This document shows, one piece after another, positions 1 to 64,000 of a DNA stretch of 64,000 bases (within the stretch, counting starts at the first letter, position 1; each line of letters begins with the position of its first letter). This DNA comes from Desulfosporosinus youngiae DSM 17734. Its GTDB lineage: Bacteria; Bacillota; Desulfitobacteriia; Desulfitobacteriales; Desulfitobacteriaceae. The DNA is taken from positions 248,001 through 312,000 of the forward strand of contig NZ_CM001441.1 in the NCBI RefSeq assembly GCF_000244895.1, written 5' to 3'. The position numbers and the translations under genes were made by a program. Under the pieces are notes generated by a model. It did not search any database. It saw only the letters and a list, made by a program, of their open reading frames with translations, and was not told the origin of the DNA.

Positions 1-2
1 AT

Positions 3-86
3 AAAAAAAATAACCCAGATCGCTTGGAAACTCAAAAGTTTTGCAAGTTCTGCAAGAGCCACACTCTGCATAAGGAAACAAAGTAA
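3..86 (+). CDS. rpmG: Ribosomal protein L33 (3' end only)
   Basis: The gene enters from the left edge of the window. The visible frame gives 27 residues, KKNNPDRLETQKFCKFCKSH followed by TLHKETK, then TAA. This is the standard C-terminus of L33, a small protein of the 50S subunit. The CKFC pair is the second half of the zinc-binding CxxC...CxxC of the metal-binding form; the first pair would lie off the window. The position directly before secE and nusG is the usual bacterial order. A run of about 14 T follows the stop, but no strong hairpin precedes it, so termination here is uncertain. Confidence 0.93.
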   Translation, partial: KKNNPDRLETQKFCKFCKSHTLHKETK

Positions 87-171
87 TTTTTTTTTTTTTT
101 GTAAAGGTTTAGACGTACGCCAGGGGGCGTTGTCACAGAGTCGATAAAGTGGATGTCTGTAAGGATGTGAA

Positions 172-396
172 GTGATGGGCGAGTTGAAAAAACCGGCCAA
201 TACTCAGCGGCAGAAAGAAAAGGCGATGGAGTATTTTCGCGGGGTTTTGGGCGAACTCAAAAAAGTCCATTGGCCAACCCGGAGACAGTTGCTGGCCTAC
301 ACAGGAGTTGTGTTCGTTGCAGTGGCGATTGTATCCATTCTGATGTGGATCGTTGATAGCGGTTTAAGCATGGCCTTGACCAAGCTACTGCCCTAA
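172..396 (+). CDS. secE: Preprotein translocase subunit SecE
   Basis: Small membrane subunit of the SecYEG protein-conducting channel. The protein has about 74 residues: a charged N-terminus (GELKKPANTQRQKEKAMEY), the conserved amphipathic segment FRGVLGELKKVHWPTRRQLL, and a single membrane helix (TGVVFVAVAIVSILMWIV), as in the one-helix SecE of Gram-positive bacteria. Translation can start at GTG 172 or ATG 175 behind AAGGA; the ATG has the better spacing. It lies between rpmG and nusG, as in most bacteria. A GC-rich inverted repeat near 119-132 is the only other feature in the leader. Confidence 0.95.
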   Translation: MMGELKKPANTQRQKEKAMEYFRGVLGELKKVHWPTRRQLLAYTGVVFVAVAIVSILMWIVDSGLSMALTKLLP

Positions 397-438
397 CATA
401 TGACTTTCAATGGCAGTGTCTGAGGAGGTCCCTGAGAA

Positions 439-966
439 ATGGCAAAAGATTGGTTTGTAATTCATACCTATTCTGGCTATGAGAACAAAGTAAAGATGAA
501 CCTCGAAAAACGTGTCGAATCCATGAATATGGAAGAGAAGATTTTTCGGGTGCTTGTTCCCATGGAAGACGAAATTGAGTTCAAAAACGGAAAACAAAAA
601 ATTACCAAGCGCAAGGTCTATCCAGGTTATGTGCTCGTTGAAATGGAAATGACGGATAATTCATGGTATGTTGTGCGCAATACACCTGGAGTAACTGGGT
701 TTGTTGGCACTGGTACTAAGCCCATTCCGTTACTCGACGACGAAGTTGTCACGATCCTGAAACAAATGGGATTGGACGAAATACAAACTCGAATTGATTT
801 TGAGATAAATCAAAGCGTACAAGTAATTGCCGGTCCTTTCAAGGATTTCGTTGGAGTTGTCCGGGAAATACTAGCCGATAAAGGCAAGTTACGGGTCGAG
901 GTATCCATGTTTGGAAGAGAGACTCCCGTTGAACTTGAGTTCGCACAGGTTCAAAAACTAGATTGA
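439..966 (+). CDS. nusG: Transcription termination/antitermination factor NusG
   Basis: The 175-residue NusG binds RNA polymerase through its N-terminal domain and modulates pausing, Rho action and coupling to the ribosome. The N-terminal NGN domain starts at WFVIHTYSGYENKVK and contains KRKVYPGYVLVEM. The C-terminal KOW domain contains GPFKDFVGVVREI and ends FAQVQKLD. The length matches the family and no insertion is seen. ATG 439 follows GAGGAGGTCC at good spacing. It lies 42 bases after secE and 35 bases before rplK, so the three are probably one transcript. Confidence 0.97.
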   Translation: MAKDWFVIHTYSGYENKVKMNLEKRVESMNMEEKIFRVLVPMEDEIEFKNGKQKITKRKVYPGYVLVEMEMTDNSWYVVRNTPGVTGFVGTGTKPIPLLDDEVVTILKQMGLDEIQTRIDFEINQSVQVIAGPFKDFVGVVREILADKGKLRVEVSMFGRETPVELEFAQVQKLD

Positions 967-1001
967 TAAAAGGTTTATCTTAATAAGGAGGTGTAATGAC
1001 A

Positions 1002-1430
1002 ATGGCAAAGAAAGTAATTGGCTTGGTAAAATTAGCGATCAATGCAGGGAAGGCAACACCGGCACCTCCGGTTGGTCCGGCTCTGGGTCAGCACGGGGTT
1101 AATATTATGGGTTTTTGCAAAGAGTACAATGAGCGTACAAAGGATCAAGCAGGGCTGATCATTCCGGTTGAGATCACTGTTTATGAAGATCGTTCATTTA
1201 CCTTTATCACCAAAACTCCACCGGCAGCAGTGCTGCTCAAGAAAGCTGCCAATATTAATTCGGGATCATCTGAACCGAATCGTAAGAAGGTTGCGGCTGT
1301 TCCTAAATCAAAGATTCGCGAAATCGCAGATACCAAGATGAAGGACCTAAATGCAGCGAGCATCGAAGCAGCAATGCGTATGATCGAAGGAACTGCGCGG
1401 AGTATGGGAATCGACGTCGTCGAGGGTTAA
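1002..1430 (+). CDS. rplK: Ribosomal protein L11
   Basis: L11 forms the GTPase-associated centre of the 50S subunit with 23S rRNA helices 43/44 and is the site of thiostrepton action and stringent-response sensing. The protein begins [20 protein letters not shown] with the proline-rich [17 protein letters not shown] segment, followed by the RNA-binding C-terminal domain. ATG 1002 gives the family-standard N-terminus at 10 bases from AAGGAGGTG. An in-frame ATG at 996 would add MT but sits only 4 bases from the ribosome binding site. It is paired with rplA downstream, as usual. Confidence 0.96.
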
Positions 1431-1485
1431 GAAACAAAATTTTGTGGGAGGGCTAAGCCCGTATTACCACAAGGAGGTTAAAGGA

Positions 1486-2178
1486 ATGGCTAAAGTAGGT
1501 AAGAAGTATCAAGAGGCTGTAAAATCATTTGATCGTATTGCACTCTATGAACCGACAGAAGCTTTGACTATTGTAAAAAACAATGCTAAAGCTAAGTTTG
1601 ATGAAACTGTGGAAGTTGCTTTTAAATTAGGCATTGACACCCGTCATGCGGACCAACAAATCCGTGGTGCTATTGTGCTCCCGAATGGGACGGGCAAAAC
1701 CCGGTCTGTATTGGTTTTTGCTAAAGGGGAGAAAGCTAAAGAAGCAGAGTTAGCGGGAGCAGACTTTGTTGGAGCAGAAGACATGATCGCCAAGATCGAG
1801 CAAGGCTGGTTTGGTTTTGAAGTGGTTGTTGCTACACCAGACATGATGGGTATGGTTGGTAAACTGGGTAGGGTTCTTGGGCCTAAAGGACTTATGCCTA
1901 ACCCGAAAACTGGGACAGTTACTCTTGATGTAACTCGTGCGATCAAAGAGATCAAGGCTGGTAAGATTGAATACCGTGCGGATAAGGCTGGCATTATACA
2001 TGCGCCAATTGGCAAAGCCTCATTCAGTGTTGAACAACTATTCGAAAACTATCGTGTACTAGGTGAGACTTTGCTTAAAGCGAAGCCTGCTGCTGCTAAG
2101 GGTCAATATATGCGGAGTGTTACAGTGTCCTCAACGATGGGACCTGGAGTGCGCATTAACCCTGCAAAAGCAATCTAA
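1486..2178 (+). CDS. rplA: Ribosomal protein L1
   Basis: L1 builds the mobile stalk near the E site and in many bacteria represses its own L11-L1 mRNA. The start at ATG 1486 behind AAGGAGGTTAAAGGA gives [17 protein letters not shown] and 230 residues, the normal length. An in-frame GTG at 1444 adds 14 residues that are not L1-like and lie before the ribosome binding site. The signature [20 protein letters not shown] is present in the second domain. A promoter and the L10 leader follow directly, so rplKA and rplJL can be transcribed separately. Confidence 0.96.
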
Positions 2179-2190
2179 ATAAAGATATGC

Positions 2191-2219
2191 TTGACAGTGT
2201 TCTACAAATGGGATAAACT
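2191..2219 (+). promoter_or_regulatory. Sigma-A promoter for rplJ-rplL
   Basis: TTGACA at 2191-2196, a 17-base spacer and TAAACT at 2214-2219 form a good vegetative promoter 12 bases after the rplA stop. Transcription would begin near 2226, just before the structured L10 leader. Its strength would let rplJL be made in excess over rplKA, as needed for the multi-copy L7/L12 stalk. Confidence 0.8.
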
Positions 2220-2224
2220 TATCA

Positions 2225-2350
2225 GGAATTAAATACGTCCGCTGTAGAAAGCAGGTGCCACAAGGCTTAATGTCCTGCCGAGGTTGGAAGATTACGCCGA
2301 TTGATATCTATTTGGCATTCTTAACCTCTGCATGCGCGGAGGTTTTTTGC
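2225..2350 (+). ncRNA. Ribosomal protein L10 leader with terminal hairpin
   Basis: The interval between rplA and rplJ carries a structured leader resembling the Firmicutes L10 leader, where excess L10(L12)4 binds its own mRNA. Visible parts are a paired region around GCAGGTGCCACAAGGC...GTCCTGC (2250-2279) and a terminator-like hairpin, AACCTCTGC (2323-2331) against GCGGAGGTT (2336-2344) with loop ATGC, followed by T residues. The upstream segment GAGGTT (2280-2285) can compete for AACCTC, so an antiterminator arrangement is plausible. Assignment to the family is by position and form; the regulatory mechanism is inferred. Confidence 0.72.
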
Positions 2351-2380
2351 TGAGTTTATCTAAGGGAAGGAGGTAACAGA

Positions 2381-2908
2381 ATGCCTAATATTGAAGAAAA
2401 AAGTAAAATAGTCTCTGAGATTAAGGAAAAATTTGAAAAGTCTTCTGGCGTAGTTTTAGCTGACTACCGCGGTTTGACAGTTGCCCAAGTAACGCAATTG
2501 CGTGCTGAATTACGTAAAGCTGGAGTCGAGTACCGGGTTTTGAAAAACACTCTCGTACGTCGTGCAGCTGATGAGTTAGGGGTAAAAGGGCTTGATTCTT
2601 ATCTTGAAGGACCGACCGCACTTGCCTTTAGTGCAGATCCTGTCGCTCCGGCCAAGATATTAATAAACTTTGCCAAAGTAAATAAAATAAAGACATTTAA
2701 AATTAAAGCCGGAGTACTTGAGGGAAAGGTCATTGAAGCAGAGGGAGTTAAAGCTCTTGCGGATCTACCTTCACGTGAAGTCTTACTCGCTATGGTTCTG
2801 CGAGGTATGCAAGCACCTCTTGCTGGTATGGCTAATGTTCTTCAAGGACCGATCCGTAAAATGGGATATGCTTTGGAAGAAGTTCGTAAACTTAAGGCTG
2901 CTCAATAG
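2381..2908 (+). CDS. rplJ: Ribosomal protein L10
   Basis: L10 anchors the L7/L12 dimers of the ribosomal stalk to 23S rRNA. The 175-residue protein starts MPNIEEKSKIVSEIKEKFEK and contains the RNA-binding domain with LADYRGLTVAQVTQLRAELR. The C-terminal helix, which carries the L7/L12 docking sites, ends EVRKLKAAQ. ATG 2381 follows GGAAGGAGGTAACAGA. It is probably controlled through the L10 leader upstream and co-transcribed with rplL 53 bases downstream. Confidence 0.97.
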   Translation: MPNIEEKSKIVSEIKEKFEKSSGVVLADYRGLTVAQVTQLRAELRKAGVEYRVLKNTLVRRAADELGVKGLDSYLEGPTALAFSADPVAPAKILINFAKVNKIKTFKIKAGVLEGKVIEAEGVKALADLPSREVLLAMVLRGMQAPLAGMANVLQGPIRKMGYALEEVRKLKAAQ

Positions 2909-2961
2909 TACGATTACCGAGATAATAAAAATGTTTTATAATATTAAGGGGGAAATTTAAA

Positions 2962-3339
2962 ATGTCCAAAATTAATGAAATTCTCGAAGCCGTTAAAGGC
3001 TTAACCGTCCTCGAATTATCAGAACTCGTAAAAGCTTTTGAAGAAGAATTTGGTGTAAGTGCTGCAGCTCCAGTAGCAGTTGCAGGCGCAGCAGCATCAG
3101 CTCCGGCAGCTGAAGCAGCTGAAGAAAAAACAGAGTTTGATGTTATTCTTATGAACTGTGGAGCTTCTAAAATCGGGGTTATCAAAGTTGTTCGTGAAGC
3201 TACCGGACTAGGTCTTAAGGAAGCGAAAGATCTCGTTGACAATGCACCAAAACCGATTAAAGAGAAAGTCTCAAAAGACGAAGCTGAGGCTATTAAAGCT
3301 AAATTAACTGAAGCTGGCGCTACTGTCGAAGTTAAGTAA
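2962..3339 (+). CDS. rplL: Ribosomal protein L7/L12
   Basis: This stalk protein recruits and stimulates translational GTPases. It has 125 residues in three parts: an N-terminal dimerisation helix ([32 protein letters not shown]), an Ala/Pro-rich hinge (about residues 33-54) and the C-terminal factor-binding domain with [20 protein letters not shown]. The start of the C-terminal domain reads [16 protein letters not shown], where a cysteine replaces the more usual small residues. ATG follows AAGGGGGAAATTTAAA. A strong hairpin after the stop ends the rplJL unit. Confidence 0.97.
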
Positions 3340-3353
3340 GAACTTCTTAGGCG

Positions 3354-3385
3354 GAAGGTACTCTCTTCTAGAGGGTACCTTCTTT
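3354..3385 (+). terminator. Hairpin terminator after rplL
   Basis: A 13-pair stem, GAAGGTAC-T-CTCT (3354-3366) against AGAG-G-GTACCTTC (3370-3382), has one T-G wobble and a 3-base loop and is followed by TTT. The T tract is short, so it could be leaky or act as a processing site. Confidence 0.75.
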
Positions 3386-3501
3386 ATGTTTGAGAATTTG
3401 GGAAATGGTTACAGGCGAGTATAATAACCTACTCAGCTTAGAGCCGGCTTAGAATGGTTCGGCGATAATATCATAGATCAACTACAAATACGAAAAAAAA
3501 C

Positions 3502-3530
3502 TTGACAGTGGACCTACATTTTGTTATACT
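3502..3530 (+). promoter_or_regulatory. Sigma-A promoter for rpoBC
   Basis: TTGACA (3502-3507), 17 bases, TATACT (3525-3530). This near-consensus promoter, 170 bases after rplL, gives rpoBC its own start and a 5' leader of about 225 bases. Confidence 0.85.
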
Positions 3531-3536
3531 CTATAA

Positions 3537-3762
3537 ATGTTACCATAAGTAAATGGAATTTATTACTTAATTTATTTATACTATGGTAATAACTTAAAAG
3601 CATTAGATAATAAGGAGATATTATCTTTGAAATTGTCGGATGATAGCGGAACATCATAAACAGTTAAGCGAGGTTCTTTTTAAAGGCCTTGCTTTTGGCT
3701 GTATATGTCAATATATTCTTATGCCTCAATGAGAGTAAACCACACTGAGGGGTGAAACGTAA
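3537..3762 (+). promoter_or_regulatory. Structured 5' leader of rpoB
   Basis: The leader has several inverted repeats. TTACCATA (3540-3547) pairs with TATGGTAA (3582-3589). AGATAAT pairs with ATTATCT around 3604-3626, with AAGGAG in the loop. AAGCGAGG pairs with CCTTGCTT near 3666-3694. CCTCA (3724-3728) pairs with TGAGG (3746-3750), which overlaps the rpoB ribosome binding site GAGGGGTG. A 10-codon frame starts at TTG 3627 (MKLSDDSGTS) behind the looped AAGGAG. No known regulatory family was recognised. Structure is seen; control of rpoB is inferred. Confidence 0.5.
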
Positions 3763-6700
3763 ATGTTCTATCCTGTTAAGGTTGGGACACGGGAACGCTG
3801 GAGCTACTCCAGAATCCGTGAAGTTCTCGACATGCCAAATTTAATTGAAATTCAGCAGAACTCCTATCGTTGGTTTCTTGATGAAGGGTTGCGCGATATG
3901 TTTCGCGATATTTCGCCCATTCAAGATTTCACAGGCAATCTCGTTCTGGAATTTGTAGACTACAGCCTGGGAGATGCTAAATATCAGGTGGAGGAGTGCA
4001 AGGAACGCGATGTTACATATGCCGCGCCTCTCCGGGTAAAAGTCCGCCTGATTAACAAGGAAACTGGGGAAGTGAAAGAACAGGAAGTCTTTATGGGGGA
4101 TTTCCCGTTAATGACGGACAAAGGGACCTTTATTATTAATGGTGCCGAACGTGTTATCGTCAGTCAACTTGTTCGTTCGCCAGGAGTCTACTACGCTGAA
4201 CAGATTGATCCGAGTGGGAAAAAGCTCTATGGGGCTACAGTTATTCCAAATCGTGGAGCCTGGTTAGAATTCGAAACGGATGTTAATGATAATATTTTTG
4301 TAAGGGTTGACCGAACGCGGAAGCTGCCCGGCACTGTGCTTATTCGTGCTTTAGGATATGCAAGCAACGGTCAAATTTTGGAGCTATTTAACGATAATGA
4401 ATATATCCGAGCCACCTTGGAGAGAGATAACTCTGAGTCGACAGAAGAGGCATTGGTTGAAATCTATAAGAGGTTAAGACCAGGTGAACCGCCAACCGTT
4501 GATAGTGCGCGTTCATTATTAGAGGCGTTGTTCTTTGACGCCAAACGCTATGATTTGGCCAAGGTTGGCCGGTATAAGCTTAATAAGAAACTCGGGTTAG
4601 ATATCCCGATGGATGTACGGCATTTAACCCGCGGGGATATTGTGGCCAGCGTTCAGCGCATGTTGGATTTGATGAATGGAGAAGGACATAAAGATGATAT
4701 TGACCATCTAGGAAATCGCAGACTGCGCTCAGTCGGTGAACTTCTGCAAAATCAATTCCGAATTGGACTATCCAGAATGGAACGTGTCGTTCGTGAAAGA
4801 ATGACGATTCAAGATGTAGAAGTCATTACTCCGCAGGTATTAATTAATATTCGACCGGTCGTAGCGGCAATTAAGGAATTCTTTGGCAGCAGCCAGTTGT
4901 CTCAGTTTATGGATCAAACAAATCCGTTGGCTGAGTTAACCCATAAGAGACGCTTAAGTGCTTTAGGCCCCGGGGGGTTGAGCAGGGAACGTGCCGGATT
5001 TGAAGTGCGTGACGTTCATCATTCCCACTATGGAAGAATGTGTCCGGTAGAGACGCCGGAAGGCCCGAACATTGGCTTGATTGGATCATTAAGTACCTTT
5101 GGACGTATTAATCCTTACGGCTTTATTGAAGCTCCTTACCGTAAAGCAGATAAGGAGAACGGCAGGGTTACTGATGAGATCCACTATCTAACGGCTGACG
5201 AAGAAGAAAAATATGTCGTGGCACAGGCAAATGCACCCCTCGATGAGAATGGTAAGTTTTTAGGAGAGAAGATTGATGGCCGGCACGGTCCGGACTTTGT
5301 TCATGTCTCACCAAATCAGGTTGATTACATGGATGTTTCTCCTAAGCAAATGGTATCTATTGCTACGGCGCTTATTCCCTTCTTGGAGCATGATGATGCA
5401 AACAGAGCGTTGATGGGTTCAAACATGCAACGTCAGGCTGTACCTCTTTTGCGTACAGATTCACCTTATGTTGGAACGGGAATGGAATACAAGACTGCTA
5501 AAGACTCGGGTGTTTGTGCAATCACCAAACGAGCTGGAGTTGTACAGCGGTCGACAGCCGATGAGATTATTATCCTGGGAGATGACGGGACTACAGAAAA
5601 GCATAAACTGCTTAAATATTCTCGTTCCAACCAAGGAACTTGCATTAACCAACGTCCTATTGTTAAAAAGGGTGAAATCGTAGAAGCGGATCAAATCATT
5701 GCTGATGGCCCATCAACGGATCATGGAGAACTGGCCTTAGGCCGAAACGTGTTAGTGGCCTTCATGACCTGGGAAGGGTATAACTACGAGGATGCGATCC
5801 TGATAAGCGAAAAACTTGTTAGGGAAGATTATTATACATCGATTCATATCGAAGAATACGAATCCGATGCTCGGGATACGAAGCTTGGGCCGGAAGAGAT
5901 TACCCGCGATATTCCGAACGTTGGAGAAGATGTTCTGAAGGATCTTGATGAACGTGGAATTATTCGTATTGGGGCTGAGGTTCGCCCTGGGGATATCTTA
6001 GTCGGAAAAGTAACTCCTAAGGGAGAGACGGAACTTACAGCAGAAGAACGCTTGCTTCGCGCTATTTTTGGAGAAAAGGCCCGTGAGGTTCGAGATACGT
6101 CCTTGCGTGTGCCTCACGGAGAAGCAGGGAAAATTGTTGATGTTAAGGTATTTACCCGTGAAAACGGGGATGAATTATCTCCAGGGGTTAATCAACTTGT
6201 TCGAGTTTACATCGCTCAAAAGCGGAAGATTTCAGTTGGTGACAAAGTAGCCGGCCGTCATGGAAATAAAGGGGTTATTTCGCGCATCATGCGTCAAGAA
6301 GATATGCCCTTTATGCCGGATGGTACGCCGATTGAAGTAGTGCTTAACCCATTAGGTGTTCCTTCCCGTATGAATATCGGGCAGGTTCTTGAAACTCACT
6401 TAGGCAGGGCGGCTAAAGCTTTGGGAATTCGGATCGCGACCCCTGTCTTTGATGGAGCTACTGAGGATGATATTTTTGAGACATTAGAGAAAGCGGGGCT
6501 TTCGAGTGATGGAAAGACTATCTTATATGATGGACGTACCGGAGATCCTTTTGATAGTAAAATCACGGTAGGCTATATGTATGTTCTTAAACTTCACCAT
6601 TTAGTTGACGATAAGATTCATGCCCGCTCGACAGGTCCATACTCCCTCGTAACCCAGCAGCCTTTAGGTGGTAAAGCTCAGTTTGGTGGGCAACGCTTTG

Positions 6701-7137
6701 GAGAAATGGAAGTGTGGGCGCTGGAAGCTTATGGAGCATCGTATACTCTACAAGAAATTTTAACGGTTAAGTCAGATGATGTCGTCGGTCGTGTGAAGAC
6801 CTACGAAGCGATCGTTAAAGGAGAGAATATTCCTGAACCTGGAATCCCAGAATCCTTTAAAGTTTTAATTAAAGAGATGCAGAGTTTAGGACTTGACGTT
6901 AGAGTCTTAGCATCAGATGATAGGGAAATTGAGATTCATGATACCGATGAGGATATAACGGAAACCGCAAAGGAACTTGGCATTGATTTACATGAAGAAC
7001 TTCCGCTTCCAACGACTCGGGCAGCGAGTGAGAACGATGATGAGGAAGACAACATGAGCGACGAGGAAGATCCTCTCGATGAATTGAATGTTGAAGTCCT
7101 AGAGGAAGAAGATATAGATCTTGGCGATCTCAAATAG
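3763..7137 (+). CDS. rpoB: DNA-directed RNA polymerase beta subunit
   Basis: The catalytic beta subunit of RNA polymerase has 1124 residues, compact as in Firmicutes. The rifampicin-binding cluster is intact and wild type in character: [20 protein letters not shown], then [17 protein letters not shown], so sensitivity is expected. Also visible are the [18 protein letters not shown] motif and the nucleotide-site segment [16 protein letters not shown]. The C-terminus carries a long acidic tail ([20 protein letters not shown]...GDLK). ATG 3763 follows GAGGGGTGAAACGTAA; part of that site can pair upstream. It is coupled to rpoC 26 bases downstream. Confidence 0.98.
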
Positions 7138-7163
7138 TCCCCGGACGAAAGGAGCGATAAGGA

Positions 7164-10100
7164 TTGCTAGACGTCAATAACTTCGACCGTATGCGTATCG
7201 GTTTAGCTTCCCCGGATATGATTCGTGAGTGGTCTTTTGGGGAAGTAAAGAAGCCTGAAACTATTAACTATCGGACCTTAAAGCCGGAACGTGAAGGTTT
7301 GTTTTGTGAAAAGATTTTTGGTCCTACTCGAGACTGGGAGTGTCACTGCGGAAAGTACAAACGGGTCCGTTATAAAGGGATTGTCTGTGATCGATGCGGT
7401 GTCGAAGTAACCCGTTCTAAAGTTCGCCGTGAGCGGATGGGACACATTGTATTGGCCGCTCCGGTATCCCATATCTGGTACTTTAAAGGAATTCCGAGCC
7501 GTATGGGATTGCTCTTAGATATGTCTCCTCGTGCTTTGGAAAAGGTTCTATACTTCGTTTCTTACATTGTGACAGATGCTGGCGATACATCGTTAATGAA
7601 GAAACAGCTTCTTACAGAAACGGAGTATAGAGAATACCGCGATAAGTACGGCGATCGCTTCAAAGCCAGCATGGGAGCAGAAGCGGTTAAAGAGCTGCTC
7701 GCTGAGATGGATTTAGACAAATTAAATGAGGAACTGCGCTTAGAATTAAAAGAGGTATCTGGACAGCGTAAAATTCGAGCGATTCGTCGCCTTGAAGTTG
7801 TTGAGGCCTTTAAATCTTCGGGAAATAACCCTGATTGGATGATCATGGATGTTGTGCCTGTGATTCCACCCGAATTGAGACCGATGGTCCAATTGGATGG
7901 GGGACGATTTGCAACGTCTGATCTTAATGATCTTTATCGAAGAGTCATTAATAGAAACAATCGTTTAAAGCGTCTCCTGGATCTCGGGGCACCAGATATT
8001 ATCGTGAGAAACGAGAAACGGATGCTCCAGGAAGCGGTCGACGCCTTGATTGACAATGGCCGTCGTGGGCGTCCGGTGACGGGGCCGGGAAATCGACCGC
8101 TTAAATCTCTTAGTGATATGTTAAAAGGAAAGCAAGGCCGTTTCCGTCAAAATCTATTAGGAAAACGGGTTGACTATTCCGGACGTTCGGTTATCGTTGT
8201 TGGTCCAAACCTTAAACTTCATCAGTGTGGCCTTCCTAAAGAAATGGCTTTGGAGCTTTTCAAGCCATTTGTAATGAAGAAACTTGTCAATGAGGGTCAT
8301 GCCCATAATATTAAAAGTGCTAAACGCATGGTTGAACGAGTACGCCCCGAGGTTTGGGATGTCCTCGAAGAAGTTATCACAGATCACCCGGTCCTCCTTA
8401 ACCGTGCTCCAACCCTTCACCGTCTGGGAATTCAGGCTTTTGAGCCAATCCTTGTCGAAGGTCGGGCTTTACAGATCCATCCCTTGGTATGTACAGCGTA
8501 TAATGCTGACTTCGATGGCGACCAAATGGCGGTACACGTTCCTCTATCGGCAGAGGCCCAGGCTGAAGCAAGATTGCTTATGCTATCAGCGCATAATATT
8601 CTCAACCCCAAAGACGGACGCCCAGTAGCTACTCCTACTCAGGATATGGTATTAGGATCCTATTACTTGACGATGGAGCGCCCGGGTGCCTTTGGAGAAG
8701 GAAAGATATTTAAGGACTATGACGAAGCTGTTTTGGCTTATGAATCTAAAGAAGTTCACTTGCAGGCCAGCATTAAAGTCCGTCGCAATGGGGAACTCTT
8801 GCAAACGACCGTGGGACGTTTGATTTTCAATTCTGTTATTCCTTCGAAAATTGGTTATTTCAATGAAGTCGTCGGCAAAAAGGGACTGGCGGAGATTGTT
8901 GCTAAAACCTATCGTAAGGCAGGTTATGAAGCAACTGCCAGCTTGTTGGATGGACTCAAGAGCCAAGGATTTAAGTTTTCAACTCGAGCAGGAATGACGG
9001 TTGGTTTGACCGATATCACTGTTCCTAAAGAGAAAACAGAGATTCTCTCCAATGCAGATGCCTCAGTTGCAAAAACTGAGTTACAGTATCGGCGTGGTTT
9101 GATTACGAATGAAGAACGTTATAACCTGGTTATTGATACATGGGCCAAAGCAACTAAAACTGTAACACAAGCTTTAATGGATTCGCTTGATGTATTTAAT
9201 CCGGTGTACATGATGGCAACGTCAGGTGCTCGGGGTAATATTCAACAGCTGAGACAATTAGCTGGGATGAGGGGACTCATGGCAGACCCATCCGGGCGGA
9301 CCATCGAGTTGCCTATTAAGGCTAATTTCCGGGAAGGACTCACTGTTTTAGAGTACTTCATTTCATCTCATGGTGCGCGTAAAGGCTTAGCGGATACTGC
9401 TCTGAGAACGGCTGACTCTGGTTATCTAACCCGTCGATTAGTCGATGTCTCTCAAGATGTGATTGTACGCGAAGAAGACTGTGGAACCCAAAATGGTATC
9501 ATGGTTGAAGACATTAAAGACGGACCGGAGATTATTGAACCTTTGGTAGAACGTCTTGTCGGACGATTCGTGTTAGAGGAAATACACCATCCTGAGACGG
9601 GAGAAGTTCTTGCTTCACCTGATACTGAAATGACGGAAGAACAGGCTGCAGAAATTGCGAAACACTTTGATTCCGCCATTATCCGTTCAGTTCTTACCTG
9701 CAGATCTCGTTTCGGTGTCTGCAAACGATGCTATGGTCGAAACCTTGCAACAGGTCGGCCGGTAGAAATGGGAGAGGCAGTAGGAATTATTGCGGCTCAA
9801 TCCATCGGAGAGCCTGGAACTCAGCTAACCATGCGTACGTTCCATACTGGGGGTGTCGCAGGTGATGACATTACCCAAGGTCTTCCGAGGGTAGAGGAGT
9901 TATTCGAAGCACGTAAACCAAAAGGGCAGGCAATCATCTCTGAAGCAGTAGGAAAAGTGTCAATCAGTGAAGTTAAAGGACGACGTGAAGTTGATCTTTT
10001 AACCGAAGCTGATGAACACATAGTTTATTCAATTCCCTATGGTTCCCGTCTCTGTGTTAAAGAAGGACAAATGGTTGAAGCAGGGGATGAATTAACTGAA

Positions 10101-10613
10101 GGAAGCATTAACCCTCATGATATGCTGAAAGTAAAAGGTCAGCGCGGGGTTCAGGTCTATCTATTAGGTGAAGTTCAACGGGTTTACCGACTGCAGGGGG
10201 TAGACATTAATGATAAGCACATCGAAGTGATGGTTCGGCAAATGTTACGCAAGGTAAAAATTGACGATGCCGGGGATACAAGCCTGCTGCCTGGCGGTCT
10301 CATAGACATTTTTGATTTCCAAGACGAGAACGCAAAAGCTATTGCTCAAGGTGGAGAACCTGCTGTAGCTCACCCGGTACTTTTGGGAATTACAAAGGCT
10401 TCATTGGCTACAGACTCTTTCTTATCAGCCGCTTCTTTCCAAGAAACCACTCGTGTTCTTACGGAAGCAGCTATTAAAGGAAAGGTAGATCCTTTGCTTG
10501 GCTTAAAAGAGAATGTCATTATCGGAAAATTAATTCCAGCTGGAACGGGAATGTTAAGGTATCAAAATGTAAAATCTTTGGAGACAAATGAGACCGAATT
10601 ATTGACACGATAG
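7164..10613 (+). CDS. rpoC: DNA-directed RNA polymerase beta' subunit
   Basis: The 1149-residue beta' subunit starts at TTG 7164 after AAAGGAGCGATAAGGA, giving [18 protein letters not shown]. It has the N-terminal zinc ribbon ([20 protein letters not shown]), the active-site loop [15 protein letters not shown] with the Mg-binding aspartates, the bridge/trigger helix region ([28 protein letters not shown]), and the second zinc site with C...[11 protein letters not shown]. It lacks the long beta' insertions of proteobacteria and is Firmicutes-like in length. It forms one operon with rpoB and probably the following L7Ae gene. Confidence 0.98.
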
Positions 10614-10659
10614 AACTCAAATGCTAAACTACTATAGTGTGATTAAGGGGGAAAGCATT

Positions 10660-10914
10660 TTGGTGCTTGATGAAACCTTCAAACACGCCAAACAAAAAAC
10701 AGTTGGGTTGAAGCAGACCCAACGAGCCCTTGAAAAAGGGCGCGTTCGGCGCGTTTTTATAGCCAAAGATGCTGAAATACATGTTCGCCGCCCCGTTCTT
10801 GAATGGTGTGACAGCCATAATGTGGAGTGCATTGAAGTTCCGACCATGAAGGAACTGGGGAAAGCGTGCGGGATTGAAGTTGGCACAGCAGTAGCGGCCC
10901 TCTTAAACGAATAA
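10660..10914 (+). CDS. L7Ae/L30e/S12e/Gadd45-family ribosomal protein (YbxF/RplGB type)
   Basis: Small K-turn-binding protein located, as in Bacillus, between rpoC and rpsL. The frame is open from ATG 10621, but the only ribosome binding site (AAGGGGGA, 10645-10652) points to TTG 10660 or GTG 10663. This gives about 84 residues, the family length, starting near VLDETFKHAKQKTVGLKQTQ. The core has the L7Ae pattern: KGRVRRVFIAKDAE, then VECIEVPTMKELGKACGIEVGTAVAAL. Relatives bind kink-turn RNA in B. subtilis; the role here is inferred. The alternative long start would add 13 residues without a ribosome binding site. Confidence 0.85.
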   Translation: MVLDETFKHAKQKTVGLKQTQRALEKGRVRRVFIAKDAEIHVRRPVLEWCDSHNVECIEVPTMKELGKACGIEVGTAVAALLNE

Positions 10915-10950
10915 ACCGTTGACAGGCTGGATACTCATATGGCAGGTTTT

Positions 10951-10992
10951 GGAATTGCTTGTTAGATGCTGCAGCAAGCAATTCCTTGTATA
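10951..10992 (+). terminator. Hairpin upstream of rpsL
   Basis: GGAATTGCTTG (10951-10961) is perfectly complementary to CAAGCAATTCC (10975-10985), an 11-pair stem with a 13-base loop, followed by TTGTATATT. It could be a partial terminator after the L7Ae gene or a leader structure of the rpsL-rpsG-fusA transcript. No good promoter was found after it, so read-through seems required. Confidence 0.5.
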
Positions 10993-11020
10993 TTGATTTC
11001 ATTAGAAAGGAGGCAGAGAC

Positions 11021-11440
11021 ATGCCGACAATTAATCAACTGATCCGTAAGGGACGTGCGACACTAGAACAAAAATCTACAGCTCCGGCTTTGCAGTGGGG
11101 ATACAACTCACTTAAACGTAAGCAATATCCCTCAGGAGGTTCTCCGCAAAAACGAGGAGTTTGTACTAGGGTATATACAACAACACCGAAGAAGCCTAAC
11201 TCGGCACTTCGAAAAGTTGCTCGTGTGCGTTTGACTAATGGACTTGAGGTAACCACCTATATCCCCGGAATCGGACACAACTTGCAAGAACACTCTGTGG
11301 TTCTCATCCGTGGAGGTCGTGTTAAAGACATCCCGGGTGTGCGTTATCACGTTATTCGTGGCGCATTAGATACTACCGCAGTACAAAAACGCGCGCAAGG
11401 GCGTTCAAAATATGGTGCAAAACGTCCCAAGAAAGCCTAA
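11021..11440 (+). CDS. rpsL: Ribosomal protein S12
   Basis: S12 sits at the decoding centre and controls fidelity. The protein has 139 residues, longer than the about 124 of E. coli because of an extra segment after the N-terminus ([20 protein letters not shown]). The streptomycin-determining loops are wild type: [15 protein letters not shown] with lysine at the classical position, and [17 protein letters not shown] follows AAAGGAGGCAGAGAC. First gene of the str group rpsL-rpsG-fusA-tuf. Confidence 0.97.
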
Positions 11441-11486
11441 GACAGGCCTTCGGATTTTTAAAATATGACACAAAGGAGGTTGCCAA

Positions 11487-11957
11487 ATGCCACGTAAAGG
11501 ATATGTTGCGAAACGCGATGTTCTGCCAGATCCGATTTACAAGAATCAAACTCTGACTAAGTTCATCAATCAAATTATGTTGGATGGTAAAAAGGGAACG
11601 GCAGAAGCTATTTGCTACGGCGCATTTAATATGATTCAGGAAAAGTCTGGTAAAGACCCTCTTGAAGTTTTCAGTACTGCGCTAAAGAATGTTATGCCGG
11701 TATTGGAAGTAAAGGCTCGCCGTGTTGGTGGAGCGAATTATCAAGTTCCTATTGAAGTACGTGCAGAACGCCGTACAACCCTAGCTCTGCGCTGGCTTGT
11801 TGCCATGGCGCGTAAGCGCGGCGAAAAGACCATGGAAGAGAGAATTGCCGGAGAATTACTTGATGCCTCTAACAATACTGGAGGTTCTGTCAAGAAAAAA
11901 GACGATATGCATAAAATGGCTGAAGCGAATAAAGCTTTTGCGCATTACAAATGGTAA
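11487..11957 (+). CDS. rpsG: Ribosomal protein S7
   Basis: S7 nucleates assembly of the 30S head and contacts mRNA at the E site; in E. coli it is the autorepressor of the str operon. The 156-residue protein starts [18 protein letters not shown] and carries the typical [20 protein letters not shown] and [11 protein letters not shown] segments, ending [13 protein letters not shown] follows AAAGGAGGTTGCCAA. It is 46 bases after rpsL and 39 bases before fusA. Confidence 0.97.
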
Positions 11958-11996
11958 TTTGAGACACACTGATTTTGACAGAAAGGGGGATTCTCA

Positions 11997-14075
11997 ATGG
12001 CAAGACAATTTTCACTAGAGAATACACGTAATATTGGAATCATGGCTCATATTGACGCAGGTAAAACAACAACTACAGAGCGTATCCTTTTTTATACCGG
12101 ACGTGTGCACAAAATTGGTGAAGTTCATGATGGCGCTGCGACAATGGACTGGATGGTTCAGGAGCAAGAGCGTGGTATAACCATTACGTCTGCTGCTACC
12201 ACCTGTCAGTGGAGAAACAATCGTATCAATATCATTGACACACCAGGGCACGTGGACTTTACTGTAGAAGTGGAACGTTCTCTGCGTGTACTTGACGGTG
12301 CTGTAGCTGTATTTTGTTCGGTCGGTGGCGTTGAGCCCCAATCAGAGACTGTTTGGCGTCAAGCGGATAAATACAAAGTCCCGAGGATCGCATTTATTAA
12401 CAAAATGGACCGACTGGGCGCCGATTTCTTCCGTGGAGTTTCTATGATCTCTGATCGGTTGGGTGCGAACCCAGTTCCGCTCCAAATACCGATTGGGGTT
12501 GAGGATAGCTTTAAGGGAATTGTTGATTTGGTGACTATGTCAGCTGTGGTTTATACAGATGATTTAGGCACTACAGCAGAACACAATGCGATCCCTGAAG
12601 ACTTAGTCGAACTAGCTAACGAGTATCGTGAGAAACTGATTGAAGCAGTGGCTGAAACCAGCGAAGAACTCATGATGAAGTATCTGGAAGGGGAAGAACC
12701 CACAGAACAAGAAATCCGCGACGGTATACGCCGTGGGGTTATCGGGAACAAATTTATTCCGGTTATTTGTGGTTCTTCATTCAAGAACAAAGGAGTACAG
12801 CCGTTACTTGACGCTGTTGTTGATTATATGCCGTCGCCCTTGGATGTACCGCCGATTAATGGAGTACATCCGGATAGCGGAGCAGAAGATCACCGGACAG
12901 CATCAGATGGAGAGCCGTTCTCCGCATTAGCCTTTAAAATTATGGCAGACCCCTTCGTAGGAAAACTCGCTTTTTTCCGGGTCTATTCTGGAGTATTAAG
13001 TGCAGGTTCGTATGTCTTCAACTCAACTAAAGGCAAACGGGAGCGCATTGGACGTATACTTCAGATGCACGCTAACCATCGTGAGGAAATCACAGAGGTG
13101 CGTTCGGGTGATATCGCTGCTGCAGTCGGACTGAAGGATACCTCCACAGGAGATACACTGTGTGACGAGAAGTCTCCAATCATCCTGGAAAAGATGGTGT
13201 TCCCAGAACCTGTTATCTCGGTATCGATTGAACCTAAGACGAAAGCAGACCAAGAAAAAATGGGTGGAGCTCTCGGTCGTTTGGCTGAAGAAGATCCGAC
13301 CTTTAGAATGCACACGGACACTGAAACTGGTCAGACAATCATCGAAGGAATGGGTGAACTTCACCTCGAGATTATCGTTGACCGCTTGCAGCGCGAATTC
13401 AAAGTGCAATGTGATGTAGGACGTCCGCAGGTTGCTTATAAAGAAACCATTCGGCGCTCGGTTAAAGCAGAAGGAAAGTTCGTACGTCAATCTGGTGGCC
13501 GTGGTCAATACGGTCATTGCTGGGTTGAGTTGGAACCTCTTGAAGCCGGCAGCGGTTTTGAGTTCGTCAACAAAGTGGTCGGAGGTGTTATTCCGAAAGA
13601 ATACATTAATCCGATTGGTGCCGGCATTGAAGAGGCCATGCAAAATGGTATTCTGGCTGGATATCCGGTTCTCGATATGCGTGCAACGGTCTATGATGGC
13701 TCATACCATGATGTAGACTCTTCAGAAATGGCCTTTAAGATTGCCGGATCGATGGCCTTTAAAGCAGGAGCGCTAAAAGCTGATCCTGCGATCATCGAGC
13801 CGATTGAGAAAATTGAAGTAACTGTTCCTGAGGAATATATGGGTGACGTCATTGGAGATATTAGCTCACGCCGCGGACGAATTGAAGGAATGGAAGCACG
13901 AGGCAATACTCAGGTTGTGCGCGGATATGTTCCGCTGTCCGAAATGTTCGGCTATGCAACTGACCTGCGTTCAGCAACTCAAGGACGTGGAGTCTATGTG
14001 ATGCAGTTCGACCACTATGAAGAGGTTCCCAAAGCCATTGCGGATGGCATTATTGCCAAGCGCCAAGGGTCATAG
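11997..14075 (+). CDS. fusA: Elongation factor G
   Basis: This ribosomal translocase GTPase has 692 residues. G-domain motifs are clear: [14 protein letters not shown] (P-loop), [10 protein letters not shown] (switch I), [20 protein letters not shown] (G3) and [10 protein letters not shown] (G4). Domains II-V follow, including the domain IV loop region with [15 protein letters not shown] and the domain [18 protein letters not shown]. No truncation or duplication is seen. ATG follows AAAGGGGGATTCTCA. It belongs to the str transcript, with tuf about 100 bases later. Confidence 0.98.
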
Positions 14076-14172
14076 GAGAGGTTCGAGGCGCGAGGCACGA
14101 ATTTTGGAAATCCTTGCTTCGTAACCTCCCTGAATTATATCAGTTTTAAAGTATATTAAAGGAGTGAAAAAA

Positions 14173-15375
14173 ATGGGAAAAGCTAAATACGAACGTACAA
14201 AACCTCATGTTAACGTAGGAACCATTGGTCACGTTGACCATGGTAAAACCACTACCACAGCAGCAATCACTAGTGTCCTTTCTAAAGTTGGTGGCGCTGT
14301 TGCTACAGCGTTTGACCAAATCGACAAGGCTCCTGAAGAGCGTGAGCGTGGAATTACCATTTCCACAGCACACGTGGAGTATGAGACCGAAAATCGTCAC
14401 TATGCTCACGTGGACTGCCCGGGACACGCTGACTATGTTAAAAACATGATCACTGGTGCAGCTCAAATGGACGGTGCGATTCTCTGTGTTTCAGCAGCTG
14501 ACGGCCCCATGCCGCAAACCCGTGAACACATTCTTTTGGCTCGTCAAGTAGGTGTTCCAAGTATCGTTGTCTGGCTTAACAAAGTAGATATGGTTGATGA
14601 CGCTGAGTTAATCGAACTTGTTGAGATGGAACTTCGTGAGCTTTTGACTGCTCAAGAGTATGATGGTGACAATACTCCTATCATTCCTGGTTCCGGATTA
14701 AAGGCACTTCAATGTGGGTGCGGCAGCCGTGACTGTGAGTGGTGCGGTAAGATTTGGAACCTCATGGATGCTGTAGATGCTTATATTCCTACCCCAGCGC
14801 GTGATACTGACAAGCCTTTCTTAATGCCCGTCGAGGACGTTTTCACAATTACCGGTCGTGGTACTGTTGCTACAGGTCGTGTTGAGCGTGGAGTCGTTAA
14901 AGTTGGAGATGAAGTTGAAATCGTTGGTTTGTCCGATACTGCTCGCAAAACCGTCGTAACCGGCGTCGAAATGTTCCGCAAACTTCTTGACCAAGCTCAA
15001 GCAGGGGACAACATTGGCGCACTTTTACGTGGTGTTGAGCGTAAAGACATTGAACGCGGACAAGTTTTAGCTAAGGCTGGCTCGATTAAACCGTTTACCA
15101 AGTTTACTGGGGAAGTATATGTTCTAACTAAAGAAGAAGGTGGCCGCCATACTCCTTTCTTCCATAACTATCGCCCACAATTCTACTTCCGTACAACGGA
15201 CGTAACTGGTGTTATCACTCTTCCGGAAGGCACTGAAATGGTTATGCCTGGAGACCGTGTAACGATTGAAGTTGAACTTATTACTCCAATCGCTATGGAA
15301 GAAGGACTCCGTTTTGCTATTCGTGAGGGTGGCCGTACCGTTGGTTCAGGTATCGTTGCAAAAATCGCAAAATAA
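14173..15375 (+). CDS. tuf: Elongation factor Tu
   Basis: EF-Tu delivers aminoacyl-tRNA to the ribosome. The start at ATG 14173 follows AAAGGAGTG and gives 400 residues ([20 protein letters not shown]). An in-frame GTG at 14164 lies inside the ribosome binding site and is rejected. GTPase motifs are [28 protein letters not shown] and NKVDMVDD. Oddity: at residues about 181-191 the protein reads [16 protein letters not shown], four cysteines (C181, C183, C188, C191) in a short insertion where E. coli has GDAEWEAKI. This resembles a metal knuckle. Only one tuf copy is in the window. Confidence 0.98.
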
Positions 15376-15396
15376 TTTAGGCTTATTGACTTAATT

Positions 15397-15426
15397 ATGA
15401 CGAGAGGAAGATCTTCCTCTCGTCAT
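15397..15426. terminator. Perfect 30-bp palindrome after tuf
   Basis: The sequence from ATGACGAGAGGAAGA to TCTTCCTCTCGTCAT is a perfect 15-pair palindrome with no unpaired loop bases, 21 bases after the tuf stop. No T run follows (TAATGGG), so it is not a classical intrinsic terminator. It may stabilise the 3' end, block exonucleases, or act as a protein-binding site. Confidence 0.55.
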
Positions 15427-15607
15427 TAATGGGTGGCTGGCAGCAACCAGATTATGGACTTAATTAGTTTATAGGCACATGGTTTCTAGGGTCATGCTAT
15501 CTAATTTCCGGAATGGCGTAAAAGGTTGCTGGGCAAGTGACTCCGCTTGGCCAGGGAATTTTTGCGACCGAAACCCGTAGAACGGGAATATAAGGAGGCA
15601 ATATTAA

Positions 15608-15913
15608 ATGAGCCAAAAGATTAGAATTCGGCTTAAAGCATTTGATCACAAGACACTTGACCAATCAGCAGAACGTATCGTTGAAACAGCTAAAAGAACG
15701 GGCGCTCAGGTCAGTGGACCAATCCCCCTGCCTACTGAGAAAAGCATTTACACCATTTTGCGTTCTCCCCATGTCAATAAAGATTCACGGGAACAATTTG
15801 AGATGCGAACTCATAAACGACTGATTGACATTCTCGAACCAACCCCTAAAACAGTGGATGCACTTATGCGGTTAGATTTACCAGCGGGTGTGGATATCGA
15901 AATTAAGTTGTAA
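15608..15913 (+). CDS. rpsJ: Ribosomal protein S10
   Basis: S10 is a 30S head protein that also acts in NusB-NusE antitermination. It has 101 residues, [20 protein letters not shown], with the [26 protein letters not shown] loop region and the ending [14 protein letters not shown] follows TAAGGAGGCAATATTAA. Unusually, a possible promoter and a structured leader lie between it and rplC, so rpsJ may be transcribed with tuf apart from the rest of the S10 cluster. Confidence 0.97.
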
Positions 15914-15944
15914 TTAGCTATAATTGGGGTAGCAAAACGTTTTG

Positions 15945-15958
15945 TTTTGTGATATACT
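15945..15958 (+). promoter_or_regulatory. Possible extended -10 promoter for the rplC operon
   Basis: TGATATACT near 15950-15958 has a TGN extension directly before TATACT (15953-15958). No good -35 lies 17 bases upstream (TAGCAA). Transcription would begin just before the structured leader at 15970. The promoter is inferred from this match alone. Confidence 0.5.
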
Positions 15959-15966
15959 ATCGTTAT

Positions 15967-16085
15967 GTTTGTTGGGCGAAACACCCGGGAGCGTGGAGTT
16001 GCTTCCGAGCGGACCCCAACATTGTAAATAAAATAACGCTCTCGTGCTCTAGAGAAATCTAGTGCACTTCAAAGCGTTCAGGAGG
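15967..16085 (+). ncRNA. Structured leader between rpsJ and rplC
   Basis: TGTTGGG (15970-15976) pairs with CCCAACA (16015-16021), enclosing a GC-rich region. A second element has outer AACGC (16035-16039) and GCGTT (16074-16078). Inside it lies a hairpin, GTGC-T-CTAGA (16044-16053) with TCTAG-T-GCAC (16058-16067), capped by GAAA, a GNRA tetraloop. The rplC ribosome binding site (AGGAGGTGG, from 16080) follows immediately. Its form and place suggest an r-protein autoregulatory leader. I do not recognise a named family for it at this site. Confidence 0.6.
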
Positions 16086-16093
16086 TGGCATTC

Positions 16094-16723
16094 GTGTCAA
16101 AAGGAATTTTAGGTAAAAAAATTGGTATGACTCAGGTTTTTACAGCTGAAGGACGTGTGGTTCCGGTTACTGTCGTCGAAGCGGGTCCTTGCCCGGTAGT
16201 ACAGAAGAAAACGATTGCAACAGATGGCTACAACGCTATCCAAGTGGGCTTTTCTATCCTTCGAGATGGCTTGAGTAATAAGCCGCGAAAGGGGCATTTC
16301 CAAAAGGCTTCCCTTAAGCCAATGCGATATGTTCGTGAGTTTCGGGTTGACGATGTCGATAGCTATGAAATTGGACAAGAAGTTAAGGCGGATTTGTTCG
16401 CAGCTGGAGACAAGGTTGATGTTGTAGGTACTTCTAAAGGGAAAGGGTTTGCGGGTATGATTAAACTTCATAACGCAAGTCGTGGACCGATGGCACATGG
16501 TTCCAAGTATCATCGTCGTTCGGGTTCCCTTGGCGCGAAAGGCCCGGCTCGAGTTTTCAAAGGGCGTGTCCTGCCGGGACGTATGGGCGGTGACCGAATT
16601 ACTGTACAAAACCTGGAAGTGATCCGGGTTGATGCGGATAAAAACTTGATCTTGATTAAAGGTGCTGTCCCTGGAGCGAAAAAGTCGTTGCTCATTCTGA
16701 AGCCTTCTGTCAAGGCGAAGTAA
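16094..16723 (+). CDS. rplC: Ribosomal protein L3
   Basis: L3 is one of the assembly-initiating proteins of the 50S subunit, reaching to the peptidyl transferase centre. GTG 16094, 8 bases after GGAGG, gives [20 protein letters not shown] and 209 residues; an upstream in-frame GTG at 16085 lies within the ribosome binding site. The conserved central loop is seen in [20 protein letters not shown] and [17 protein letters not shown]. It opens the large S10/spc/alpha run, perhaps controlled by the leader just upstream. Confidence 0.97.
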
Positions 16724-16746
16724 CACTGAGAAAGGAGGAATAAGCA

Positions 16747-17370
16747 ATGCCGAAGGTTCAAGTATTAAATATGCAAGGCGCAGCTGTCGGAGAAATTGAA
16801 CTCAGTGAAAATGTGTTTGGAATTACTCCGAATGTCCACGTTCTTCACTCAGCAGTTGTCTCGCAATTAGCGGGAGAAAGACGAGGAACTCAGTCTGCTT
16901 TGTTGCGCGGTGAAGTGCGCGGAGGTGGACGCAAACCCTGGCGTCAAAAAGGAACAGGTCGTGCACGTTCTGGTAGCACGCGCTCTCCATTGTGGAGGGG
17001 CGGCGGTATAATCTTTGCACCTAAGCCACGTAAATATGGTTTTAAATTACCCAAGAAAGTCCGTCGATTGGCGTTGTACTCGGCACTCTCTTCGAAAGTT
17101 ATGGAGCAACAACTGATTGTCCTTGATGCTTTAAGTATTAGTGAGGCAAAAACTCGGGAGATCGTAAAAGTTCTCAAAGCTCTTAATATTGACAAGAAGG
17201 CCATGATTGTGATGGATAATGCAGATGAGGCAGTGCTTCGTTCCGCGCGTAATATCGAGGGTGTAAAGGCAATAGATGTTGCTGGAATGAATGTTTACGA
17301 CTTATTGCATCACGATATTCTTGTGATGACCAAAGATGCCGTAACAAAAACAGAGGAGGTGTTAGCGTAA
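16747..17370 (+). CDS. rplD: Ribosomal protein L4
   Basis: L4 is a 50S protein lining the exit tunnel; in E. coli it represses the S10 operon. It has 207 residues, with the tunnel loop RGGGRKPWRQKGTGRARSGS followed by TRSPLWRGGG. It starts ATG 16747 (MPKVQVLNMQGAAVGEIELS) behind AAAGGAGGAATAAGCA. The stop overlaps the rplW start by one base (TAATG at 17368-17372), which suggests translational coupling. Confidence 0.97.
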   Translation: MPKVQVLNMQGAAVGEIELSENVFGITPNVHVLHSAVVSQLAGERRGTQSALLRGEVRGGGRKPWRQKGTGRARSGSTRSPLWRGGGIIFAPKPRKYGFKLPKKVRRLALYSALSSKVMEQQLIVLDALSISEAKTREIVKVLKALNIDKKAMIVMDNADEAVLRSARNIEGVKAIDVAGMNVYDLLHHDILVMTKDAVTKTEEVLA

Positions 17371-17657
17371 TGCGCGACGCACGTGATGTCCTCAAAAGTC
17401 CGGTGATCTCAGAGAAATCCGTAGGACTTGTTGAAGAAAATAAATACACCTTCTGGGTAGATCCTGCTGCGAACAAAATTGAAATTAAAGCTGCGGTAGA
17501 AAAGATGTTTAAAGTATCAGTGGTTGAAATCCGTACATTATCCGTTAGAGGAAAAATGAAACGGGTTGGAAAATACCTTGGTAAGACACCGAACCGCAAA
17601 AAAGCGATCGCTACGCTTAAAGCTGGAGATAAGATTGAAAACTTCGCAGGCCTGTAA
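17370..17657 (+). CDS. rplW: Ribosomal protein L23
   Basis: L23 surrounds the tunnel exit and is a docking site for trigger factor and SRP. The 95-residue protein starts MRDARDVLKSPVISEKSVGL, with VNEENKYTF-like VEENKYTFWVDPAANKIEIK and the KRVGKYLGKTPNRKKAIATL segment. ATG overlaps the rplD stop, and the ribosome binding site (GAGGAGGTG) lies inside rplD. Confidence 0.96.
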   Translation: MRDARDVLKSPVISEKSVGLVEENKYTFWVDPAANKIEIKAAVEKMFKVSVVEIRTLSVRGKMKRVGKYLGKTPNRKKAIATLKAGDKIENFAGL

Positions 17658-17690
17658 GCAGCTTGAAGCAAAGGAGGATAAAGAAGACCT

Positions 17691-18518
17691 ATGGCAATAA
17701 AGACGTTTAAACCAACCTCTCCAAGTCGTCGGAATATGACAGTTTCGGCATTTGAAGAGATTACGAGAACTGAACCTGAACGCTCTTTAGTTAAATCATT
17801 AACTAAAAAAGCAGGCCGTAATAACGACGGTCGGTTGAGTGTGCGCCATAAAGGTGGCGGTCATAAACGAAAGTATCGCGTCATTGACTTCAAGCGTAAT
17901 AAGGATGGAATTCCTGCTCGTGTAGCGAGTATTGAGTACGATCCTAACCGCTCTGCAAATATCGCGTTACTATACTACCAAGATGGTCTGAAAACCTATA
18001 TCTTAGCCCCAAATGGATTAAAGGTTGATCAAATGGTGGTTTCCGGTCCGGATGCTGATATCAAAGTCGGTAACGCATTGCCGCTCCAGAATATTCCGGT
18101 CGGTACTTTGTTACACAATATTGAGATGAAACCTGGCAAGGGAGCTCAGATGGTTCGCTCAGCCGGTGGATCAGCTCAATTGATGGCTAAAGAGGGTTCC
18201 TATGCAACTCTAAGACTTCCCTCGGGCGAAATGCGCATGATCCGTATTGAGTGCCGTGCAACCATCGGTGAAGTGGGAAATCTTGATCATGAGAATATTA
18301 ACATCGGTAAGGCTGGAAGATCGCGCTGGATGGGTGTTCGTCCTACTGTTCGTGGTTCGGTAATGAACCCTTGTGACCATCCACACGGTGGTGGTGAAGG
18401 TCGTAACTCAATCGGTCGTAACCCAGTTACTCCTTGGGGAAAACCTGCACTGGGAGCAAAAACCCGCAAGAAGAAAAATCCGTCGAATCGCTTTATTGTG
18501 AAGCGGCGCAGTAAGTAG
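17691..18518 (+). CDS. rplB: Ribosomal protein L2
   Basis: L2 is required for subunit association and peptidyl transfer. It has 275 residues, [20 protein letters not shown], with [20 protein letters not shown] and the highly conserved [15 protein letters not shown], where the histidine of the GGGEGR region is retained. ATG 17691 lies about 13 bases from AAGGAGG, a slightly long spacing. The C-terminus [17 protein letters not shown] is normal. Confidence 0.97.
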
Positions 18519-18536
18519 TCGAAAGGAGGCCCATGA

Positions 18537-18818
18537 ATGAGCAGATCTCTGAAAAAAGGACCTTTCGTCGAATCTCGTTTACTCAAACGTGTAGAAGCGA
18601 TGAACGAAACTGGTGACAAACGTGTCATTAAGACTTGGTCCAGACGCTCAACAATTTTCCCGCAAATGGTCGGACTAACCATTGCAGTTCACGATGGACG
18701 AAAACATGTTCCGATTTATGTTACAGAAGACATGGTTGGGCATAAACTTGGAGAGTTTTCGCCTACTCGCACCTATAAGGGCCATGCTGGCAGCGAAAAA
18801 TCCAGCGGCTTACGATAA
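18537..18818 (+). CDS. rpsS: Ribosomal protein S19
   Basis: S19 is a 30S head protein contacting S13 and the A-site region. It has 93 residues, starting [20 protein letters not shown] with [20 protein letters not shown] and [12 protein letters not shown]. The in-frame start is ATG 18537; ATG 18533 is out of frame. The ribosome binding site AAAGGAGG overlaps the intergenic space after rplB. Confidence 0.97.
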
Positions 18819-18839
18819 TTCGAGAGGAGGTTAAGGCAC

Positions 18840-19181
18840 ATGCAAGCAAAAGCAGTGGCAAAATATGTACGTATCTCTCCTCGTAAGGTGCGCCAAGTTG
18901 TCAACTTGATCCGAGGTAAAAAGGTCAGTGATGCTTTCGCAATCCTTCAGTTTACACCTAATGGTTCCACTGATGATGTGACCAAGGTGCTGAAGTCTGC
19001 GGTCGCAAATGCAGGGCATAATTATGATATGAATGCTGACGAGCTGTATATTACTGAAATATGTGTGGATCAAGGACCGACTTTAAAACGCATCAAGCCT
19101 CGGGCTATGGGACGTGCTGACCAAATCCGGAAACGGACAAGTCACATTACTGTAGTTGTAGGCGAGAAGAAGGAGGGCTAA
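18840..19181 (+). CDS. rplV: Ribosomal protein L22
   Basis: L22 lines the exit tunnel together with L4. It has 113 residues, [20 protein letters not shown], with [20 protein letters not shown] and the tunnel hairpin [20 protein letters not shown], which has no insertion and no macrolide-type deletion. ATG follows GAGAGGAGGTTAAGGCAC. rpsC starts 3 bases after its stop. Confidence 0.97.
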
Positions 19182-19184
19182 ACT

Positions 19185-19847
19185 GTGGGTCAAAAGGTTA
19201 ATCCCAAAGGCCTCCGCGTCGGAATCATCCGGGACTGGGAAAGCCGTTGGTATGCAGACAAGAACTACATGGAACTTCTTCACGAGGATTTGAAGATTCG
19301 TGAGTTCGTTAAAAATAAACTAAAACAAGCTGGATGTCCGAAAGTTGAAATCGAGCGGGCGGCTAGTCGTGTTAAAGTATCTGTTTATGCTGCGAAACCC
19401 GGCATTGTTATCGGACGTGGTGGGGCAGAAGTTGAAAACTTACGCAAACAACTTGAAGCCATAACCGGCAAGCAAGTAGCTGTAAATATCGTAGAAATTA
19501 AAAAACCTGAACTCGACGCTCAATTAGTCTCAGAAAATATTGCACTACAACTCGAAAAGCGTGTCTCCTTCCGTCGGGCCATGAAGCAAACCGTGGGCAG
19601 GACAATGAGACAAGGCGCTCTAGGTATCAAAATACAATGCAGCGGTCGTTTGGCTGGAGCCGAAATTGCCCGAACCGAATGGTATCATGAAGGAAAAGTA
19701 CCCCTTCACACCTTGCGTGCAGATATTGAGTACGGATTTGCCGAAGCCAATACCACGTACGGAAAAATTGGTATTAAGGTTTGGATCTATAAAGGTGAGG
19801 TTCTTCCCGCCAAAAAGGCCGTCGCTCAGGTGGAAGGAGGAAACTAG
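19185..19847 (+). CDS. rpsC: Ribosomal protein S3
   Basis: S3 forms part of the mRNA entry channel. The protein has 220 residues and starts at GTG 19185 ([20 protein letters not shown]) behind AAGGAGGGCTAAACT. The KH-type domain carries [20 protein letters not shown], and the C-terminal domain includes [20 protein letters not shown]. The next gene begins directly after its stop. Confidence 0.97.
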
Positions 19848-20285
19848 ATGTTAGTCCCAGCCAGAGTGAAACATCGTAAACAACATCGTGGCCGCTTAAC
19901 AGGTAAGGCTACACGTGGAAATAAAATTACGTTTGGTGAATTTGGTCTTATGGCATTAGAAGCAGGCTGGATTACAAATCGTCAAATTGAGGCAGCTCGT
20001 ATTGCTATGACCCGTTATATTAAACGTGGTGGTCAAGTTTGGATTAAGATTTTCCCGGATAAGCCTATTACGGCTAAACCTGCTGAAACACGTATGGGTA
20101 GTGGTAAAGGTTCTCCGGAATATTGGGTAGCAGTGGTAAAACCAGGCCGTGTAATGTTTGAATTAAACGGCGTAACGGAGGAACAAGCTCGTGAGGCTTT
20201 ACGTCTTGCCATGCATAAGCTTCCTGTAAAGTGCAAGTTCGTTTCCCGTGCAGATCAAGAAGGAGGTGACGCAAATGAAAACTAA
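19848..20285 (+). CDS. rplP: Ribosomal protein L16
   Basis: L16 organises the A-site tRNA binding pocket on the 50S subunit. It has 145 residues, [20 protein letters not shown], with [20 protein letters not shown] and the basic [20 protein letters not shown] loop containing the usual modified-arginine region. ATG follows the rpsC stop with no gap (TAGATG). Its 3' end overlaps rpmC by 11 bases. Confidence 0.97.
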
Positions 20286-20478
20286 AGATTTCCGAGACCT
20301 GACAGATGAAGAAGTGCTAAAGGAAATCGACGAGTTCAAAACAGAACTGTTTAATTTGCGTTTCCAGTTGGCAACGGGACAACTAGATAACCCGATGCGA
20401 ATTCGTGAAGTCCGTAAAGGAATTGCGCGCGGTAAAACAATTCTTCGTGAACGTGAGCTAAAGATTGAACGTGCCTAA
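20275..20478 (+). CDS. rpmC: Ribosomal protein L29
   Basis: L29 is a tunnel-exit protein next to L23. ATG 20275, behind AAGGAGGTGACGCAA inside the end of rplP, gives 67 residues: [20 protein letters not shown], then [20 protein letters not shown] and [18 protein letters not shown] longer in-frame start at 20248 lies before the ribosome binding site and is rejected. Confidence 0.95.
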
Positions 20479-20501
20479 GATGAGAAAGGAGGCATTTTAA
20501 C

Positions 20502-20762
20502 GTGGAAAGAGCCCAACGAAAAATTCGGTCCGGCAAAGTTATCAGCGACAAGATGAATAAAACGGTCGTTGTAGCAGTTGAGATCACGGAGAGTCACCCG
20601 ATCTATAAAAAGTCGATTACTCGCACGAAAAATTATAAGGCTCATGACGAGAACAATGATGCCCGCATCGGGGATACGGTTACAATCATGGAAACTCGTC
20701 ACTTGAGTAAGGATAAGTGCTGGCGCTTAGTTGAGATAACTGAGAGATCAATTGCTCTCTAA
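20502..20762 (+). CDS. rpsQ: Ribosomal protein S17
   Basis: S17 is a primary 16S rRNA-binding protein of the 30S body, with an OB fold. GTG 20502 behind AAAGGAGGCATTTTAAC gives 86 residues ([20 protein letters not shown]). Family features are [20 protein letters not shown] and the [20 protein letters not shown] segment, ending [13 protein letters not shown]. Confidence 0.96.
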
Positions 20763-20796
20763 TCTTTGATATTTAGTTCGGAAGGGGGTCAATGGA

Positions 20797-21162
20797 ATGA
20801 TCCAAGTACAAACTAGGCTTAGAGTTGGTGACAATTCAGGCGCTAAAGAGTTGATGTGTATTCGCGTCATGGGCGGTTCAATGCGTCGATATGCAACAAT
20901 TGGAGATATTATTATTGCTTCTGTTAAACAAGCAACGCCAGGGGGCGTTGTTAAAAAGGGAGACGTCGTGAAGGCTGTAGTTGTGCGGACCAAGAAAGAA
21001 ATTCGCCGGTCTGACGGATCCTATATACGGTTTAGCGAAAACGCAGCAGTCCTGATTAAAGACGACAAAAGTCCACGCGGTACTCGTATCTTCGGACCAG
21101 TTGCTCGCGAGCTGCGTGATAACTACATGAAAATTATTTCCTTAGCACCGGAAGTTATCTAA
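20797..21162 (+). CDS. rplN: Ribosomal protein L14
   Basis: L14 lies at the subunit interface (bridge B8) and binds the silencing factor RsfS. It has 121 residues, [20 protein letters not shown], with the signature segment [20 protein letters not shown] and the end [21 protein letters not shown] follows GAAGGGGGTCAATGGA. It opens the spc-type portion of the cluster. Confidence 0.97.
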
Positions 21163-21189
21163 GACCCATGATGGGTGGAGGTGAAGAAA

Positions 21190-21543
21190 GTGGCTGCTAC
21201 TAAGCATAAGGTACAACCTAATAAGATACACGTAAAAAAAGGCGACTACGTCATGGTCATCAGCGGCAAAGATGCTGGTAAAAAGGGCAAAGTCATCGAT
21301 GTGATTCGTAAGAAGGGCCGTGTTGTGGTTGAGAAGGCCAACATGATAAAGCGTCATACGAAACCTTCTCAAAGCATGCCTCAAGGCGGCATTGTTCAAA
21401 AAGAGGCCCCAATGGCCAGCTCGAATGTAATGTTATATTGCCAAGAGTGTAAATCCGTGACTCGTGTCAGTTTTAAGGTAACGGAAGATGGTAAGTTCCG
21501 CGTTTGTAAAAAGTGCGGTGTAAATCTACCGGATAAACACTAA
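21190..21543 (+). CDS. rplX: Ribosomal protein L24
   Basis: L24 is an early 50S assembly initiator with a KOW domain. GTG 21190, 8 bases after GGAGGTG, gives 117 residues ([20 protein letters not shown]); an in-frame GTG at 21175 lies at the ribosome binding site. KOW motif: [20 protein letters not shown]. The C-terminus has a zinc-ribbon-like pair of CxxC motifs, [11 protein letters not shown] and VCKKCGVNL, which many bacterial L24 proteins keep. Confidence 0.95.
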
Positions 21544-21563
21544 TCGCGAAAGGAGGGACCTTA

Positions 21564-22103
21564 GTGGCTCGTCTGCATGATAGATATCTAAACGAAATCG
21601 CTCCTGCCTTACAGCAGAAGTTTGCTTATAAAAACGTAATGCAAATTCCAAAGGTTGATAAAATTGTTATCAACATGGGCATCGGCGAAGCGGTACAAAA
21701 TTCTAAAGCGATTGATTCCGCTGTCGGAGATCTTATGAAAATCTCCGGTCAAAAGCCGATTGTCACGCGAGCTAAAAAATCCATTGCGGCTTTCAAGCTT
21801 CGCGCAGGAATGCCTATTGGATGCAAAGTAACTTTACGTGGTCAACGTATGTATGAATTTATGGATCGTCTCTTAAACGTGGCGCTGCCTCGTGTTCGTG
21901 ACTTCCGCGGTATTTCAGCAAAGGCGTTTGACGGACGTGGAAATTACACGTTGGGAATCAAGGAGCAACTGATCTTCCCTGAAATTGAGTACGATAAGAT
22001 CGACAAGCTCCGCGGAATGGATGTAGTCTTTGTAACAACGGCAAAATCCGACGAAGAAGCACGAGAGTTGCTTCGTGGCTTCGGAATGCCGTACCGTGAT
22101 TAG
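21564..22103 (+). CDS. rplE: Ribosomal protein L5
   Basis: L5 binds 5S rRNA and the P-site tRNA elbow. GTG 21564 behind AAAGGAGGGACCTTA gives 179 residues ([20 protein letters not shown]). Core motifs are [40 protein letters not shown] and [20 protein letters not shown]. It is normal in length and followed 20 bases later by rpsN. Confidence 0.97.
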
Positions 22104-22123
22104 AGAAAAGGAGGTCCAAGAAC

Positions 22124-22309
22124 GTGGCTAAGACATCAATGATTGTCCGACAAAATCGCGGACAAAAATTCGCAGTGCGTTCGCATAACCGATGCAAGCT
22201 TTGTGGACGTCCCCATGCTTACATGCGGAAATTTGGAATATGCCGGATTTGCTTCCGGGAGTTGGCTCACAAAGGGGAACTTCCTGGAATCACGAAGGCC
22301 AGTTGGTAA
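22124..22309 (+). CDS. rpsN: Ribosomal protein S14, zinc-binding type
   Basis: S14 is a 30S head protein. GTG 22124 follows AAAGGAGGTCCAAGAAC and gives 61 residues, the short zinc-containing type (RpsZ in B. subtilis): [20 protein letters not shown] carries both CxxC pairs, and the protein ends ITKASW. No zinc-independent paralogue is seen in the window. Confidence 0.97.
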
Positions 22310-22337
22310 AACATTGTAAGGAAGGGGGACGACTGAA

Positions 22338-22736
22338 GTGTCAATGTCAGATCCGATAGCAGATTTTTTAACTCGTATCCGCAACGCCGGAATGGTTTAC
22401 CATGATAAAGTTGAGGTTCCGGCATCTCGTATCAAAAGAGAGCTTGCGGAACTTCTTAAAGCAGAAGGTTACATTAAGGATGTAGAATATATTGCCGACG
22501 ATAAACAAGGCGTAATTCGGATGTATTTGAAATACGGTCCAAACCGTGAGCGTGTTATTACCGGGCTAAAGCGGATAAGCCGTCCGGGACTACGTGTTTA
22601 CGCGAAGAAGGATGAAATTCCGAAGGTTCTTGGTGGATTAGGAATCGCAGTGATTTCAACATCTAAGGGGATAATGACGGATCGAAAAGCCCGAAAAGAG
22701 GGTCTTGGTGGAGAAGTAATCTCCTACATTTGGTAA
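22338..22736 (+). CDS. rpsH: Ribosomal protein S8
   Basis: S8 is a central 16S rRNA-binding protein; in E. coli it represses the spc operon. It has 132 residues, [20 protein letters not shown]. The start is GTG 22338, 8 bases from AAGGGGGA; ATG 22344 is also in frame but farther. The C-terminal signature [20 protein letters not shown] and ending GGEVISYIW are normal. Confidence 0.97.
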
Positions 22737-22756
22737 TTTCAACGGAGGTGCAGTGA

Positions 22757-23311
22757 ATGTCCAGAATTGGCAAGCGCCCCATTGGTATCCCCAGTGGTGT
22801 GGACTTCAAAATAGAGAATAATTTCGTTACTGTTAAGGGGCCGAAAGGAACCTTAACGAAACAATTGCATTCATTGATGAACATTACGGTAGATAATGCT
22901 CAAATTATCGTCACTCGGCCAAATGATGAACCACTGAGCCGCTCCTTACATGGCTTGACCCGTACACTGATTGCCAACATGGTGGAAGGTGTTACGAACG
23001 GATTTACCAAAGGACTGGATATGGTCGGGGTAGGCTACCGTGCCGCCAAACAAGGAAATAAGCTGGTTTTAACTGTGGGTAAGTCCCATCCTGTTGAACT
23101 TATCCCTTTTGACGGAGTTGAATTTGATGTTCCGGCACCAAACAAGATTTTAATTAAAGGGATGGATAAGGAACTTGTTGGAGACTTTGCAGCTGTTGTT
23201 CGGTCAGAGCGTCTGCCTGAACCTTATAAAGGCAAAGGAATCAAATACGAAGGAGAAGTCATCCGTCGTAAAGTAGGTAAGACCGGTGGTAAAAAAGGCG
23301 GCAAGAAGTAA
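22757..23311 (+). CDS. rplF: Ribosomal protein L6
   Basis: L6 lies near the factor-binding site of the 50S subunit. It has 184 residues, [20 protein letters not shown], with the two-domain pattern [20 protein letters not shown] and the C-terminal [20 protein letters not shown]. It ends in a lysine/glycine-rich tail. ATG follows AACGGAGGTGCAGTGA. Confidence 0.97.
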
Positions 23312-23367
23312 TACAAAATTAGGCAAGGGCAAAATCTCTTGCCATTAATGAAAGGAGTGTGTTCCCT

Positions 23368-23736
23368 TTGATTAAGCGCATTGATCGAAAAGCTATTCGC
23401 ACGAATAAGCATAAGAGTATCCGCAAGAGAGTTGTTGGAGTTGCGGAGCGCCCTCGCTTAGCAGTGTTTCGAAGCTTAAATCATATTTACGCTCAAGTCA
23501 TCAATGATGAACTTGGCGTAACACTTGTAGCTGCTTCTTCTCTTGATCCAGAGTTCAAAGCCGCAGAACTGTCAGGCGGAAACACCGCTGGCGCTCAAAA
23601 AGTAGGCGAACTGGTTGCGAAGAAAGCCCTCGAAAAAGGAATTACGCAAGTAGTATTCGATCGTGGGGGAAATGTCTATCACGGCCGAATCTCAGCATTG
23701 GCAGAGTCAGCGCGTGAAGCTGGACTCAGCTTCTAA
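23368..23736 (+). CDS. rplR: Ribosomal protein L18
   Basis: L18 joins 5S rRNA to the large subunit. TTG 23368, about 10 bases from AAAGGAG, gives 122 residues ([20 protein letters not shown]), the family length. A GTG at 23359 is in frame but abuts the ribosome binding site. Signatures: [20 protein letters not shown] and [21 protein letters not shown] 56-base spacer with a weak repeat (GGCAAG...CTTGCC around 23322-23343) separates it from rplF. Confidence 0.96.
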
Positions 23737-23762
23737 ACTCGGGTAAAGGAGGAAATTTCAAA

Positions 23763-24263
23763 TTGGCGAAGTACGAAGCTACTAAATCGGACATGATTGA
23801 AAAAGTTGTTCATATTGCCCGTGTGGCCAAGGTTGTAAAAGGTGGACGCCGCTTTAGCTTTAGCGCGCTCGTTGTGGTCGGTGACGGCAACGGTCGTGTT
23901 GGCGCTGGCCTTGGAAAAGCTGGAGAAGTGCCTGAGGCAATTCGTAAAGGCATCGAAGATGCCAAGAAGAACCTTGTAAGTGTTCCTATGCACGGAACCA
24001 CAATTACTCATCCCATTATCGGAATCTTTGGCGCAGGTCAAGTATTGTTAAAGCCAGCCTCTAAAGGGACTGGGGTTATTGCCGGCGGCGCAGTACGTGC
24101 GGTTCTCGAAGTGGCAGGAGTCCATGATATTCTAACGAAGTCATTAGGCTCGGCAAACGCGCATAATATGGTTAATGCAACGATGGCTGCCTTAAAATCT
24201 CTCAAGCGTCCGGAAGAGATTGCCAAACTCCGAGGCAAGACAGTAGCAGAAGTTCTAGGTTAA
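23763..24263 (+). CDS. rpsE: Ribosomal protein S5
   Basis: S5 is involved in decoding accuracy and mRNA unwinding. TTG 23763 behind AAAGGAGGAAATTTCAAA gives 166 residues, starting [20 protein letters not shown]. The spectinomycin loop region reads [20 protein letters not shown] (wild-type form), followed by [20 protein letters not shown] and the C-terminal [20 protein letters not shown]. Confidence 0.97.
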
Positions 24264-24275
24264 GGAGGGTCGGTC

Positions 24276-24458
24276 ATGAAAATTAAAGTGACACTGACAA
24301 AGAGCCCGATCGGATATTCAAAATCCCAGCACAAAGTGTTACAAGCACTTGGCTTAGGAAAAGTTGGATCAAGTGCAATTCATGAAGACAGTCCTGGAAT
24401 TCTGGGAATGGTTCATAAATGCATGCACTTGGTTACAGTAGAAACACTATCTCAATAG
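24276..24458 (+). CDS. rpmD: Ribosomal protein L30
   Basis: This small 50S protein has 60 residues: [20 protein letters not shown], then [20 protein letters not shown] and [19 protein letters not shown] 24276 follows TTAAGGAGGGTCGGTC, 12 bases after rpsE. Its place between rpsE and rplO is standard. Confidence 0.96.
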
Positions 24459-24476
24459 AAGGAGGTGTGGGCGAGC

Positions 24477-24917
24477 ATGAAACTGCATGAACTAAAGCCT
24501 GCTGAAGGATCAACACATGCACCTAAGCGATTGGGTCGCGGCATTGGTTCCGGACATGGAAAAACTTCCGGTAAGGGACACAAAGGTCAAAATTCGCGAG
24601 CTGGTGGTGGAGTACGTCCTGGCTTTGAAGGCGGGCAAAATCCACTGTTTCGCAGAACGCCAAAACGCGGTTTTAATAATATTTCCAGAAAAGAAATCGT
24701 GGCCATAAATGTTCGGGACCTCGAACGTTTTGAGGATGGGGCTGAAGTCACCATTGAAAGCCTATTCGAAATCGGTTTAATTAAAGCTGTTAAAGATGGC
24801 GTTAAGATTCTAGCAACAGGGGACTTGACCAAAGCACTGACCGTCAAAATTGACAAAGTCAGCCCAGCAGCGGCAAAGAAGATAGTTGCAGCGGGTGGAA
24901 AAGTAGAGGTGGAATAG
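24477..24917 (+). CDS. rplO: Ribosomal protein L15
   Basis: L15 is a late-assembling 50S protein. ATG 24477 behind AAGGAGGTGTGGGCGAGC gives 146 residues ([20 protein letters not shown]); an in-frame GTG at 24465 falls within the ribosome binding site. The glycine-rich N-terminal extension includes [20 protein letters not shown] and [16 protein letters not shown]. secY begins one base after the stop. Confidence 0.97.
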
Positions 24918-24918
24918 G

Positions 24919-26863
<1,945 letters not shown>

Positions 26864-26868
26864 TCAGC

Positions 26869-27615
26869 ATGATTGTGCTGAAAAATGCGAGCCAGTTAGT
26901 TCGGATGCGTAATGCGGGGCGAATCGTGGCAGAAACGCTTGCTCTTCTTCGTGAACACGCTAAGCCCGGTGTTACGACCCTTGAACTCGACCGCATAGCT
27001 GAAAAATATATTCGTGCACAGGGTGCCATACCGGCGTTTAAAGGATATAATGGATTCCCTGCAACGTTGTGTACCTCTGTAAATGAACAAGTAGTTCATG
27101 GGATACCCGGTTTAAGGAGTCTAGAATCTGGGGATATTATCAGTATAGACTGCGGAGCGCTCAAAGAAGGATATTTTGGAGATGCCGCTGTAACTTTACC
27201 GATTGGAGAAGTCAGTGAAGATGTCCAGAAGCTTCTAAGAGTGACTGAAGAATCCCTTATGCTGGGTATAGCACAAGCGAAAGTAGGCAATCGCCTTTAT
27301 GACGTCTCAAACGCGGTTCAGACGCACGTTGAAGCAAATGGGTTTTCAGTAGTGCGCGATTATGTTGGGCACGGGATTGGAAAAGCCATGCATGAGGATC
27401 CCCAGATCCCTAATTTTGGCAAACCCGGCCGGGGGCCACGACTCGAGATTGGTATGGCCTTGGCTATTGAGCCCATGGTGAACATGGGTACGTATGAAGT
27501 GAAGACGCTAAAGGATCGCTGGACAGTGGTTACGAAAGATAACCGGCCATCGGCCCATTTCGAACACACGGTTGCAATTACGGAAAATGGCCTAGAGATT
27601 CTAACTCGATGTTAG
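26869..27615 (+). CDS. map: Methionine aminopeptidase, type I
   Basis: Removes the initiator methionine from nascent proteins. The protein has 248 residues with a di-metal pita-bread fold. Metal ligands are visible in order: Asp in SIDCGALKEGYFGDAAVTL, His in YVGHGIGKAMHEDP, Glu in AIEPMVNMG, and the last Glu in FEHTVAITENG. ATG 26869 starts 5 bases after adk. No clear ribosome binding site precedes it (GGGCTAATCAGC), so translation is probably coupled to adk. The KOW-domain gene often found between map and infA is absent. Confidence 0.96.
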   Translation: MIVLKNASQLVRMRNAGRIVAETLALLREHAKPGVTTLELDRIAEKYIRAQGAIPAFKGYNGFPATLCTSVNEQVVHGIPGLRSLESGDIISIDCGALKEGYFGDAAVTLPIGEVSEDVQKLLRVTEESLMLGIAQAKVGNRLYDVSNAVQTHVEANGFSVVRDYVGHGIGKAMHEDPQIPNFGKPGRGPRLEIGMALAIEPMVNMGTYEVKTLKDRWTVVTKDNRPSAHFEHTVAITENGLEILTRC

Positions 27616-27654
27616 GTGCAAGGCGTATGGAATGCCGAGGAGGGGGGAATTAGC

Positions 27655-27873
27655 ATGTCAAAAGAAGACGTTATTGAAGTAGAAGGTAAAGTCCTGGAGC
27701 CGTTGCCGAATGCCATGTTCCAAGTTGAATTAGCAAATGGACACAAGGTTTTGGCGCACGTCTCTGGAAAGATACGCATGAATTTCATTAGGATTCTTCC
27801 GGGAGATCGGGTCACAGTGGAGCTTTCTCCTTATGACCTTTCCCGAGGACGAATCACATACAGGTTCAAGTAA
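27655..27873 (+). CDS. infA: Translation initiation factor IF-1
   Basis: Single OB-fold factor that occupies the A site during initiation. ATG 27655 behind GAGGAGGGGGGAATTAGC gives 72 residues, the standard length ([20 protein letters not shown]), with [20 protein letters not shown] and the end GRITYRFK. An upstream in-frame start at 27616 lies before the ribosome binding site and is rejected. rpmJ follows 21 bases later. Confidence 0.97.
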
Positions 27874-27894
27874 TGACCAAAGGGAGGGATTACA

Positions 27895-28008
27895 GTGAAA
27901 GTAAAGCCTTCTGTTAAAAAGATCTGTGAAAAATGTAAAATTATTCGTCGCCATGGTAAAGTCATGATCATTTGTGAAAATCCGAAACACAAGCAAAGAC
28001 AAGGCTAG
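27895..28008 (+). CDS. rpmJ: Ribosomal protein L36, zinc-binding type
   Basis: Very small 50S protein of 37 residues starting at GTG 27895 behind AAAGGGAGGGATTACA. The translation reads [20 protein letters not shown], then [17 protein letters not shown] and TAG. Cysteines of CEKC, a third Cys in IICEN and the following His form the zinc site of the C+ type. The position between infA and rpsM is the standard one. Confidence 0.97.
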
Positions 28009-28015
28009 TCAAGTT

Positions 28016-28060
28016 TCGGTTGCGCGGCTGATTGGAGTAACTCTCCAATGCACCGATTTT
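28016..28060 (+). terminator. Attenuator-like hairpin before rpsM
   Basis: Nested pairing: outer TCGGT-T-GC (28016-28023) with GCACCGA (28050-28056), inner ATTGGAG (28031-28037) with CTCCAAT (28043-28049), followed directly by TTTTATATT. It has the form of an intrinsic terminator inside the operon, 40 bases before the rpsM ribosome binding site, so partial termination or r-protein-dependent attenuation of the alpha segment is plausible. Confidence 0.5.
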
Positions 28061-28103
28061 ATATTGTTTCCAGAACTGAAATAGTTGGAGGTGTAAATTT
28101 TAG

Positions 28104-28475
28104 ATGGCACGTATCGCTGGAGTTGACTTACCGCGCGAGAAACGCTTAGAGATAGCTCTAACCTATATCTATGGGATAGGGCTGCCGACTTCACATAAGA
28201 TTCTCGCCAAAACGGGTGTAAGCCCAGATGTCCGAGTGCGTGACTTATCAGAAGATGAAGTCAGCAAGCTTCGGGAAGTTATTGATAAAGAGTATAAAAT
28301 TGAAGGCGACTTGCGTCGCGAAGTTTCCCTCAATATCAAGCGTCTTATGGAAATTGGTTCCTATCGTGGCCTGCGACATCGTCGTGGACTTCCAGTACGA
28401 GGTCAGCGCACGAAAACCAATGCCCGAACCCGTAAAGGGCCGGCTAAGACTGTTGGAGCAAAACGTAAAAAGTAA
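28104..28475 (+). CDS. rpsM: Ribosomal protein S13
   Basis: 30S head protein forming bridges to L5 and contacting the P-site tRNA. It has 123 residues, [20 protein letters not shown], with the [19 protein letters not shown] helix-hairpin-helix and the C-terminal [20 protein letters not shown] tail. ATG follows GTTGGAGGTGTAAATTTTAG. First gene of the alpha segment rpsM-rpsK-rpsD-rpoA-rplQ. Confidence 0.97.
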
Positions 28476-28493
28476 TAAGGGGGGATAACCGAG

Positions 28494-28883
28494 ATGGCAC
28501 GTAAAGTTGTCCGGACAAAACGCCGGGAACGTAAGAATATTGAAAGTGGAATTGCCCACATTAAATCTACTTTCAACAATACCATGGTGACCATTACGGA
28601 TACCAGCGGGAACGCACTCTCCTGGTCTAGTGCAGGTTCGCTTGGCTTTAAAGGGTCTCGTAAAAGCACGCCTTTTGCAGCGCAGATGGCTGCAGAAACT
28701 TGTGCTAAAGTCGCTATGGAACATGGTTTAAAAGATGTTGAATGCTATGTAAAAGGACCTGGGGCTGGACGTGAAGCTGCTATTCGCGCCCTGCAAGCAG
28801 CAGGTTTAGAAGTTAATTTAATCAAAGACGTGACACCGATTCCACACAATGGCTGTCGGCCACCGAAACGCAGAAGGGTATAG
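28494..28883 (+). CDS. rpsK: Ribosomal protein S11
   Basis: 30S platform protein near the mRNA exit. It has 129 residues, [20 protein letters not shown], with [20 protein letters not shown], the conserved [20 protein letters not shown] and the C-terminal [21 protein letters not shown] follows AAGGGGGGATAACCGAG. rpsD begins 13 bases after its stop. Confidence 0.97.
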
Positions 28884-28896
28884 GAGGTGTGTAATC

Positions 28897-29526
28897 ATGG
28901 CTAGATATACTGGACCAGTCTGTCGCTTATGTCGACGTGAAGGAATGAAATTATTCCTTAAAGGAGAACGTTGTTATACAGGTAAGTGTGCGATTGACCG
29001 TCGTGCTTACGCTCCTGGACAACACGGTCAAGCCCGAGCTAAGAAGCCTACGGATTTTGGTCTTCAGTTGCGTGAAAAACAAAAAGCACGCCGCTTATAC
29101 GGTGTCATGGAAAAACAATTCCGTAGTTATTTTGACGAAGCTGCTCGCCGCAAAGGGGTTACTGGTGAGAACCTGCTATCTCTTTTAGAGCGCAGATTGG
29201 ATAATGTCGTTTTCCAATTAGGTTTTGCCTCATCGCGCCCAGAAGCCCGTCAACTTGTTAGTCACGGACATTTCGCCGTTAATGGTAAAAAAGTAAATAT
29301 TCCATCCTACTCGGTTCGTACTGGTGAAGTTATTGCTGTTAAAGAAGGCAGTAAGAGTTCACCACGTATCAAACAACTCCTCGAAAACCTGGGTTCGCGT
29401 TCAGTTCCCAGTTGGTTGAGCTTGGATGCCAATGCTGCTGCTGGAACTGTTGTCGCACTACCTACTCGTGAAGATATTCAACTGCCCATCCAAGAACACC
29501 TCATCGTGGAGAAATACTCCCGTTAA
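28897..29526 (+). CDS. rpsD: Ribosomal protein S4, zinc-binding type
   Basis: S4 is a primary assembly protein of the 30S body. ATG 28897 behind TAGGAGGTGTGTAATC gives 209 residues ([20 protein letters not shown]). The N-terminal cysteines CRLC and CYTGKC are those of the metal-binding form found in Clostridia. The S4 RNA-binding domain is seen in [20 protein letters not shown] and [20 protein letters not shown]. An in-frame start at 28849 lies inside rpsK and is rejected. In B. subtilis S4 represses its own gene; here it sits in the operon. Confidence 0.97.
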
Positions 29527-29595
29527 TGTTGACGTTCAACCCGTTTGGGTCGGATGGTTTGTATATCAAGTTCTCGAGAAAGAAGGTGCATTCCG

Positions 29596-30543
29596 ATGTT
29601 AGAAATCGAGAAGCCCAGAATCGAGTGTATCGAGCGTTCTGAAGATAACTCCTATGCAAAATTCATTGTTGAACCTCTTGAGCGAGGATATGGGATCACC
29701 TTAGGCAATTCATTGAGGCGAATTCTCCTGTCCTCACTCGAGGGATCAGCGGTAACATCAGTCAAAATCGAAGGAGTACTACATGAGTTCTCAACGATTC
29801 CGGGTGTTTTGGAAGACGTTACAGACATTATTCTCAATTTGAAGTCTCTGGCTCTTAAGGGCTATACGGATGAACCTAGAGTTATTCGTATTGAGGCACA
29901 GGGCGAAGGAGTCGTCACAGCTGGGGATATAATTACTGACCCAGATATTGAGATTTTGAACAGTGATTTGAAGATTGCTACATTAGACAAGGATGGCCGG
30001 CTGTTTATGGAAATGACAGTAGAACGTGGTCGTGGCTACGTACCTGCCGACAAAAATAAAAAGCCGGATCATGTCATCGGAGTTATCCCTATTGACTCCA
30101 TTTTTGCCCCAATTTACAAGGTCAACTACACGGTAGAGGATACCCGGGTTGGTCAAATCACAGACTATGACAAGTTAACCCTTGAAGCATGGTCTAATGG
30201 CAGTATCTCACCGGAAGAGGCTACCAGTTCGGCAGCCAAAATCTTAAGTGATCACCTGCGCCTTTTCATGGGACTCACTGATAAACTCAACAGTGTTGAG
30301 GTGTTAGTGGAAAAAGAAGAGGAAGCCAAAGATAAAATCCTCGAAATGACGATTGAGGAATTAGATCTGTCTGTTCGTTCTTACAACTGCCTGAAGCGGG
30401 CAGGGATTAACTCTGTCGAAGAGTTGACCCAAAAAACGGAAGAAGACATGATTAAAGTACGTAACCTTGGTCGCAAGTCTTTGGAAGAAGTGGAATTTAA
30501 ACTGAAAGACTTAGGTTTATCGTTCCGACCTGCTGAAGACTAA
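29596..30543 (+). CDS. rpoA: DNA-directed RNA polymerase alpha subunit
   Basis: Dimerising scaffold of RNA polymerase. ATG 29596, behind AGAAGGTGCATTCCG, gives 315 residues ([20 protein letters not shown]). N-terminal domain: [20 protein letters not shown] and [18 protein letters not shown] linker (about residues 230-250) precedes the C-terminal domain, which binds UP elements and activators and contains [20 protein letters not shown] and [20 protein letters not shown]. An upstream in-frame start at 29545 is not RpoA-like. Confidence 0.98.
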
Positions 30544-30569
30544 TTCGGTGCAAAAGGAGGGGAATGTAA

Positions 30570-30908
30570 TTGGCTTACCGCAAGTTAGGAAAAAACTCTG
30601 GGCATCGCGGGGCAATGTTGCGTAACATTGTCACTTCCCTGTTAAAACATGAGCGTATTGAAACGACAGAAGCACGCGCTAAGGAACTAAGTGCTATTGC
30701 TGAAAAGATGATAACACTTGGCAAGCAAGGAGATCTGGCTGCACGTCGTTCAACAATGGCTTATCTCATGGATGAAGATGTTGTAAAGAAATTATTTGAT
30801 ACTATCGCGCCGAAATATGCTGACCGTCAAGGCGGCTATACTCGAATCATGAGACTCGGCTTACGTCGGGGAGATGCTGCCACAATGGTAATCATCGAGC
30901 TCGTATAA
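30570..30908 (+). CDS. rplQ: Ribosomal protein L17
   Basis: 50S protein near the tunnel exit. TTG 30570 behind AAAGGAGGGGAATGTAA gives 112 residues ([20 protein letters not shown]), with [20 protein letters not shown] and the C-terminal [20 protein letters not shown]. Last gene of the alpha segment, followed by a hairpin. The ECF transporter genes often found between rplQ and truA are not present. Confidence 0.97.
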
Positions 30909-30918
30909 TGCGGTACTT

Positions 30919-30960
30919 AAAGGCCGGGTTGCTTACCATTGATAAGCATACCTGGCCTTT
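30919..30960 (+). terminator. Long hairpin after rplQ
   Basis: AAAGGCC-GGGT-TGCTTA (30919-30935) pairs almost fully with TAAGCA-TACC-TGGCCTTT (30943-30960), with one bulge and one wobble. The stem ends in TTT, but no longer T run follows. It probably ends or weakens transcription of the ribosomal protein operon before truA. Confidence 0.65.
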
Positions 30961-30996
30961 GTGCTCTTAGTAAGCTGCGGAGGGGCAAAGCGTATT

Positions 30997-31776
30997 ATGC
31001 GAAATATTCGGCTAAAACTAGCCTATGATGGAACAAACTATCATGGGTTTCAACGACAGGTTGAATCTGTTGGCCCTACGATTCAGGGTACCTTGGAATC
31101 CGTATGGGCAAAGCTGGTTGACGAAGAGGTAACCCTAGCAATGGCAGGCCGGACGGATGCTGGTGTGCATGCCTTGGGCCAAATCGTCAATTTCATGACC
31201 TCGGCCAGAATTCCCGAAGATAAAATTCCTAAGGCATTTAACAGTTTGCTCCCAAGGGATATTCGCATCCATCAGGCAGAATGTGTGTCTGACGATTTTA
31301 ATGCCCGTTGGTCAGCAAAATGGAAACGGTATGATTACTTATTGGACAATAAGCCCATACCAGATCTATTTAAGCGTCTTTATGCGGCCCATGAGCCCAT
31401 TCCGTTAAATATTACGCTAATGCAGCAGGCAGCCCGGTTTTTAGAAGGACGGCATAACTTTAAAACGTTCGCTGCTTCTGGAGGAGATAGTAAAAGGTTT
31501 GAGCGCACTATATATAGATGCCAAGTTAGTGAGTTGGAAAATCAACTGATCAGAGTATCCTGCGTGGGGGACGGATTTTTGTATCATATGGTCCGTATTA
31601 TCGTTGGAACGCTTATGGATGTTGGTAAGGGTCGTATTCTTCCAGGAGAGATTCCTGAAATCATAGCTAGTCAAGAGCGGAAACGTGCTCGCGTGATTGC
31701 GCCTGCGCAGGGCTTAACACTTGTTCATGTGAATTACTCGGATGAAAGTCCATTTGAGGTTTTTAAAGATCTTTAG
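30997..31776 (+). CDS. truA: tRNA pseudouridine(38-40) synthase
   Basis: Modifies uridines 38-40 in the anticodon arm of many tRNAs. ATG 30997 gives 259 residues (MRNIRLKLAYDGTNYHGFQR), with GGAGGGG about 11 bases upstream. The catalytic aspartate is in AGRTDAGVHALGQIVNF. Other family segments are FNARWSAKWKRYDYLLDN and GDGFLYHMVRIIVGTLMDVG. A longer in-frame start near 30961 lacks a ribosome binding site. It is commonly found upstream of rplM-rpsI in Firmicutes. Confidence 0.96.
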   Translation: MRNIRLKLAYDGTNYHGFQRQVESVGPTIQGTLESVWAKLVDEEVTLAMAGRTDAGVHALGQIVNFMTSARIPEDKIPKAFNSLLPRDIRIHQAECVSDDFNARWSAKWKRYDYLLDNKPIPDLFKRLYAAHEPIPLNITLMQQAARFLEGRHNFKTFAASGGDSKRFERTIYRCQVSELENQLIRVSCVGDGFLYHMVRIIVGTLMDVGKGRILPGEIPEIIASQERKRARVIAPAQGLTLVHVNYSDESPFEVFKDL

Positions 31777-31828
31777 CAAATACAGCTGGCAACTACTCAC
31801 TGTCAAGAATTACAATTTAAAAAATAAC

Positions 31829-31857
31829 TTGACATCAAGGTAGTATTTAAATACAAT
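31829..31857 (+). promoter_or_regulatory. Sigma-A promoter for rplM-rpsI
   Basis: TTGACA (31829-31834), 17-base spacer, TACAAT (31852-31857). This strong vegetative promoter separates rplM-rpsI from truA and makes a leader of about 115 bases. Confidence 0.85.
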
Positions 31858-31863
31858 ATAAAC

Positions 31864-31975
31864 ATGAGTTTTTATGCCTTGGATGTGATTGAGCCCCATG
31901 CCCCTGGCATACCGCAAGCATGATTGAGCCCCATGCGAGTGAGAAAAAACAGTAATCTTCAAATTTGGAGGGAAA
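31864..31975 (+). ncRNA. Ribosomal protein L13 leader candidate with a direct repeat
   Basis: The leader contains TATGCC (31873-31878) pairing with GGCATA (31906-31911) and GCATG (31918-31922) pairing with CATGC (31932-31936). The 16-mer TGATTGAGCCCCATGC occurs twice, at 31886-31901 and 31921-31936. Firmicutes rplM commonly carries an L13 autoregulatory leader; this one fits by position and size, but I could not match it to the consensus base by base. Confidence 0.55.
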
Positions 31976-31978
31976 GTC

Positions 31979-32410
31979 ATGTCCACGTTTTTTGCGAAGG
32001 CACAGGACCAGGAACGTAAATGGTATATTATCGACGCAGAAGGAATCTCCTTAGGTCGTATTGCTACCGAAGCAGCACGCCTCCTGAGAGGTAAACATAA
32101 ACCGACATACACACCTAATGTTGATACAGGAGATCATGTCATTATTATTAATGCTGCAAAATTGGTCTTAACAGGTAACAAACTAAACGATAAAATGTAT
32201 CGTCGTCACTCTGGATATCCTGGCGGGTTGAAAGAGGTTCCTTACAAAAAGTTAATGCAAACTATGCCTGAACGAGCTATGGAACATGCCGTGAAGGGAA
32301 TGCTTCCTCATAACAAGTTGGGCGCTCAAATGTACACGAAGCTGAAAGTGTACAAAGGGGATACACATCCTCATCAAGCTCAACAACCTGAAATTTGGAC
32401 AATTCAGTAG
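31979..32410 (+). CDS. rplM: Ribosomal protein L13
   Basis: Early 50S assembly protein with 143 residues: [20 protein letters not shown], then [20 protein letters not shown] and the central [20 protein letters not shown]. The segment [20 protein letters not shown] is family-typical. ATG 31979 follows TTGGAGGGAAAGTC. It is paired with rpsI 17 bases downstream and driven by its own promoter and leader. Confidence 0.97.
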
Positions 32411-32427
32411 GAAGGAGGAAGTAAAAC

Positions 32428-32823
32428 ATGGCAACTCAATTACAATATGCAGGGACCGGACGGCGCAAAAATGCAATTGCCCGTGTTCGTCTTATTCCAG
32501 GTGAAGGGAAATTCATCATCAACAAACGGGAGTTAGCGGAGTATTTTGGCAAAAAAACACTGGAAATGATTGTACAACAACCATTTACCATTACAGATAC
32601 ACTTGCTAAGTATGATGTTATTGCTCTTGCTCATGGAGGTGGCACTACCGGCCAAGCCGGCGCGATTCGCTTAGGTATTGCTCGTGCCTTGCTGAAGGCG
32701 GATGCTAGCCTGCGTCCAAGTCTCAAGAGAGCTGGTTTCTTGACACGCGACCCACGTATGAAAGAACGTCGTAAATACGGCTTGAAGAAAGCTCGTAAGG
32801 CACCACAATTTTCCAAGCGTTAA
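32428..32823 (+). CDS. rpsI: Ribosomal protein S9
   Basis: 30S head protein whose C-terminal tail reaches the P-site tRNA anticodon. It has 131 residues, [20 protein letters not shown], with [20 protein letters not shown] and the tail [17 protein letters not shown] ending in the invariant Lys-Arg. ATG follows GGAAGGAGGAAGTAAAAC. A strong terminator after it closes the translation block. Confidence 0.97.
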
Positions 32824-32859
32824 TTTGTGTTTGGTTATATTATACGAATTATCTAAATC

Positions 32860-32890
32860 AAAGGAAGGGATATATCCCTTCCTTTTCTGT
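32860..32890. terminator. Terminator after rpsI
   Basis: A 26-base perfect palindrome (32860-32885), AAAGGAAGGGATA on the left and TATCCCTTCCTTT on the right, is followed by TCTGTATCTTT. It is symmetrical enough to serve both rpsI and the convergent minus-strand cyclase gene. Confidence 0.85.
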
Positions 32891-32977
32891 ATCTTTAAAA
32901 CTTGAAACTTGACATATTATTCACTGGAACAATAAAAACAAATAGTGTTGGCGCACCCGCGGAATGTGGAGACCTAA

Positions 32978-34480
32978 TTATCGGTTCTTTTCTTTATACA
33001 AAAGCTTCTCTTTATACATCTGTTTATCGGCATGTCCAATAATTTGTTCCAAATCAAACTCCATACCTGATTGAAAGTGAAACAAGCCATGACTCGCTGT
33101 TATAGAGTAAGGTTTGCTGCTTAGCTCATTTATTCGGCTAAAGCTTTGTAAAAGCTTTTCCCAAAGAGTTTCAACTTCAGACACAGTTTTGTTCATGAAT
33201 ATTAGTATAAATTCGTCTCCCCCCATTCGAAAAAACATATCGTTCTGTTGTATTTCCCGCTTTATTATGTTGCAAAAGGTTCTGATATAGTTGTCTCCTT
33301 CTCCGTGACCATAGGTATCGTTAACATTTTTCAAACCATTTATATCAAGGAAACATAGAACGAATTCCCTATAGATAGTTTTTGATTCATCTATCAGCTC
33401 TTGTATAATTTTCAAACCCATTCTTCTATTAAGTATGCCTGTAAGCATATCTGTAGAGGCATGTTTTGAAAGCTCTTCTTCTACTTTTCTTATTTCCGTG
33501 ATGTCCATTACTCCAGTTAATATGCATTTTTCTCCTTGATAATCAATTAATTCATAATTTCCCAATACCCATCTATTTTCTCCCTTTATCTTGTACTCAA
33601 CAATGCGGTTATAGGCACTGCTTTTCGCTTCTAGCTCCTTAATAAGAGAAACTCTGTTTTCTTTTCTTACGTATACATCGTTAACATTAAAATTATGTAA
33701 ATCTTCTTCATTAAGTCCCATAAAGCTGCAAGCTTTTTCACTTGCTCCGATAATGTTGCCATCCTTCACCTTAGTAATAAACACCGGAAACGGGTTTATA
33801 TGAAAGAGTCGTTTGAAGTTCTCTTCACTTTCTTGCAGCATTTTCTTATTAACGAAATCATTCATGCCAAATTTATAAAATGAGAAGGAGAGCAGCAAGG
33901 CTATTACAAACACAGATGTAGAATTTATCTGTTTGGCTATAAGCACATATTTATCATTATTTAAAATGGATATACCTATCAAAAAAATTATATGATTTAT
34001 TCCCAATGCAAAAAACATGTAGGTAGGTTTTATAGTAAGTGCCACAGCAGCGACAAGTATCATAACTATATAAGCATAAATGTTTCCGGTAAACCTTTGA
34101 CTGTTTATAGAAGAAAGTGCGCCAACAAAAACATAAAGGAAAATGTATATTTTGGGGATCATTGATATTAAATTATATCTATTCGAACTGCTCTTTGCTA
34201 CAATCTTTTTATAGAAAATTAAATATATAATTGATAAGAATACGCCTGTTAAATGAATAGAGATTATAGTTAACTTAAAGATCTTATCTACTCCGTCTCT
34301 TATTATTAATAAATCAAAATATAAGAAAAACGGAGCCATAGAAATGACAGCTATGGAGATAATTCTTATTCTATTCAGCATTAATAGATTATTATAGTCT
34401 TCGAAATCTCTATAACTAATATTGGGCTTCTTATTTATAAAAAATCCAATATTATCGTTTATCCATCTCATGGTATCCAT
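32978..34480 (-). CDS. Membrane-bound PAS-GGDEF diguanylate cyclase
   Basis: A 500-residue predicted signalling protein that would make cyclic di-GMP from two GTP. The N-terminal ~210 residues hold about six hydrophobic helices (for example ISIAVISMAPFFLYFDLLII and YAYIVMILVAAVALTI). A PAS domain (about 215-335) begins ENFKRLFHINPFPVFITKVK and ends with the ITEIRKVEEELSKHA linker. The GGDEF domain starts DMLTGILNRRMGLK and has the intact active site GGDEF near residue 420. The product-inhibition RxxD site is QQND, so the inhibitory arginine is missing. The ATG lies about 9 bases from AAAGGAA. It is the only minus-strand gene among its neighbours and AT-richer than the ribosomal genes beside it. 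The PAS ligand is unknown. Confidence 0.88.
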   Translation of the reverse strand: MDTMRWINDNIGFFINKKPNISYRDFEDYNNLLMLNRIRIISIAVISMAPFFLYFDLLIIRDGVDKIFKLTIISIHLTGVFLSIIYLIFYKKIVAKSSSNRYNLISMIPKIYIFLYVFVGALSSINSQRFTGNIYAYIVMILVAAVALTIKPTYMFFALGINHIIFLIGISILNNDKYVLIAKQINSTSVFVIALLLSFSFYKFGMNDFVNKKMLQESEENFKRLFHINPFPVFITKVKDGNIIGASEKACSFMGLNEEDLHNFNVNDVYVRKENRVSLIKELEAKSSAYNRIVEYKIKGENRWVLGNYELIDYQGEKCILTGVMDITEIRKVEEELSKHASTDMLTGILNRRMGLKIIQELIDESKTIYREFVLCFLDINGLKNVNDTYGHGEGDNYIRTFCNIIKREIQQNDMFFRMGGDEFILIFMNKTVSEVETLWEKLLQSFSRINELSSKPYSITASHGLFHFQSGMEFDLEQIIGHADKQMYKEKLLYKEKNR

Positions 34481-34782
34481 TCCTTTTTACAATTTGATAG
34501 TTAATTATAACTTATGATTGGCCTTTGTAAAACCATAAATCATAGAGAACTGGCGGAGGAAACAGTATCTCAGGAACTCGATTTATGCTGACGTTACCCG
34601 CCGTCAGACAGCTGTCAACGTCCCGACTGTTTTCATATCTAGAGTTTGAGCAGAGTAAGCAACCACCCTGTCACTCCACTCTGGCATTGCGGGATATTTT
34701 GGATGTTTTGAGCCAAGCCAAACGCATATTCTGATAATCTCTCCCATAAGGTAAGACGGAATAGACTAGGGGAGGGATAGGT
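34481..34782. other. Intergenic region with nested repeats upstream of cwlD
   Basis: This is a divergent intergenic space. CTGACG (34588-34593) pairs with CGTCAG (34602-34607). GACGTT (34590-34595) pairs with AACGTC (34617-34622). GACAGCTGTC (34607-34616) is a palindrome. These overlap, so only some can form at once. No reading frame or known RNA family was recognised. The cwlD promoter lies at its right end. Confidence 0.4.
34724..34752 (+). promoter_or_regulatory. Sigma-E-like promoter for cwlD
   Basis: GCATATT (34724-34730), a 14-base spacer, and CATAAGGT (34745-34752) match the mother-cell sigma-E pattern (KMATATT, 14 bases, CATACAnT) at most positions. No comparable sigma-A promoter is seen. 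CwlD acts in spore cortex formation, where sigma-E control is expected. Confidence 0.6.
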
Positions 34783-35508
34783 ATGAAACCGATTTGGATT
34801 GTAAGTATAAAACGGCGTAAGGTATTTTGGGGAATTGTATTTACGTTATTCTTGACGTTAGCTCTGGTTGCGGTTATTAATGGACGGGATAGAGAAATAT
34901 GGAGTTGGACCCTGGGGAATCGGGTTGTGGTGATCGATGCTGGTCATGGTGGTGTGGACCCTGGGGCTGTGGGTGTCAGTCAGGTGTTAGAAAAAGACAT
35001 TACTTTGGGTGTATCCAAACGTTTGCAGGTTCTGGTTCAGCAAAGTGGAGCAAGGGCAATCATGGTTCGTGAGGATGACCGGGACTTAGGAGCCTCACAG
35101 GGTCTTTTGAAGCGGAAAAGAGAAGACCTGGCACAACGCATTCAACTGGCTATGGATTCGCAAGCTGAAGTATATCTAAGCATTCACGCAAATAGTTTTC
35201 CAGATCCAAAACTGACCGGGGCACAAACCTTTTATCATGCAGATTCGCCTGAAGGAAAGTTATTGGCTCAATCAATTCAGCAAGAACTCAATAATATGAC
35301 AAATGGAAAACGTGTGGCTAAGGGTAACCAAGATATTTACGTGCTAAAAAAGGCAAATCAGGCGGCTGTGACGATAGAACTTGGCTTTCTTTCCAATCAA
35401 GAAGAAGAACAGCTATTGACTACCCCTGAATATCAACAAATGTTAGCAATTGCTATTTTCCAAGGGTTAAGTGTTTATTTAAGTAAACAAGTCGAAAATA
35501 GGAGATAA
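34783..35508 (+). CDS. cwlD: Germination-specific N-acetylmuramoyl-L-alanine amidase CwlD
   Basis: Zinc amidase that removes the peptide side chain from muramic acid during cortex synthesis, the first step to muramic-delta-lactam. The 241-residue protein has an N-terminal membrane anchor (about residues 14-33, IVFTLFLTLALVAVI). The Amidase_3 domain follows: VVIDAGHGGVDPGAVGV (first zinc His), Glu in VLEKDITLGV, second His in VYLSIHANSFPDP, and the catalytic Glu in VTIELGFLSNQEEE. It is normal in length. ATG follows GGGGAGGGATAGGT. The upstream sigma-E-like promoter agrees with a sporulation role and places the organism among spore formers. Confidence 0.92.
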   Translation: MKPIWIVSIKRRKVFWGIVFTLFLTLALVAVINGRDREIWSWTLGNRVVVIDAGHGGVDPGAVGVSQVLEKDITLGVSKRLQVLVQQSGARAIMVREDDRDLGASQGLLKRKREDLAQRIQLAMDSQAEVYLSIHANSFPDPKLTGAQTFYHADSPEGKLLAQSIQQELNNMTNGKRVAKGNQDIYVLKKANQAAVTIELGFLSNQEEEQLLTTPEYQQMLAIAIFQGLSVYLSKQVENRR

Positions 35509-35688
35509 TATTACACTATGCATCCATTAAGAACATGGACAGAATCTAGAATCTAAGAAATTTAAATGTTGAAATCACCGGAAACTTTGTTGAATATTGT
35601 TAAAGTTTGCAGGGAAACTATTTTCTTTCGCGAATGAATATTATAGTTAAAGACATAATTAAAGACGTCTAGGAAATGAGGAAGCATT

Positions 35689-36144
35689 GTGGATTTATTG
35701 CCGATCTTGTTATTTATTCTTGGAATTGCCTTCATATTTATAGGCTGGCGTGGGCAGAATCCACCTAATGAAGAAGCATTGACTGCCTTGAAAGGACTTG
35801 CATATTTAAAAAGGGAAATTATTCGGGTTCAAGACCAGATTCATGAAGTGGAAAGTAAACTATTGGAATATAAGGAATCAGATTTACAATTAAATAAACA
35901 AAGCTTAACTAAGTCTAAAGAAAATAAATTGAAAGAAATGGATAAAGTGGAACCTGAATTCAAGCAAATCGAGCCTCCTCAAAGTGTCGACCCCTATTCC
36001 CCTCTCTCCCCTAAATACAAAGAGGTATTAGAACTAGCTGCAAATGGTCAACATATTCCAGAAATTGCTCATCGCTTACTTCTAAGCCAAGATGCGGTTA
36101 GGATGATATTACGAATGCAGCCCGATGGGGGGAACAAGCGATGA
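35689..36144 (+). CDS. Membrane-anchored coiled-coil protein with C-terminal HTH-like segment (DUF6115-like)
   Basis: Function unknown. The 151-residue protein starts at GTG 35689. It has one N-terminal membrane helix (LLPILLFILGIAFIFIGW), a charged coiled-coil stretch (about residues 35-85, REIIRVQDQIHEVESKLLEY), a Pro-rich linker, and a C-terminal segment LELAANGQHIPEIAHRLLLS, then QDAVRMILRMQ, which looks like a small helix-turn-helix. This layout resembles the short Firmicutes proteins annotated DUF6115. The stop overlaps the next gene (ATGA), so the two are translated together. The HTH could bind DNA or protein; I cannot tell which. Confidence 0.75.
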   Translation: MDLLPILLFILGIAFIFIGWRGQNPPNEEALTALKGLAYLKREIIRVQDQIHEVESKLLEYKESDLQLNKQSLTKSKENKLKEMDKVEPEFKQIEPPQSVDPYSPLSPKYKEVLELAANGQHIPEIAHRLLLSQDAVRMILRMQPDGGNKR

Positions 36145-36581
36145 AAGTAACCCGTTCCTATTGGTTTGGGTTAGGTTCGGGACTTATTTTAAGTGCCATG
36201 TTGACTCTAGTCTTCGCTCCTCAGCAGAAAATCTCAGATGTCCAATCCATGGATAATTCACAATCAGAGATCTCGATGACTGAGCAGGTGAATCAGGCTG
36301 ATGTTCCTTCACCAGTTCAAGCAAACGAACCAGCTTTAAAAGAGAATTTGCCGACTGAGGAGCAAACCCCTACCCAAGTTATTCTGGATTTTGTTGTGCC
36401 AAAAGGAGCCAGCGCGGAACGGATAGCGGAACTATTGTTTGATCAAGGCTTTATTAAGGATAAAGCAGCCTTTTTGCAGTTAACTCATCAAATGAGGGCA
36501 GAAAGACAATTTAGAGCAGGAACGTTTAGTTTGTCATTAGGTCTTACCGAGGAAGAATTAATTCATCGGTTGTTGAAGTAG
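36141..36581 (+). CDS. MltG/YceG-like N-terminal domain protein, membrane-anchored
   Basis: The 146-residue protein has a signal-anchor (about residues 7-26, YWFGLGSGLILSAMLTLVFA), an acidic/Gln-rich linker (about 27-80), and a C-terminal domain FVVPKGASAERIAELLFDQG, then FIKDKAAFLQLTHQM and RAGTFSLSLGLTEEELIHRL. This matches the LysM-like first domain of MltG endolytic transglycosylases. The catalytic transglycosylase domain is absent, so on its own it should bind or position rather than cut peptidoglycan. It overlaps the upstream gene by 4 bases and is followed by a terminator. Its place next to cwlD suggests an envelope or spore role, which is inference. Confidence 0.75.
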   Translation: MKVTRSYWFGLGSGLILSAMLTLVFAPQQKISDVQSMDNSQSEISMTEQVNQADVPSPVQANEPALKENLPTEEQTPTQVILDFVVPKGASAERIAELLFDQGFIKDKAAFLQLTHQMRAERQFRAGTFSLSLGLTEEELIHRLLK

Positions 36582-36640
36582 GGGACTTGTGTGACACTCG
36601 TCTCAGGAGTGAACAGGTATGATCTGGACTTTAAATCTAT

Positions 36641-36672
36641 GCTTGCAAATTATCTGCAAGCTTTTTTATTTT
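36641..36672 (+). terminator. Terminator after the MltG-like gene
   Basis: GCTTGCA (36641-36647) pairs with TGCAAGC (36655-36661) around a 7-base loop, followed by TTTTTTATTTT. A classical intrinsic terminator. Confidence 0.88.
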
Positions 36673-36778
36673 GAGGGCACATTAATATGTATCGAGAAAT
36701 TGACATATGAATAGTCGCCTTAGAGGCTAAAGAATTTGAGTATAACTACTGATAGTAGTAGATTAGGAGAGTGTGACT

Positions 36779-37681
36779 ATGCGGAAAAAAGTTATTAGGA
36801 TTATTGGAGTACCCATTGATTTAGGTGCTGACCGTCGTGGAGTAGACATGGGGCCAAGTGCTATTCGCTATGCAGGGTTAAATGCAAGATTAAAGCGTAT
36901 AGGTTGGGATGTGGAGGATTATGGAAATTTGGAGGTTCCGGTTCCTGAGACACGTGTGATTAAGGATAAGAGGCTTAAGTATTTGGAAGAAATTGTTGCG
37001 ATTAATGAGCATCTTCATCTCATAGTATCAGAGGCAATCAAGGAAGGGGTAATTCCCTTAATTCTTGGCGGAGATCACAGTTTAGGAATCGGAACTCTAG
37101 CAGGGTTAGCTTTAAATGAACGTTCATTTGGATTAATCTGGTTTGATACACATGGAGATTATAATTCTCTCGATACGACCTCAAGCGGCAACATTCACGG
37201 TATGCCCTTGGCCGTTGCAAATGGTATAGGTGCTCAGGAATTAACCTCTATCGGTGGAGTACAGAAGAAATTGCGAGAAGAAAATACCGTAATCATTGGG
37301 GCACGTGAAATGGATACTGAAGAGAAGGAAATGCTGCGCAAATCTAAAATTAAGGTTTTTACAATGCGAGATATCGATCAAATGGGAATGACGGAAGTGG
37401 TCAACCAAGGAATTAAAATCGCTTCCCAGGGGACGGATGGAATCCATGTTAGTTTTGATTTGGATGTGATTGACCCCGAAGAAGCTCCAGGGGTTGGAAC
37501 TCCGGTCCCGGGAGGAATTACATATCGTGAGGCACATTTAGCGATGGAACTTTTAGCAGATTCAGGACTTATTACAAGTATGGATGTCGTAGAGGTGAAC
37601 CCGATCTTGGATACTCATAATAAAACCGCTAAATTAGCTGTTGGGTTAATCTCCTCCGCTTTTGGAGAACGAATTTTCTAA
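36779..37681 (+). CDS. rocF: Arginase
   Basis: Manganese enzyme hydrolysing L-arginine to ornithine and urea. ATG 36779, 8 bases after AGGAGA, gives 300 residues (MRKKVIRIIGVPIDLGADRR). Metal and substrate motifs are intact: GGDHSLGIG, WFDTHGDYNSLDTTSSGNIH, SFDLDVIDPEEAPGVGTPVP and the C-terminal MDVVEVNP. The substrate-loop form (NIHGMPLA and STSSGN-type) favours arginase over agmatinase. It is a monocistronic unit between a terminator and a structured element, about 2.6 kb before the arginine biosynthetic operon. A CTACTgatAGTAG repeat (36745-36757) just upstream could be an operator. Confidence 0.9.
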   Translation: MRKKVIRIIGVPIDLGADRRGVDMGPSAIRYAGLNARLKRIGWDVEDYGNLEVPVPETRVIKDKRLKYLEEIVAINEHLHLIVSEAIKEGVIPLILGGDHSLGIGTLAGLALNERSFGLIWFDTHGDYNSLDTTSSGNIHGMPLAVANGIGAQELTSIGGVQKKLREENTVIIGAREMDTEEKEMLRKSKIKVFTMRDIDQMGMTEVVNQGIKIASQGTDGIHVSFDLDVIDPEEAPGVGTPVPGGITYREAHLAMELLADSGLITSMDVVEVNPILDTHNKTAKLAVGLISSAFGERIF

Positions 37682-37737
37682 ATTAGGATTAATCAATGAT
37701 TGATATGTCGTAATATACAATGTTTTCGGAATTTTTA

Positions 37738-37930
37738 TTGAGCCAAAATGGATTATGGGTTAAAATAAATTGAGTGCTTCTTGTCCACGCGCTTTCGTGG
37801 GAGCTCCGCCAAACCTCCGGGTAGTACCTTGTGAACCCGTGGCTGGGTTTCCCACGAAAGTTTTGTGCGCCTTACCGCCTCTACGTACAATGAGTTCACT
37901 CCTGTGCGAAAAGCTGCCTTGCTTTTTGAG
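37738..37930 (+). ncRNA. Candidate structured RNA of unknown family
   Basis: TTGAGC (37738-37743), 17 bases and TAAAAT (37761-37766) form a plausible promoter. The following GC-rich stretch has an 11-pair perfect long-range stem, CTTTCGTGGGA (37792-37802) with TCCCACGAAAG (37850-37860). Inside it, AACCC pairs with GGGTT (about 37834-37849). A local hairpin CCACG/CGTGG (37785-37800) would compete with the long stem. The element ends in AAAAGC (37909-37914) with GCTTTTT (37921-37927), which is terminator-like. It could be a small RNA, a leader of the next gene, or a dispersed repeat. No known riboswitch was matched. The composition is more GC-rich than the flanks. Confidence 0.5.
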
Positions 37931-38002
37931 GTCTTTAAGTTTTCAGGATGGTTTTTTTAGGGTAGGGTAGATAAATAATATGAGAAGAGAGATGGGATAC
38001 CC

Positions 38003-39169
38003 ATGGATGGAATTAAGGCGTTTTTCAGAGTTCAAGCACAGTATTTACGCGAAGAAGTGTGGGAAGTTGCTCGCCTGATAGGGGAACATCCTGAGTTAGG
38101 TTACGAGGAATACTTTGCGTCGAATTGCTTAAGCGACTTTCTGAAGAAGCATGGATTCAAAGTGGAACTTGGAATAGCAGGGATGGAAACAGCCTTTTTG
38201 GCAAGATTTCCGGGCAGACGTCCAGGACCTAAAATCGCTTTTTTAGCAGAATATGATGCCCTGCCTGTTATTGGGCATGCTTGCGGACACAATTTAATTG
38301 GAGCAGCAAGCGCGGGTGCGGCTGTAATTTTGAGTAAGAGTCTGGAACTTGCCGGTGAGATCATAGTTGTTGGTACTCCAGCAGAAGAGACCAGCGGAGG
38401 GAAAGTGACGTTAGTTGAGAAGGGGATCTTTAAGGACATAGATGCAGCGATGATGTTTCATCCAGGCAGCCAAAATGTTCCCATTATTTCGAGCCTTGCT
38501 TTGGATGCTATAGAATTTACATTTCATGGGCGTGCCGCCCATTCTGTGGCAGCGGCTTCTTTCGGGGTTAATGCCTTAGATGCCGTAATTAATTTTTTTG
38601 TGGGAATCAATGCGCTAAAAAAGCAGATTTCACGGGAACTGAAAATTAATGGGATTATTACAGAGGGAGGCAACGCTCCTAATGTTATCCCAGAACGTGC
38701 TGTAGCACGGTTTTATTTGCGGGCCCGGAAACGTAAAGACTTAGATGAGTTACGCGAGCAAGTAATACGTTGCGCCGAGGGAGCAGCCGCCATGGTTTCT
38801 GCGAGAATGACATGGCATAACTTTGAGTATTCCTACGATGAGATGCGTACTAATCTAGCCTTGGCAGATTGCTTTAGTAAAAATCTTGAGGAGCTGGGTA
38901 TCATTCATATAGCTCCTCCCCAAACGGCTATGGGCTCGGTAGATATGGGAAATGTGAGTCGAGTTGTACCCGCAATTCATCCCTATTTAATGTTGGGAAC
39001 GGGTACAGAAATCCCTCATACTCTGGAATTTACTCAGGTGTGCGTTTCACGTAAGGGAGAAAGCCTGGTTTTGTTAGCTATGCAGGCGCTTGCCTTAACA
39101 GGTTGGGATATCTTAAGTGATAAAAAGCTTTTGAAGAAAATAAAGCAGGAGTTTCAATCAATAAAGTAA
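38003..39169 (+). CDS. M20 family amidohydrolase (AbgB/M20D-like)
   Basis: A predicted metal-dependent amide hydrolase of 388 residues, resembling p-aminobenzoyl-glutamate hydrolase subunit B and related M20D peptidases. Metal-site segments are ALPVIGHACGHNLIGAASAG, the catalytic EE in GTPAEETSGGKVTLVEKG, and MMFHPGS. The dimerisation insert begins LDAIEFTFHGRAAHSVAAAS and includes GGNAPNVIPERAVARFYLRA. The substrate cannot be named from sequence. ATG 38003 follows AAGAGAGATGGGATACCC, a weak site. It is terminated by a hairpin before the arg operon. N-acyl amino acid cleavage is possible but unproven. Confidence 0.85.
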   Translation: MDGIKAFFRVQAQYLREEVWEVARLIGEHPELGYEEYFASNCLSDFLKKHGFKVELGIAGMETAFLARFPGRRPGPKIAFLAEYDALPVIGHACGHNLIGAASAGAAVILSKSLELAGEIIVVGTPAEETSGGKVTLVEKGIFKDIDAAMMFHPGSQNVPIISSLALDAIEFTFHGRAAHSVAAASFGVNALDAVINFFVGINALKKQISRELKINGIITEGGNAPNVIPERAVARFYLRARKRKDLDELREQVIRCAEGAAAMVSARMTWHNFEYSYDEMRTNLALADCFSKNLEELGIIHIAPPQTAMGSVDMGNVSRVVPAIHPYLMLGTGTEIPHTLEFTQVCVSRKGESLVLLAMQALALTGWDILSDKKLLKKIKQEFQSIK

Positions 39170-39247
39170 CGGTGAAAGCATAAATAGCTTAAGATTGTGG
39201 AATTATAAGTCAAGTTCAAATATTGGACACGAACTCTGCACATTAAG

Positions 39248-39271
39248 GAAGGGGGAAACCCTTTCTTTTTT
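39248..39271 (+). terminator. Terminator after the M20 gene
   Basis: GAAGGGG (39248-39254) pairs with CCCTTTC (39259-39265), with one G-T wobble and loop GAAA, then TTTTTT. It ends just upstream of the argC promoter. Confidence 0.85.
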
Positions 39272-39281
39272 GCGATAACGG

Positions 39282-39316
39282 TTGAATGTTTATGCAACTA
39301 TATGTATAATTATTAA
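39282..39316 (+). promoter_or_regulatory. argC promoter overlapped by tandem ArgR boxes
   Basis: TTGAAT (39282-39287), 17 bases, TATAAT (39305-39310). Two ARG-box-like 14-mers lie on these elements: TGAATGTTTATGCA (39283-39296) and TGTATAATTATTAA (39303-39316). Compared with the core TGAATwwwwATTCA they have a few mismatches. The two boxes start exactly 20 bases apart, two helical turns, as for ArgR hexamer operators. The same arrangement occurs before argF. Confidence 0.75.
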
Positions 39317-39346
39317 AAATGAATGCTTAGAGAGAAGGTTTAAGAT

Positions 39347-40372
39347 ATGAAGGTTGGTGTTCTTGGAGCGACAGGATACGCAGGGCAAGAATTAGTACGG
39401 CTGTTACATCGTCATGAAGAGGTGAAAGAGTTGTATCTCTCATCATCCAGTGTTGCCGGAGAGAATTATGAAACGGTTTATCCCCATTGGGAAGGGCAAA
39501 ACGTGGGGATCTTGCAAGATGAAGACATACCAGATGTGGATGTTCTTTTTTGCGCTCTCCCTCATGGGTTGACGGCAGAAAGAACGGGCGGTTTCTTAGC
39601 TCGTAAGATGAAGGTTATTGATTTAGGGGCCGATTTTCGCTTGAATTCAGGGGAGATTTACGAAGAATGGTACAAAATTAAACATCCCGCAACGGATTTG
39701 CTCAAAGACGCGGTTTATGGGTTGCCGGAGCTTTACCGTGAGCAAATTCGGGGCAAATCTTTAATCGCTAACCCAGGTTGCTATCCAACGGCAACCTTGC
39801 TGGCACTGGTTCCCTTGCTTCGTAAACGATTGCTCCAAACGAACTATTTAGTGATTGATGCCAAATCGGGTGTATCCGGAGCAGGCCGAGGGGCTTCATT
39901 AAATACACACTACAGCGAGATAAACGAAAACTTTAAGGCCTATGGGGTGGCAAGCCATCGTCATACCCCGGAAATAGAACAAGAACTCTCTCGGGCAGCA
40001 GGGATACCTCTAACCGTAAACTTTACACCACATTTAGTTCCTATGACCCGGGGAATGCTGGCGACGATTTATGCTAAGGTTTCTGAAGGGATTAGTGAAG
40101 AAGACTTGAGAAGCTGTTGGTTAGACCAATATGAGAAAGAGGAATTTATTCATCTTTTACCGCCAGGAACCTGGCCACAGACAAAATTCTCGAGTGGAAG
40201 CAATCATGCCTTTTTGCAATTAACATTGGATGAAAGAACTGGTAATGCAATCGTCATCTCTACCATAGATAATTTGCTGAAAGGTGCAGCTGGCCAGGCT
40301 ATCCAGAATATGAATCTTGCTATGGGGTGGCCCGAAGCTCGAGGGCTTAAGGGGACAGCTCTTTGGCCATAA
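39347..40372 (+). CDS. argC: N-acetyl-gamma-glutamyl-phosphate reductase
   Basis: NADPH-dependent third step of arginine synthesis, making N-acetylglutamate semialdehyde. The 341-residue protein has the nucleotide-binding start MKVGVLGATGYAGQELVRLL, the catalytic cysteine in IANPGCYPTATLLALVPLL, SGVSGAGRGASLNTHYSEIN, and RHTPEIEQELSRAAGIPLTV. ATG 39347 follows GAGAGAAGGTTTAAGAT. First gene of argCJBD-carAB, controlled by the ArgR-type promoter directly upstream. Confidence 0.97.
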   Translation: MKVGVLGATGYAGQELVRLLHRHEEVKELYLSSSSVAGENYETVYPHWEGQNVGILQDEDIPDVDVLFCALPHGLTAERTGGFLARKMKVIDLGADFRLNSGEIYEEWYKIKHPATDLLKDAVYGLPELYREQIRGKSLIANPGCYPTATLLALVPLLRKRLLQTNYLVIDAKSGVSGAGRGASLNTHYSEINENFKAYGVASHRHTPEIEQELSRAAGIPLTVNFTPHLVPMTRGMLATIYAKVSEGISEEDLRSCWLDQYEKEEFIHLLPPGTWPQTKFSSGSNHAFLQLTLDERTGNAIVISTIDNLLKGAAGQAIQNMNLAMGWPEARGLKGTALWP

Positions 40373-40449
40373 ACCATCGTACGAGCTGGGGCGGTTCTCG
40401 ACTTGCATCTTTAATTCATTAGGGCGAATGTGAAGGAGTGTGTAAATAA

Positions 40450-41709
40450 GTGAATAACACTGAAAAGGCTTGGAAGGCAATTGGCGGAGGCATAGCTGCT
40501 CCTAAGGGGTTTTATGCTGCTGGTGTCCAAGCAGGTATTAAATACAAGGATAAGTATGATGTGGCACTGATTTTTTCAGATGTTCAAGCTCAGGCAGCGG
40601 GAGTATACACTCGTAATATAGTCAAGGCTCACCCTCTCCATTTAACACAGCGTCATTTGAAGAACGGATTGGCCAGAGCTATTGTCGTGAATAGCGGGAA
40701 TGCCAATGCTTGTGTTGGAGAATTTGGTGACCAGGCTGCTTTTGCCATGGCCGAAGTAGCTGGCATGTATTTGGGAATAGAACCTCAGGACGTTTTAGTG
40801 GCTTCAACAGGTGTAATTGGTGTCGAAATGCCCCTTGACCGAGTTTTGAATGGTATTCGGGTAGCAAGTTCGGAACTCCTTGATGATGTGGTCAAAGGAA
40901 TTCGAGGGCATAAGGAAATGGCTGATGAAGGTGCACATCGGGCGGCCCTGGCAATTATGACGACAGATACTACGGTAAAAGAATATGCCTATGAACTGCC
41001 CTGTTCTCAGGGAGGTGTTATTCATATTGGAGCGATTGCTAAGGGATCCGGGATGATTCACCCCAATATGGGTACCATGCTGGGGTTTTTAACAACCGAT
41101 GCGGACATACCTTCGGCAGACTTGCAGCGTATTCTGAGTGAGGCAGTCGAAGAAAGCTTCAATATGGTTACCGTTGATGGTGATATGAGTACGAATGACA
41201 TGGCTCTCTTACTGGCAAATGGGTCCTCGGGGATCACTCCGGAAGGGGAAGACAGGATAAACTTTGAAAGAATGGTTAAGTCCATGTGTATTGAGCTGGC
41301 TAAAGAGATTGCTCGGGATGGTGAGGGCGCCAGTAAGTTAATGGAAGTGTCAGTTTCCGGAGCAAAAACAATGGAAGACGCCCGTAAAATCGCCAGGAGC
41401 ATTTGTGGCTCTAGTTTAGTCAAGGCTGCACTCTTTGGAGAGGATGCTAATTGGGGTCGTATTTTGACGGCAGCAGGATATTCGGGAGCGGAGTTTAATC
41501 CTGATAAGGTCGATGTCTTTTTAGGAGAGCTGATGGTTGCCCAGGCGGGAAGAGGAGTGATGTTTTCGGAAGAGAGGGCTAAAGAAATCCTCGGATTTAA
41601 GGAGGTCCATATTCTCTTGAACCTGCACGACGGGGAAGAAAACGCGACTGCTTGGGGCTGTGATTTAACCCATGAGTACGTCACGATCAATGGAAGTTAC
41701 AGAACTTAA
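40450..41709 (+). CDS. argJ: Glutamate N-acetyltransferase (ornithine acetyltransferase)
   Basis: Recycles the acetyl group from N-acetylornithine to glutamate, and in bifunctional members also acetylates glutamate from acetyl-CoA. The 419-residue protein is made as a precursor that cleaves itself before a threonine; the site is in HPNMGTMLGFLTTDADI, between Met and Thr-Met-Leu. Other segments are KGSGMIHPNMGT and the end HEYVTINGSYRT. GTG 40450 lies about 11 bases from AAGGAG. With no argA or argE in the window, the bifunctional form is likely but not shown. Confidence 0.96.
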   Translation: MNNTEKAWKAIGGGIAAPKGFYAAGVQAGIKYKDKYDVALIFSDVQAQAAGVYTRNIVKAHPLHLTQRHLKNGLARAIVVNSGNANACVGEFGDQAAFAMAEVAGMYLGIEPQDVLVASTGVIGVEMPLDRVLNGIRVASSELLDDVVKGIRGHKEMADEGAHRAALAIMTTDTTVKEYAYELPCSQGGVIHIGAIAKGSGMIHPNMGTMLGFLTTDADIPSADLQRILSEAVEESFNMVTVDGDMSTNDMALLLANGSSGITPEGEDRINFERMVKSMCIELAKEIARDGEGASKLMEVSVSGAKTMEDARKIARSICGSSLVKAALFGEDANWGRILTAAGYSGAEFNPDKVDVFLGELMVAQAGRGVMFSEERAKEILGFKEVHILLNLHDGEENATAWGCDLTHEYVTINGSYRT

Positions 41710-41851
41710 GTTTTAAGCTGAGAGCTGCGTACTATTGAGATCATTGACGTAATTGGCAGGCAAGGTTAAGAACTTATCATTTGAGAATTTTGTAAAGTAG
41801 AAGTGAGTTGAAACGTAAAGATGTTTACGGCTGAAGTTGGAGGTGTTTGAG

Positions 41852-42754
41852 ATGACCCCTATGGAAGAGGGATTAGGGAAAGCTCGGGTTTTAGTAGAAG
41901 CCCTACCGTATATTCAAAAGTTTTCAGGTAAAACTGTGGTGATTAAGTATGGAGGGCACGCCATGGTTGATCCAGTTTTAAAGGAATCGGTAATGTTAGA
42001 TATTCTGCTTTTGCATTCTGTGGGAATTCGTCCGGTGCTCGTTCACGGTGGAGGGCCCGAGATTAATGCCATGCTCAAGAAGGTTGGAATTGAAAGTCAT
42101 TTTGTGCAAGGTTTAAGAGTTACGGATGCGCAAACCATGGAGATTGCCCAAATGGTTTTATTAGGCAAGTTGAACACAGAGATGGTATCTCTTCTCAATC
42201 GCTTTGGAGGTAAGAGTGTCGGATTATCCGGGAAGGATGCTAAGCTCCTAATGGCAATGAAGAAACCGATGCAGTTGCCCAATAGTCTGGGCAAAATGGA
42301 AGATGTTGATTTAGGGCTTGTGGGCGAAATCCAAAGTGTTACTCCAGACATTTTGAATACGTTGTTGGATCAAGGATATATACCTGTTATTTCTCCAGTT
42401 GCCAGTGGAGAAGAAGGAGAAACGTTTAATGTCAATGCTGATACTGCCGCGGGGAAAATAGCCGAGGCACTGAAAGCGGATAAGTTGCTGCTATTGACGG
42501 ATGTACGCGGAATATTGAGAGATGTTGCGGATCAAGGATCGCTTATCTCCACGATTTCCAGAGGGGAAGTGGAGGTCCTCAAGAAACAAGGGATATTAAC
42601 CGGCGGAATGCTTCCCAAAGTAGAGTGTGCGGTCTCTGCTTTAGACAGTGGTGTTGGCAGTGTACATATCCTTGATGGTCGGCTAAGCCATGCAATCCTA
42701 TTGGAGTTGTTCACAGATGGTGGTATTGGCACTATGTTTAAAGGGGATAGCTGA
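41852..42754 (+). CDS. argB: Acetylglutamate kinase
   Basis: Second step of arginine synthesis and usual target of arginine feedback. ATG 41852, 6 bases after GGAGGTG, gives 300 residues ([20 protein letters not shown]). Kinase motifs are [32 protein letters not shown] and [10 protein letters not shown]. The N-terminal helix of about 20 residues before [13 protein letters not shown] is the kind that mediates hexamer formation in arginine-sensitive enzymes, so feedback inhibition is probable. An upstream frame to 41837 lies at the ribosome binding site. Confidence 0.97.
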
Positions 42755-42858
42755 TCACCTATTCGCAAAAGACGCTGACCTGAGCTGAAGATAGAATTGT
42801 TATTTTAATAGATTGAACGATAACGAACGCCGAATATCGAGTTAAGGGGTTGATTGAA

Positions 42859-44067
42859 ATGTTAGAAGGCTTAACAACCGGAGCAATTATTGAACGGGGA
42901 AAAAATGTAGTAATGAATACCTATGGCCGCTTAGGAATGACCATGGTCAAAGGGGACGGGGCATGGGTTTGGGATTCAGACGGAAGGCAATATTTAGATT
43001 TCGTAACTGGGCTTGCAGTGAATTCTCTGGGGCATGGCCATCCTGCGATTGTTCGTGCGATTCAAGAACAGGCCAAGGAAATTCTGCACACCTCAAATAT
43101 TTACTGGATACCGAATCAAGTGGCTTTAGCAGAGCGCTTGGTGAAGCATTCTTTCGCCGATAAAGTATTCTTTTGCAACAGCGGAGCGGAGGCTAATGAA
43201 GCGGCTTTTAAGCTTGCTCGCAAGTATGCTAAGAAAAAGTTTGGGGTGCACAAATATGAAGTGGTCTCCCTTGAGAATTCCTTTCATGGACGAACCTTAG
43301 CTACCCTTACTCTCACTGGACAGACAAAATACCAGCAGGGCTTTGATCCGCTTCCTTTGGGCTTCACGTATGCTGCTTTGAATGATATCGATGCTCTAAG
43401 AGCGAAGGTCAGCAATGATACTGCGGCAGTCTTTATTGAGCCTATTCAAGGAGAGGGCGGGGTAATTCCTGCCTCGATAGAGTTTCTCAGGGAAGCACGA
43501 GCGCTTTGTGACCAGTACGGGGCCCTGTTGATTTTTGATGAAGTGCAGTGCGGTGTTGGTCGGACAGGGAAGCTCTTTGCCTATGAGTGGAGCGGTGTAG
43601 TTCCGGATATTATGACTTTAGCGAAAGCCTTAGGCGGTGGTGTACCGATTGGAGCCATGCTCGCCACGGATGAAGTGGCTGGAGCTTTTCAGCCCGGAGA
43701 TCATGCTTCAACTTTTGGAGGAAATCCATTAGCCACTGCGGCAGGATGTGCGGTTTTAGACATTATGCTTGAAGAGGGATTCTTAGAAGGGGTCCAAGAG
43801 CGCGCAGCCTATTTTCAACAGGGACTAGAAACGTTGGTCCAGAAATACCGGACAGGTGAGTCTGTCCGGGGAAAAGGATTTATAGTAGGATGGCCCGTTT
43901 CTAAACTAGGTCCTGAAATAGTTGAGGCTTGCCTGCAAAATGGGCTTCTGATTAACTGTGTTGGAGGCAAGATTTTACGCTTCCTCCCCCCGCTTACGGT
44001 TGAGAAGACAGAAATAGATAAAGCCTTGGGAATTTTAGATGAAGTTCTCTCAAGAATCTGGAGGTAA
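42859..44067 (+). CDS. argD: Acetylornithine aminotransferase
   Basis: PLP enzyme converting N-acetylglutamate semialdehyde to N-acetylornithine, fourth step of the route. ATG 42859, 8 bases after AAGGGGT, gives 402 residues (MLEGLTTGAIIERGKNVVMN). Motifs: FFCNSGAEANEAAFKLARKY, NSFHGRTLATLTLTGQ, LLIFDEVQCGVGRTG (PLP Asp) and TLAKALGGGVPIGAM (PLP lysine). It could also act as succinyldiaminopimelate aminotransferase, as many ArgD proteins do. Confidence 0.96.
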   Translation: MLEGLTTGAIIERGKNVVMNTYGRLGMTMVKGDGAWVWDSDGRQYLDFVTGLAVNSLGHGHPAIVRAIQEQAKEILHTSNIYWIPNQVALAERLVKHSFADKVFFCNSGAEANEAAFKLARKYAKKKFGVHKYEVVSLENSFHGRTLATLTLTGQTKYQQGFDPLPLGFTYAALNDIDALRAKVSNDTAAVFIEPIQGEGGVIPASIEFLREARALCDQYGALLIFDEVQCGVGRTGKLFAYEWSGVVPDIMTLAKALGGGVPIGAMLATDEVAGAFQPGDHASTFGGNPLATAAGCAVLDIMLEEGFLEGVQERAAYFQQGLETLVQKYRTGESVRGKGFIVGWPVSKLGPEIVEACLQNGLLINCVGGKILRFLPPLTVEKTEIDKALGILDEVLSRIWR

Positions 44068-44082
44068 TTCAGGAGGAAGGGA

Positions 44083-44145
44083 ATGAAAGCCGGAGTCCGC
44101 CGGTTAAAGAGGATATGGGGAGTCTGGGGGCTGAAGCAGAAATAG
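44083..44145 (+). CDS. Possible 20-residue leader peptide upstream of carA
   Basis: ATG 44083 behind CAGGAGGAAGGGA has the strong ribosome binding site of a real gene. The frame reads MKAGVRRLKRIWGVWGLKQK, then TAG. It has three arginines (CGC, CGG, AGG), two tryptophans and four lysines. The 20 bases around its start (GGAGGAAGGGAATGAAAGC) repeat at the carA start (GGAGGATGGGAATGAAAGC) with one change, so it may be a duplicated initiation region. It could be an arginine-responsive leader peptide or a non-functional relic. Inference only. Confidence 0.35.
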   Translation: MKAGVRRLKRIWGVWGLKQK

Positions 44146-44211
44146 GATACTGATATCCAGGCAGAGGATTTAAATAATAATAGATGAGAGATTGTTCCGA
44201 GGAGGATGGGA

Positions 44212-45312
44212 ATGAAAGCAGCACTCATACTTGAGACCGGGAAAATTCTATTAGGGGAATCTTTTGGGGCGACGGGAGAGGCTTTTGGAGAAGTTGTCTT
44301 TAACACGGGAATGACTGGTTATCAGGAAGTGTTGACCGATCCGTCGTATGCTGGACAAATGGTGTGTATGACCTATCCTCTCATTGGGAACTACGGGATC
44401 AACAGAGTAGATGACCAATCGGAGAAGCCTCAGGTCCAGGGGTTTATTGTGAAAGAAGCCGCACGTAATCCTAGTCATTGGCAGATGGAAAAAAACCTTT
44501 CCAGGACCTTGGCACAATCCGGAGTTGTAGGAATAAAGGGGATTGATACCCGCTCCTTAACCCGGATTATTAGGGAACATGGTGTACTGCGGGGCGTGAT
44601 CACCACCGAAGCAGAGAATTTGGAAGAATGGGTTACCCGAGTGAAAACAAGGTCTGTTCCAGCCGATGTTGTGGCTCAGGTCAGTACTCCGAAGCTCTAC
44701 ACCTTGCCCGCTGTTCAATCTGAAAGAGATTCTTTCCATGTCGTGGTCTTGGATTTCGGAATTAAGAAAAATATTTTACAGGCTATGCAAGAAAATGGGT
44801 TTAGCTTGACAGTCGTTCCTCATACTACATCTGCAGAAAAGATACTGAATCTGCAACCTGATGGGGTCTTTCTATCCAATGGACCGGGAGACCCTAAAGA
44901 GGTAGCGGTTGGGATAGAAACGATTAAAAGGTTAATGGGGAAACGTCCTATTTTTGGAATTTGCTTAGGACATCAACTATTATCCCTTGCCTTAGGAGGG
45001 GATACCTATAAGATGAAGTTTGGGCATCGGGGAGGTAATCAGCCCGTACAAGATCTAGAGACCAAACGAGTGACGATTACTTCACAAAACCATGGCTATG
45101 CCATTTCAGAGAAAAGTCTGGAGCAGACTCCTCTTTACGTAACCCATCGCAATCTTAATGATCAAAGTATCGAGGGAGTAAAGCATCGGGATTTACCTGT
45201 TTTTTCAGTTCAATATCATCCGGAAGCAGGGCCGGGACCGAGTGAATCTCTGTATCTTTTTGATGAGTTTGCGCAATTAATGCAGGAATGGAGGGCTGGT
45301 TATGCCTCTTAA
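44212..45312 (+). CDS. carA: Carbamoyl-phosphate synthase small subunit
   Basis: Glutaminase subunit feeding ammonia to CarB. ATG 44212, 6 bases after GGAGG, gives 366 residues ([20 protein letters not shown]); ATG 44206 directly abuts the ribosome binding site. The N-terminal half has [20 protein letters not shown]. The class I glutamine amidotransferase half has the catalytic Cys in [16 protein letters not shown] and His-Glu in [13 protein letters not shown]. The gene overlaps carB by 11 bases. Its place within the arginine operon suggests an arginine-linked enzyme (carA-type CPS), possibly apart from a pyrimidine one elsewhere. Confidence 0.96.
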
Positions 45313-48300
45313 CCCGGCGTGGAAGAAGGTCCTTGTCATAGGGTCCGGGCCGATAGTGATCGGGCAAGCCGCAGAATTTGATTATGCCGGGACCCAAGCG
45401 TGCAGAGCTCTCCGTGAAGTGGGATTGGAAGTCGTATTGGTTAACAGCAATCCAGCAACCATCATGACGGATGTGCAAACGGCAGATATCACCTATATCG
45501 AACCTCTGTTGCCTGAAGTATTAGAACGGATTATTGGCAAAGAATGCCCTGATGCGCTTCTGCCTACATTAGGCGGGCAAACTGGGCTTAACCTGGCAAT
45601 GGAATTGGAGCGGGGCGGGCTTCTAAAATGTTATGGCGTGGACCTCATTGGCTGTAACTCAGAGACGATCTATAAAGCAGAAGATCGTGATGCCTTTAAG
45701 GAAACTATGCTCTCGCTGGGAGAACCGGTGGCTGAGAGTGTGATTGTAACCTCTTTGGAAGAAGGAGAGGAGTTCGCCAAACGACATGGGTTTCCGCTGA
45801 TTGTTCGCCCGGCATATACCCTTGGCGGGACGGGCGGCGGGATTGTCAAAAACGCTAAACAATTAGAGGAAATCTTAAATAAAGGCCTCCAAGCCAGTCC
45901 CATTGGGCAATGTCTTGTCGAGCGGAGTGTGGCGGGCTGGAAGGAAATTGAGTATGAAGTCATGCGAGATGCGGCGGACAACTGTATAACAATTTGCAAT
46001 ATGGAAAATATCGACCCGGTAGGAATACATACGGGAGATAGTATTGTGGTTGCCCCCTCGCAGACCTTGAGTGATGTCGAATATCAGATGCTGAGGGCAT
46101 CATCTTTAAAGATTATCCGAGCCCTTGGTGTAAACGGCGGGTGTAATGTTCAATTTGCCTTGAATCCGGTTAGTCGGGAGTATGTTGTGATTGAAGTAAA
46201 TCCTCGGGTCAGTCGCTCAAGTGCTCTTGCCTCTAAAGCGACCGGATATCCGATTGCCAAAATGGCGGCTCTTTTGTCAGTTGGATTTACCCTTCCAGAA
46301 TTGACAAACCCAGTAACTGGGCATACCAGTGCCTGCTTTGAGCCGGCTCTTGACTATGTGGTTGTCAAATTCCCTCGTTGGCCTTTTGATAAATTCCCGG
46401 CAGCGGATCATCGGTTGGGTACGCAAATGAAAGCGACCGGAGAGGTAATGGCGATGGAGCGGACGTTGGAAGCGGCTCTTTTAAAAGCGACCCGCTCTTT
46501 AGAAGTTGGTACGGTTGGTCTTCGGATTAAGGATTCCGGGGGCTGGACAGAAATGGAGATTGAAGACAAACTCAATTCTGCGGATCACGAACGTTTCTTT
46601 GCCATTCCTGAAGCCTTTCGCCGGGATTGGACCATCCTGGAGGTTCAAATGCTTACGCAGATTGATCCGTTCTATTTGTATAAGATTAAGGAATTGGTTT
46701 TACTCGAACAGCGTTTGCAAAATGAGCCGTTAACGACTGAGTTGCTGCGCTTGGCAAAAGTCCTGGGGTTTTCTGATTTAGCGATCGCTAAACTTACGGG
46801 CAGCTCAGAAGAAACGGTTCGCGCTTTGCGCACAGAGTTTGGGATTATTCCGGTTTATAAGACGGTTGACACCTGTGCCGCAGAGTTTGCTTCGGCAACT
46901 CCTTATTACTACTCCAGCTATGAGGAAGAGGATGAGGGAAAGGTGAGCACCGGCCCTAAAGTTGTAGTTTTAGGTTCGGGACCTATTCGAATTGGGCAAG
47001 GGATTGAGTTTGATTATTGCTCCGTTCACGCTCTTACAGCTTTGCAGGAAGCTGGCGTAGAAGCCATTATGATCAATAATAATCCTGAAACAGTATCGAC
47101 AGATTTTGATATAGCAGATAAATTGTACTTTGAGCCATTGACCATTGAAGATGTGCTTCATGTCTTAAATAAAGAAAAAGCGGATGGAGTTTTAGTCCAG
47201 TTTGGAGGACAGACGGCCATAAATTTGGCTGGCCGTCTGAAACTTGCCGGAGTTAAAATTTTAGGTACCCCAGTTGATGCGATTGATATGGCTGAGGATC
47301 GGGAGCGGTTTGCTGAGCTGCTCAGTAAGTTAGGAATCCCACAATCTGAAGGACGAAGTGTTACTTCGATCGATCAGGCCCAAAGAATTGCTGAGGAACT
47401 GGAATTTCCAGTGATCGTTCGTCCTTCTTATGTCATTGGGGGGCGTGCTATGCAAGTGGTAGAGAACCTAGATGAACTTAAAAATTATTTAAGACGGGCA
47501 ATTCACCTTTCTCCAGAACATCCCATTTTAGTGGATAGGTATTTGGATGGGAAAGAAGTTGAAGTTGACGCGGTTTCAGATGGGGAGATAACTGTAGTGG
47601 CAGGTATCATGGAGCATATCGAACGAGCCGGGGTCCATTCTGGAGATAGTCTGGCCGTTTATCCGCCTCAGAGCTTAACCCCCTCTGAAATTGAACAAAT
47701 CGAAGATTTCACCTGTCGTTTAGCCGAAGGAATCGGAATAAGAGGACTTATTAATATTCAATTCGTTGTCGTGCGAGGCAAGGTGTATGTTTTGGAAGTG
47801 AACCCTAGAGCAAGCCGTACGGTACCGATTCTTTCTAAAGTCACAGGAATTCCCTTAGTAAACCTGGCGGTTCAGGTTTCTCTAGGTAAAGCCTTAAAGG
47901 AGATGGGCTATGCCCATGGTCTTGCTCCTGAGGTACCGTTCGTTGTGGTTAAGGCCCCCGTCTTTTCCTTCGAGAAGCTGACTAAAGTTGAAACTTCTCT
48001 GGGACCTGAAATGAAATCGACAGGTGAGGTCTTAGGGATGGACACCCAATTTGGGCATGCGCTAGCGAAGGCCTTTGCGGCCTCCCGGATTCCGCTGCCT
48101 GAGGATGGGAATATTTTAGTGTCTGTAGCAGAGAAAGATCGTCCGGAAGCTATCACTTTGGCTCGGCAATTGGCTCAGTTAGGGTTTGGGGTCAAAGGAA
48201 CCGGAGATACTGCCAAGGCATTAGCCCTATGCGGGGTAGAGGTTGAGGAAGTGAGTGAATCGAGTGAGACCCTTAAAGAAGCTATTCGGCAACAAGAATT

Positions 48301-48502
48301 TTCCTTTCTCCTCAGCACTTCCAACCAAGGGACCTCTGAGAGAACAGGATATCTGTTAAGAAGATTAGCAGCGGAACATGGGGTACCTTGTTTCACATCC
48401 ATGGATACAGCGAAAGCAGTTGTCCGGGCGTTTCAGGAGATACGAAGTCATACTACGCCACAGGTACTCTCGTTGCAGGAGTATTTGGTAATGCAGGCCT
48501 AA
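45302..48502 (+). CDS. carB: Carbamoyl-phosphate synthase large subunit
   Basis: Makes carbamoyl phosphate from bicarbonate, ATP and CarA-derived ammonia. The 1066-residue protein has two ATP-grasp halves, each opening with the paired motif [20 protein letters not shown] and [20 protein letters not shown]. Further segments are [12 protein letters not shown] and [14 protein letters not shown], and [20 protein letters not shown] and [20 protein letters not shown]. The C-terminal MGS-like regulatory domain is short (about residues 925-1066). ATG lies inside carA, so the subunits are translationally coupled. The arg operon ends here, followed by a thiamine-regulated unit. Confidence 0.97.
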
Positions 48503-48672
48503 GACGCGGATAAATAATGTACATCAGAGGCGTGACAAATTGTGTTGCGCACCTGATGTATAGCAAAGTTTTGGCAAATTTGCTCTGCATTTTAGTATTA
48601 GTTTGGTGCTATCGGGGTCATTGGATAATCAGAGATAGGCTGGGATTATAAGTCAGTGGTATCATAAGTTGG

Positions 48673-48702
48673 TTGACACAAGCACAAGTGGAATGCTATG
48701 AT
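48673..48702 (+). promoter_or_regulatory. Promoter of the thiamine-uptake operon
   Basis: TTGACA (48673-48678), an 18-base spacer, TATGAT (48697-48702). The transcript would start about 5-10 bases before the TPP riboswitch. Confidence 0.75.
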
Positions 48703-48715
48703 AATGACAATAGAA

Positions 48716-48806
48716 TACTAGGGGAGCTGAGCTGTCGGCTGAGAGGGAAATATGAGTTCCGACCCTTTGACCTGAACTAGGTAATGCTAGCGGAGGGAAT
48801 AAAGTG
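48716..48806 (+). ncRNA. TPP riboswitch (THI box)
   Basis: The conserved elements are clear: GGGGAGC near the 5' side, GGCTGAGAGGG in the pyrimidine-binding arm, then CCCTTTGACCTGAAC, the GGTAATGCTAGCG core and the closing GGAGGGA. A short P1 helix (TACT with AGTG) joins the ends. A terminator follows at 48838, so TPP binding most likely stops transcription. It controls the binding protein, permease, lipoprotein and ATPase genes downstream. Confidence 0.96.
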
Positions 48807-48837
48807 CATGCATCGTGTGCCCGTGTATTGCATGAGC

Positions 48838-48870
48838 AAAAACCTTCTACTTTTGGAGGTTTTTTATTTT
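48838..48870 (+). terminator. Riboswitch-controlled terminator
   Basis: A stem AAACCTTC (48840-48847) with GGAGGTTT (48855-48862), extended by flanking A/T pairs, is followed by TTTATTTTTAT. It lies between the TPP aptamer and the first gene's ribosome binding site, the expected expression platform for a transcriptional OFF switch. Confidence 0.9.
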
Positions 48871-48900
48871 TATGATTATATTGAAGGAGAGAAGAAGCAA

Positions 48901-49197
48901 ATGATTAATGCGAGCGTTGCAATCCAAGTATTACCGGCTGTGGAGGGTGAAGAAATCCTGCGCGTGGTGGACAAAGTTATTGCGTACTTGAAATCTACCG
49001 GACTTAATATGTTTGTGGGCCCGTTTGAAACCACTATTGAAGGAGAGTTTGAACAGCTTATGGATATTGTAAAACGCTGTCAGCTGATTTGTATTGAGGA
49101 AGGTGCGCCTAGTGTGATGTCCTACGTAAAAATAAGCTATAAACCAGGTGGTGGAATTTGGACGATTGATGAAAAAGTTACAAAACATCACCAATAA
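48901..49197 (+). CDS. Thiamine-binding protein (MTH1187/YkoF type)
   Basis: The 98-residue ferredoxin-like-fold protein of the Thiamine_BP family starts at ATG 48901 (MINASVAIQVLPAVEGEEIL) behind GAAGGAGAGAAGAAGCAA. Family features are VAYLKSTGL-like VIAYLKSTGLNMFVGPFETT and IEGEFEQLMDIVKRCQ. The frame is open up to 48784, but that start lies inside the riboswitch and before the terminator, so it is rejected. Relatives such as YkoF bind thiamine or its pyrimidine; here the gene leads a riboswitch-controlled uptake operon. It overlaps the permease start by about 29 bases. Confidence 0.85.
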   Translation: MINASVAIQVLPAVEGEEILRVVDKVIAYLKSTGLNMFVGPFETTIEGEFEQLMDIVKRCQLICIEEGAPSVMSYVKISYKPGGGIWTIDEKVTKHHQ

Positions 49198-49951
49198 GCT
49201 TTACCCGACAGCCCTGTTGCTATTTTTGCTGCTGATATGGCAGATGGTGACTGAATCCGGACTTGTGCCTAAGTTTATGCTGCCTTCGCCTATCGATGTG
49301 ATTCGAGCCTTTATCAGTTCGTTTTCCGAACTGATGCAGCATGCTGCAGTTTCTCTGACAGAAGCATTTGCGGGCCTGGGTATCAGTATTATTTTGGCTT
49401 TTTGCATAGCGCTTCTGATGGACCGGTTTGAAGTTTTATATAAGGCAGTGCATCCCCTTCTGGTCGTTACGCAGACGATACCGACCGTTGCGCTTGCTCC
49501 CTTATTGGTATTGTGGTTAGGGTATGATATGGCACCTAAGATTATGCTGGTCGTATTAACCTGCTTTTTCCCGATGACTATTGCGCTTTTAGGGGGCTTC
49601 AAATCTTCCGATGATGATGCCATGAATTTAATGCGCGCGATAGGTGCCAGAAGGTGGCAAATATATCGGTACATAAAGCTTCCTAACGCCTTGCCAGGTT
49701 TCTTTTCAGGTCTCAAAATATCAGTATCCTATGCTATTGTTGGTGCTGTCATAGCGGAATGGCTGGGAGGAAACAGTGGACTAGGAGTATATATGACGCG
49801 TGTGCGGAAATCTTTCGCTTTTGATAAGATGTTCGCAGTCATTTTTCTGATCATCATTTTGAGTTTGCTGCTTATGAAATGCGTTGGAGTGATAGAACGA
49901 AGAGCAATGCCCTGGAGACATGCCGAGGAGGAAAAGGAAGTTAAGAACTGA
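49169..49951 (+). CDS. ABC transporter permease for thiamine or its pyrimidine precursor (ThiX/SsuC-like)
   Basis: The 260-residue inner-membrane permease of the BPD_transp_1 family starts at ATG 49169 (MKKLQNITNKLYPTALLLFL). About six hydrophobic segments are visible. The cytoplasmic EAA-type loop reads NLMRAIGARRWQIYRYIKLP, then NALPGFFSGLKIS, for contact with the ATPase. Other landmarks are QTIPTVALAPLLVLWLGYDM and GAVIAEWLGGNSGLGVYMTR. The start overlaps the upstream gene, so coupling is likely. The substrate is inferred from the TPP riboswitch and the neighbouring NMT1-like binding protein. Confidence 0.88.
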   Translation: MKKLQNITNKLYPTALLLFLLLIWQMVTESGLVPKFMLPSPIDVIRAFISSFSELMQHAAVSLTEAFAGLGISIILAFCIALLMDRFEVLYKAVHPLLVVTQTIPTVALAPLLVLWLGYDMAPKIMLVVLTCFFPMTIALLGGFKSSDDDAMNLMRAIGARRWQIYRYIKLPNALPGFFSGLKISVSYAIVGAVIAEWLGGNSGLGVYMTRVRKSFAFDKMFAVIFLIIILSLLLMKCVGVIERRAMPWRHAEEEKEVKN

Positions 49952-50024
49952 TCGGGATTACAATTCTAATCAAGTGGGAGAATCATAAAAGGTTAAAGAA
50001 TTAGTAGAGGGGTAGAGAAGGCAC

Positions 50025-51026
50025 ATGAAGAAAAAGTTTATCGTGATGGTGGTTGGCATTTTAATGATACTGGGGTTAACCGGTTGTGCCCAAACGGGTA
50101 CTGATAAACCGACAGATCAGGCAGTTGAAAAGATCACCTTTGTGCTGGATTGGACTCCCAATACCAACCATACGGGAGTATATGCAGCAAAGGAACTGGG
50201 ATATTTTCAGGATGCAGGTCTGGAGGTTGATATCATTCAACCGCCGGAAGGCGGAGCTTTGCCCCTGGTAGCGGCAGGAAAGGCAGAGTTTACAGTGAGC
50301 TTCCAGGAGGAAATTGCGGCTGCTATTACATCGAATAATCCGTTGGATGTCATTGCCGTGGGCACGATTTTGCAACACAATACATCCGGAATTATTTCCT
50401 TAAAGAAGGATGATATTCTAAGTCCTAAGGACATGGAAAACAAAGTATATGCTACTTGGGATACTCCTGTTGAAAAAGCTATTTTAAAGCAAGTTATCAC
50501 CAAAGATGGTGGGAACTACGATAACGTAAAAATGATTCCGAATACCGTAACAGATATCATTTCAGCGCTGCAAAGTAATGTTGATGCTGTTTGGATTTTC
50601 TACGGTTGGGATGGAGTGGCCACCAAAGTAAAGGGGCTGGATACAAACTTTTTTGCCTTTAAAGACATTGATCCAGTACTGGATTTTTATACCCCGGTTA
50701 TTGCGGCCAGTCAGACATACCTAAATCAAAACGGAGATACGGCCAAAAAGTTTTTGGCAGCAGTGGCAAAAGGGTATGAATATGCCATTGCAAATCCTGA
50801 AGAAGCAGCGAAAATTCTTGTGAAGAATGCACCTGAGGTTGATCTGGATATTGCAACGGCCAGTCAAAAGTATCTAGCAGATCAATATAAGGCTGAAGCC
50901 AAGCAATGGGGATATATCGACGAAAAACGATGGGACAATTTCTATACATGGATGTATGAAAATAAGCTGATTTCCAGGAAACTTGATTCTCAGACAGGCT
51001 TTACAAACGTTTATCTGCCTAAGTGA
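50025..51026 (+). CDS. NMT1/THI5-like substrate-binding lipoprotein (ThiY type)
   Basis: Extracellular binding protein of the ABC transporter, with 333 residues. A lipoprotein signal peptide ends at the lipobox LTGC (about residue 21; MKKKFIVMVVGILMILGLTG). The mature part starts KITFVLDWTPNTNHTGVYAA, the hallmark of NMT1/THI5-like proteins that bind pyrimidine precursors of thiamine, and continues GYFQDAGLEVDIIQPPEGGA. ATG follows GTAGAGGGGTAGAGAAGGCAC. By family and riboswitch control the ligand is probably an HMP-type pyrimidine such as formylaminopyrimidine, or thiamine; this is inferred. Confidence 0.9.
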   Translation: MKKKFIVMVVGILMILGLTGCAQTGTDKPTDQAVEKITFVLDWTPNTNHTGVYAAKELGYFQDAGLEVDIIQPPEGGALPLVAAGKAEFTVSFQEEIAAAITSNNPLDVIAVGTILQHNTSGIISLKKDDILSPKDMENKVYATWDTPVEKAILKQVITKDGGNYDNVKMIPNTVTDIISALQSNVDAVWIFYGWDGVATKVKGLDTNFFAFKDIDPVLDFYTPVIAASQTYLNQNGDTAKKFLAAVAKGYEYAIANPEEAAKILVKNAPEVDLDIATASQKYLADQYKAEAKQWGYIDEKRWDNFYTWMYENKLISRKLDSQTGFTNVYLPK

Positions 51027-51046
51027 ATTAAGTTGGCTGAGAACTA

Positions 51047-51069
51047 ACCCCACTTTATAGAAGTGAGGT
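51047..51069 (+). other. Intercistronic hairpin
   Basis: ACCCCACTT (51047-51055) pairs with AAGTGAGGT (51061-51069) with one C-A mismatch; no T run follows. Such stems after binding-protein genes often protect the upstream mRNA and give more binding protein than ATPase. Confidence 0.45.
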
Positions 51070-51106
51070 CTTGTAAATCAGAGACAAAAGATCTATAGGA
51101 GTAACG

Positions 51107-51853
51107 ATGAAATTAATTAAACTTGAGGCTCAGAATATCTCCAAACGTTTTGCGGGTGAATTAGTTATAAAGGATATCAATATAAGACTTGGAGAAAACG
51201 AGTTGGTAAGCTTACTGGGTGTAAGCGGTATCGGTAAAAGTACACTTTTCAATGTGATTGCAGGTGTGCTTGCTCCTGATACAGGTCAGGTGTTCCTAAA
51301 TGGTGAGGATATCACCGGACAGGCAGGCAAAGTAAGTTATATGCAGCAAAAAGATTTGATGCAGCCCCACATGACTGTTCTGGATAATATTTCCTTGCCG
51401 CTTTTCATACGCGGAGTGAACAAGCGGCAGGCAAGAGCCCAGGCATTAAGCCATTTCCGGGAGTTTGGGCTGGAGGGCACCCAAAAGAAGTATCCCATCC
51501 AGCTTTCAGGAGGGATGCGGCAACGAGCGGCCCTTTTGAGAACGTATTTATTTTCTCAGGATGTTGCGCTTTTCGATGAGCCATTTTCAGCTCTGGACGC
51601 CATTACGAAAACTGCCATGCACCGATGGTATCTTGCCTTAATGGAGCGCATTAACATGTCTGCGCTATTCATCACCCATGATATAGATGAAGCAATTTTG
51701 CTTTCGGATAGGGTCTACGTCATGACAGGACCCCCAGGGGTGATTGCCCATGAGATTGTTATCGATACGCCTCGCCCCCGGGGAGATGAATTCTTAGTAT
51801 CCGATGCATTTATCGGATATAAGCGAGAGATTATCAAGCGGCTTTCCGCTTAA
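51107..51853 (+). CDS. ABC transporter ATPase (ThiZ/SsuB-like)
   Basis: The 248-residue nucleotide-binding subunit has Walker A GVSGIGKSTLFNV, Q-loop YMQQKDLMQPHMTVLDN, signature LSGGMRQRAALLRT, Walker B VALFDEPFSALDAIT and the H-loop FITHDIDEAILLSDRVYVM. The sequence is of the nitrate/sulfonate/taurine-like class that pairs with SsuC-type permeases. ATG follows TAGGAGTAACG. Last gene of the TPP-controlled operon, followed by a bidirectional terminator. Confidence 0.93.
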   Translation: MKLIKLEAQNISKRFAGELVIKDINIRLGENELVSLLGVSGIGKSTLFNVIAGVLAPDTGQVFLNGEDITGQAGKVSYMQQKDLMQPHMTVLDNISLPLFIRGVNKRQARAQALSHFREFGLEGTQKKYPIQLSGGMRQRAALLRTYLFSQDVALFDEPFSALDAITKTAMHRWYLALMERINMSALFITHDIDEAILLSDRVYVMTGPPGVIAHEIVIDTPRPRGDEFLVSDAFIGYKREIIKRLSA

Positions 51854-51939
51854 AAGGGTTAACAGCCGCAAAGCATCTCCCCTTGTCTGGATTCAATGTA
51901 TTGACGATATTGTTGAGCATAGGATTGATATGTTTCAGC

Positions 51940-51985
51940 AAAAATAAAAGTCCCTGAGTTATTTACTCAGGGATCTTTATTTTTA
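51940..51985. terminator. Bidirectional terminator
   Basis: TCCCTGAGT (51951-51959) pairs with ACTCAGGGA (51965-51973). The stem is extended by AAAATAAAAG on the left and CTTTATTTTT on the right, so a T run follows on both strands. It separates the ABC ATPase gene from the convergent antiporter gene. Confidence 0.9.
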
Positions 51986-52053
51986 CTATTTGGGAAGTAT
52001 TACTTTCCATCTATCCATGGTTATAGGTAAGGTTGGCTATCCATAGTTGTCGT

Positions 52054-53301
52054 CTAAGGCTTACTGCTAGCCAGGTTTTCTATATTTCTTAACTTTTTTC
52101 TTCTTTCTGGAATTTGTGGCCATTTCAGTAATGGTCTTAACCGATTATAGACCCAACGTGATTCCTTCGTCAACAAGGGTCCTAGAATGGCGAGAATGAG
52201 AACATATAGTGCGGAAAATGGTTGCAATATAGCCAATAATCCACCCGTTTTTGCAAGGGTGGCTAAAATGATGGAAAATTCACCTCGGGAAATAATCGAC
52301 AAACCAATATTCAGTGACGCCCTATGGGAGAGACTAGCTTTCCTGCCAGCCCAAACGCCCGATACAACATTGCCTAAAATGGTTAAGATAACAGCAATTA
52401 TGGCTGACCAAACAGCTCCGCCCAAGGCAAAGGGGTCGATACTTAGACCAAAACTAAAGAAGAATAGGGCTCCAAAGAAATCGCGAAAAGAAACAATTAA
52501 ATGCTCTATGCGTTCGGAATGTTCTGTTTCTGCCAGCACCAGACCAATTAGTAAAGCCCCTATGGCTTCAGCAATGTGCAGAGTCTCAGAAAAACCGGCT
52601 ACCAAAAGTAAGATGGAGAAAACTACGAGCATAAATGTTTCGTCTGAAGGAATGTCTAACCAATGGTCAAGCTTTGGAACCAGCTTGTGCCCTAAAAACA
52701 AGAAACCACCAATAAATGTAAGGACCATAACTGCACTAAGTATTATATCTGTGATGGAAGTGGAACCAGCAAGAACCAGGCCGGAAACAACAGAAAAATA
52801 AATAGCCACAAAGACATCTTGAAACATCATTAATCCTAAAATGATTTCCGTTTCATCATTAGCTGCCCTCTTTAAATCAACAATAACTTTTGCTACGATT
52901 GCACTGGACGATATTGTCATAATACCTGCTACAACAAGTATTTCCTTAATTGGCCAACCTAGAAGCAAAGGAAATATAATAGCTATGGACAGGTTAATAA
53001 CCATATAAATTGTTCCGCTTCTGATGATCGATGGACCTGCCGTTAAAAGACGTTTTATTGAAAATTCCAACCCTAGGGAAAACAAGAGAAACAGAACCCC
53101 CAAACGTCCCATAAACTCGATTAAGGGAGCACTCTGAATAAATCTAAAGTCTAAGGGACCTAAGTGAGGTGCCTGCGGACCGACGATCATTCCTGTTACA
53201 ATTAGAATCGGCACAATAGAAATCCGGAGTTTGCCGGACAGAAGTCCTGCCCCGGCAATTAAAGCTAACGCAAGCCCTATCTCCAGTATTAAGTGCTCCA
53301 T
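52054..53301 (-). CDS. khtU: K+/H+ antiporter, CPA2 family (KhtU-like)
   Basis: The 415-residue membrane antiporter has about 12 hydrophobic segments. CPA2 features are LGVLFLLFSLGLEFSIKRLL, the core GIMTISSSAIVAKVIVDLKR, AIGALLIGLVLAETEHSERI, and FFGALFFFSFGLSIDPFALG. It ends soon after the membrane domain, without the TrkA-N domain of KefB/C, as in KhtU. The ATG overlaps the khtT stop by one base (TAATG), so regulator and transporter are coupled. By family it would export K+, or NH4+, in exchange for protons under alkaline or electrophile stress; the ion is inferred. Confidence 0.88.
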   Translation of the reverse strand: MEHLILEIGLALALIAGAGLLSGKLRISIVPILIVTGMIVGPQAPHLGPLDFRFIQSAPLIEFMGRLGVLFLLFSLGLEFSIKRLLTAGPSIIRSGTIYMVINLSIAIIFPLLLGWPIKEILVVAGIMTISSSAIVAKVIVDLKRAANDETEIILGLMMFQDVFVAIYFSVVSGLVLAGSTSITDIILSAVMVLTFIGGFLFLGHKLVPKLDHWLDIPSDETFMLVVFSILLLVAGFSETLHIAEAIGALLIGLVLAETEHSERIEHLIVSFRDFFGALFFFSFGLSIDPFALGGAVWSAIIAVILTILGNVVSGVWAGRKASLSHRASLNIGLSIISRGEFSIILATLAKTGGLLAILQPFSALYVLILAILGPLLTKESRWVYNRLRPLLKWPQIPERRKKLRNIENLASSKP

Positions 53302-53801
53302 TATTGTACACTCCCATGGAATAATAGGTGTTTACAGGCCTTAACTTGTTTCTTTTCACCAAGAATTACAACGGTAGCGCCATTTCGGAATGTCGCCTCG
53401 GGACCAGGATTGACGGTTTTACTCTGATCCTGTTCTACTATCGCAATAATGGTACCTCCCGTAACTTGCCGAATACATAGATCCTTAATGGATTTGCCGA
53501 TGGCATACGCATCAGGTTCGATTTTATACCATTCTATGAGCATATCACCTAAGGCAACATCCACGGTCTCTAGTGCCTTGGGACGATAAGTCATCCCTCC
53601 GAGTATAGCAGCTATACAACGAGATTCTTCGTCATCCAAAGTAACCATGGAGATAGAATCATCAGGGTCCTCACGATAAAAATGATAAATTTCTCTTCGC
53701 CCGTCATCATGTACCACTATGACTATCTTTTCACCGCTGCGGGCTTGGAGTTGAAATTTTTTGCCAATACCTGGTAAATCTGTTTCTTTTATCTGTTTCA
53801 T
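53301..53801 (-). CDS. khtT: TrkA-C domain regulator of the K+/H+ antiporter (KhtT-like)
   Basis: Cytoplasmic regulatory subunit of KhtTU-type antiporters. The start MKQIKETDLPGIGKKFQLQA (ATG 53801) gives 166 residues, close to the known KhtT length. ATG 53813 (MNFKMKQ) is in frame but abuts AAAGGA, and a still longer frame reaches 53831. The N-terminal half has KIVIVVHDDGRREIYHFYRE. The C-terminal TrkA-C domain (about residues 85-160) includes IEPDAYAIGKSIKDLCIRQV, IIAIVEQDQ and NGATVVILGEKKQV. TrkA-C domains bind nucleotides such as c-di-AMP in relatives; the ligand here is unknown. Confidence 0.88.
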   Translation of the reverse strand: MKQIKETDLPGIGKKFQLQARSGEKIVIVVHDDGRREIYHFYREDPDDSISMVTLDDEESRCIAAILGGMTYRPKALETVDVALGDMLIEWYKIEPDAYAIGKSIKDLCIRQVTGGTIIAIVEQDQSKTVNPGPEATFRNGATVVILGEKKQVKACKHLLFHGSVQ

Positions 53802-53831
53802 TTTAAAATTCATTCCTTTCGCTGTGCGCAA

Positions 53832-54244
53832 GGCGCAACAATATAATAAAGTTCCTTAAAAAAAGAGAAAGTGTTATTTATAAAAGTATAAAAGAGGTTG
53901 TTTTCGGATTTAGGTCGCTTACTATCACTATCGTTTTATTATATAAGTATTAATCCATTATCGCCAGTAGTAGACTATAAAATTTCTTGTGCTCCAGTCA
54001 AGCTTTAACATATCAAACTAACTAAAATATGGATGATTATACCATAAAGCGGCTTTATGATAATGAAAATTTTGGCTGTCATTCTCTATATCTTCACTCT
54101 TTATTCCCGAAGAAGTAGTTATAAGTATGCAAAAGCTACAAATACTATAGTATAATGGGTTTATTGTTAAAAGCTCCTGCTGGAGTTCACTCTCAGTAGG
54201 AGTTTTACTAATTACATAGGACAAGGGAAAATAAAGGTTTACTA
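53832..54244. other. AT-rich intergenic region with one hairpin
   Basis: Divergent space between khtT and argF. It is strongly AT-rich. A possible -10, TATAAT (54151-54156), has no clear -35. It is followed by a hairpin, AAAAGCTCCTGCTG (54169-54182) with CAGTAGGAGTTTT (54194-54206), including wobble pairs, then a short T stretch. The hairpin could be a terminator of a short transcript or insulate argF. No credible reading frame was found. Confidence 0.45.
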
Positions 54245-54279
54245 TTGAATTATTATGCAATTATGTGTATAATAATTCA
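54245..54279 (+). promoter_or_regulatory. argF promoter overlapped by tandem ArgR boxes
   Basis: TTGAAT (54245-54250), 17 bases, TATAAT (54268-54273). ARG-box 14-mers TGAATTATTATGCA (54246-54259) and TGTATAATAATTCA (54266-54279) each differ from the TGAATwwwwATTCA core at one position and start 20 bases apart. The whole block matches the argC promoter closely, so both transcription units should be repressed together by an arginine-loaded ArgR. Confidence 0.82.
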
Positions 54280-54299
54280 TATCGAAGGAGTGAGTACGA

Positions 54300-55244
54300 A
54301 TGAAAACAATTGATAATTCATTATTTAAAGGACGGGATTTCATTTCTCTTCATGATTATAACCAAGATGAATTAAGTTACATCTTAGATGTTGCTAAAGA
54401 TCTTAAAGCGGAGCAAAAAGCTGGACGTCCGCATCCTATTCTTCAGGGAAAGACGTTAGGAATGGTTTTTACAAAGTCATCTACCCGAACTCGAGTTTCT
54501 TTTGAGGTAGGGATGTATCAACTTGGGGGACATGCGCTATTTTTAAGCGGACGAGATATCCAATTGGGTAGGGGAGAGCCCATTTCTGATACCGCACGAG
54601 TTCTATCCCGGATGGTTGACGGAATCATGATTAGAACGTTCAGCCATCAAGAAGTTTTAGAGCTGGCTGAGTTCGCTACGATTCCAATTATTAATGGCCT
54701 GACAGACTTACTTCATCCCTGCCAAGTTCTTGCCGACCTGATGACGATTCAAGAGCATAAAGGACGCTTAGAGGGCTTAAAGCTTGCTTACGTAGGAGAT
54801 GGAAATAATATGGCGCATTCTTTGATGTATGGGGGTGCAAAGATGGGATTACATGTCGTCATTGCTTCTCCGCAGGGTTATAAACCAGATCCATTGATTG
54901 TCGCTGCAGCTCAAGCCGACGCCAAGCAAAATGGCGGCTTAGTAGAAATCGTAGATGACCCCTCAGAAGCGGTCAAAGGTGCCGATGTGCTTTACACAGA
55001 TGTTTGGGCAAGTATGGGTCAAGAAGCAGAGGCAAACGAGCGCATGGCAGCTTTTAAGGGGTATCAGATAAATTCTAACTCGCTTAAATTGGCGAATCAA
55101 TCAGCTATTGTCCTGCATTGTCTGCCCGCTCACCGTGGAGAAGAAATCACAGAAGATGTGATCGAAGGGCCTCAGTCCGTGGTTTTTGATGAGTCAGAAA
55201 ACCGTCTTCACGCTCAGAAAGCGATTATGGCTTTAGTTATATAA
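54300..55244 (+). CDS. argF: Ornithine carbamoyltransferase
   Basis: Joins ornithine and carbamoyl phosphate to citrulline. The 314-residue protein has the carbamoyl-phosphate motif KSSTRTRVSFEVGM, the FLSGRDIQLGRGEPISDTAR segment, HPCQVLADLMTIQEH, and the ornithine-site motif VLHCLPAHRGEEIT. ATG 54300 follows GAAGGAGTGAGTACGA, close behind the ArgR-controlled promoter. Followed by argG and argH, which complete the pathway. Confidence 0.97.
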   Translation: MKTIDNSLFKGRDFISLHDYNQDELSYILDVAKDLKAEQKAGRPHPILQGKTLGMVFTKSSTRTRVSFEVGMYQLGGHALFLSGRDIQLGRGEPISDTARVLSRMVDGIMIRTFSHQEVLELAEFATIPIINGLTDLLHPCQVLADLMTIQEHKGRLEGLKLAYVGDGNNMAHSLMYGGAKMGLHVVIASPQGYKPDPLIVAAAQADAKQNGGLVEIVDDPSEAVKGADVLYTDVWASMGQEAEANERMAAFKGYQINSNSLKLANQSAIVLHCLPAHRGEEITEDVIEGPQSVVFDESENRLHAQKAIMALVI

Positions 55245-55275
55245 TCATTAATTAGCCGGTAATTCGATGCTGACC

Positions 55276-55308
55276 TTGCGTGTAAATTTAAAACTATAGT
55301 AGTATACT
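55276..55308 (+). promoter_or_regulatory. Possible promoter and inverted repeat before argG
   Basis: A TATACT (55303-55308) and the inverted repeat TATAGTA-gta-TACTATA (55293-55309) lie about 130 bases before argG. The -35 is poor (TTGCGT at 55276, 21 bases away from TATACT; 18 from TAGTAT). No ARG box pair was found here, so argG may depend partly on read-through from argF. Confidence 0.35.
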
Positions 55309-55434
55309 ATACCAAATTAAATACTCATTTTAGAAACTCATGAGGAATCTATTATTGAAGCTAAAGATTACAAGAATCTATTTTTCCGTAATAGAAGTGA
55401 GAGACCAGAAAACTAATTAAGAGGGAGATTAGAC

Positions 55435-56643
55435 ATGAAAAAAGTTGTATTAGCTTATTCTGGTGGGTTAGACACCTCCATTATTATACCTTGGCTTAAA
55501 GAGACTTATGGGTACGAAGTTATTGCTATGGCGGCAGATCTCGGTCAAGGGGAAGAGTTGGCTCCTCTTCAGGAAAAAGCAATTAAAAGTGGTGCGAGCA
55601 AACTGTATATTGAGGATCTGAGAGAAGAATTCCTCACAGAATTTATTTTTCCAACCCTTAAGGCTGGGGCAGTTTATGAAGGTAGCTACCTTTTGGGCAC
55701 CTCCTTTGCTCGTCCATTGATTGCTCGTCGTCTAGTGGAAATTGCGGAGAAGGAAGGTGCGGTTGCGGTCGCACACGGCGCAACTGGTAAAGGAAATGAC
55801 CAAGTCCGATTTGAGCTAAGTGTCAAAGCATTAAATCCAGACTTGGAGATCATAGCACCTTGGCGGATTTGGGATCTTAAGTCCCGAGAAGATTGTATTG
55901 ACTATGCTCAAGCTCGTGGAATTCCTGTACCTGTCACCAAGGATCGTCCTTACAGCATGGACCGTAACCTTTGGCACTTAAGTCATGAAGGCGGAGACCT
56001 GGAAAATCCCTGGAACGAACCAAAAAATGATTTATATTTACTCGGTGTTTCTCCCGAGGATGCACCAGATGAAGCAACCTACATCGAACTTGGATTTGAA
56101 CAAGGGGTTCCTACATCGTTGAATGGTCAGAAAATTCCTCCTGTCGCTTTATTGGAAACGCTCAATGAATTAGGTGGAAAAAACGGGGTCGGGATTGTGG
56201 ATATGGTTGAAAACCGACTTGTAGGGATGAAATCACGTGGGGTCTATGAGACACCTGGGGGAACAATTCTCTATATAGCTCACCAAGCCTTAGATCGTCT
56301 TACCCTTGACCGCTTAACCTTACATTACAAAGAACAAATTGCTTTAAAGTATGCTGAAATTGTCTATGATGGAACATGGTATACTCCGTTGCGGGAAGCC
56401 TTAGATGCCTTTGTTAATGTGACTCAGAAAAACGCTACCGGTACGGTTCGGGTGAAATTGTATAAAGGAAATTGTACTTTAGCAGGCGTAAAATCCCCGT
56501 ATTCTCTCTATAATGAAGCATATGCCACCTTTGGTGACGATGGTGTGTATAATCAAAAGGATGCCAGTGGATTTATTAATCTTTTCGGTTTGCCTCTCAA
56601 AGTAAGAGCTTTAATGGAGAAAGAATCAGGGCTGCGTAAATAA
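55435..56643 (+). CDS. argG: Argininosuccinate synthase
   Basis: ATP-dependent condensation of citrulline and aspartate. The 402-residue protein has the PP-loop [20 protein letters not shown], substrate segments [16 protein letters not shown] and [20 protein letters not shown], and [23 protein letters not shown] 55435 follows AAGAGGGAGATTAGAC. It is separated from argH by 59 bases that contain a terminator-like hairpin. Confidence 0.97.
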
Positions 56644-56655
56644 GAGTAAAGAGTG

Positions 56656-56679
56656 GCGCCGGCAACCCGGCGCTTTCTT
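56656..56679 (+). terminator. Hairpin between argG and argH
   Basis: GCGCCGG (56656-56662) pairs with CCGGCGC (56667-56673) around CAAC, followed by TTTCTT. The stem is strongly GC-rich, and the argH ribosome binding site follows at 56688. It looks like a leaky terminator or attenuator that lowers argH relative to argG. Confidence 0.6.
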
Positions 56680-56702
56680 AATTAATGAAAGGGAGATGTA
56701 AC

Positions 56703-58085
56703 GTGAAGCTTTGGGGCGGACGTTTTGAAAAAAGTACCGAGGGGTTGGTCGAAGATTTCCATTCCTCAATCCGATTTGATCAACGCCTGTATAAACAGGA
56801 TATTCAAGGGAGTATTGCTCATGCTAGAATGCTCGGTAGTGTTGGAGTGATCTCTGAGTCGGAAGCCAGCCATTTGATTCAGGGATTATCTGAGATCCTT
56901 GGAGATATTCAAGCAGGAAAGATAGAATTTGAGATCGGTGCAGAAGACATTCACATGAATATTGAGAAGCTTTTAACTGAGCGGATCGGACCTGTGGGGA
57001 AAAAACTGCATACTGGACGCAGCCGAAATGACCAGGTCGCCTTAGATCTAAGACTCTTTTTGAAAAATGAGATTGACCAAACCAAGTCCTTAGTGGACCA
57101 GCTTATTCAAACCCTTCTACATTTGGCCGAAGGGCATCTGGAAACATGGATGCCAGGCTATACGCATTTGCAAAAGGCACAGCCAATTACGCTGGCCCAT
57201 CATCTAATGGCCTACGTGCAAATGTTTTTACGTGATCTTGGCCGGCTTAAGGATACACGAAAACGATTAAATATTTCTCCCCTTGGTTCTGGAGCTATGG
57301 CCGGAACGACATTTCCCCTTGACCGGGAGCAAGTGGCTAGGGAACTCGGCTTAGATGGAGTTACCTTAAACAGCTTAGATGGGGTAAGTGATCGGGATTT
57401 TGCCCTGGAATTCTTAGCAAACGCATCCATTCTCATGATGCATTTAAGCCGATTATGCGAGGAACTCGTTCTTTGGTCCAGCGGTGAATTTCAGTTTATC
57501 TCAATGGATGATGGGTATTCAACTGGTTCCAGTATTATGCCTCAAAAGAAGAACCCTGATGTGGCAGAATTAGTAAGGGGAAAAACCGGGCGCGTGTATG
57601 GTGACTTGGTGGGTCTATTAACCGTCATGAAAGGACTTCCTCTCGCTTATAACAAAGATATGCAAGAGGATAAAGAACAGGTCTTTGATGCAGTGGATAC
57701 GATTCAAAAGTGTTTGTTGGTTGTAGAACCAATGTTAAGAACTATGCAGGTGCATCGGGATGTCATGGCGTTTGGGGCAAAAGGTGGATTTACCAATGCT
57801 ACAGATTTGGCGGATTACTTGGCCAAGAAAGGGGTCCCCTTCAGAGAGGCGCATGAATTAGTGGGACGTATCGTTTTACAGTGCAGCAAAAAAGGCATTG
57901 GATTAGAAGATATGAGTTTAGTTGAGTATCAGGAAGTTTCCCCAATATTTGGAGATGACCTGTTTAAATCGATTGGGATTCAATACTGTGTTCAAGCGCG
58001 AAAGATAACAGGAGGTCCCTCTCCGGAAACGGTTGCTGCGGCAATCAAGCTTAGCCGTAACGCTCTGAAAAAGATACTTTGGTAG
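56703..58085 (+). CDS. argH: Argininosuccinate lyase
   Basis: Splits argininosuccinate into arginine and fumarate, last step of the route. GTG 56703, 7 bases after AAAGGGAG, gives 460 residues (MKLWGGRFEKSTEGLVEDFH). An in-frame ATG at 56685 precedes the ribosome binding site and is rejected. Signature motif: GSSIMPQKKNPDVAELVRGK. Other segments are KLHTGRSRNDQVALDLRLFL and PGYTHLQKAQPITLAHHLMA. The gene is followed by 530 bases without a gene. Confidence 0.97.
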   Translation: MKLWGGRFEKSTEGLVEDFHSSIRFDQRLYKQDIQGSIAHARMLGSVGVISESEASHLIQGLSEILGDIQAGKIEFEIGAEDIHMNIEKLLTERIGPVGKKLHTGRSRNDQVALDLRLFLKNEIDQTKSLVDQLIQTLLHLAEGHLETWMPGYTHLQKAQPITLAHHLMAYVQMFLRDLGRLKDTRKRLNISPLGSGAMAGTTFPLDREQVARELGLDGVTLNSLDGVSDRDFALEFLANASILMMHLSRLCEELVLWSSGEFQFISMDDGYSTGSSIMPQKKNPDVAELVRGKTGRVYGDLVGLLTVMKGLPLAYNKDMQEDKEQVFDAVDTIQKCLLVVEPMLRTMQVHRDVMAFGAKGGFTNATDLADYLAKKGVPFREAHELVGRIVLQCSKKGIGLEDMSLVEYQEVSPIFGDDLFKSIGIQYCVQARKITGGPSPETVAAAIKLSRNALKKILW

Positions 58086-58292
58086 AACTAGAAAGTGGAG
58101 GATAAAATACTCTCATTGATTTGATTTTGTCGAATAAATGTGCGTGGATGTCGTCTTTAGAGGATATGAATGGAAAAGGGAGTTTAACTTGGAATTGTGT
58201 ATTTAAAAAGGGTATTGATACCTGTACACAAGTTTCTAGGAAAGGTTGTACCCTGTCTCATTAAGGGTGTATGACCTTAGTTTGCAACAGAA

Positions 58293-58410
58293 TGTGAACA
58301 AGAGCTGTGCATAGTGTGGATAAATCTGTGGATAAAGTCTAAATAGGTCGTATTGTAAGGTGGATAAGCTTAGGCTGAATGGTGGACAATCATAACAAAC
58401 CTGTGGATAA
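58293..58410 (+). other. Cluster of DnaA-box-like 9-mers
   Basis: Within 118 bases there are three perfect TGTGGATAA (58315-58323, 58327-58335, 58402-58410), the complement of TTATCCACA. Four near matches lie in the same orientation: TGTGAACAA (58293), TGTGCATAG (58306), GGTGGATAA (58359) and GGTGGACAA (58381). Two boxes abut. The site is intergenic, with no dnaA, dnaN or rpmH in the window, so it is not the usual oriC. It resembles DnaA-titration or DnaA-box-cluster sites known elsewhere; the function here is inferred. Confidence 0.7.
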
Positions 58411-58446
58411 TTTTTCTTTCTTTGTCGTGAAAATTTAACATTATCA

Positions 58447-58492
58447 CTCAAAAAGCCTAAAGGAATGCCTTTAGGTTTTTTATTTTGAGTCT
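58447..58492. terminator. Bidirectional terminator after argH
   Basis: CCTAAAGG (58456-58463) pairs with CCTTTAGG (58468-58475) around AATG, extended by ACTCAAAAAG on the left and TTTTTTATTTTGAGT on the right. A strong intrinsic terminator on the plus strand, 360 bases after argH, placed after the DnaA-box cluster. Confidence 0.88.
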
Positions 58493-58615
58493 AAAGCAGG
58501 AAAATCCTGCATAGGGGTCGAAATTCTCACGCATGATTTTATAAAAGATATAACATCCTATAGTTACATTCAAAATGGAACTGCGCAGTGATCATACTAA
58601 AGCGAGGCATAATTA

Positions 58616-60070
58616 ATGGAAAATCGAACAATGCTAACGGATCTATATCAGCTAACCATGATGCAGGGTTATTTAGTAAACGGTTATCAAAATAAGGAAG
58701 CGGTATTCGATGTTTACTTTCGATCGTTACCATTTGAGGGAGGATATGCTCTGGCGGCAGGGCTTGAACAAGTTGTCGAATACATTGAAAACCTTACCTT
58801 TGAGGAAGAGGATTTGACGTATTTGCGAAGCCTTAACCTATTTAATGACGAGTTCATTGAGGAATTAAGTAACTTCCATTTCACGGGAGACATTGATGCG
58901 ATTCCGGAAGGGACAGCAGTCTTTCCGTATGAACCTTTGATCCGAGTAAAAGGACGTATTTTTGAAACACAGCTTCTGGAGACGACGATACTTAACTTGG
59001 TTAATTTTGAGACTCTTATAGCAACTAAAGCGTCTCGTGTCGTTACAGCCGCCAACGGGGGCCCGGTCATGGAGTTTGGATTACGAAGAGCGCAAGGACC
59101 GGACGCCGGGATCTTAGGAGCCCGGGCAGCCTTTATAGGAGGATGTCGATCAACCTCCAACGTTTTAGCGGGAAAGCGTTACGGCATCCCCGTGTCAGGA
59201 ACTCAGGCACATAGTTGGATTCAATGCTTTCCAACAGAACTGGAAGCCTTTCGGGCCTATGCCCATACGTTTCCGGATCTCTGCTTGCTGCTGGTAGATA
59301 CTTATAATGTCCTCGAATCAGGAGTGCCTAACGCGATTAAAGTTGGGCTTGAGCTGGAAGCAGAGGGACATCATTTCTTAGGAATTCGGCTGGATAGTGG
59401 TGACTTAACGTATTTGTCAAAGGAAGCCCGCCGTATGTTGGATGAAGCAGGTCTTAAGGAGGCCATCATCGTGGCTTCCAACGATTTAGATGAGGAAACT
59501 ATCTTTGCCATTCGAGCTCAAGGGGCAAGGATTGATACCTGGGGTGTCGGCACCCATCTTATTACATCTAAGGATAATCCATCTCTGGGAGGGGTTTATA
59601 AGCTGGCGGCTGAAGGTGAGCAGGGAATTTTTCATCCTAAATTGAAGGTCTCAGAAAACATTTCCAAGATCACGAATCCTGGAATTAAAAAAGTTGTGCG
59701 TTTTTACGACAGAGCGGGGAAAGCTATGGCGGATCTCATTGCTCTGGACGATGAGGTCTTTGATGAGAGTAAACCTCTGACTATTTTTGATCCGATTCAA
59801 ACTTGGAAAAGAAAGACCTTAACGAATTTCAAGACGAGGGAACTCTTAACTCCTGTGTTTAGGGGCGGAAAACGAGTGTATGACTTACCGAAGCTTAAAG
59901 AAATCCAAACCTACGCACAAAAGGAACTAGACACTTTCTGGGATGAAGTGAAGCGATTGACAAATCCGCACCGGTATATCGTCGATTTATCGAATAATCT
60001 CTTTGGCCTAAAACAACAATTACTTTTGACGATTCACAATGATATAAAAGCTAAACAAGGAGTGGAGTAA
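58616..60070 (+). CDS. pncB: Nicotinate phosphoribosyltransferase
   Basis: Salvages nicotinate to nicotinate mononucleotide using PRPP and ATP. The 484-residue protein starts MENRTMLTDLYQLTMMQGYL. Family motifs are EFGLRRAQGPDAGILGARAA, FIGGCRSTSNVLAGKRYGIP, SGTQAHSWIQCF and RLDSGDLTYLSKEARRMLDE, with GVGTHLITSKDNPSLGGVYK downstream. The ribosome binding site is weak (AAAGCGAGGC). First gene of a three-gene unit with nadE (2-base gap) and a HAD nucleotidase. Confidence 0.95.
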   Translation: MENRTMLTDLYQLTMMQGYLVNGYQNKEAVFDVYFRSLPFEGGYALAAGLEQVVEYIENLTFEEEDLTYLRSLNLFNDEFIEELSNFHFTGDIDAIPEGTAVFPYEPLIRVKGRIFETQLLETTILNLVNFETLIATKASRVVTAANGGPVMEFGLRRAQGPDAGILGARAAFIGGCRSTSNVLAGKRYGIPVSGTQAHSWIQCFPTELEAFRAYAHTFPDLCLLLVDTYNVLESGVPNAIKVGLELEAEGHHFLGIRLDSGDLTYLSKEARRMLDEAGLKEAIIVASNDLDEETIFAIRAQGARIDTWGVGTHLITSKDNPSLGGVYKLAAEGEQGIFHPKLKVSENISKITNPGIKKVVRFYDRAGKAMADLIALDDEVFDESKPLTIFDPIQTWKRKTLTNFKTRELLTPVFRGGKRVYDLPKLKEIQTYAQKELDTFWDEVKRLTNPHRYIVDLSNNLFGLKQQLLLTIHNDIKAKQGVE

Positions 60071-60072
60071 GA

Positions 60073-60846
60073 ATGTGGACAAATGAACAACTGGCGGCTC
60101 GTATTGATCAAACCATAAACTGGTTGCGCACAAAAGTCACGGAAGCTAACGCAAAGGGTGTCGTGGTAGGAATCTCCGGAGGAGTCGACTCAGCAGTGGT
60201 CGCGGGGCTTTGTAGCCGAGCATTTCCGGAGAATTGCATTGGCTTAATTATGCCTAGCCATTCTGATCCGGAAGATGTTGAGGATGCCTTATGGATTGCA
60301 GAGGGCTTCGAAATAAAAACAATAGAGGTAAACCTAAGTGGTGCCCACACACAGGTCATGGGACAAGTTAAGAAAAACTTAGAAAGTATAGGGTGCAATT
60401 TAGTCGGAGAAAAAATGAGTCAAGGAAATTTGAAGGCTCGTTTGCGCATGTCGACACTCTATGCTGTGGCAAATGCTTTGAACTATCTGGTCGTAGGGAC
60501 GGATAATGCTCCTGAAAGCTATACCGGATATTTCACGAAATATGGTGACGGTGGTGTTGATCTTTTACCGATTAGTTCACTTACAAAAGCAGAAGTACGC
60601 GAATGGGCGAGGATATTTGGGCTTCCCATGAGAATTGCTACCCGTGTTCCGACCGCAGGACTGTGGCCAGGTCAGACAGATGAGGCGGATCTGGGAGTTA
60701 CGTATGATCAAATAGATCGGTACTTACTTGGGGAAGAAGTTCCTCCAGAGGTAAAAGAACGTATTGAGTCCCTCCACCGTCAGAGTGAACATAAACGCCA
60801 AATGCCCCCAAGTCTTGAGCTTCCTAAACTTGAGGGGTTAGATTAA
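60073..60846 (+). CDS. nadE: NH3-dependent NAD+ synthetase
   Basis: Amidates deamido-NAD to NAD+. The 257-residue protein has the PP-loop VVVGISGGVDSAVVAGLCSR and the substrate region MSTLYAVANALNYLVVGTDN, then ESYTGYFTKYGDGGVDLLPI. No glutaminase (nitrilase-like) domain is present, so it should use free ammonia. ATG 60073 lies 2 bases after pncB with GGAGTGGAGTAAGA as ribosome binding site. nadD, the enzyme between PncB and NadE, is not in the window. Confidence 0.95.
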   Translation: MWTNEQLAARIDQTINWLRTKVTEANAKGVVVGISGGVDSAVVAGLCSRAFPENCIGLIMPSHSDPEDVEDALWIAEGFEIKTIEVNLSGAHTQVMGQVKKNLESIGCNLVGEKMSQGNLKARLRMSTLYAVANALNYLVVGTDNAPESYTGYFTKYGDGGVDLLPISSLTKAEVREWARIFGLPMRIATRVPTAGLWPGQTDEADLGVTYDQIDRYLLGEEVPPEVKERIESLHRQSEHKRQMPPSLELPKLEGLD

Positions 60847-60847
60847 C

Positions 60848-61411
60848 GTGCGAATTGGAGTAGATATTGACGGAGTCATTTCCGATAGCTATCCCCTTTG
60901 GTTACAGGAGTTAAATCGGCACTACGGTAAAAATATACCCGATATCGTCGATTACAATATGCATGTGGCTTTTGGGGTTACGAGTGACGATATGAACGAA
61001 TTTTTTGAGACGAATGTCGAACGTTTGTTAATGATGCCTGAGCCAATACCTGGTGCAAAGGAAGGAATTGAAACCCTTCTGCAGGATGGACATGAAATAA
61101 TCTATGTTACAGCACGAACACCTGAGCAAAAAGATCTCACTGTGCGATGGTTTTCGTTAAGAGAGATTCATCATGAACATGTGCTGTGTACTGGGTTTGG
61201 CAGCAAGGCAGATGTTGTTAAAGAGTGGGGAATTGAGGCGTTTATTGAAGATTACCAAGTTAATGCTAAGTTAATAGCGGAATGCGGGGTGCCCGTTTTT
61301 CTGCTCAATGCAAGTTATAACCAAGAAGAACTCCCCCCGGGTATTATTCGATGCCACAGTTGGGATGAGATAATAACAGGTATACAGGCGATTTGCCATA
61401 ATAAACCCTAA
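60848..61411 (+). CDS. HAD-family 5'-nucleotidase-like phosphatase (NT5C type)
   Basis: The 187-residue haloacid-dehalogenase-like protein starts at GTG 60848, one base after nadE. Motif I is RIGVDIDGVISDSYPLW, with both aspartates. Motif II is IIYVTARTPEQ. Motifs III and IV are GSKADVVKEWGIEAFIEDYQ, with the lysine and acidic residues. The helical cap insert (about residues 20-70) resembles deoxyribonucleotidases of the NT5C/YqfW group. Operon position suggests a nucleotide substrate related to NAD salvage, such as a mononucleotide, but specificity cannot be read from sequence. Confidence 0.8.
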   Translation: MRIGVDIDGVISDSYPLWLQELNRHYGKNIPDIVDYNMHVAFGVTSDDMNEFFETNVERLLMMPEPIPGAKEGIETLLQDGHEIIYVTARTPEQKDLTVRWFSLREIHHEHVLCTGFGSKADVVKEWGIEAFIEDYQVNAKLIAECGVPVFLLNASYNQEELPPGIIRCHSWDEIITGIQAICHNKP

Positions 61412-61507
61412 GAATTAGTTAATAAACGTAAACCCGTAGTCAGTCAATAAGTCAATACTTAATAAATCAATATGGACCCGGTAAAATGACAAACCAAGGT
61501 AGTAATT

Positions 61508-61610
61508 AAGAGCCTTTCACACAAAGATATGCGTCCCTTCCGGTAGGTAGGTTTTAAATGATTTAACCTTTGTACCTACAGAGGAGCATATCAGAGTATG
61601 AAAGGCTCTT
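61508..61610. repeat. Long nested inverted repeat
   Basis: A 103-base element folds as successive perfect stems: AAGAGCCTTTCA (61508-61519) with TGAAAGGCTCTT (61599-61610), GATATGC (61526-61532) with GCATATC (61586-61592), GTAGGTA (61543-61549) with TACCTAC (61573-61579), and GGTT with AACC at the tip. Short internal loops separate them. It lies between convergent genes, the nucleotidase and murC. No T run follows on either strand. It could be a MITE-like repeat, a non-coding RNA or a large transcription barrier. No target-site duplication is obvious. Confidence 0.7.
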
Positions 61611-61646
61611 GTTTATGATTAAGGATTTTAAGATTTCAGATTAGAA

Positions 61647-62999
61647 TTAACTAACAATTTCTAGCCCAACCTTATAGATATCTCCGGCTCCTAAAGTAAG
61701 TACAAGATCTTCAGGTGCGAGAGTTTGGTTAAGATAAATTTTAATATCGTCCAATGTTCCAATGTAGCGCGCTTGTATGCCTTGCTGCAGGATCATCTCG
61801 GCTAAATTTGGCGCAGAAACGGTGTGATGCTCAAGCTCCCGGGCTGAGGCGAAGATGTCGGCGATAACGACTTCGTCAGCTCCTTGAAAAGCTTGTGAAA
61901 ATTCAAGTAAGAGTTTTTCAGTTCGGCTAAAGGTATGGGGCTGAAAAATGGCTCGAATGCGGCGATCAGGGAAAGAAAGACGAGCTCCTTCTAATGTCGT
62001 GCGGATCTCTGTCGGATGATGGGCATAGTCGTCAACAATTAAGGCTCCATTTGGGTTACTGCCAATATGTTCAAAACGACGTTTTGTCCCATTGAACTTG
62101 CCAAGACTAGATAAAATTTCTTCAATAGGAATACCGATTTCATGACATAAAGAAATCGTTGCTAAGGCATTTATAATATTATGTTTTCCTGTGACATGCA
62201 GATTTAGATCCCCGACATACTGTCCTTTGACCATGATTTTCATGGAACTCTTCTCATCTTTAAAAAGAATTTCTGTTGCTCGAATATCCGCGGATTCTGA
62301 GAGTCCAAAGGTTGTGATGGGTGCAACTGATTTAAGAGATTTCCGATTTGGATCTTCATCCCAGACGTAAATGTGACCGTTCGCAGGTACTTTTTGAGCT
62401 AGTTCAGCGAATGCAGAGATAACATCATCCAGGTCCTTAAAATAATCGGGATGATCAAATTCTATGTTGGTAATAATCAGGTGTTCTGGTGTGTAATTAA
62501 GGAAATGACGTCGATATTCACATGATTCTGCTAAGAAGAAATTTCCTGTTCCCGAATGTGCATTTCCCCCGATGCTAGGGACATCGCTGCCAACAACGAT
62601 AGTAGGATCTAATCCAGCTTCGAGCAGGACGAGGCCCATCATAGCGGTTGTCGTAGTTTTACCATGAGTTCCAGTTACGCAAATGCCCCTTTTTTTAGCA
62701 AGCAAACGTCCGAGATATTGAGGGTAGCTTAATACGGGGATATTTAACTCTAGGGCTCGGGCGATTTCCGGATGCTGATTAGTATAGGCAGCAGAGGTAA
62801 CCACTAAATCTGCGTTTTCTACGTTGCTTGGAGAAAAGTTCAGAACGGGAATATTGGCACGTTTTAAGACACTGTCTGTATAAAAGCTCTCCTCAACATC
62901 AGATCCGGATATAGTAGCCCCTTCAATTTGCGCGCTAATCTGGGCTAAAGCGCTCATTCCAGTACCTTTGATTCCCACAAAATGAATATGTAATGCCAA
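61647..62999 (-). CDS. murC: UDP-N-acetylmuramate--L-alanine ligase
   Basis: Adds L-alanine to UDP-MurNAc, the first amino acid of the peptidoglycan stem. The 450-residue protein starts at TTG 62999 (MALHIHFVGIKGTGMSALAQ) behind AAAGGGA. The ATP loop is [20 protein letters not shown]. Mur ligase segments are ITNIEFDHPDYFKDLDDVIS, VTGKHNIINALATISLCHEI and VDDYAHHPTEIRTTLEGARL. It stands alone on the minus strand rather than in the dcw cluster. Related Mpl ligases are possible by fold, but the IKGTGMSALA start and overall pattern favour MurC. Confidence 0.9.
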   Translation of the reverse strand: MALHIHFVGIKGTGMSALAQISAQIEGATISGSDVEESFYTDSVLKRANIPVLNFSPSNVENADLVVTSAAYTNQHPEIARALELNIPVLSYPQYLGRLLAKKRGICVTGTHGKTTTTAMMGLVLLEAGLDPTIVVGSDVPSIGGNAHSGTGNFFLAESCEYRRHFLNYTPEHLIITNIEFDHPDYFKDLDDVISAFAELAQKVPANGHIYVWDEDPNRKSLKSVAPITTFGLSESADIRATEILFKDEKSSMKIMVKGQYVGDLNLHVTGKHNIINALATISLCHEIGIPIEEILSSLGKFNGTKRRFEHIGSNPNGALIVDDYAHHPTEIRTTLEGARLSFPDRRIRAIFQPHTFSRTEKLLLEFSQAFQGADEVVIADIFASARELEHHTVSAPNLAEMILQQGIQARYIGTLDDIKIYLNQTLAPEDLVLTLGAGDIYKVGLEIVS

Positions 63000-63090
63000 A
63001 GCGAATCGTCCCTTTCATGTATAAAACTCTACCCCTCATTATACCCAAACTTGAAGCAAAAAGTATCATATTATTCAAGGAAAATTTTTA

Positions 63091-63747
63091 CTAACGATTG
63101 TTTGGAGAGGGTTTTCGTTCATATCCAGTGACCATGGCCTGAAGACGACTAATATCCTCAGTTACACTCAGATAGATATGGAGAGGAATTGTCGTTAAAA
63201 AATAAATACTGGCGATAAACTTGATCCAGCGAATAACTTGAAAACCTCCCACTGCCTTCCACACCCAAATAAGATGTTCACCTTGCCAGTAGGAGGCTAG
63301 CCCGAGAAGACTTGATACCAGAAAAAGGAGGAGCCAAGAGGTATAAATTATTAATTGCCCGCTATTATATTTTCTACTCGGAGGGGGAGAAGAACGTAGA
63401 AAGAAATAATAGGCCATAAGCTGTGGGAAATGTTTAAGATCCTGAATTCTAGGAATCAAAGAATCGTCTCTTCGAAGAAGAGCGTCTGTGATGCGTATCG
63501 CCAAAAAACCCATAGCTAACCAGCAAAAGACTAAATGAGTGGTTAAAACTTTGCTGAAATTAAGAGCCAAAAAGCTTGCAGGTTTATGTAATTGAAGGCC
63601 GGAAAATATTACTCCAGTTAGACTTAAAGCGAATCCCCAATGAAAAATCCTGACCCAAATCGGCTGAGAGTGTACAAATATTCCCTTCACGTTTCCCTTC
63701 TTAAGTTGTTTCATGAGAGGTTTTCTTAGTTTGACATGATGTTTCAT
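63091..63747 (-). CDS. [NiFe]-hydrogenase b-type cytochrome subunit
   Basis: Membrane di-haem cytochrome that passes electrons from an uptake hydrogenase to the quinone pool (HyaC/HupC family). ATG 63747 behind AAGGAGC gives 218 residues (MKHHVKLRKPLMKQLKKGNV). Four hydrophobic segments are visible, with candidate haem histidines in VRIFHWGFALSLTGVIFSGL, LTTHLVFCWLAMGFLAIRIT and TTIPLHIYLSVTEDISR. The frame is open to 63780, but the ribosome binding site sets the start. It follows the hydrogenase large-subunit gene on the same strand, so the two probably form one operon that runs off the window. Confidence 0.87.
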   Translation of the reverse strand: MKHHVKLRKPLMKQLKKGNVKGIFVHSQPIWVRIFHWGFALSLTGVIFSGLQLHKPASFLALNFSKVLTTHLVFCWLAMGFLAIRITDALLRRDDSLIPRIQDLKHFPQLMAYYFFLRSSPPPSRKYNSGQLIIYTSWLLLFLVSSLLGLASYWQGEHLIWVWKAVGGFQVIRWIKFIASIYFLTTIPLHIYLSVTEDISRLQAMVTGYERKPSPNNR

Positions 63748-63813
63748 GTTGCTCCTTGCCTTTATATAGCACTTTAGCATTTAAATAAACTCCCGATGAG
63801 ATTTAATGTTAGG

Positions 63814-63859
63814 AGACATGAAGTTTTCAATACTGTATATCCAATGTCTCCGAAAACTT
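63814..63859 (-). promoter_or_regulatory. Pair of mutually exclusive hairpins between hydrogenase genes
   Basis: GGAGACAT (63814-63821) is complementary to ATGTCTCC (63844-63851), and AAGTTTTC (63823-63830) is complementary to GAAAACTT (63852-63859). The arms interleave, so only one 8-pair hairpin is likely to form at a time. It lies between the large-subunit stop and the cytochrome start. It may tune expression or processing; no T run was seen. Confidence 0.45.
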
Positions 63860-63863
63860 TGTG

Positions 63864-63998
63864 TCAGACTTGAATTTCTAGGGCGCGGACATTCTCTCTA
63901 TCTATGATATGTACGCTGCAGGAAAAGCAAGGATCGAAAGAGCGAATGACACGACCTGCCTCCTTTAGATCTTCGGATTGGATTTTTAACCCGAGTAA
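63864..63998 (-). CDS. [NiFe]-hydrogenase large subunit (C-terminal end only)
   Basis: The gene enters from the right edge. The last 44 residues are readable: LLGLKIQSEDLKEAGRVIRS, then FDPCFSCSVHIIDRENVRAL and EIQV with a TGA stop. DPCxxCxxH is the C-terminal nickel-binding motif of [NiFe]-hydrogenases. Fourteen residues follow the histidine, the extension normally removed by a maturation protease. With the adjacent b-type cytochrome this points to a membrane-linked uptake hydrogenase. Confidence 0.92.
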   Translation of the reverse strand, partial: LLGLKIQSEDLKEAGRVIRSFDPCFSCSVHIIDRENVRALEIQV

Positions 63999-64000
63999 GG

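Follow-up and report, generated by a model that had tools for sequence, protein, structure and literature searches.

Clusters of DnaA boxes lying outside the replication origin, oriC, are known from both Escherichia coli and Bacillus subtilis. The E. coli loci DARS1 and DARS2 are short, ordered sets of such boxes, which are not all in one orientation. In the accessible parts of two reviews, the DARS loci are described as reactivating ADP-DnaA (PMC13220808), and datA as requiring IHF and promoting ATP hydrolysis (PMC5295017, PMC13220808). The available text of the latter review states that B. subtilis has no Hda, SeqA, IHF, datA or DARS, and calls other ways of balancing ATP-DnaA against ADP-DnaA unknown (PMC13220808). 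What B. subtilis does possess are DnaA-box clusters (DBCs): joint deletion of six of them leads to early initiation, which one re-inserted cluster partly relieves, a role that both reviews, in the same accessible parts, base on a single study (PMC5295017, PMC13220808). Among the B. subtilis DnaA regions tabulated in PMC4447404 is one labelled 'downstream of gcp; downstream of ydiF', which has 10 sites and binds ATP-DnaA with an apparent Kd of 0.15 uM; the same paper gives a 16-fold better recovery of the gcp region with ATP-DnaA than with ADP-DnaA at low concentration in vitro, and repression or activation of some adjacent genes by DnaA.

Here we describe a DnaA-box cluster in the argH-pncB gap of Desulfosporosinus youngiae DSM 17734, within a window of 64,000 nucleotides (the whole stretch of DNA that was analysed), which covers positions 248001-312000 of the contig. 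A preliminary description of the window had noted seven DnaA-box-like 9-mers at 58293-58410, all in one orientation, three of them perfect and two directly abutting, with neither dnaA nor dnaN nearby. Direct reading of the sequence bears this out (Table 1), the abutting copies being those at 58306-58314 and 58315-58323, and both dnaA and dnaN are found 306 kb from the cluster (10.8% of the arm), where the contig begins. Since the copy at 58293 is not kept in relatives, we take the conserved element to be the remaining six boxes, which span 105 bp with a box score of 10. The cluster is non-coding, lying between the argH stop at 58085 and the pncB start at 58616, and an Rfam search of 56000-60000 returned no match up to E = 1. 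Its perfect boxes are identical in sequence to the perfect boxes of the genome's own oriC.

Table 1. Features of the argH-pncB region, in window coordinates; bits are information content over a set of 24 sequences
Feature	Position	Strand	Remarks
argH, argininosuccinate lyase	56685-58085	+	gene preceding the cluster
seventh copy, TGTGAACAA	58293-58301	+	2 mismatches; unconserved, probably outside the element
conserved six-box DnaA-box cluster	58306-58410	+	every box reads TGTGGATAA-type on the + strand
box, TGTGCATAG	58306-58314	+	2 mismatches; relatives mostly TGTG(C/T)A(T/C)A(A/G); 1.71 bits
perfect box, TGTGGATAA	58315-58323	+	1.89 bits
perfect box, TGTGGATAA	58327-58335	+	3 nt after the preceding box; 1.93 bits
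box, GGTGGATAA	58359-58367	+	1 mismatch; in relatives base 1 free, others nearly fixed; 1.77 bits
weak fifth box, GGTGGACAA	58381-58389	+	2 mismatches; varies among relatives, often GGGGATAA
perfect box, TGTGGATAA	58402-58410	+	1.97 bits
intrinsic-terminator-like hairpin, 14 pairs	58450-58481	+	between cluster and pncB; terminator-like on the opposite strand too
pncB, nicotinate phosphoribosyltransferase	58616-60070	+	downstream neighbour here; no constant partner of the cluster

Taken over its full length, the window shows no enrichment in such boxes, with 19 matches at up to one mismatch against a shuffle mean of 16.7 (sd 3.9), and the excess is therefore local. The genome, a single contig of 5,660,978 bases, holds 83 perfect boxes in total, so that three within 96 bp are far from expectation. 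The perfect TGTGGATAA-N3-TGTGGATAA arrangement at 58315-58335, a pair spaced by 12 bp, occurs nowhere else in the genome; when one or two mismatches are tolerated, the pair is also found at a tsaD site at 605 kb, in oriC, at 5,524 kb and at two phage-like sites. Allowing up to three mismatches gives 19 matches, many of which look like chance given seven for the reversed pattern, and for this reason pairs were used at up to two mismatches only. The boxes show a helical phasing of R = 0.82, a value equalled or bettered by 820 of 20,000 random placements and too weak to claim; the same holds for the tsaD cluster (R = 0.53; 2,112 of 20,000). By a hand count with the arms split at 2.83 Mb, the leading strand carries 66 of the 83 perfect boxes in the TGTGGATAA sense, a bias partly expected from coding and GC skew.

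Absence from all close relatives had been set beforehand as one outcome that would refute the preliminary reading, and the cluster is kept behind argH in all 28 of the Desulfosporosinus genomes examined (29 were searched). In three of these it lies 780-913 nt behind the gene, beyond the 600-nt limit used for scoring. Across the order, it is found at 56 of 67 argH loci, representing 54 of 65 genomes; at the threshold adopted, a 200-nt box score of at least 4 within 600 nt behind argH, 53 of the 67 loci score, against 1 of 1,340 dinucleotide shuffles. L144/L146 and L145/L147 each stem from a single genome and were counted once, and eight of 73 order genomes were dropped for want of a usable argH 3' end (G025, G035, G043, G052, G055, G057, G060 and G066). 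The 11 genomes lacking the cluster behind argH are those of L151, L155, L157, L172 (418 nt only) and L174-L180. The six argH loci read from a different family of the class likewise all lack it, a seventh genome's broken argH having been left out; within a search confined to the class, the cluster occurs in two families of one order.

The boxes are more constant than the spacers and flanks around them. In a set of 24 sequences (the window, L001-L022 and L025, including L008, a MAG without a genus name), information content is about 1.6-2.0 bits in boxes, 0.88 in spacers and 0.62 in flanks, the difference between boxes and spacers having a Mann-Whitney p of 6e-14 with the fifth box set one base off in the computation. 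That box carries about 1.6 bits when taken from the column values at 58381-58389, and 1.42 bits as measured one base to the left (58380-58388). The spacing of the five strong boxes, at -9, 0, +12, +44 and +87, is constant within 2 bp in genus loci; the +44 box is unmatched in L015 and L018, and the weak +66 box fits the search pattern in only one of 30 loci. The argH-side cluster is under clear purifying selection in a lineage distant from B. subtilis. One genus of the family has a further three-box cluster 7-8 kb past that at argH (L237 1228-1290 in G030; G031:C62:333743-333804).

Scanning the genome for box clusters, as the preliminary description had proposed, brought out further examples at tsaD (605 kb) and on the comFC side (5,524 kb). 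The former, 3' of tsaD (gcp), is denser than the argH cluster (604,990-605,120; L082 1490-1660, at about 604,990-605,160 in the genome), and has a core resembling it, TGTGGACAA, TGTGGATAA, GTC and TGTAGATAA in succession; NCBIfam names the family of the tsaD product gcp/TsaD. Of 29 tsaD loci, our own genome counted, 23 have two or more perfect boxes within 800 nt, and in an even sample of the phylum 35 of 58 loci reach a cluster score of at least 6, compared with none of 1,160 shuffles; this count leaves out three of 61 phylum genomes (G000, G015 and G109, the last a partial match). The third cluster is weaker (L190 2269-2341, about 5,524,270-5,524,340), is located across oriC, at 137 kb from it, and follows a phosphoribosyltransferase-domain gene (comFC-like) and a treble-clef zinc-ribbon gene; it recurs in G007, G009 and G024 (loci L231, L232 and L223), in G024 without a zinc-ribbon match.

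Close same-strand box pairs are found in 47 of 49 genomes of the class, the reversed pattern giving one match in each of two genomes. Among the 12 one-contig chromosomes there are 46 pairs, which when sorted by hand fall at argH (15, in seven genomes), tsaD (15, in 11 genomes), the comFC-like gene (three), oriC (two) and elsewhere (11), so that the first four sites account for 35 of the 46. Two pairs in our own genome were set aside, one at 1,260 kb and one at 5,396 kb, the latter being among the 11 elsewhere: by eye they lie among phage-like genes, and they resemble each other. A short segment bearing boxes (TGTGGATAA ... TGTTAGTTAAATGTGAATAAAGG) is common to two phage-like regions (L188 2400-2440 and L189 2578-2620), perhaps reflecting DnaA-related control in prophages. 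Separately, three imperfect boxes, TTGTCCACA, CTATCCACA and TGTGTATAA, at L191 2100-2131 (genome about 83,100), stand directly upstream of a short frame, and this frame resembles a sigma-factor region by eye.

Compared with the known systems, the argH cluster is closest in kind to the B. subtilis DBCs, sharing with gcp/ydiF the presence of several boxes, densely packed and intergenic, outside oriC; moreover, its sister cluster 3' of tsaD occupies the very gcp position given in the accessible part of PMC4447404. It differs in that all its boxes are in one orientation, and in that a site following argH is not among the 17 of the top 20 B. subtilis DnaA regions that could be compared from the same partial source (PMC4447404). 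With datA it has in common a non-coding DnaA-box cluster away from oriC and a possible role in negative control, and with DARS1 and DARS2 a short ordered set of boxes outside oriC; the marks of those systems are the IHF-dependent ATP hydrolysis of the one and, in the others, the reactivation of ADP-DnaA and boxes of mixed orientation. In the literature searched, by titles and abstract openings, no account of an argH-side cluster or of tsaD-linked conservation was found; the kind of element is already known, while the argH position and its conservation did not appear there and are new in that sense.

The oriC of this genome is marked by dnaA, dnaN, flanking boxes and a trio-like run at the contig start. 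In the dnaA-dnaN gap (L081 2008-2065) a box is followed by ACTACTACAACTACTATC, a DnaA-trio-like run, and the origin therefore looks bipartite, as in B. subtilis. The argH cluster has the same box consensus and a 12-bp-spaced pair in common with oriC (at 444-464 in the latter, with two mismatches), but has no dnaA or dnaN adjoining it. Of the 12 one-contig chromosomes, 11 have dnaA no more than 700 bases from the contig start, the other, G030, having it at 503 kb. In order of increasing distance from dnaA, the cluster is found at 275 kb (G003), 278 kb (G007), 306 kb (G000), 358 kb (G036), 454 kb (G024), 519 kb (G030), 538 kb (G009), 558 kb (G019), 607 kb (G034), 694 kb (G033), 854 kb (G026) and, by the shorter route, about 1.23 Mb (G021). 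Expressed as fractions worked out by hand, this places it at 9-38% of the replichore in 11 chromosomes and at about 80% in G021; the argH cluster thus usually, though not always, sits no more than two fifths of the way along an arm. In G021 (one contig) the tsaD cluster is also far out, at about 94% of the arm, unlike in G019 and G026 of the same genus, reflecting either a rearrangement or an assembly error.

The preliminary description had left the choice between a replication-control site and a link between replication and NAD supply, in which DnaA at the cluster would control transcription of pncB and nadE. We consider the second unlikely, despite several points that speak for it: the cluster is 206-310 bp upstream of the pncB start in this genome, B. 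subtilis DnaA does affect some neighbouring genes (PMC4447404, from the part available), and pncB or nadE stands behind argH in 45 of 54 cluster-bearing genomes (pncB in 36, nadE only in nine) versus two of 11 without the cluster. Much of this association, however, is accounted for by common descent of the argH-pncB-nadE-NT5C neighbourhood. The cluster was said to lie between argH and pncB, and in relatives the argH side of that statement stands (54 of 65 genomes) while pncB is missing from the 1.5-2.6 kb read behind argH in 18 of these 54; the next gene there is nadE in nine, an NT5C-like gene without nadE in six and neither in three, in two of which a PP2C-like protein follows (its family checked in one case). 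Neither NAD gene is therefore present in the DNA read behind the cluster in nine of the 54. Approached from pncB, 29 of 80 loci carry the cluster, made up of 26 of the 28 with argH upstream and three of the 52 with no argH in the DNA read, which leaves it absent from two of the former and 49 of the latter. For the three cluster-bearing loci without argH (L015, L018 and L026) only 399-733 nt upstream were read, and 33 of the 49 cluster-less ones were read over at least 3.9 kb. Nor is there a steady distance from the last box to pncB, which ranges from 53 to 340 bp, and a terminator intervenes in the window; terminator-like sites do so in 12 of 30 loci, so this argument is valid for the window but not for all relatives. 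We read the cluster as probably belonging to the argH neighbourhood rather than to pncB: the NAD link is weakened, and replication control gains by inference from the conserved boxes and spacing, the several clusters per genome and the tsaD site. The closest relatives of this pncB are from Desulfosporosinus. About 100 bp upstream of it, at 58516-58536, is a 21-mer, GGTCGAAATTCTCACGCATGA. Tested against 29 cluster-bearing pncB loci, it recurs with at most three mismatches in 22; it is unique in the genome at up to three mismatches, and is perhaps a pncB promoter or operator.

The most interesting rival is a datA- or DARS-like action, whereby an ordered DnaA assembly would alter the nucleotide state of DnaA through hydrolysis or exchange. 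The conservation of box order and spacing, beyond mere box number, and the 16-fold preference for ATP-DnaA at the B. subtilis gcp region in vitro (PMC4447404, in its accessible part) are consistent with it, and a possible DnaA regulator is encoded in this genome. This is a 322-aa DnaA-like protein (L306 1649-2617, about 3,246,150-3,247,120), 25% identical to DnaA, with a DnaA AAA+ domain and the DnaA C-terminal helix-turn-helix, but nothing matching the N-terminal part and a score that falls short of the DnaA cut-off; a comparable protein is the second-best DnaA match in all 12 chromosomes, 11 besides this one, the match being partial in G024 and interrupted by an internal stop in G030, G021 and G019. 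We nevertheless think a datA- or DARS-like action improbable, given that datA acts with IHF and that the available text of PMC13220808 states IHF, datA and DARS to be absent from B. subtilis. The same short protein keeps a DnaA-type helix-turn-helix and might read related sites, but that the 9-mers serve a different protein sharing the DnaA-box consensus seems most improbable when the genome's own oriC has perfect boxes of that consensus together with the 12-bp pair bearing two mismatches. An effect on argH or its 3' end, with DnaA as a roadblock or as an antisense regulator of the arg operon, would fit the position after argH in all 28 genus genomes; it is very unlikely, since the distance from the end of the argH match to the first box varies from 11 to 913 bp, argH occurs without the cluster in 11 of 65 genomes, and in L026 the cluster precedes pncB and the 733 nt read contain no argH. 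Dense boxes and an AT-rich stretch to the right of the last box could also suggest a cryptic or secondary origin. This we regard as barely credible: dnaA and dnaN, with flanking boxes and the trio-like run, are at the contig start, and a trio scan of the cluster finds three of eight triplets, as do 66 of 263 background tiles, although the scan is a weak one, its control in the dnaA-dnaN gap reaching only four (seven of 263 tiles).

Our preferred reading is that the argH cluster is probably a DnaA-box cluster outside oriC, comparable in kind to those of B. subtilis and specific to its own lineage, and that it would hold DnaA and restrain initiation jointly with other clusters. Because it is far from the origin and kept in Desulfosporosinus and many of its relatives, a role as sink or brake for DnaA is more likely than one as switch for the neighbouring vitamin gene. 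Some observations sit less easily with such a role: the distance from oriC is loose (9-38% of the replichore, and about 80% in G021), 11 of the 65 order genomes and the six argH loci of another family lack the cluster, and the NAD genes in 45 of 54 cluster-bearing genomes, versus two of 11 genomes without it, are what a pncB-nadE switch would predict as well. As a mechanism, DnaA would bind the six same-orientation boxes cooperatively, beginning at the abutting and 3-nt-spaced core; DnaA held by the argH, tsaD and comFC-side clusters would leave less of it free, and initiation at oriC would be restrained. The copy number of the cluster would double early in replication.

More tentatively, and with considerable doubt, the Bacillota might possess a deep, position-conserved system of DnaA-holding landmarks, consisting of an ancestral tsaD cluster common to Bacillus and Desulfosporosinus and of lineage-specific ones at argH and on the comFC side. 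These would share an ordered core as the assembly unit that sets initiation timing, perhaps partnered by the short DnaA-like AAA+/helix-turn-helix protein, and would make up a Gram-positive counterpart of datA and DARS. The recurrence of the tsaD cluster across the phylum sample may prove a more valuable result than the argH cluster itself. Together, the selection on the argH cluster and the recurrence at tsaD suggest that evolution maintains such sites, which offer small, exact targets for deletion.
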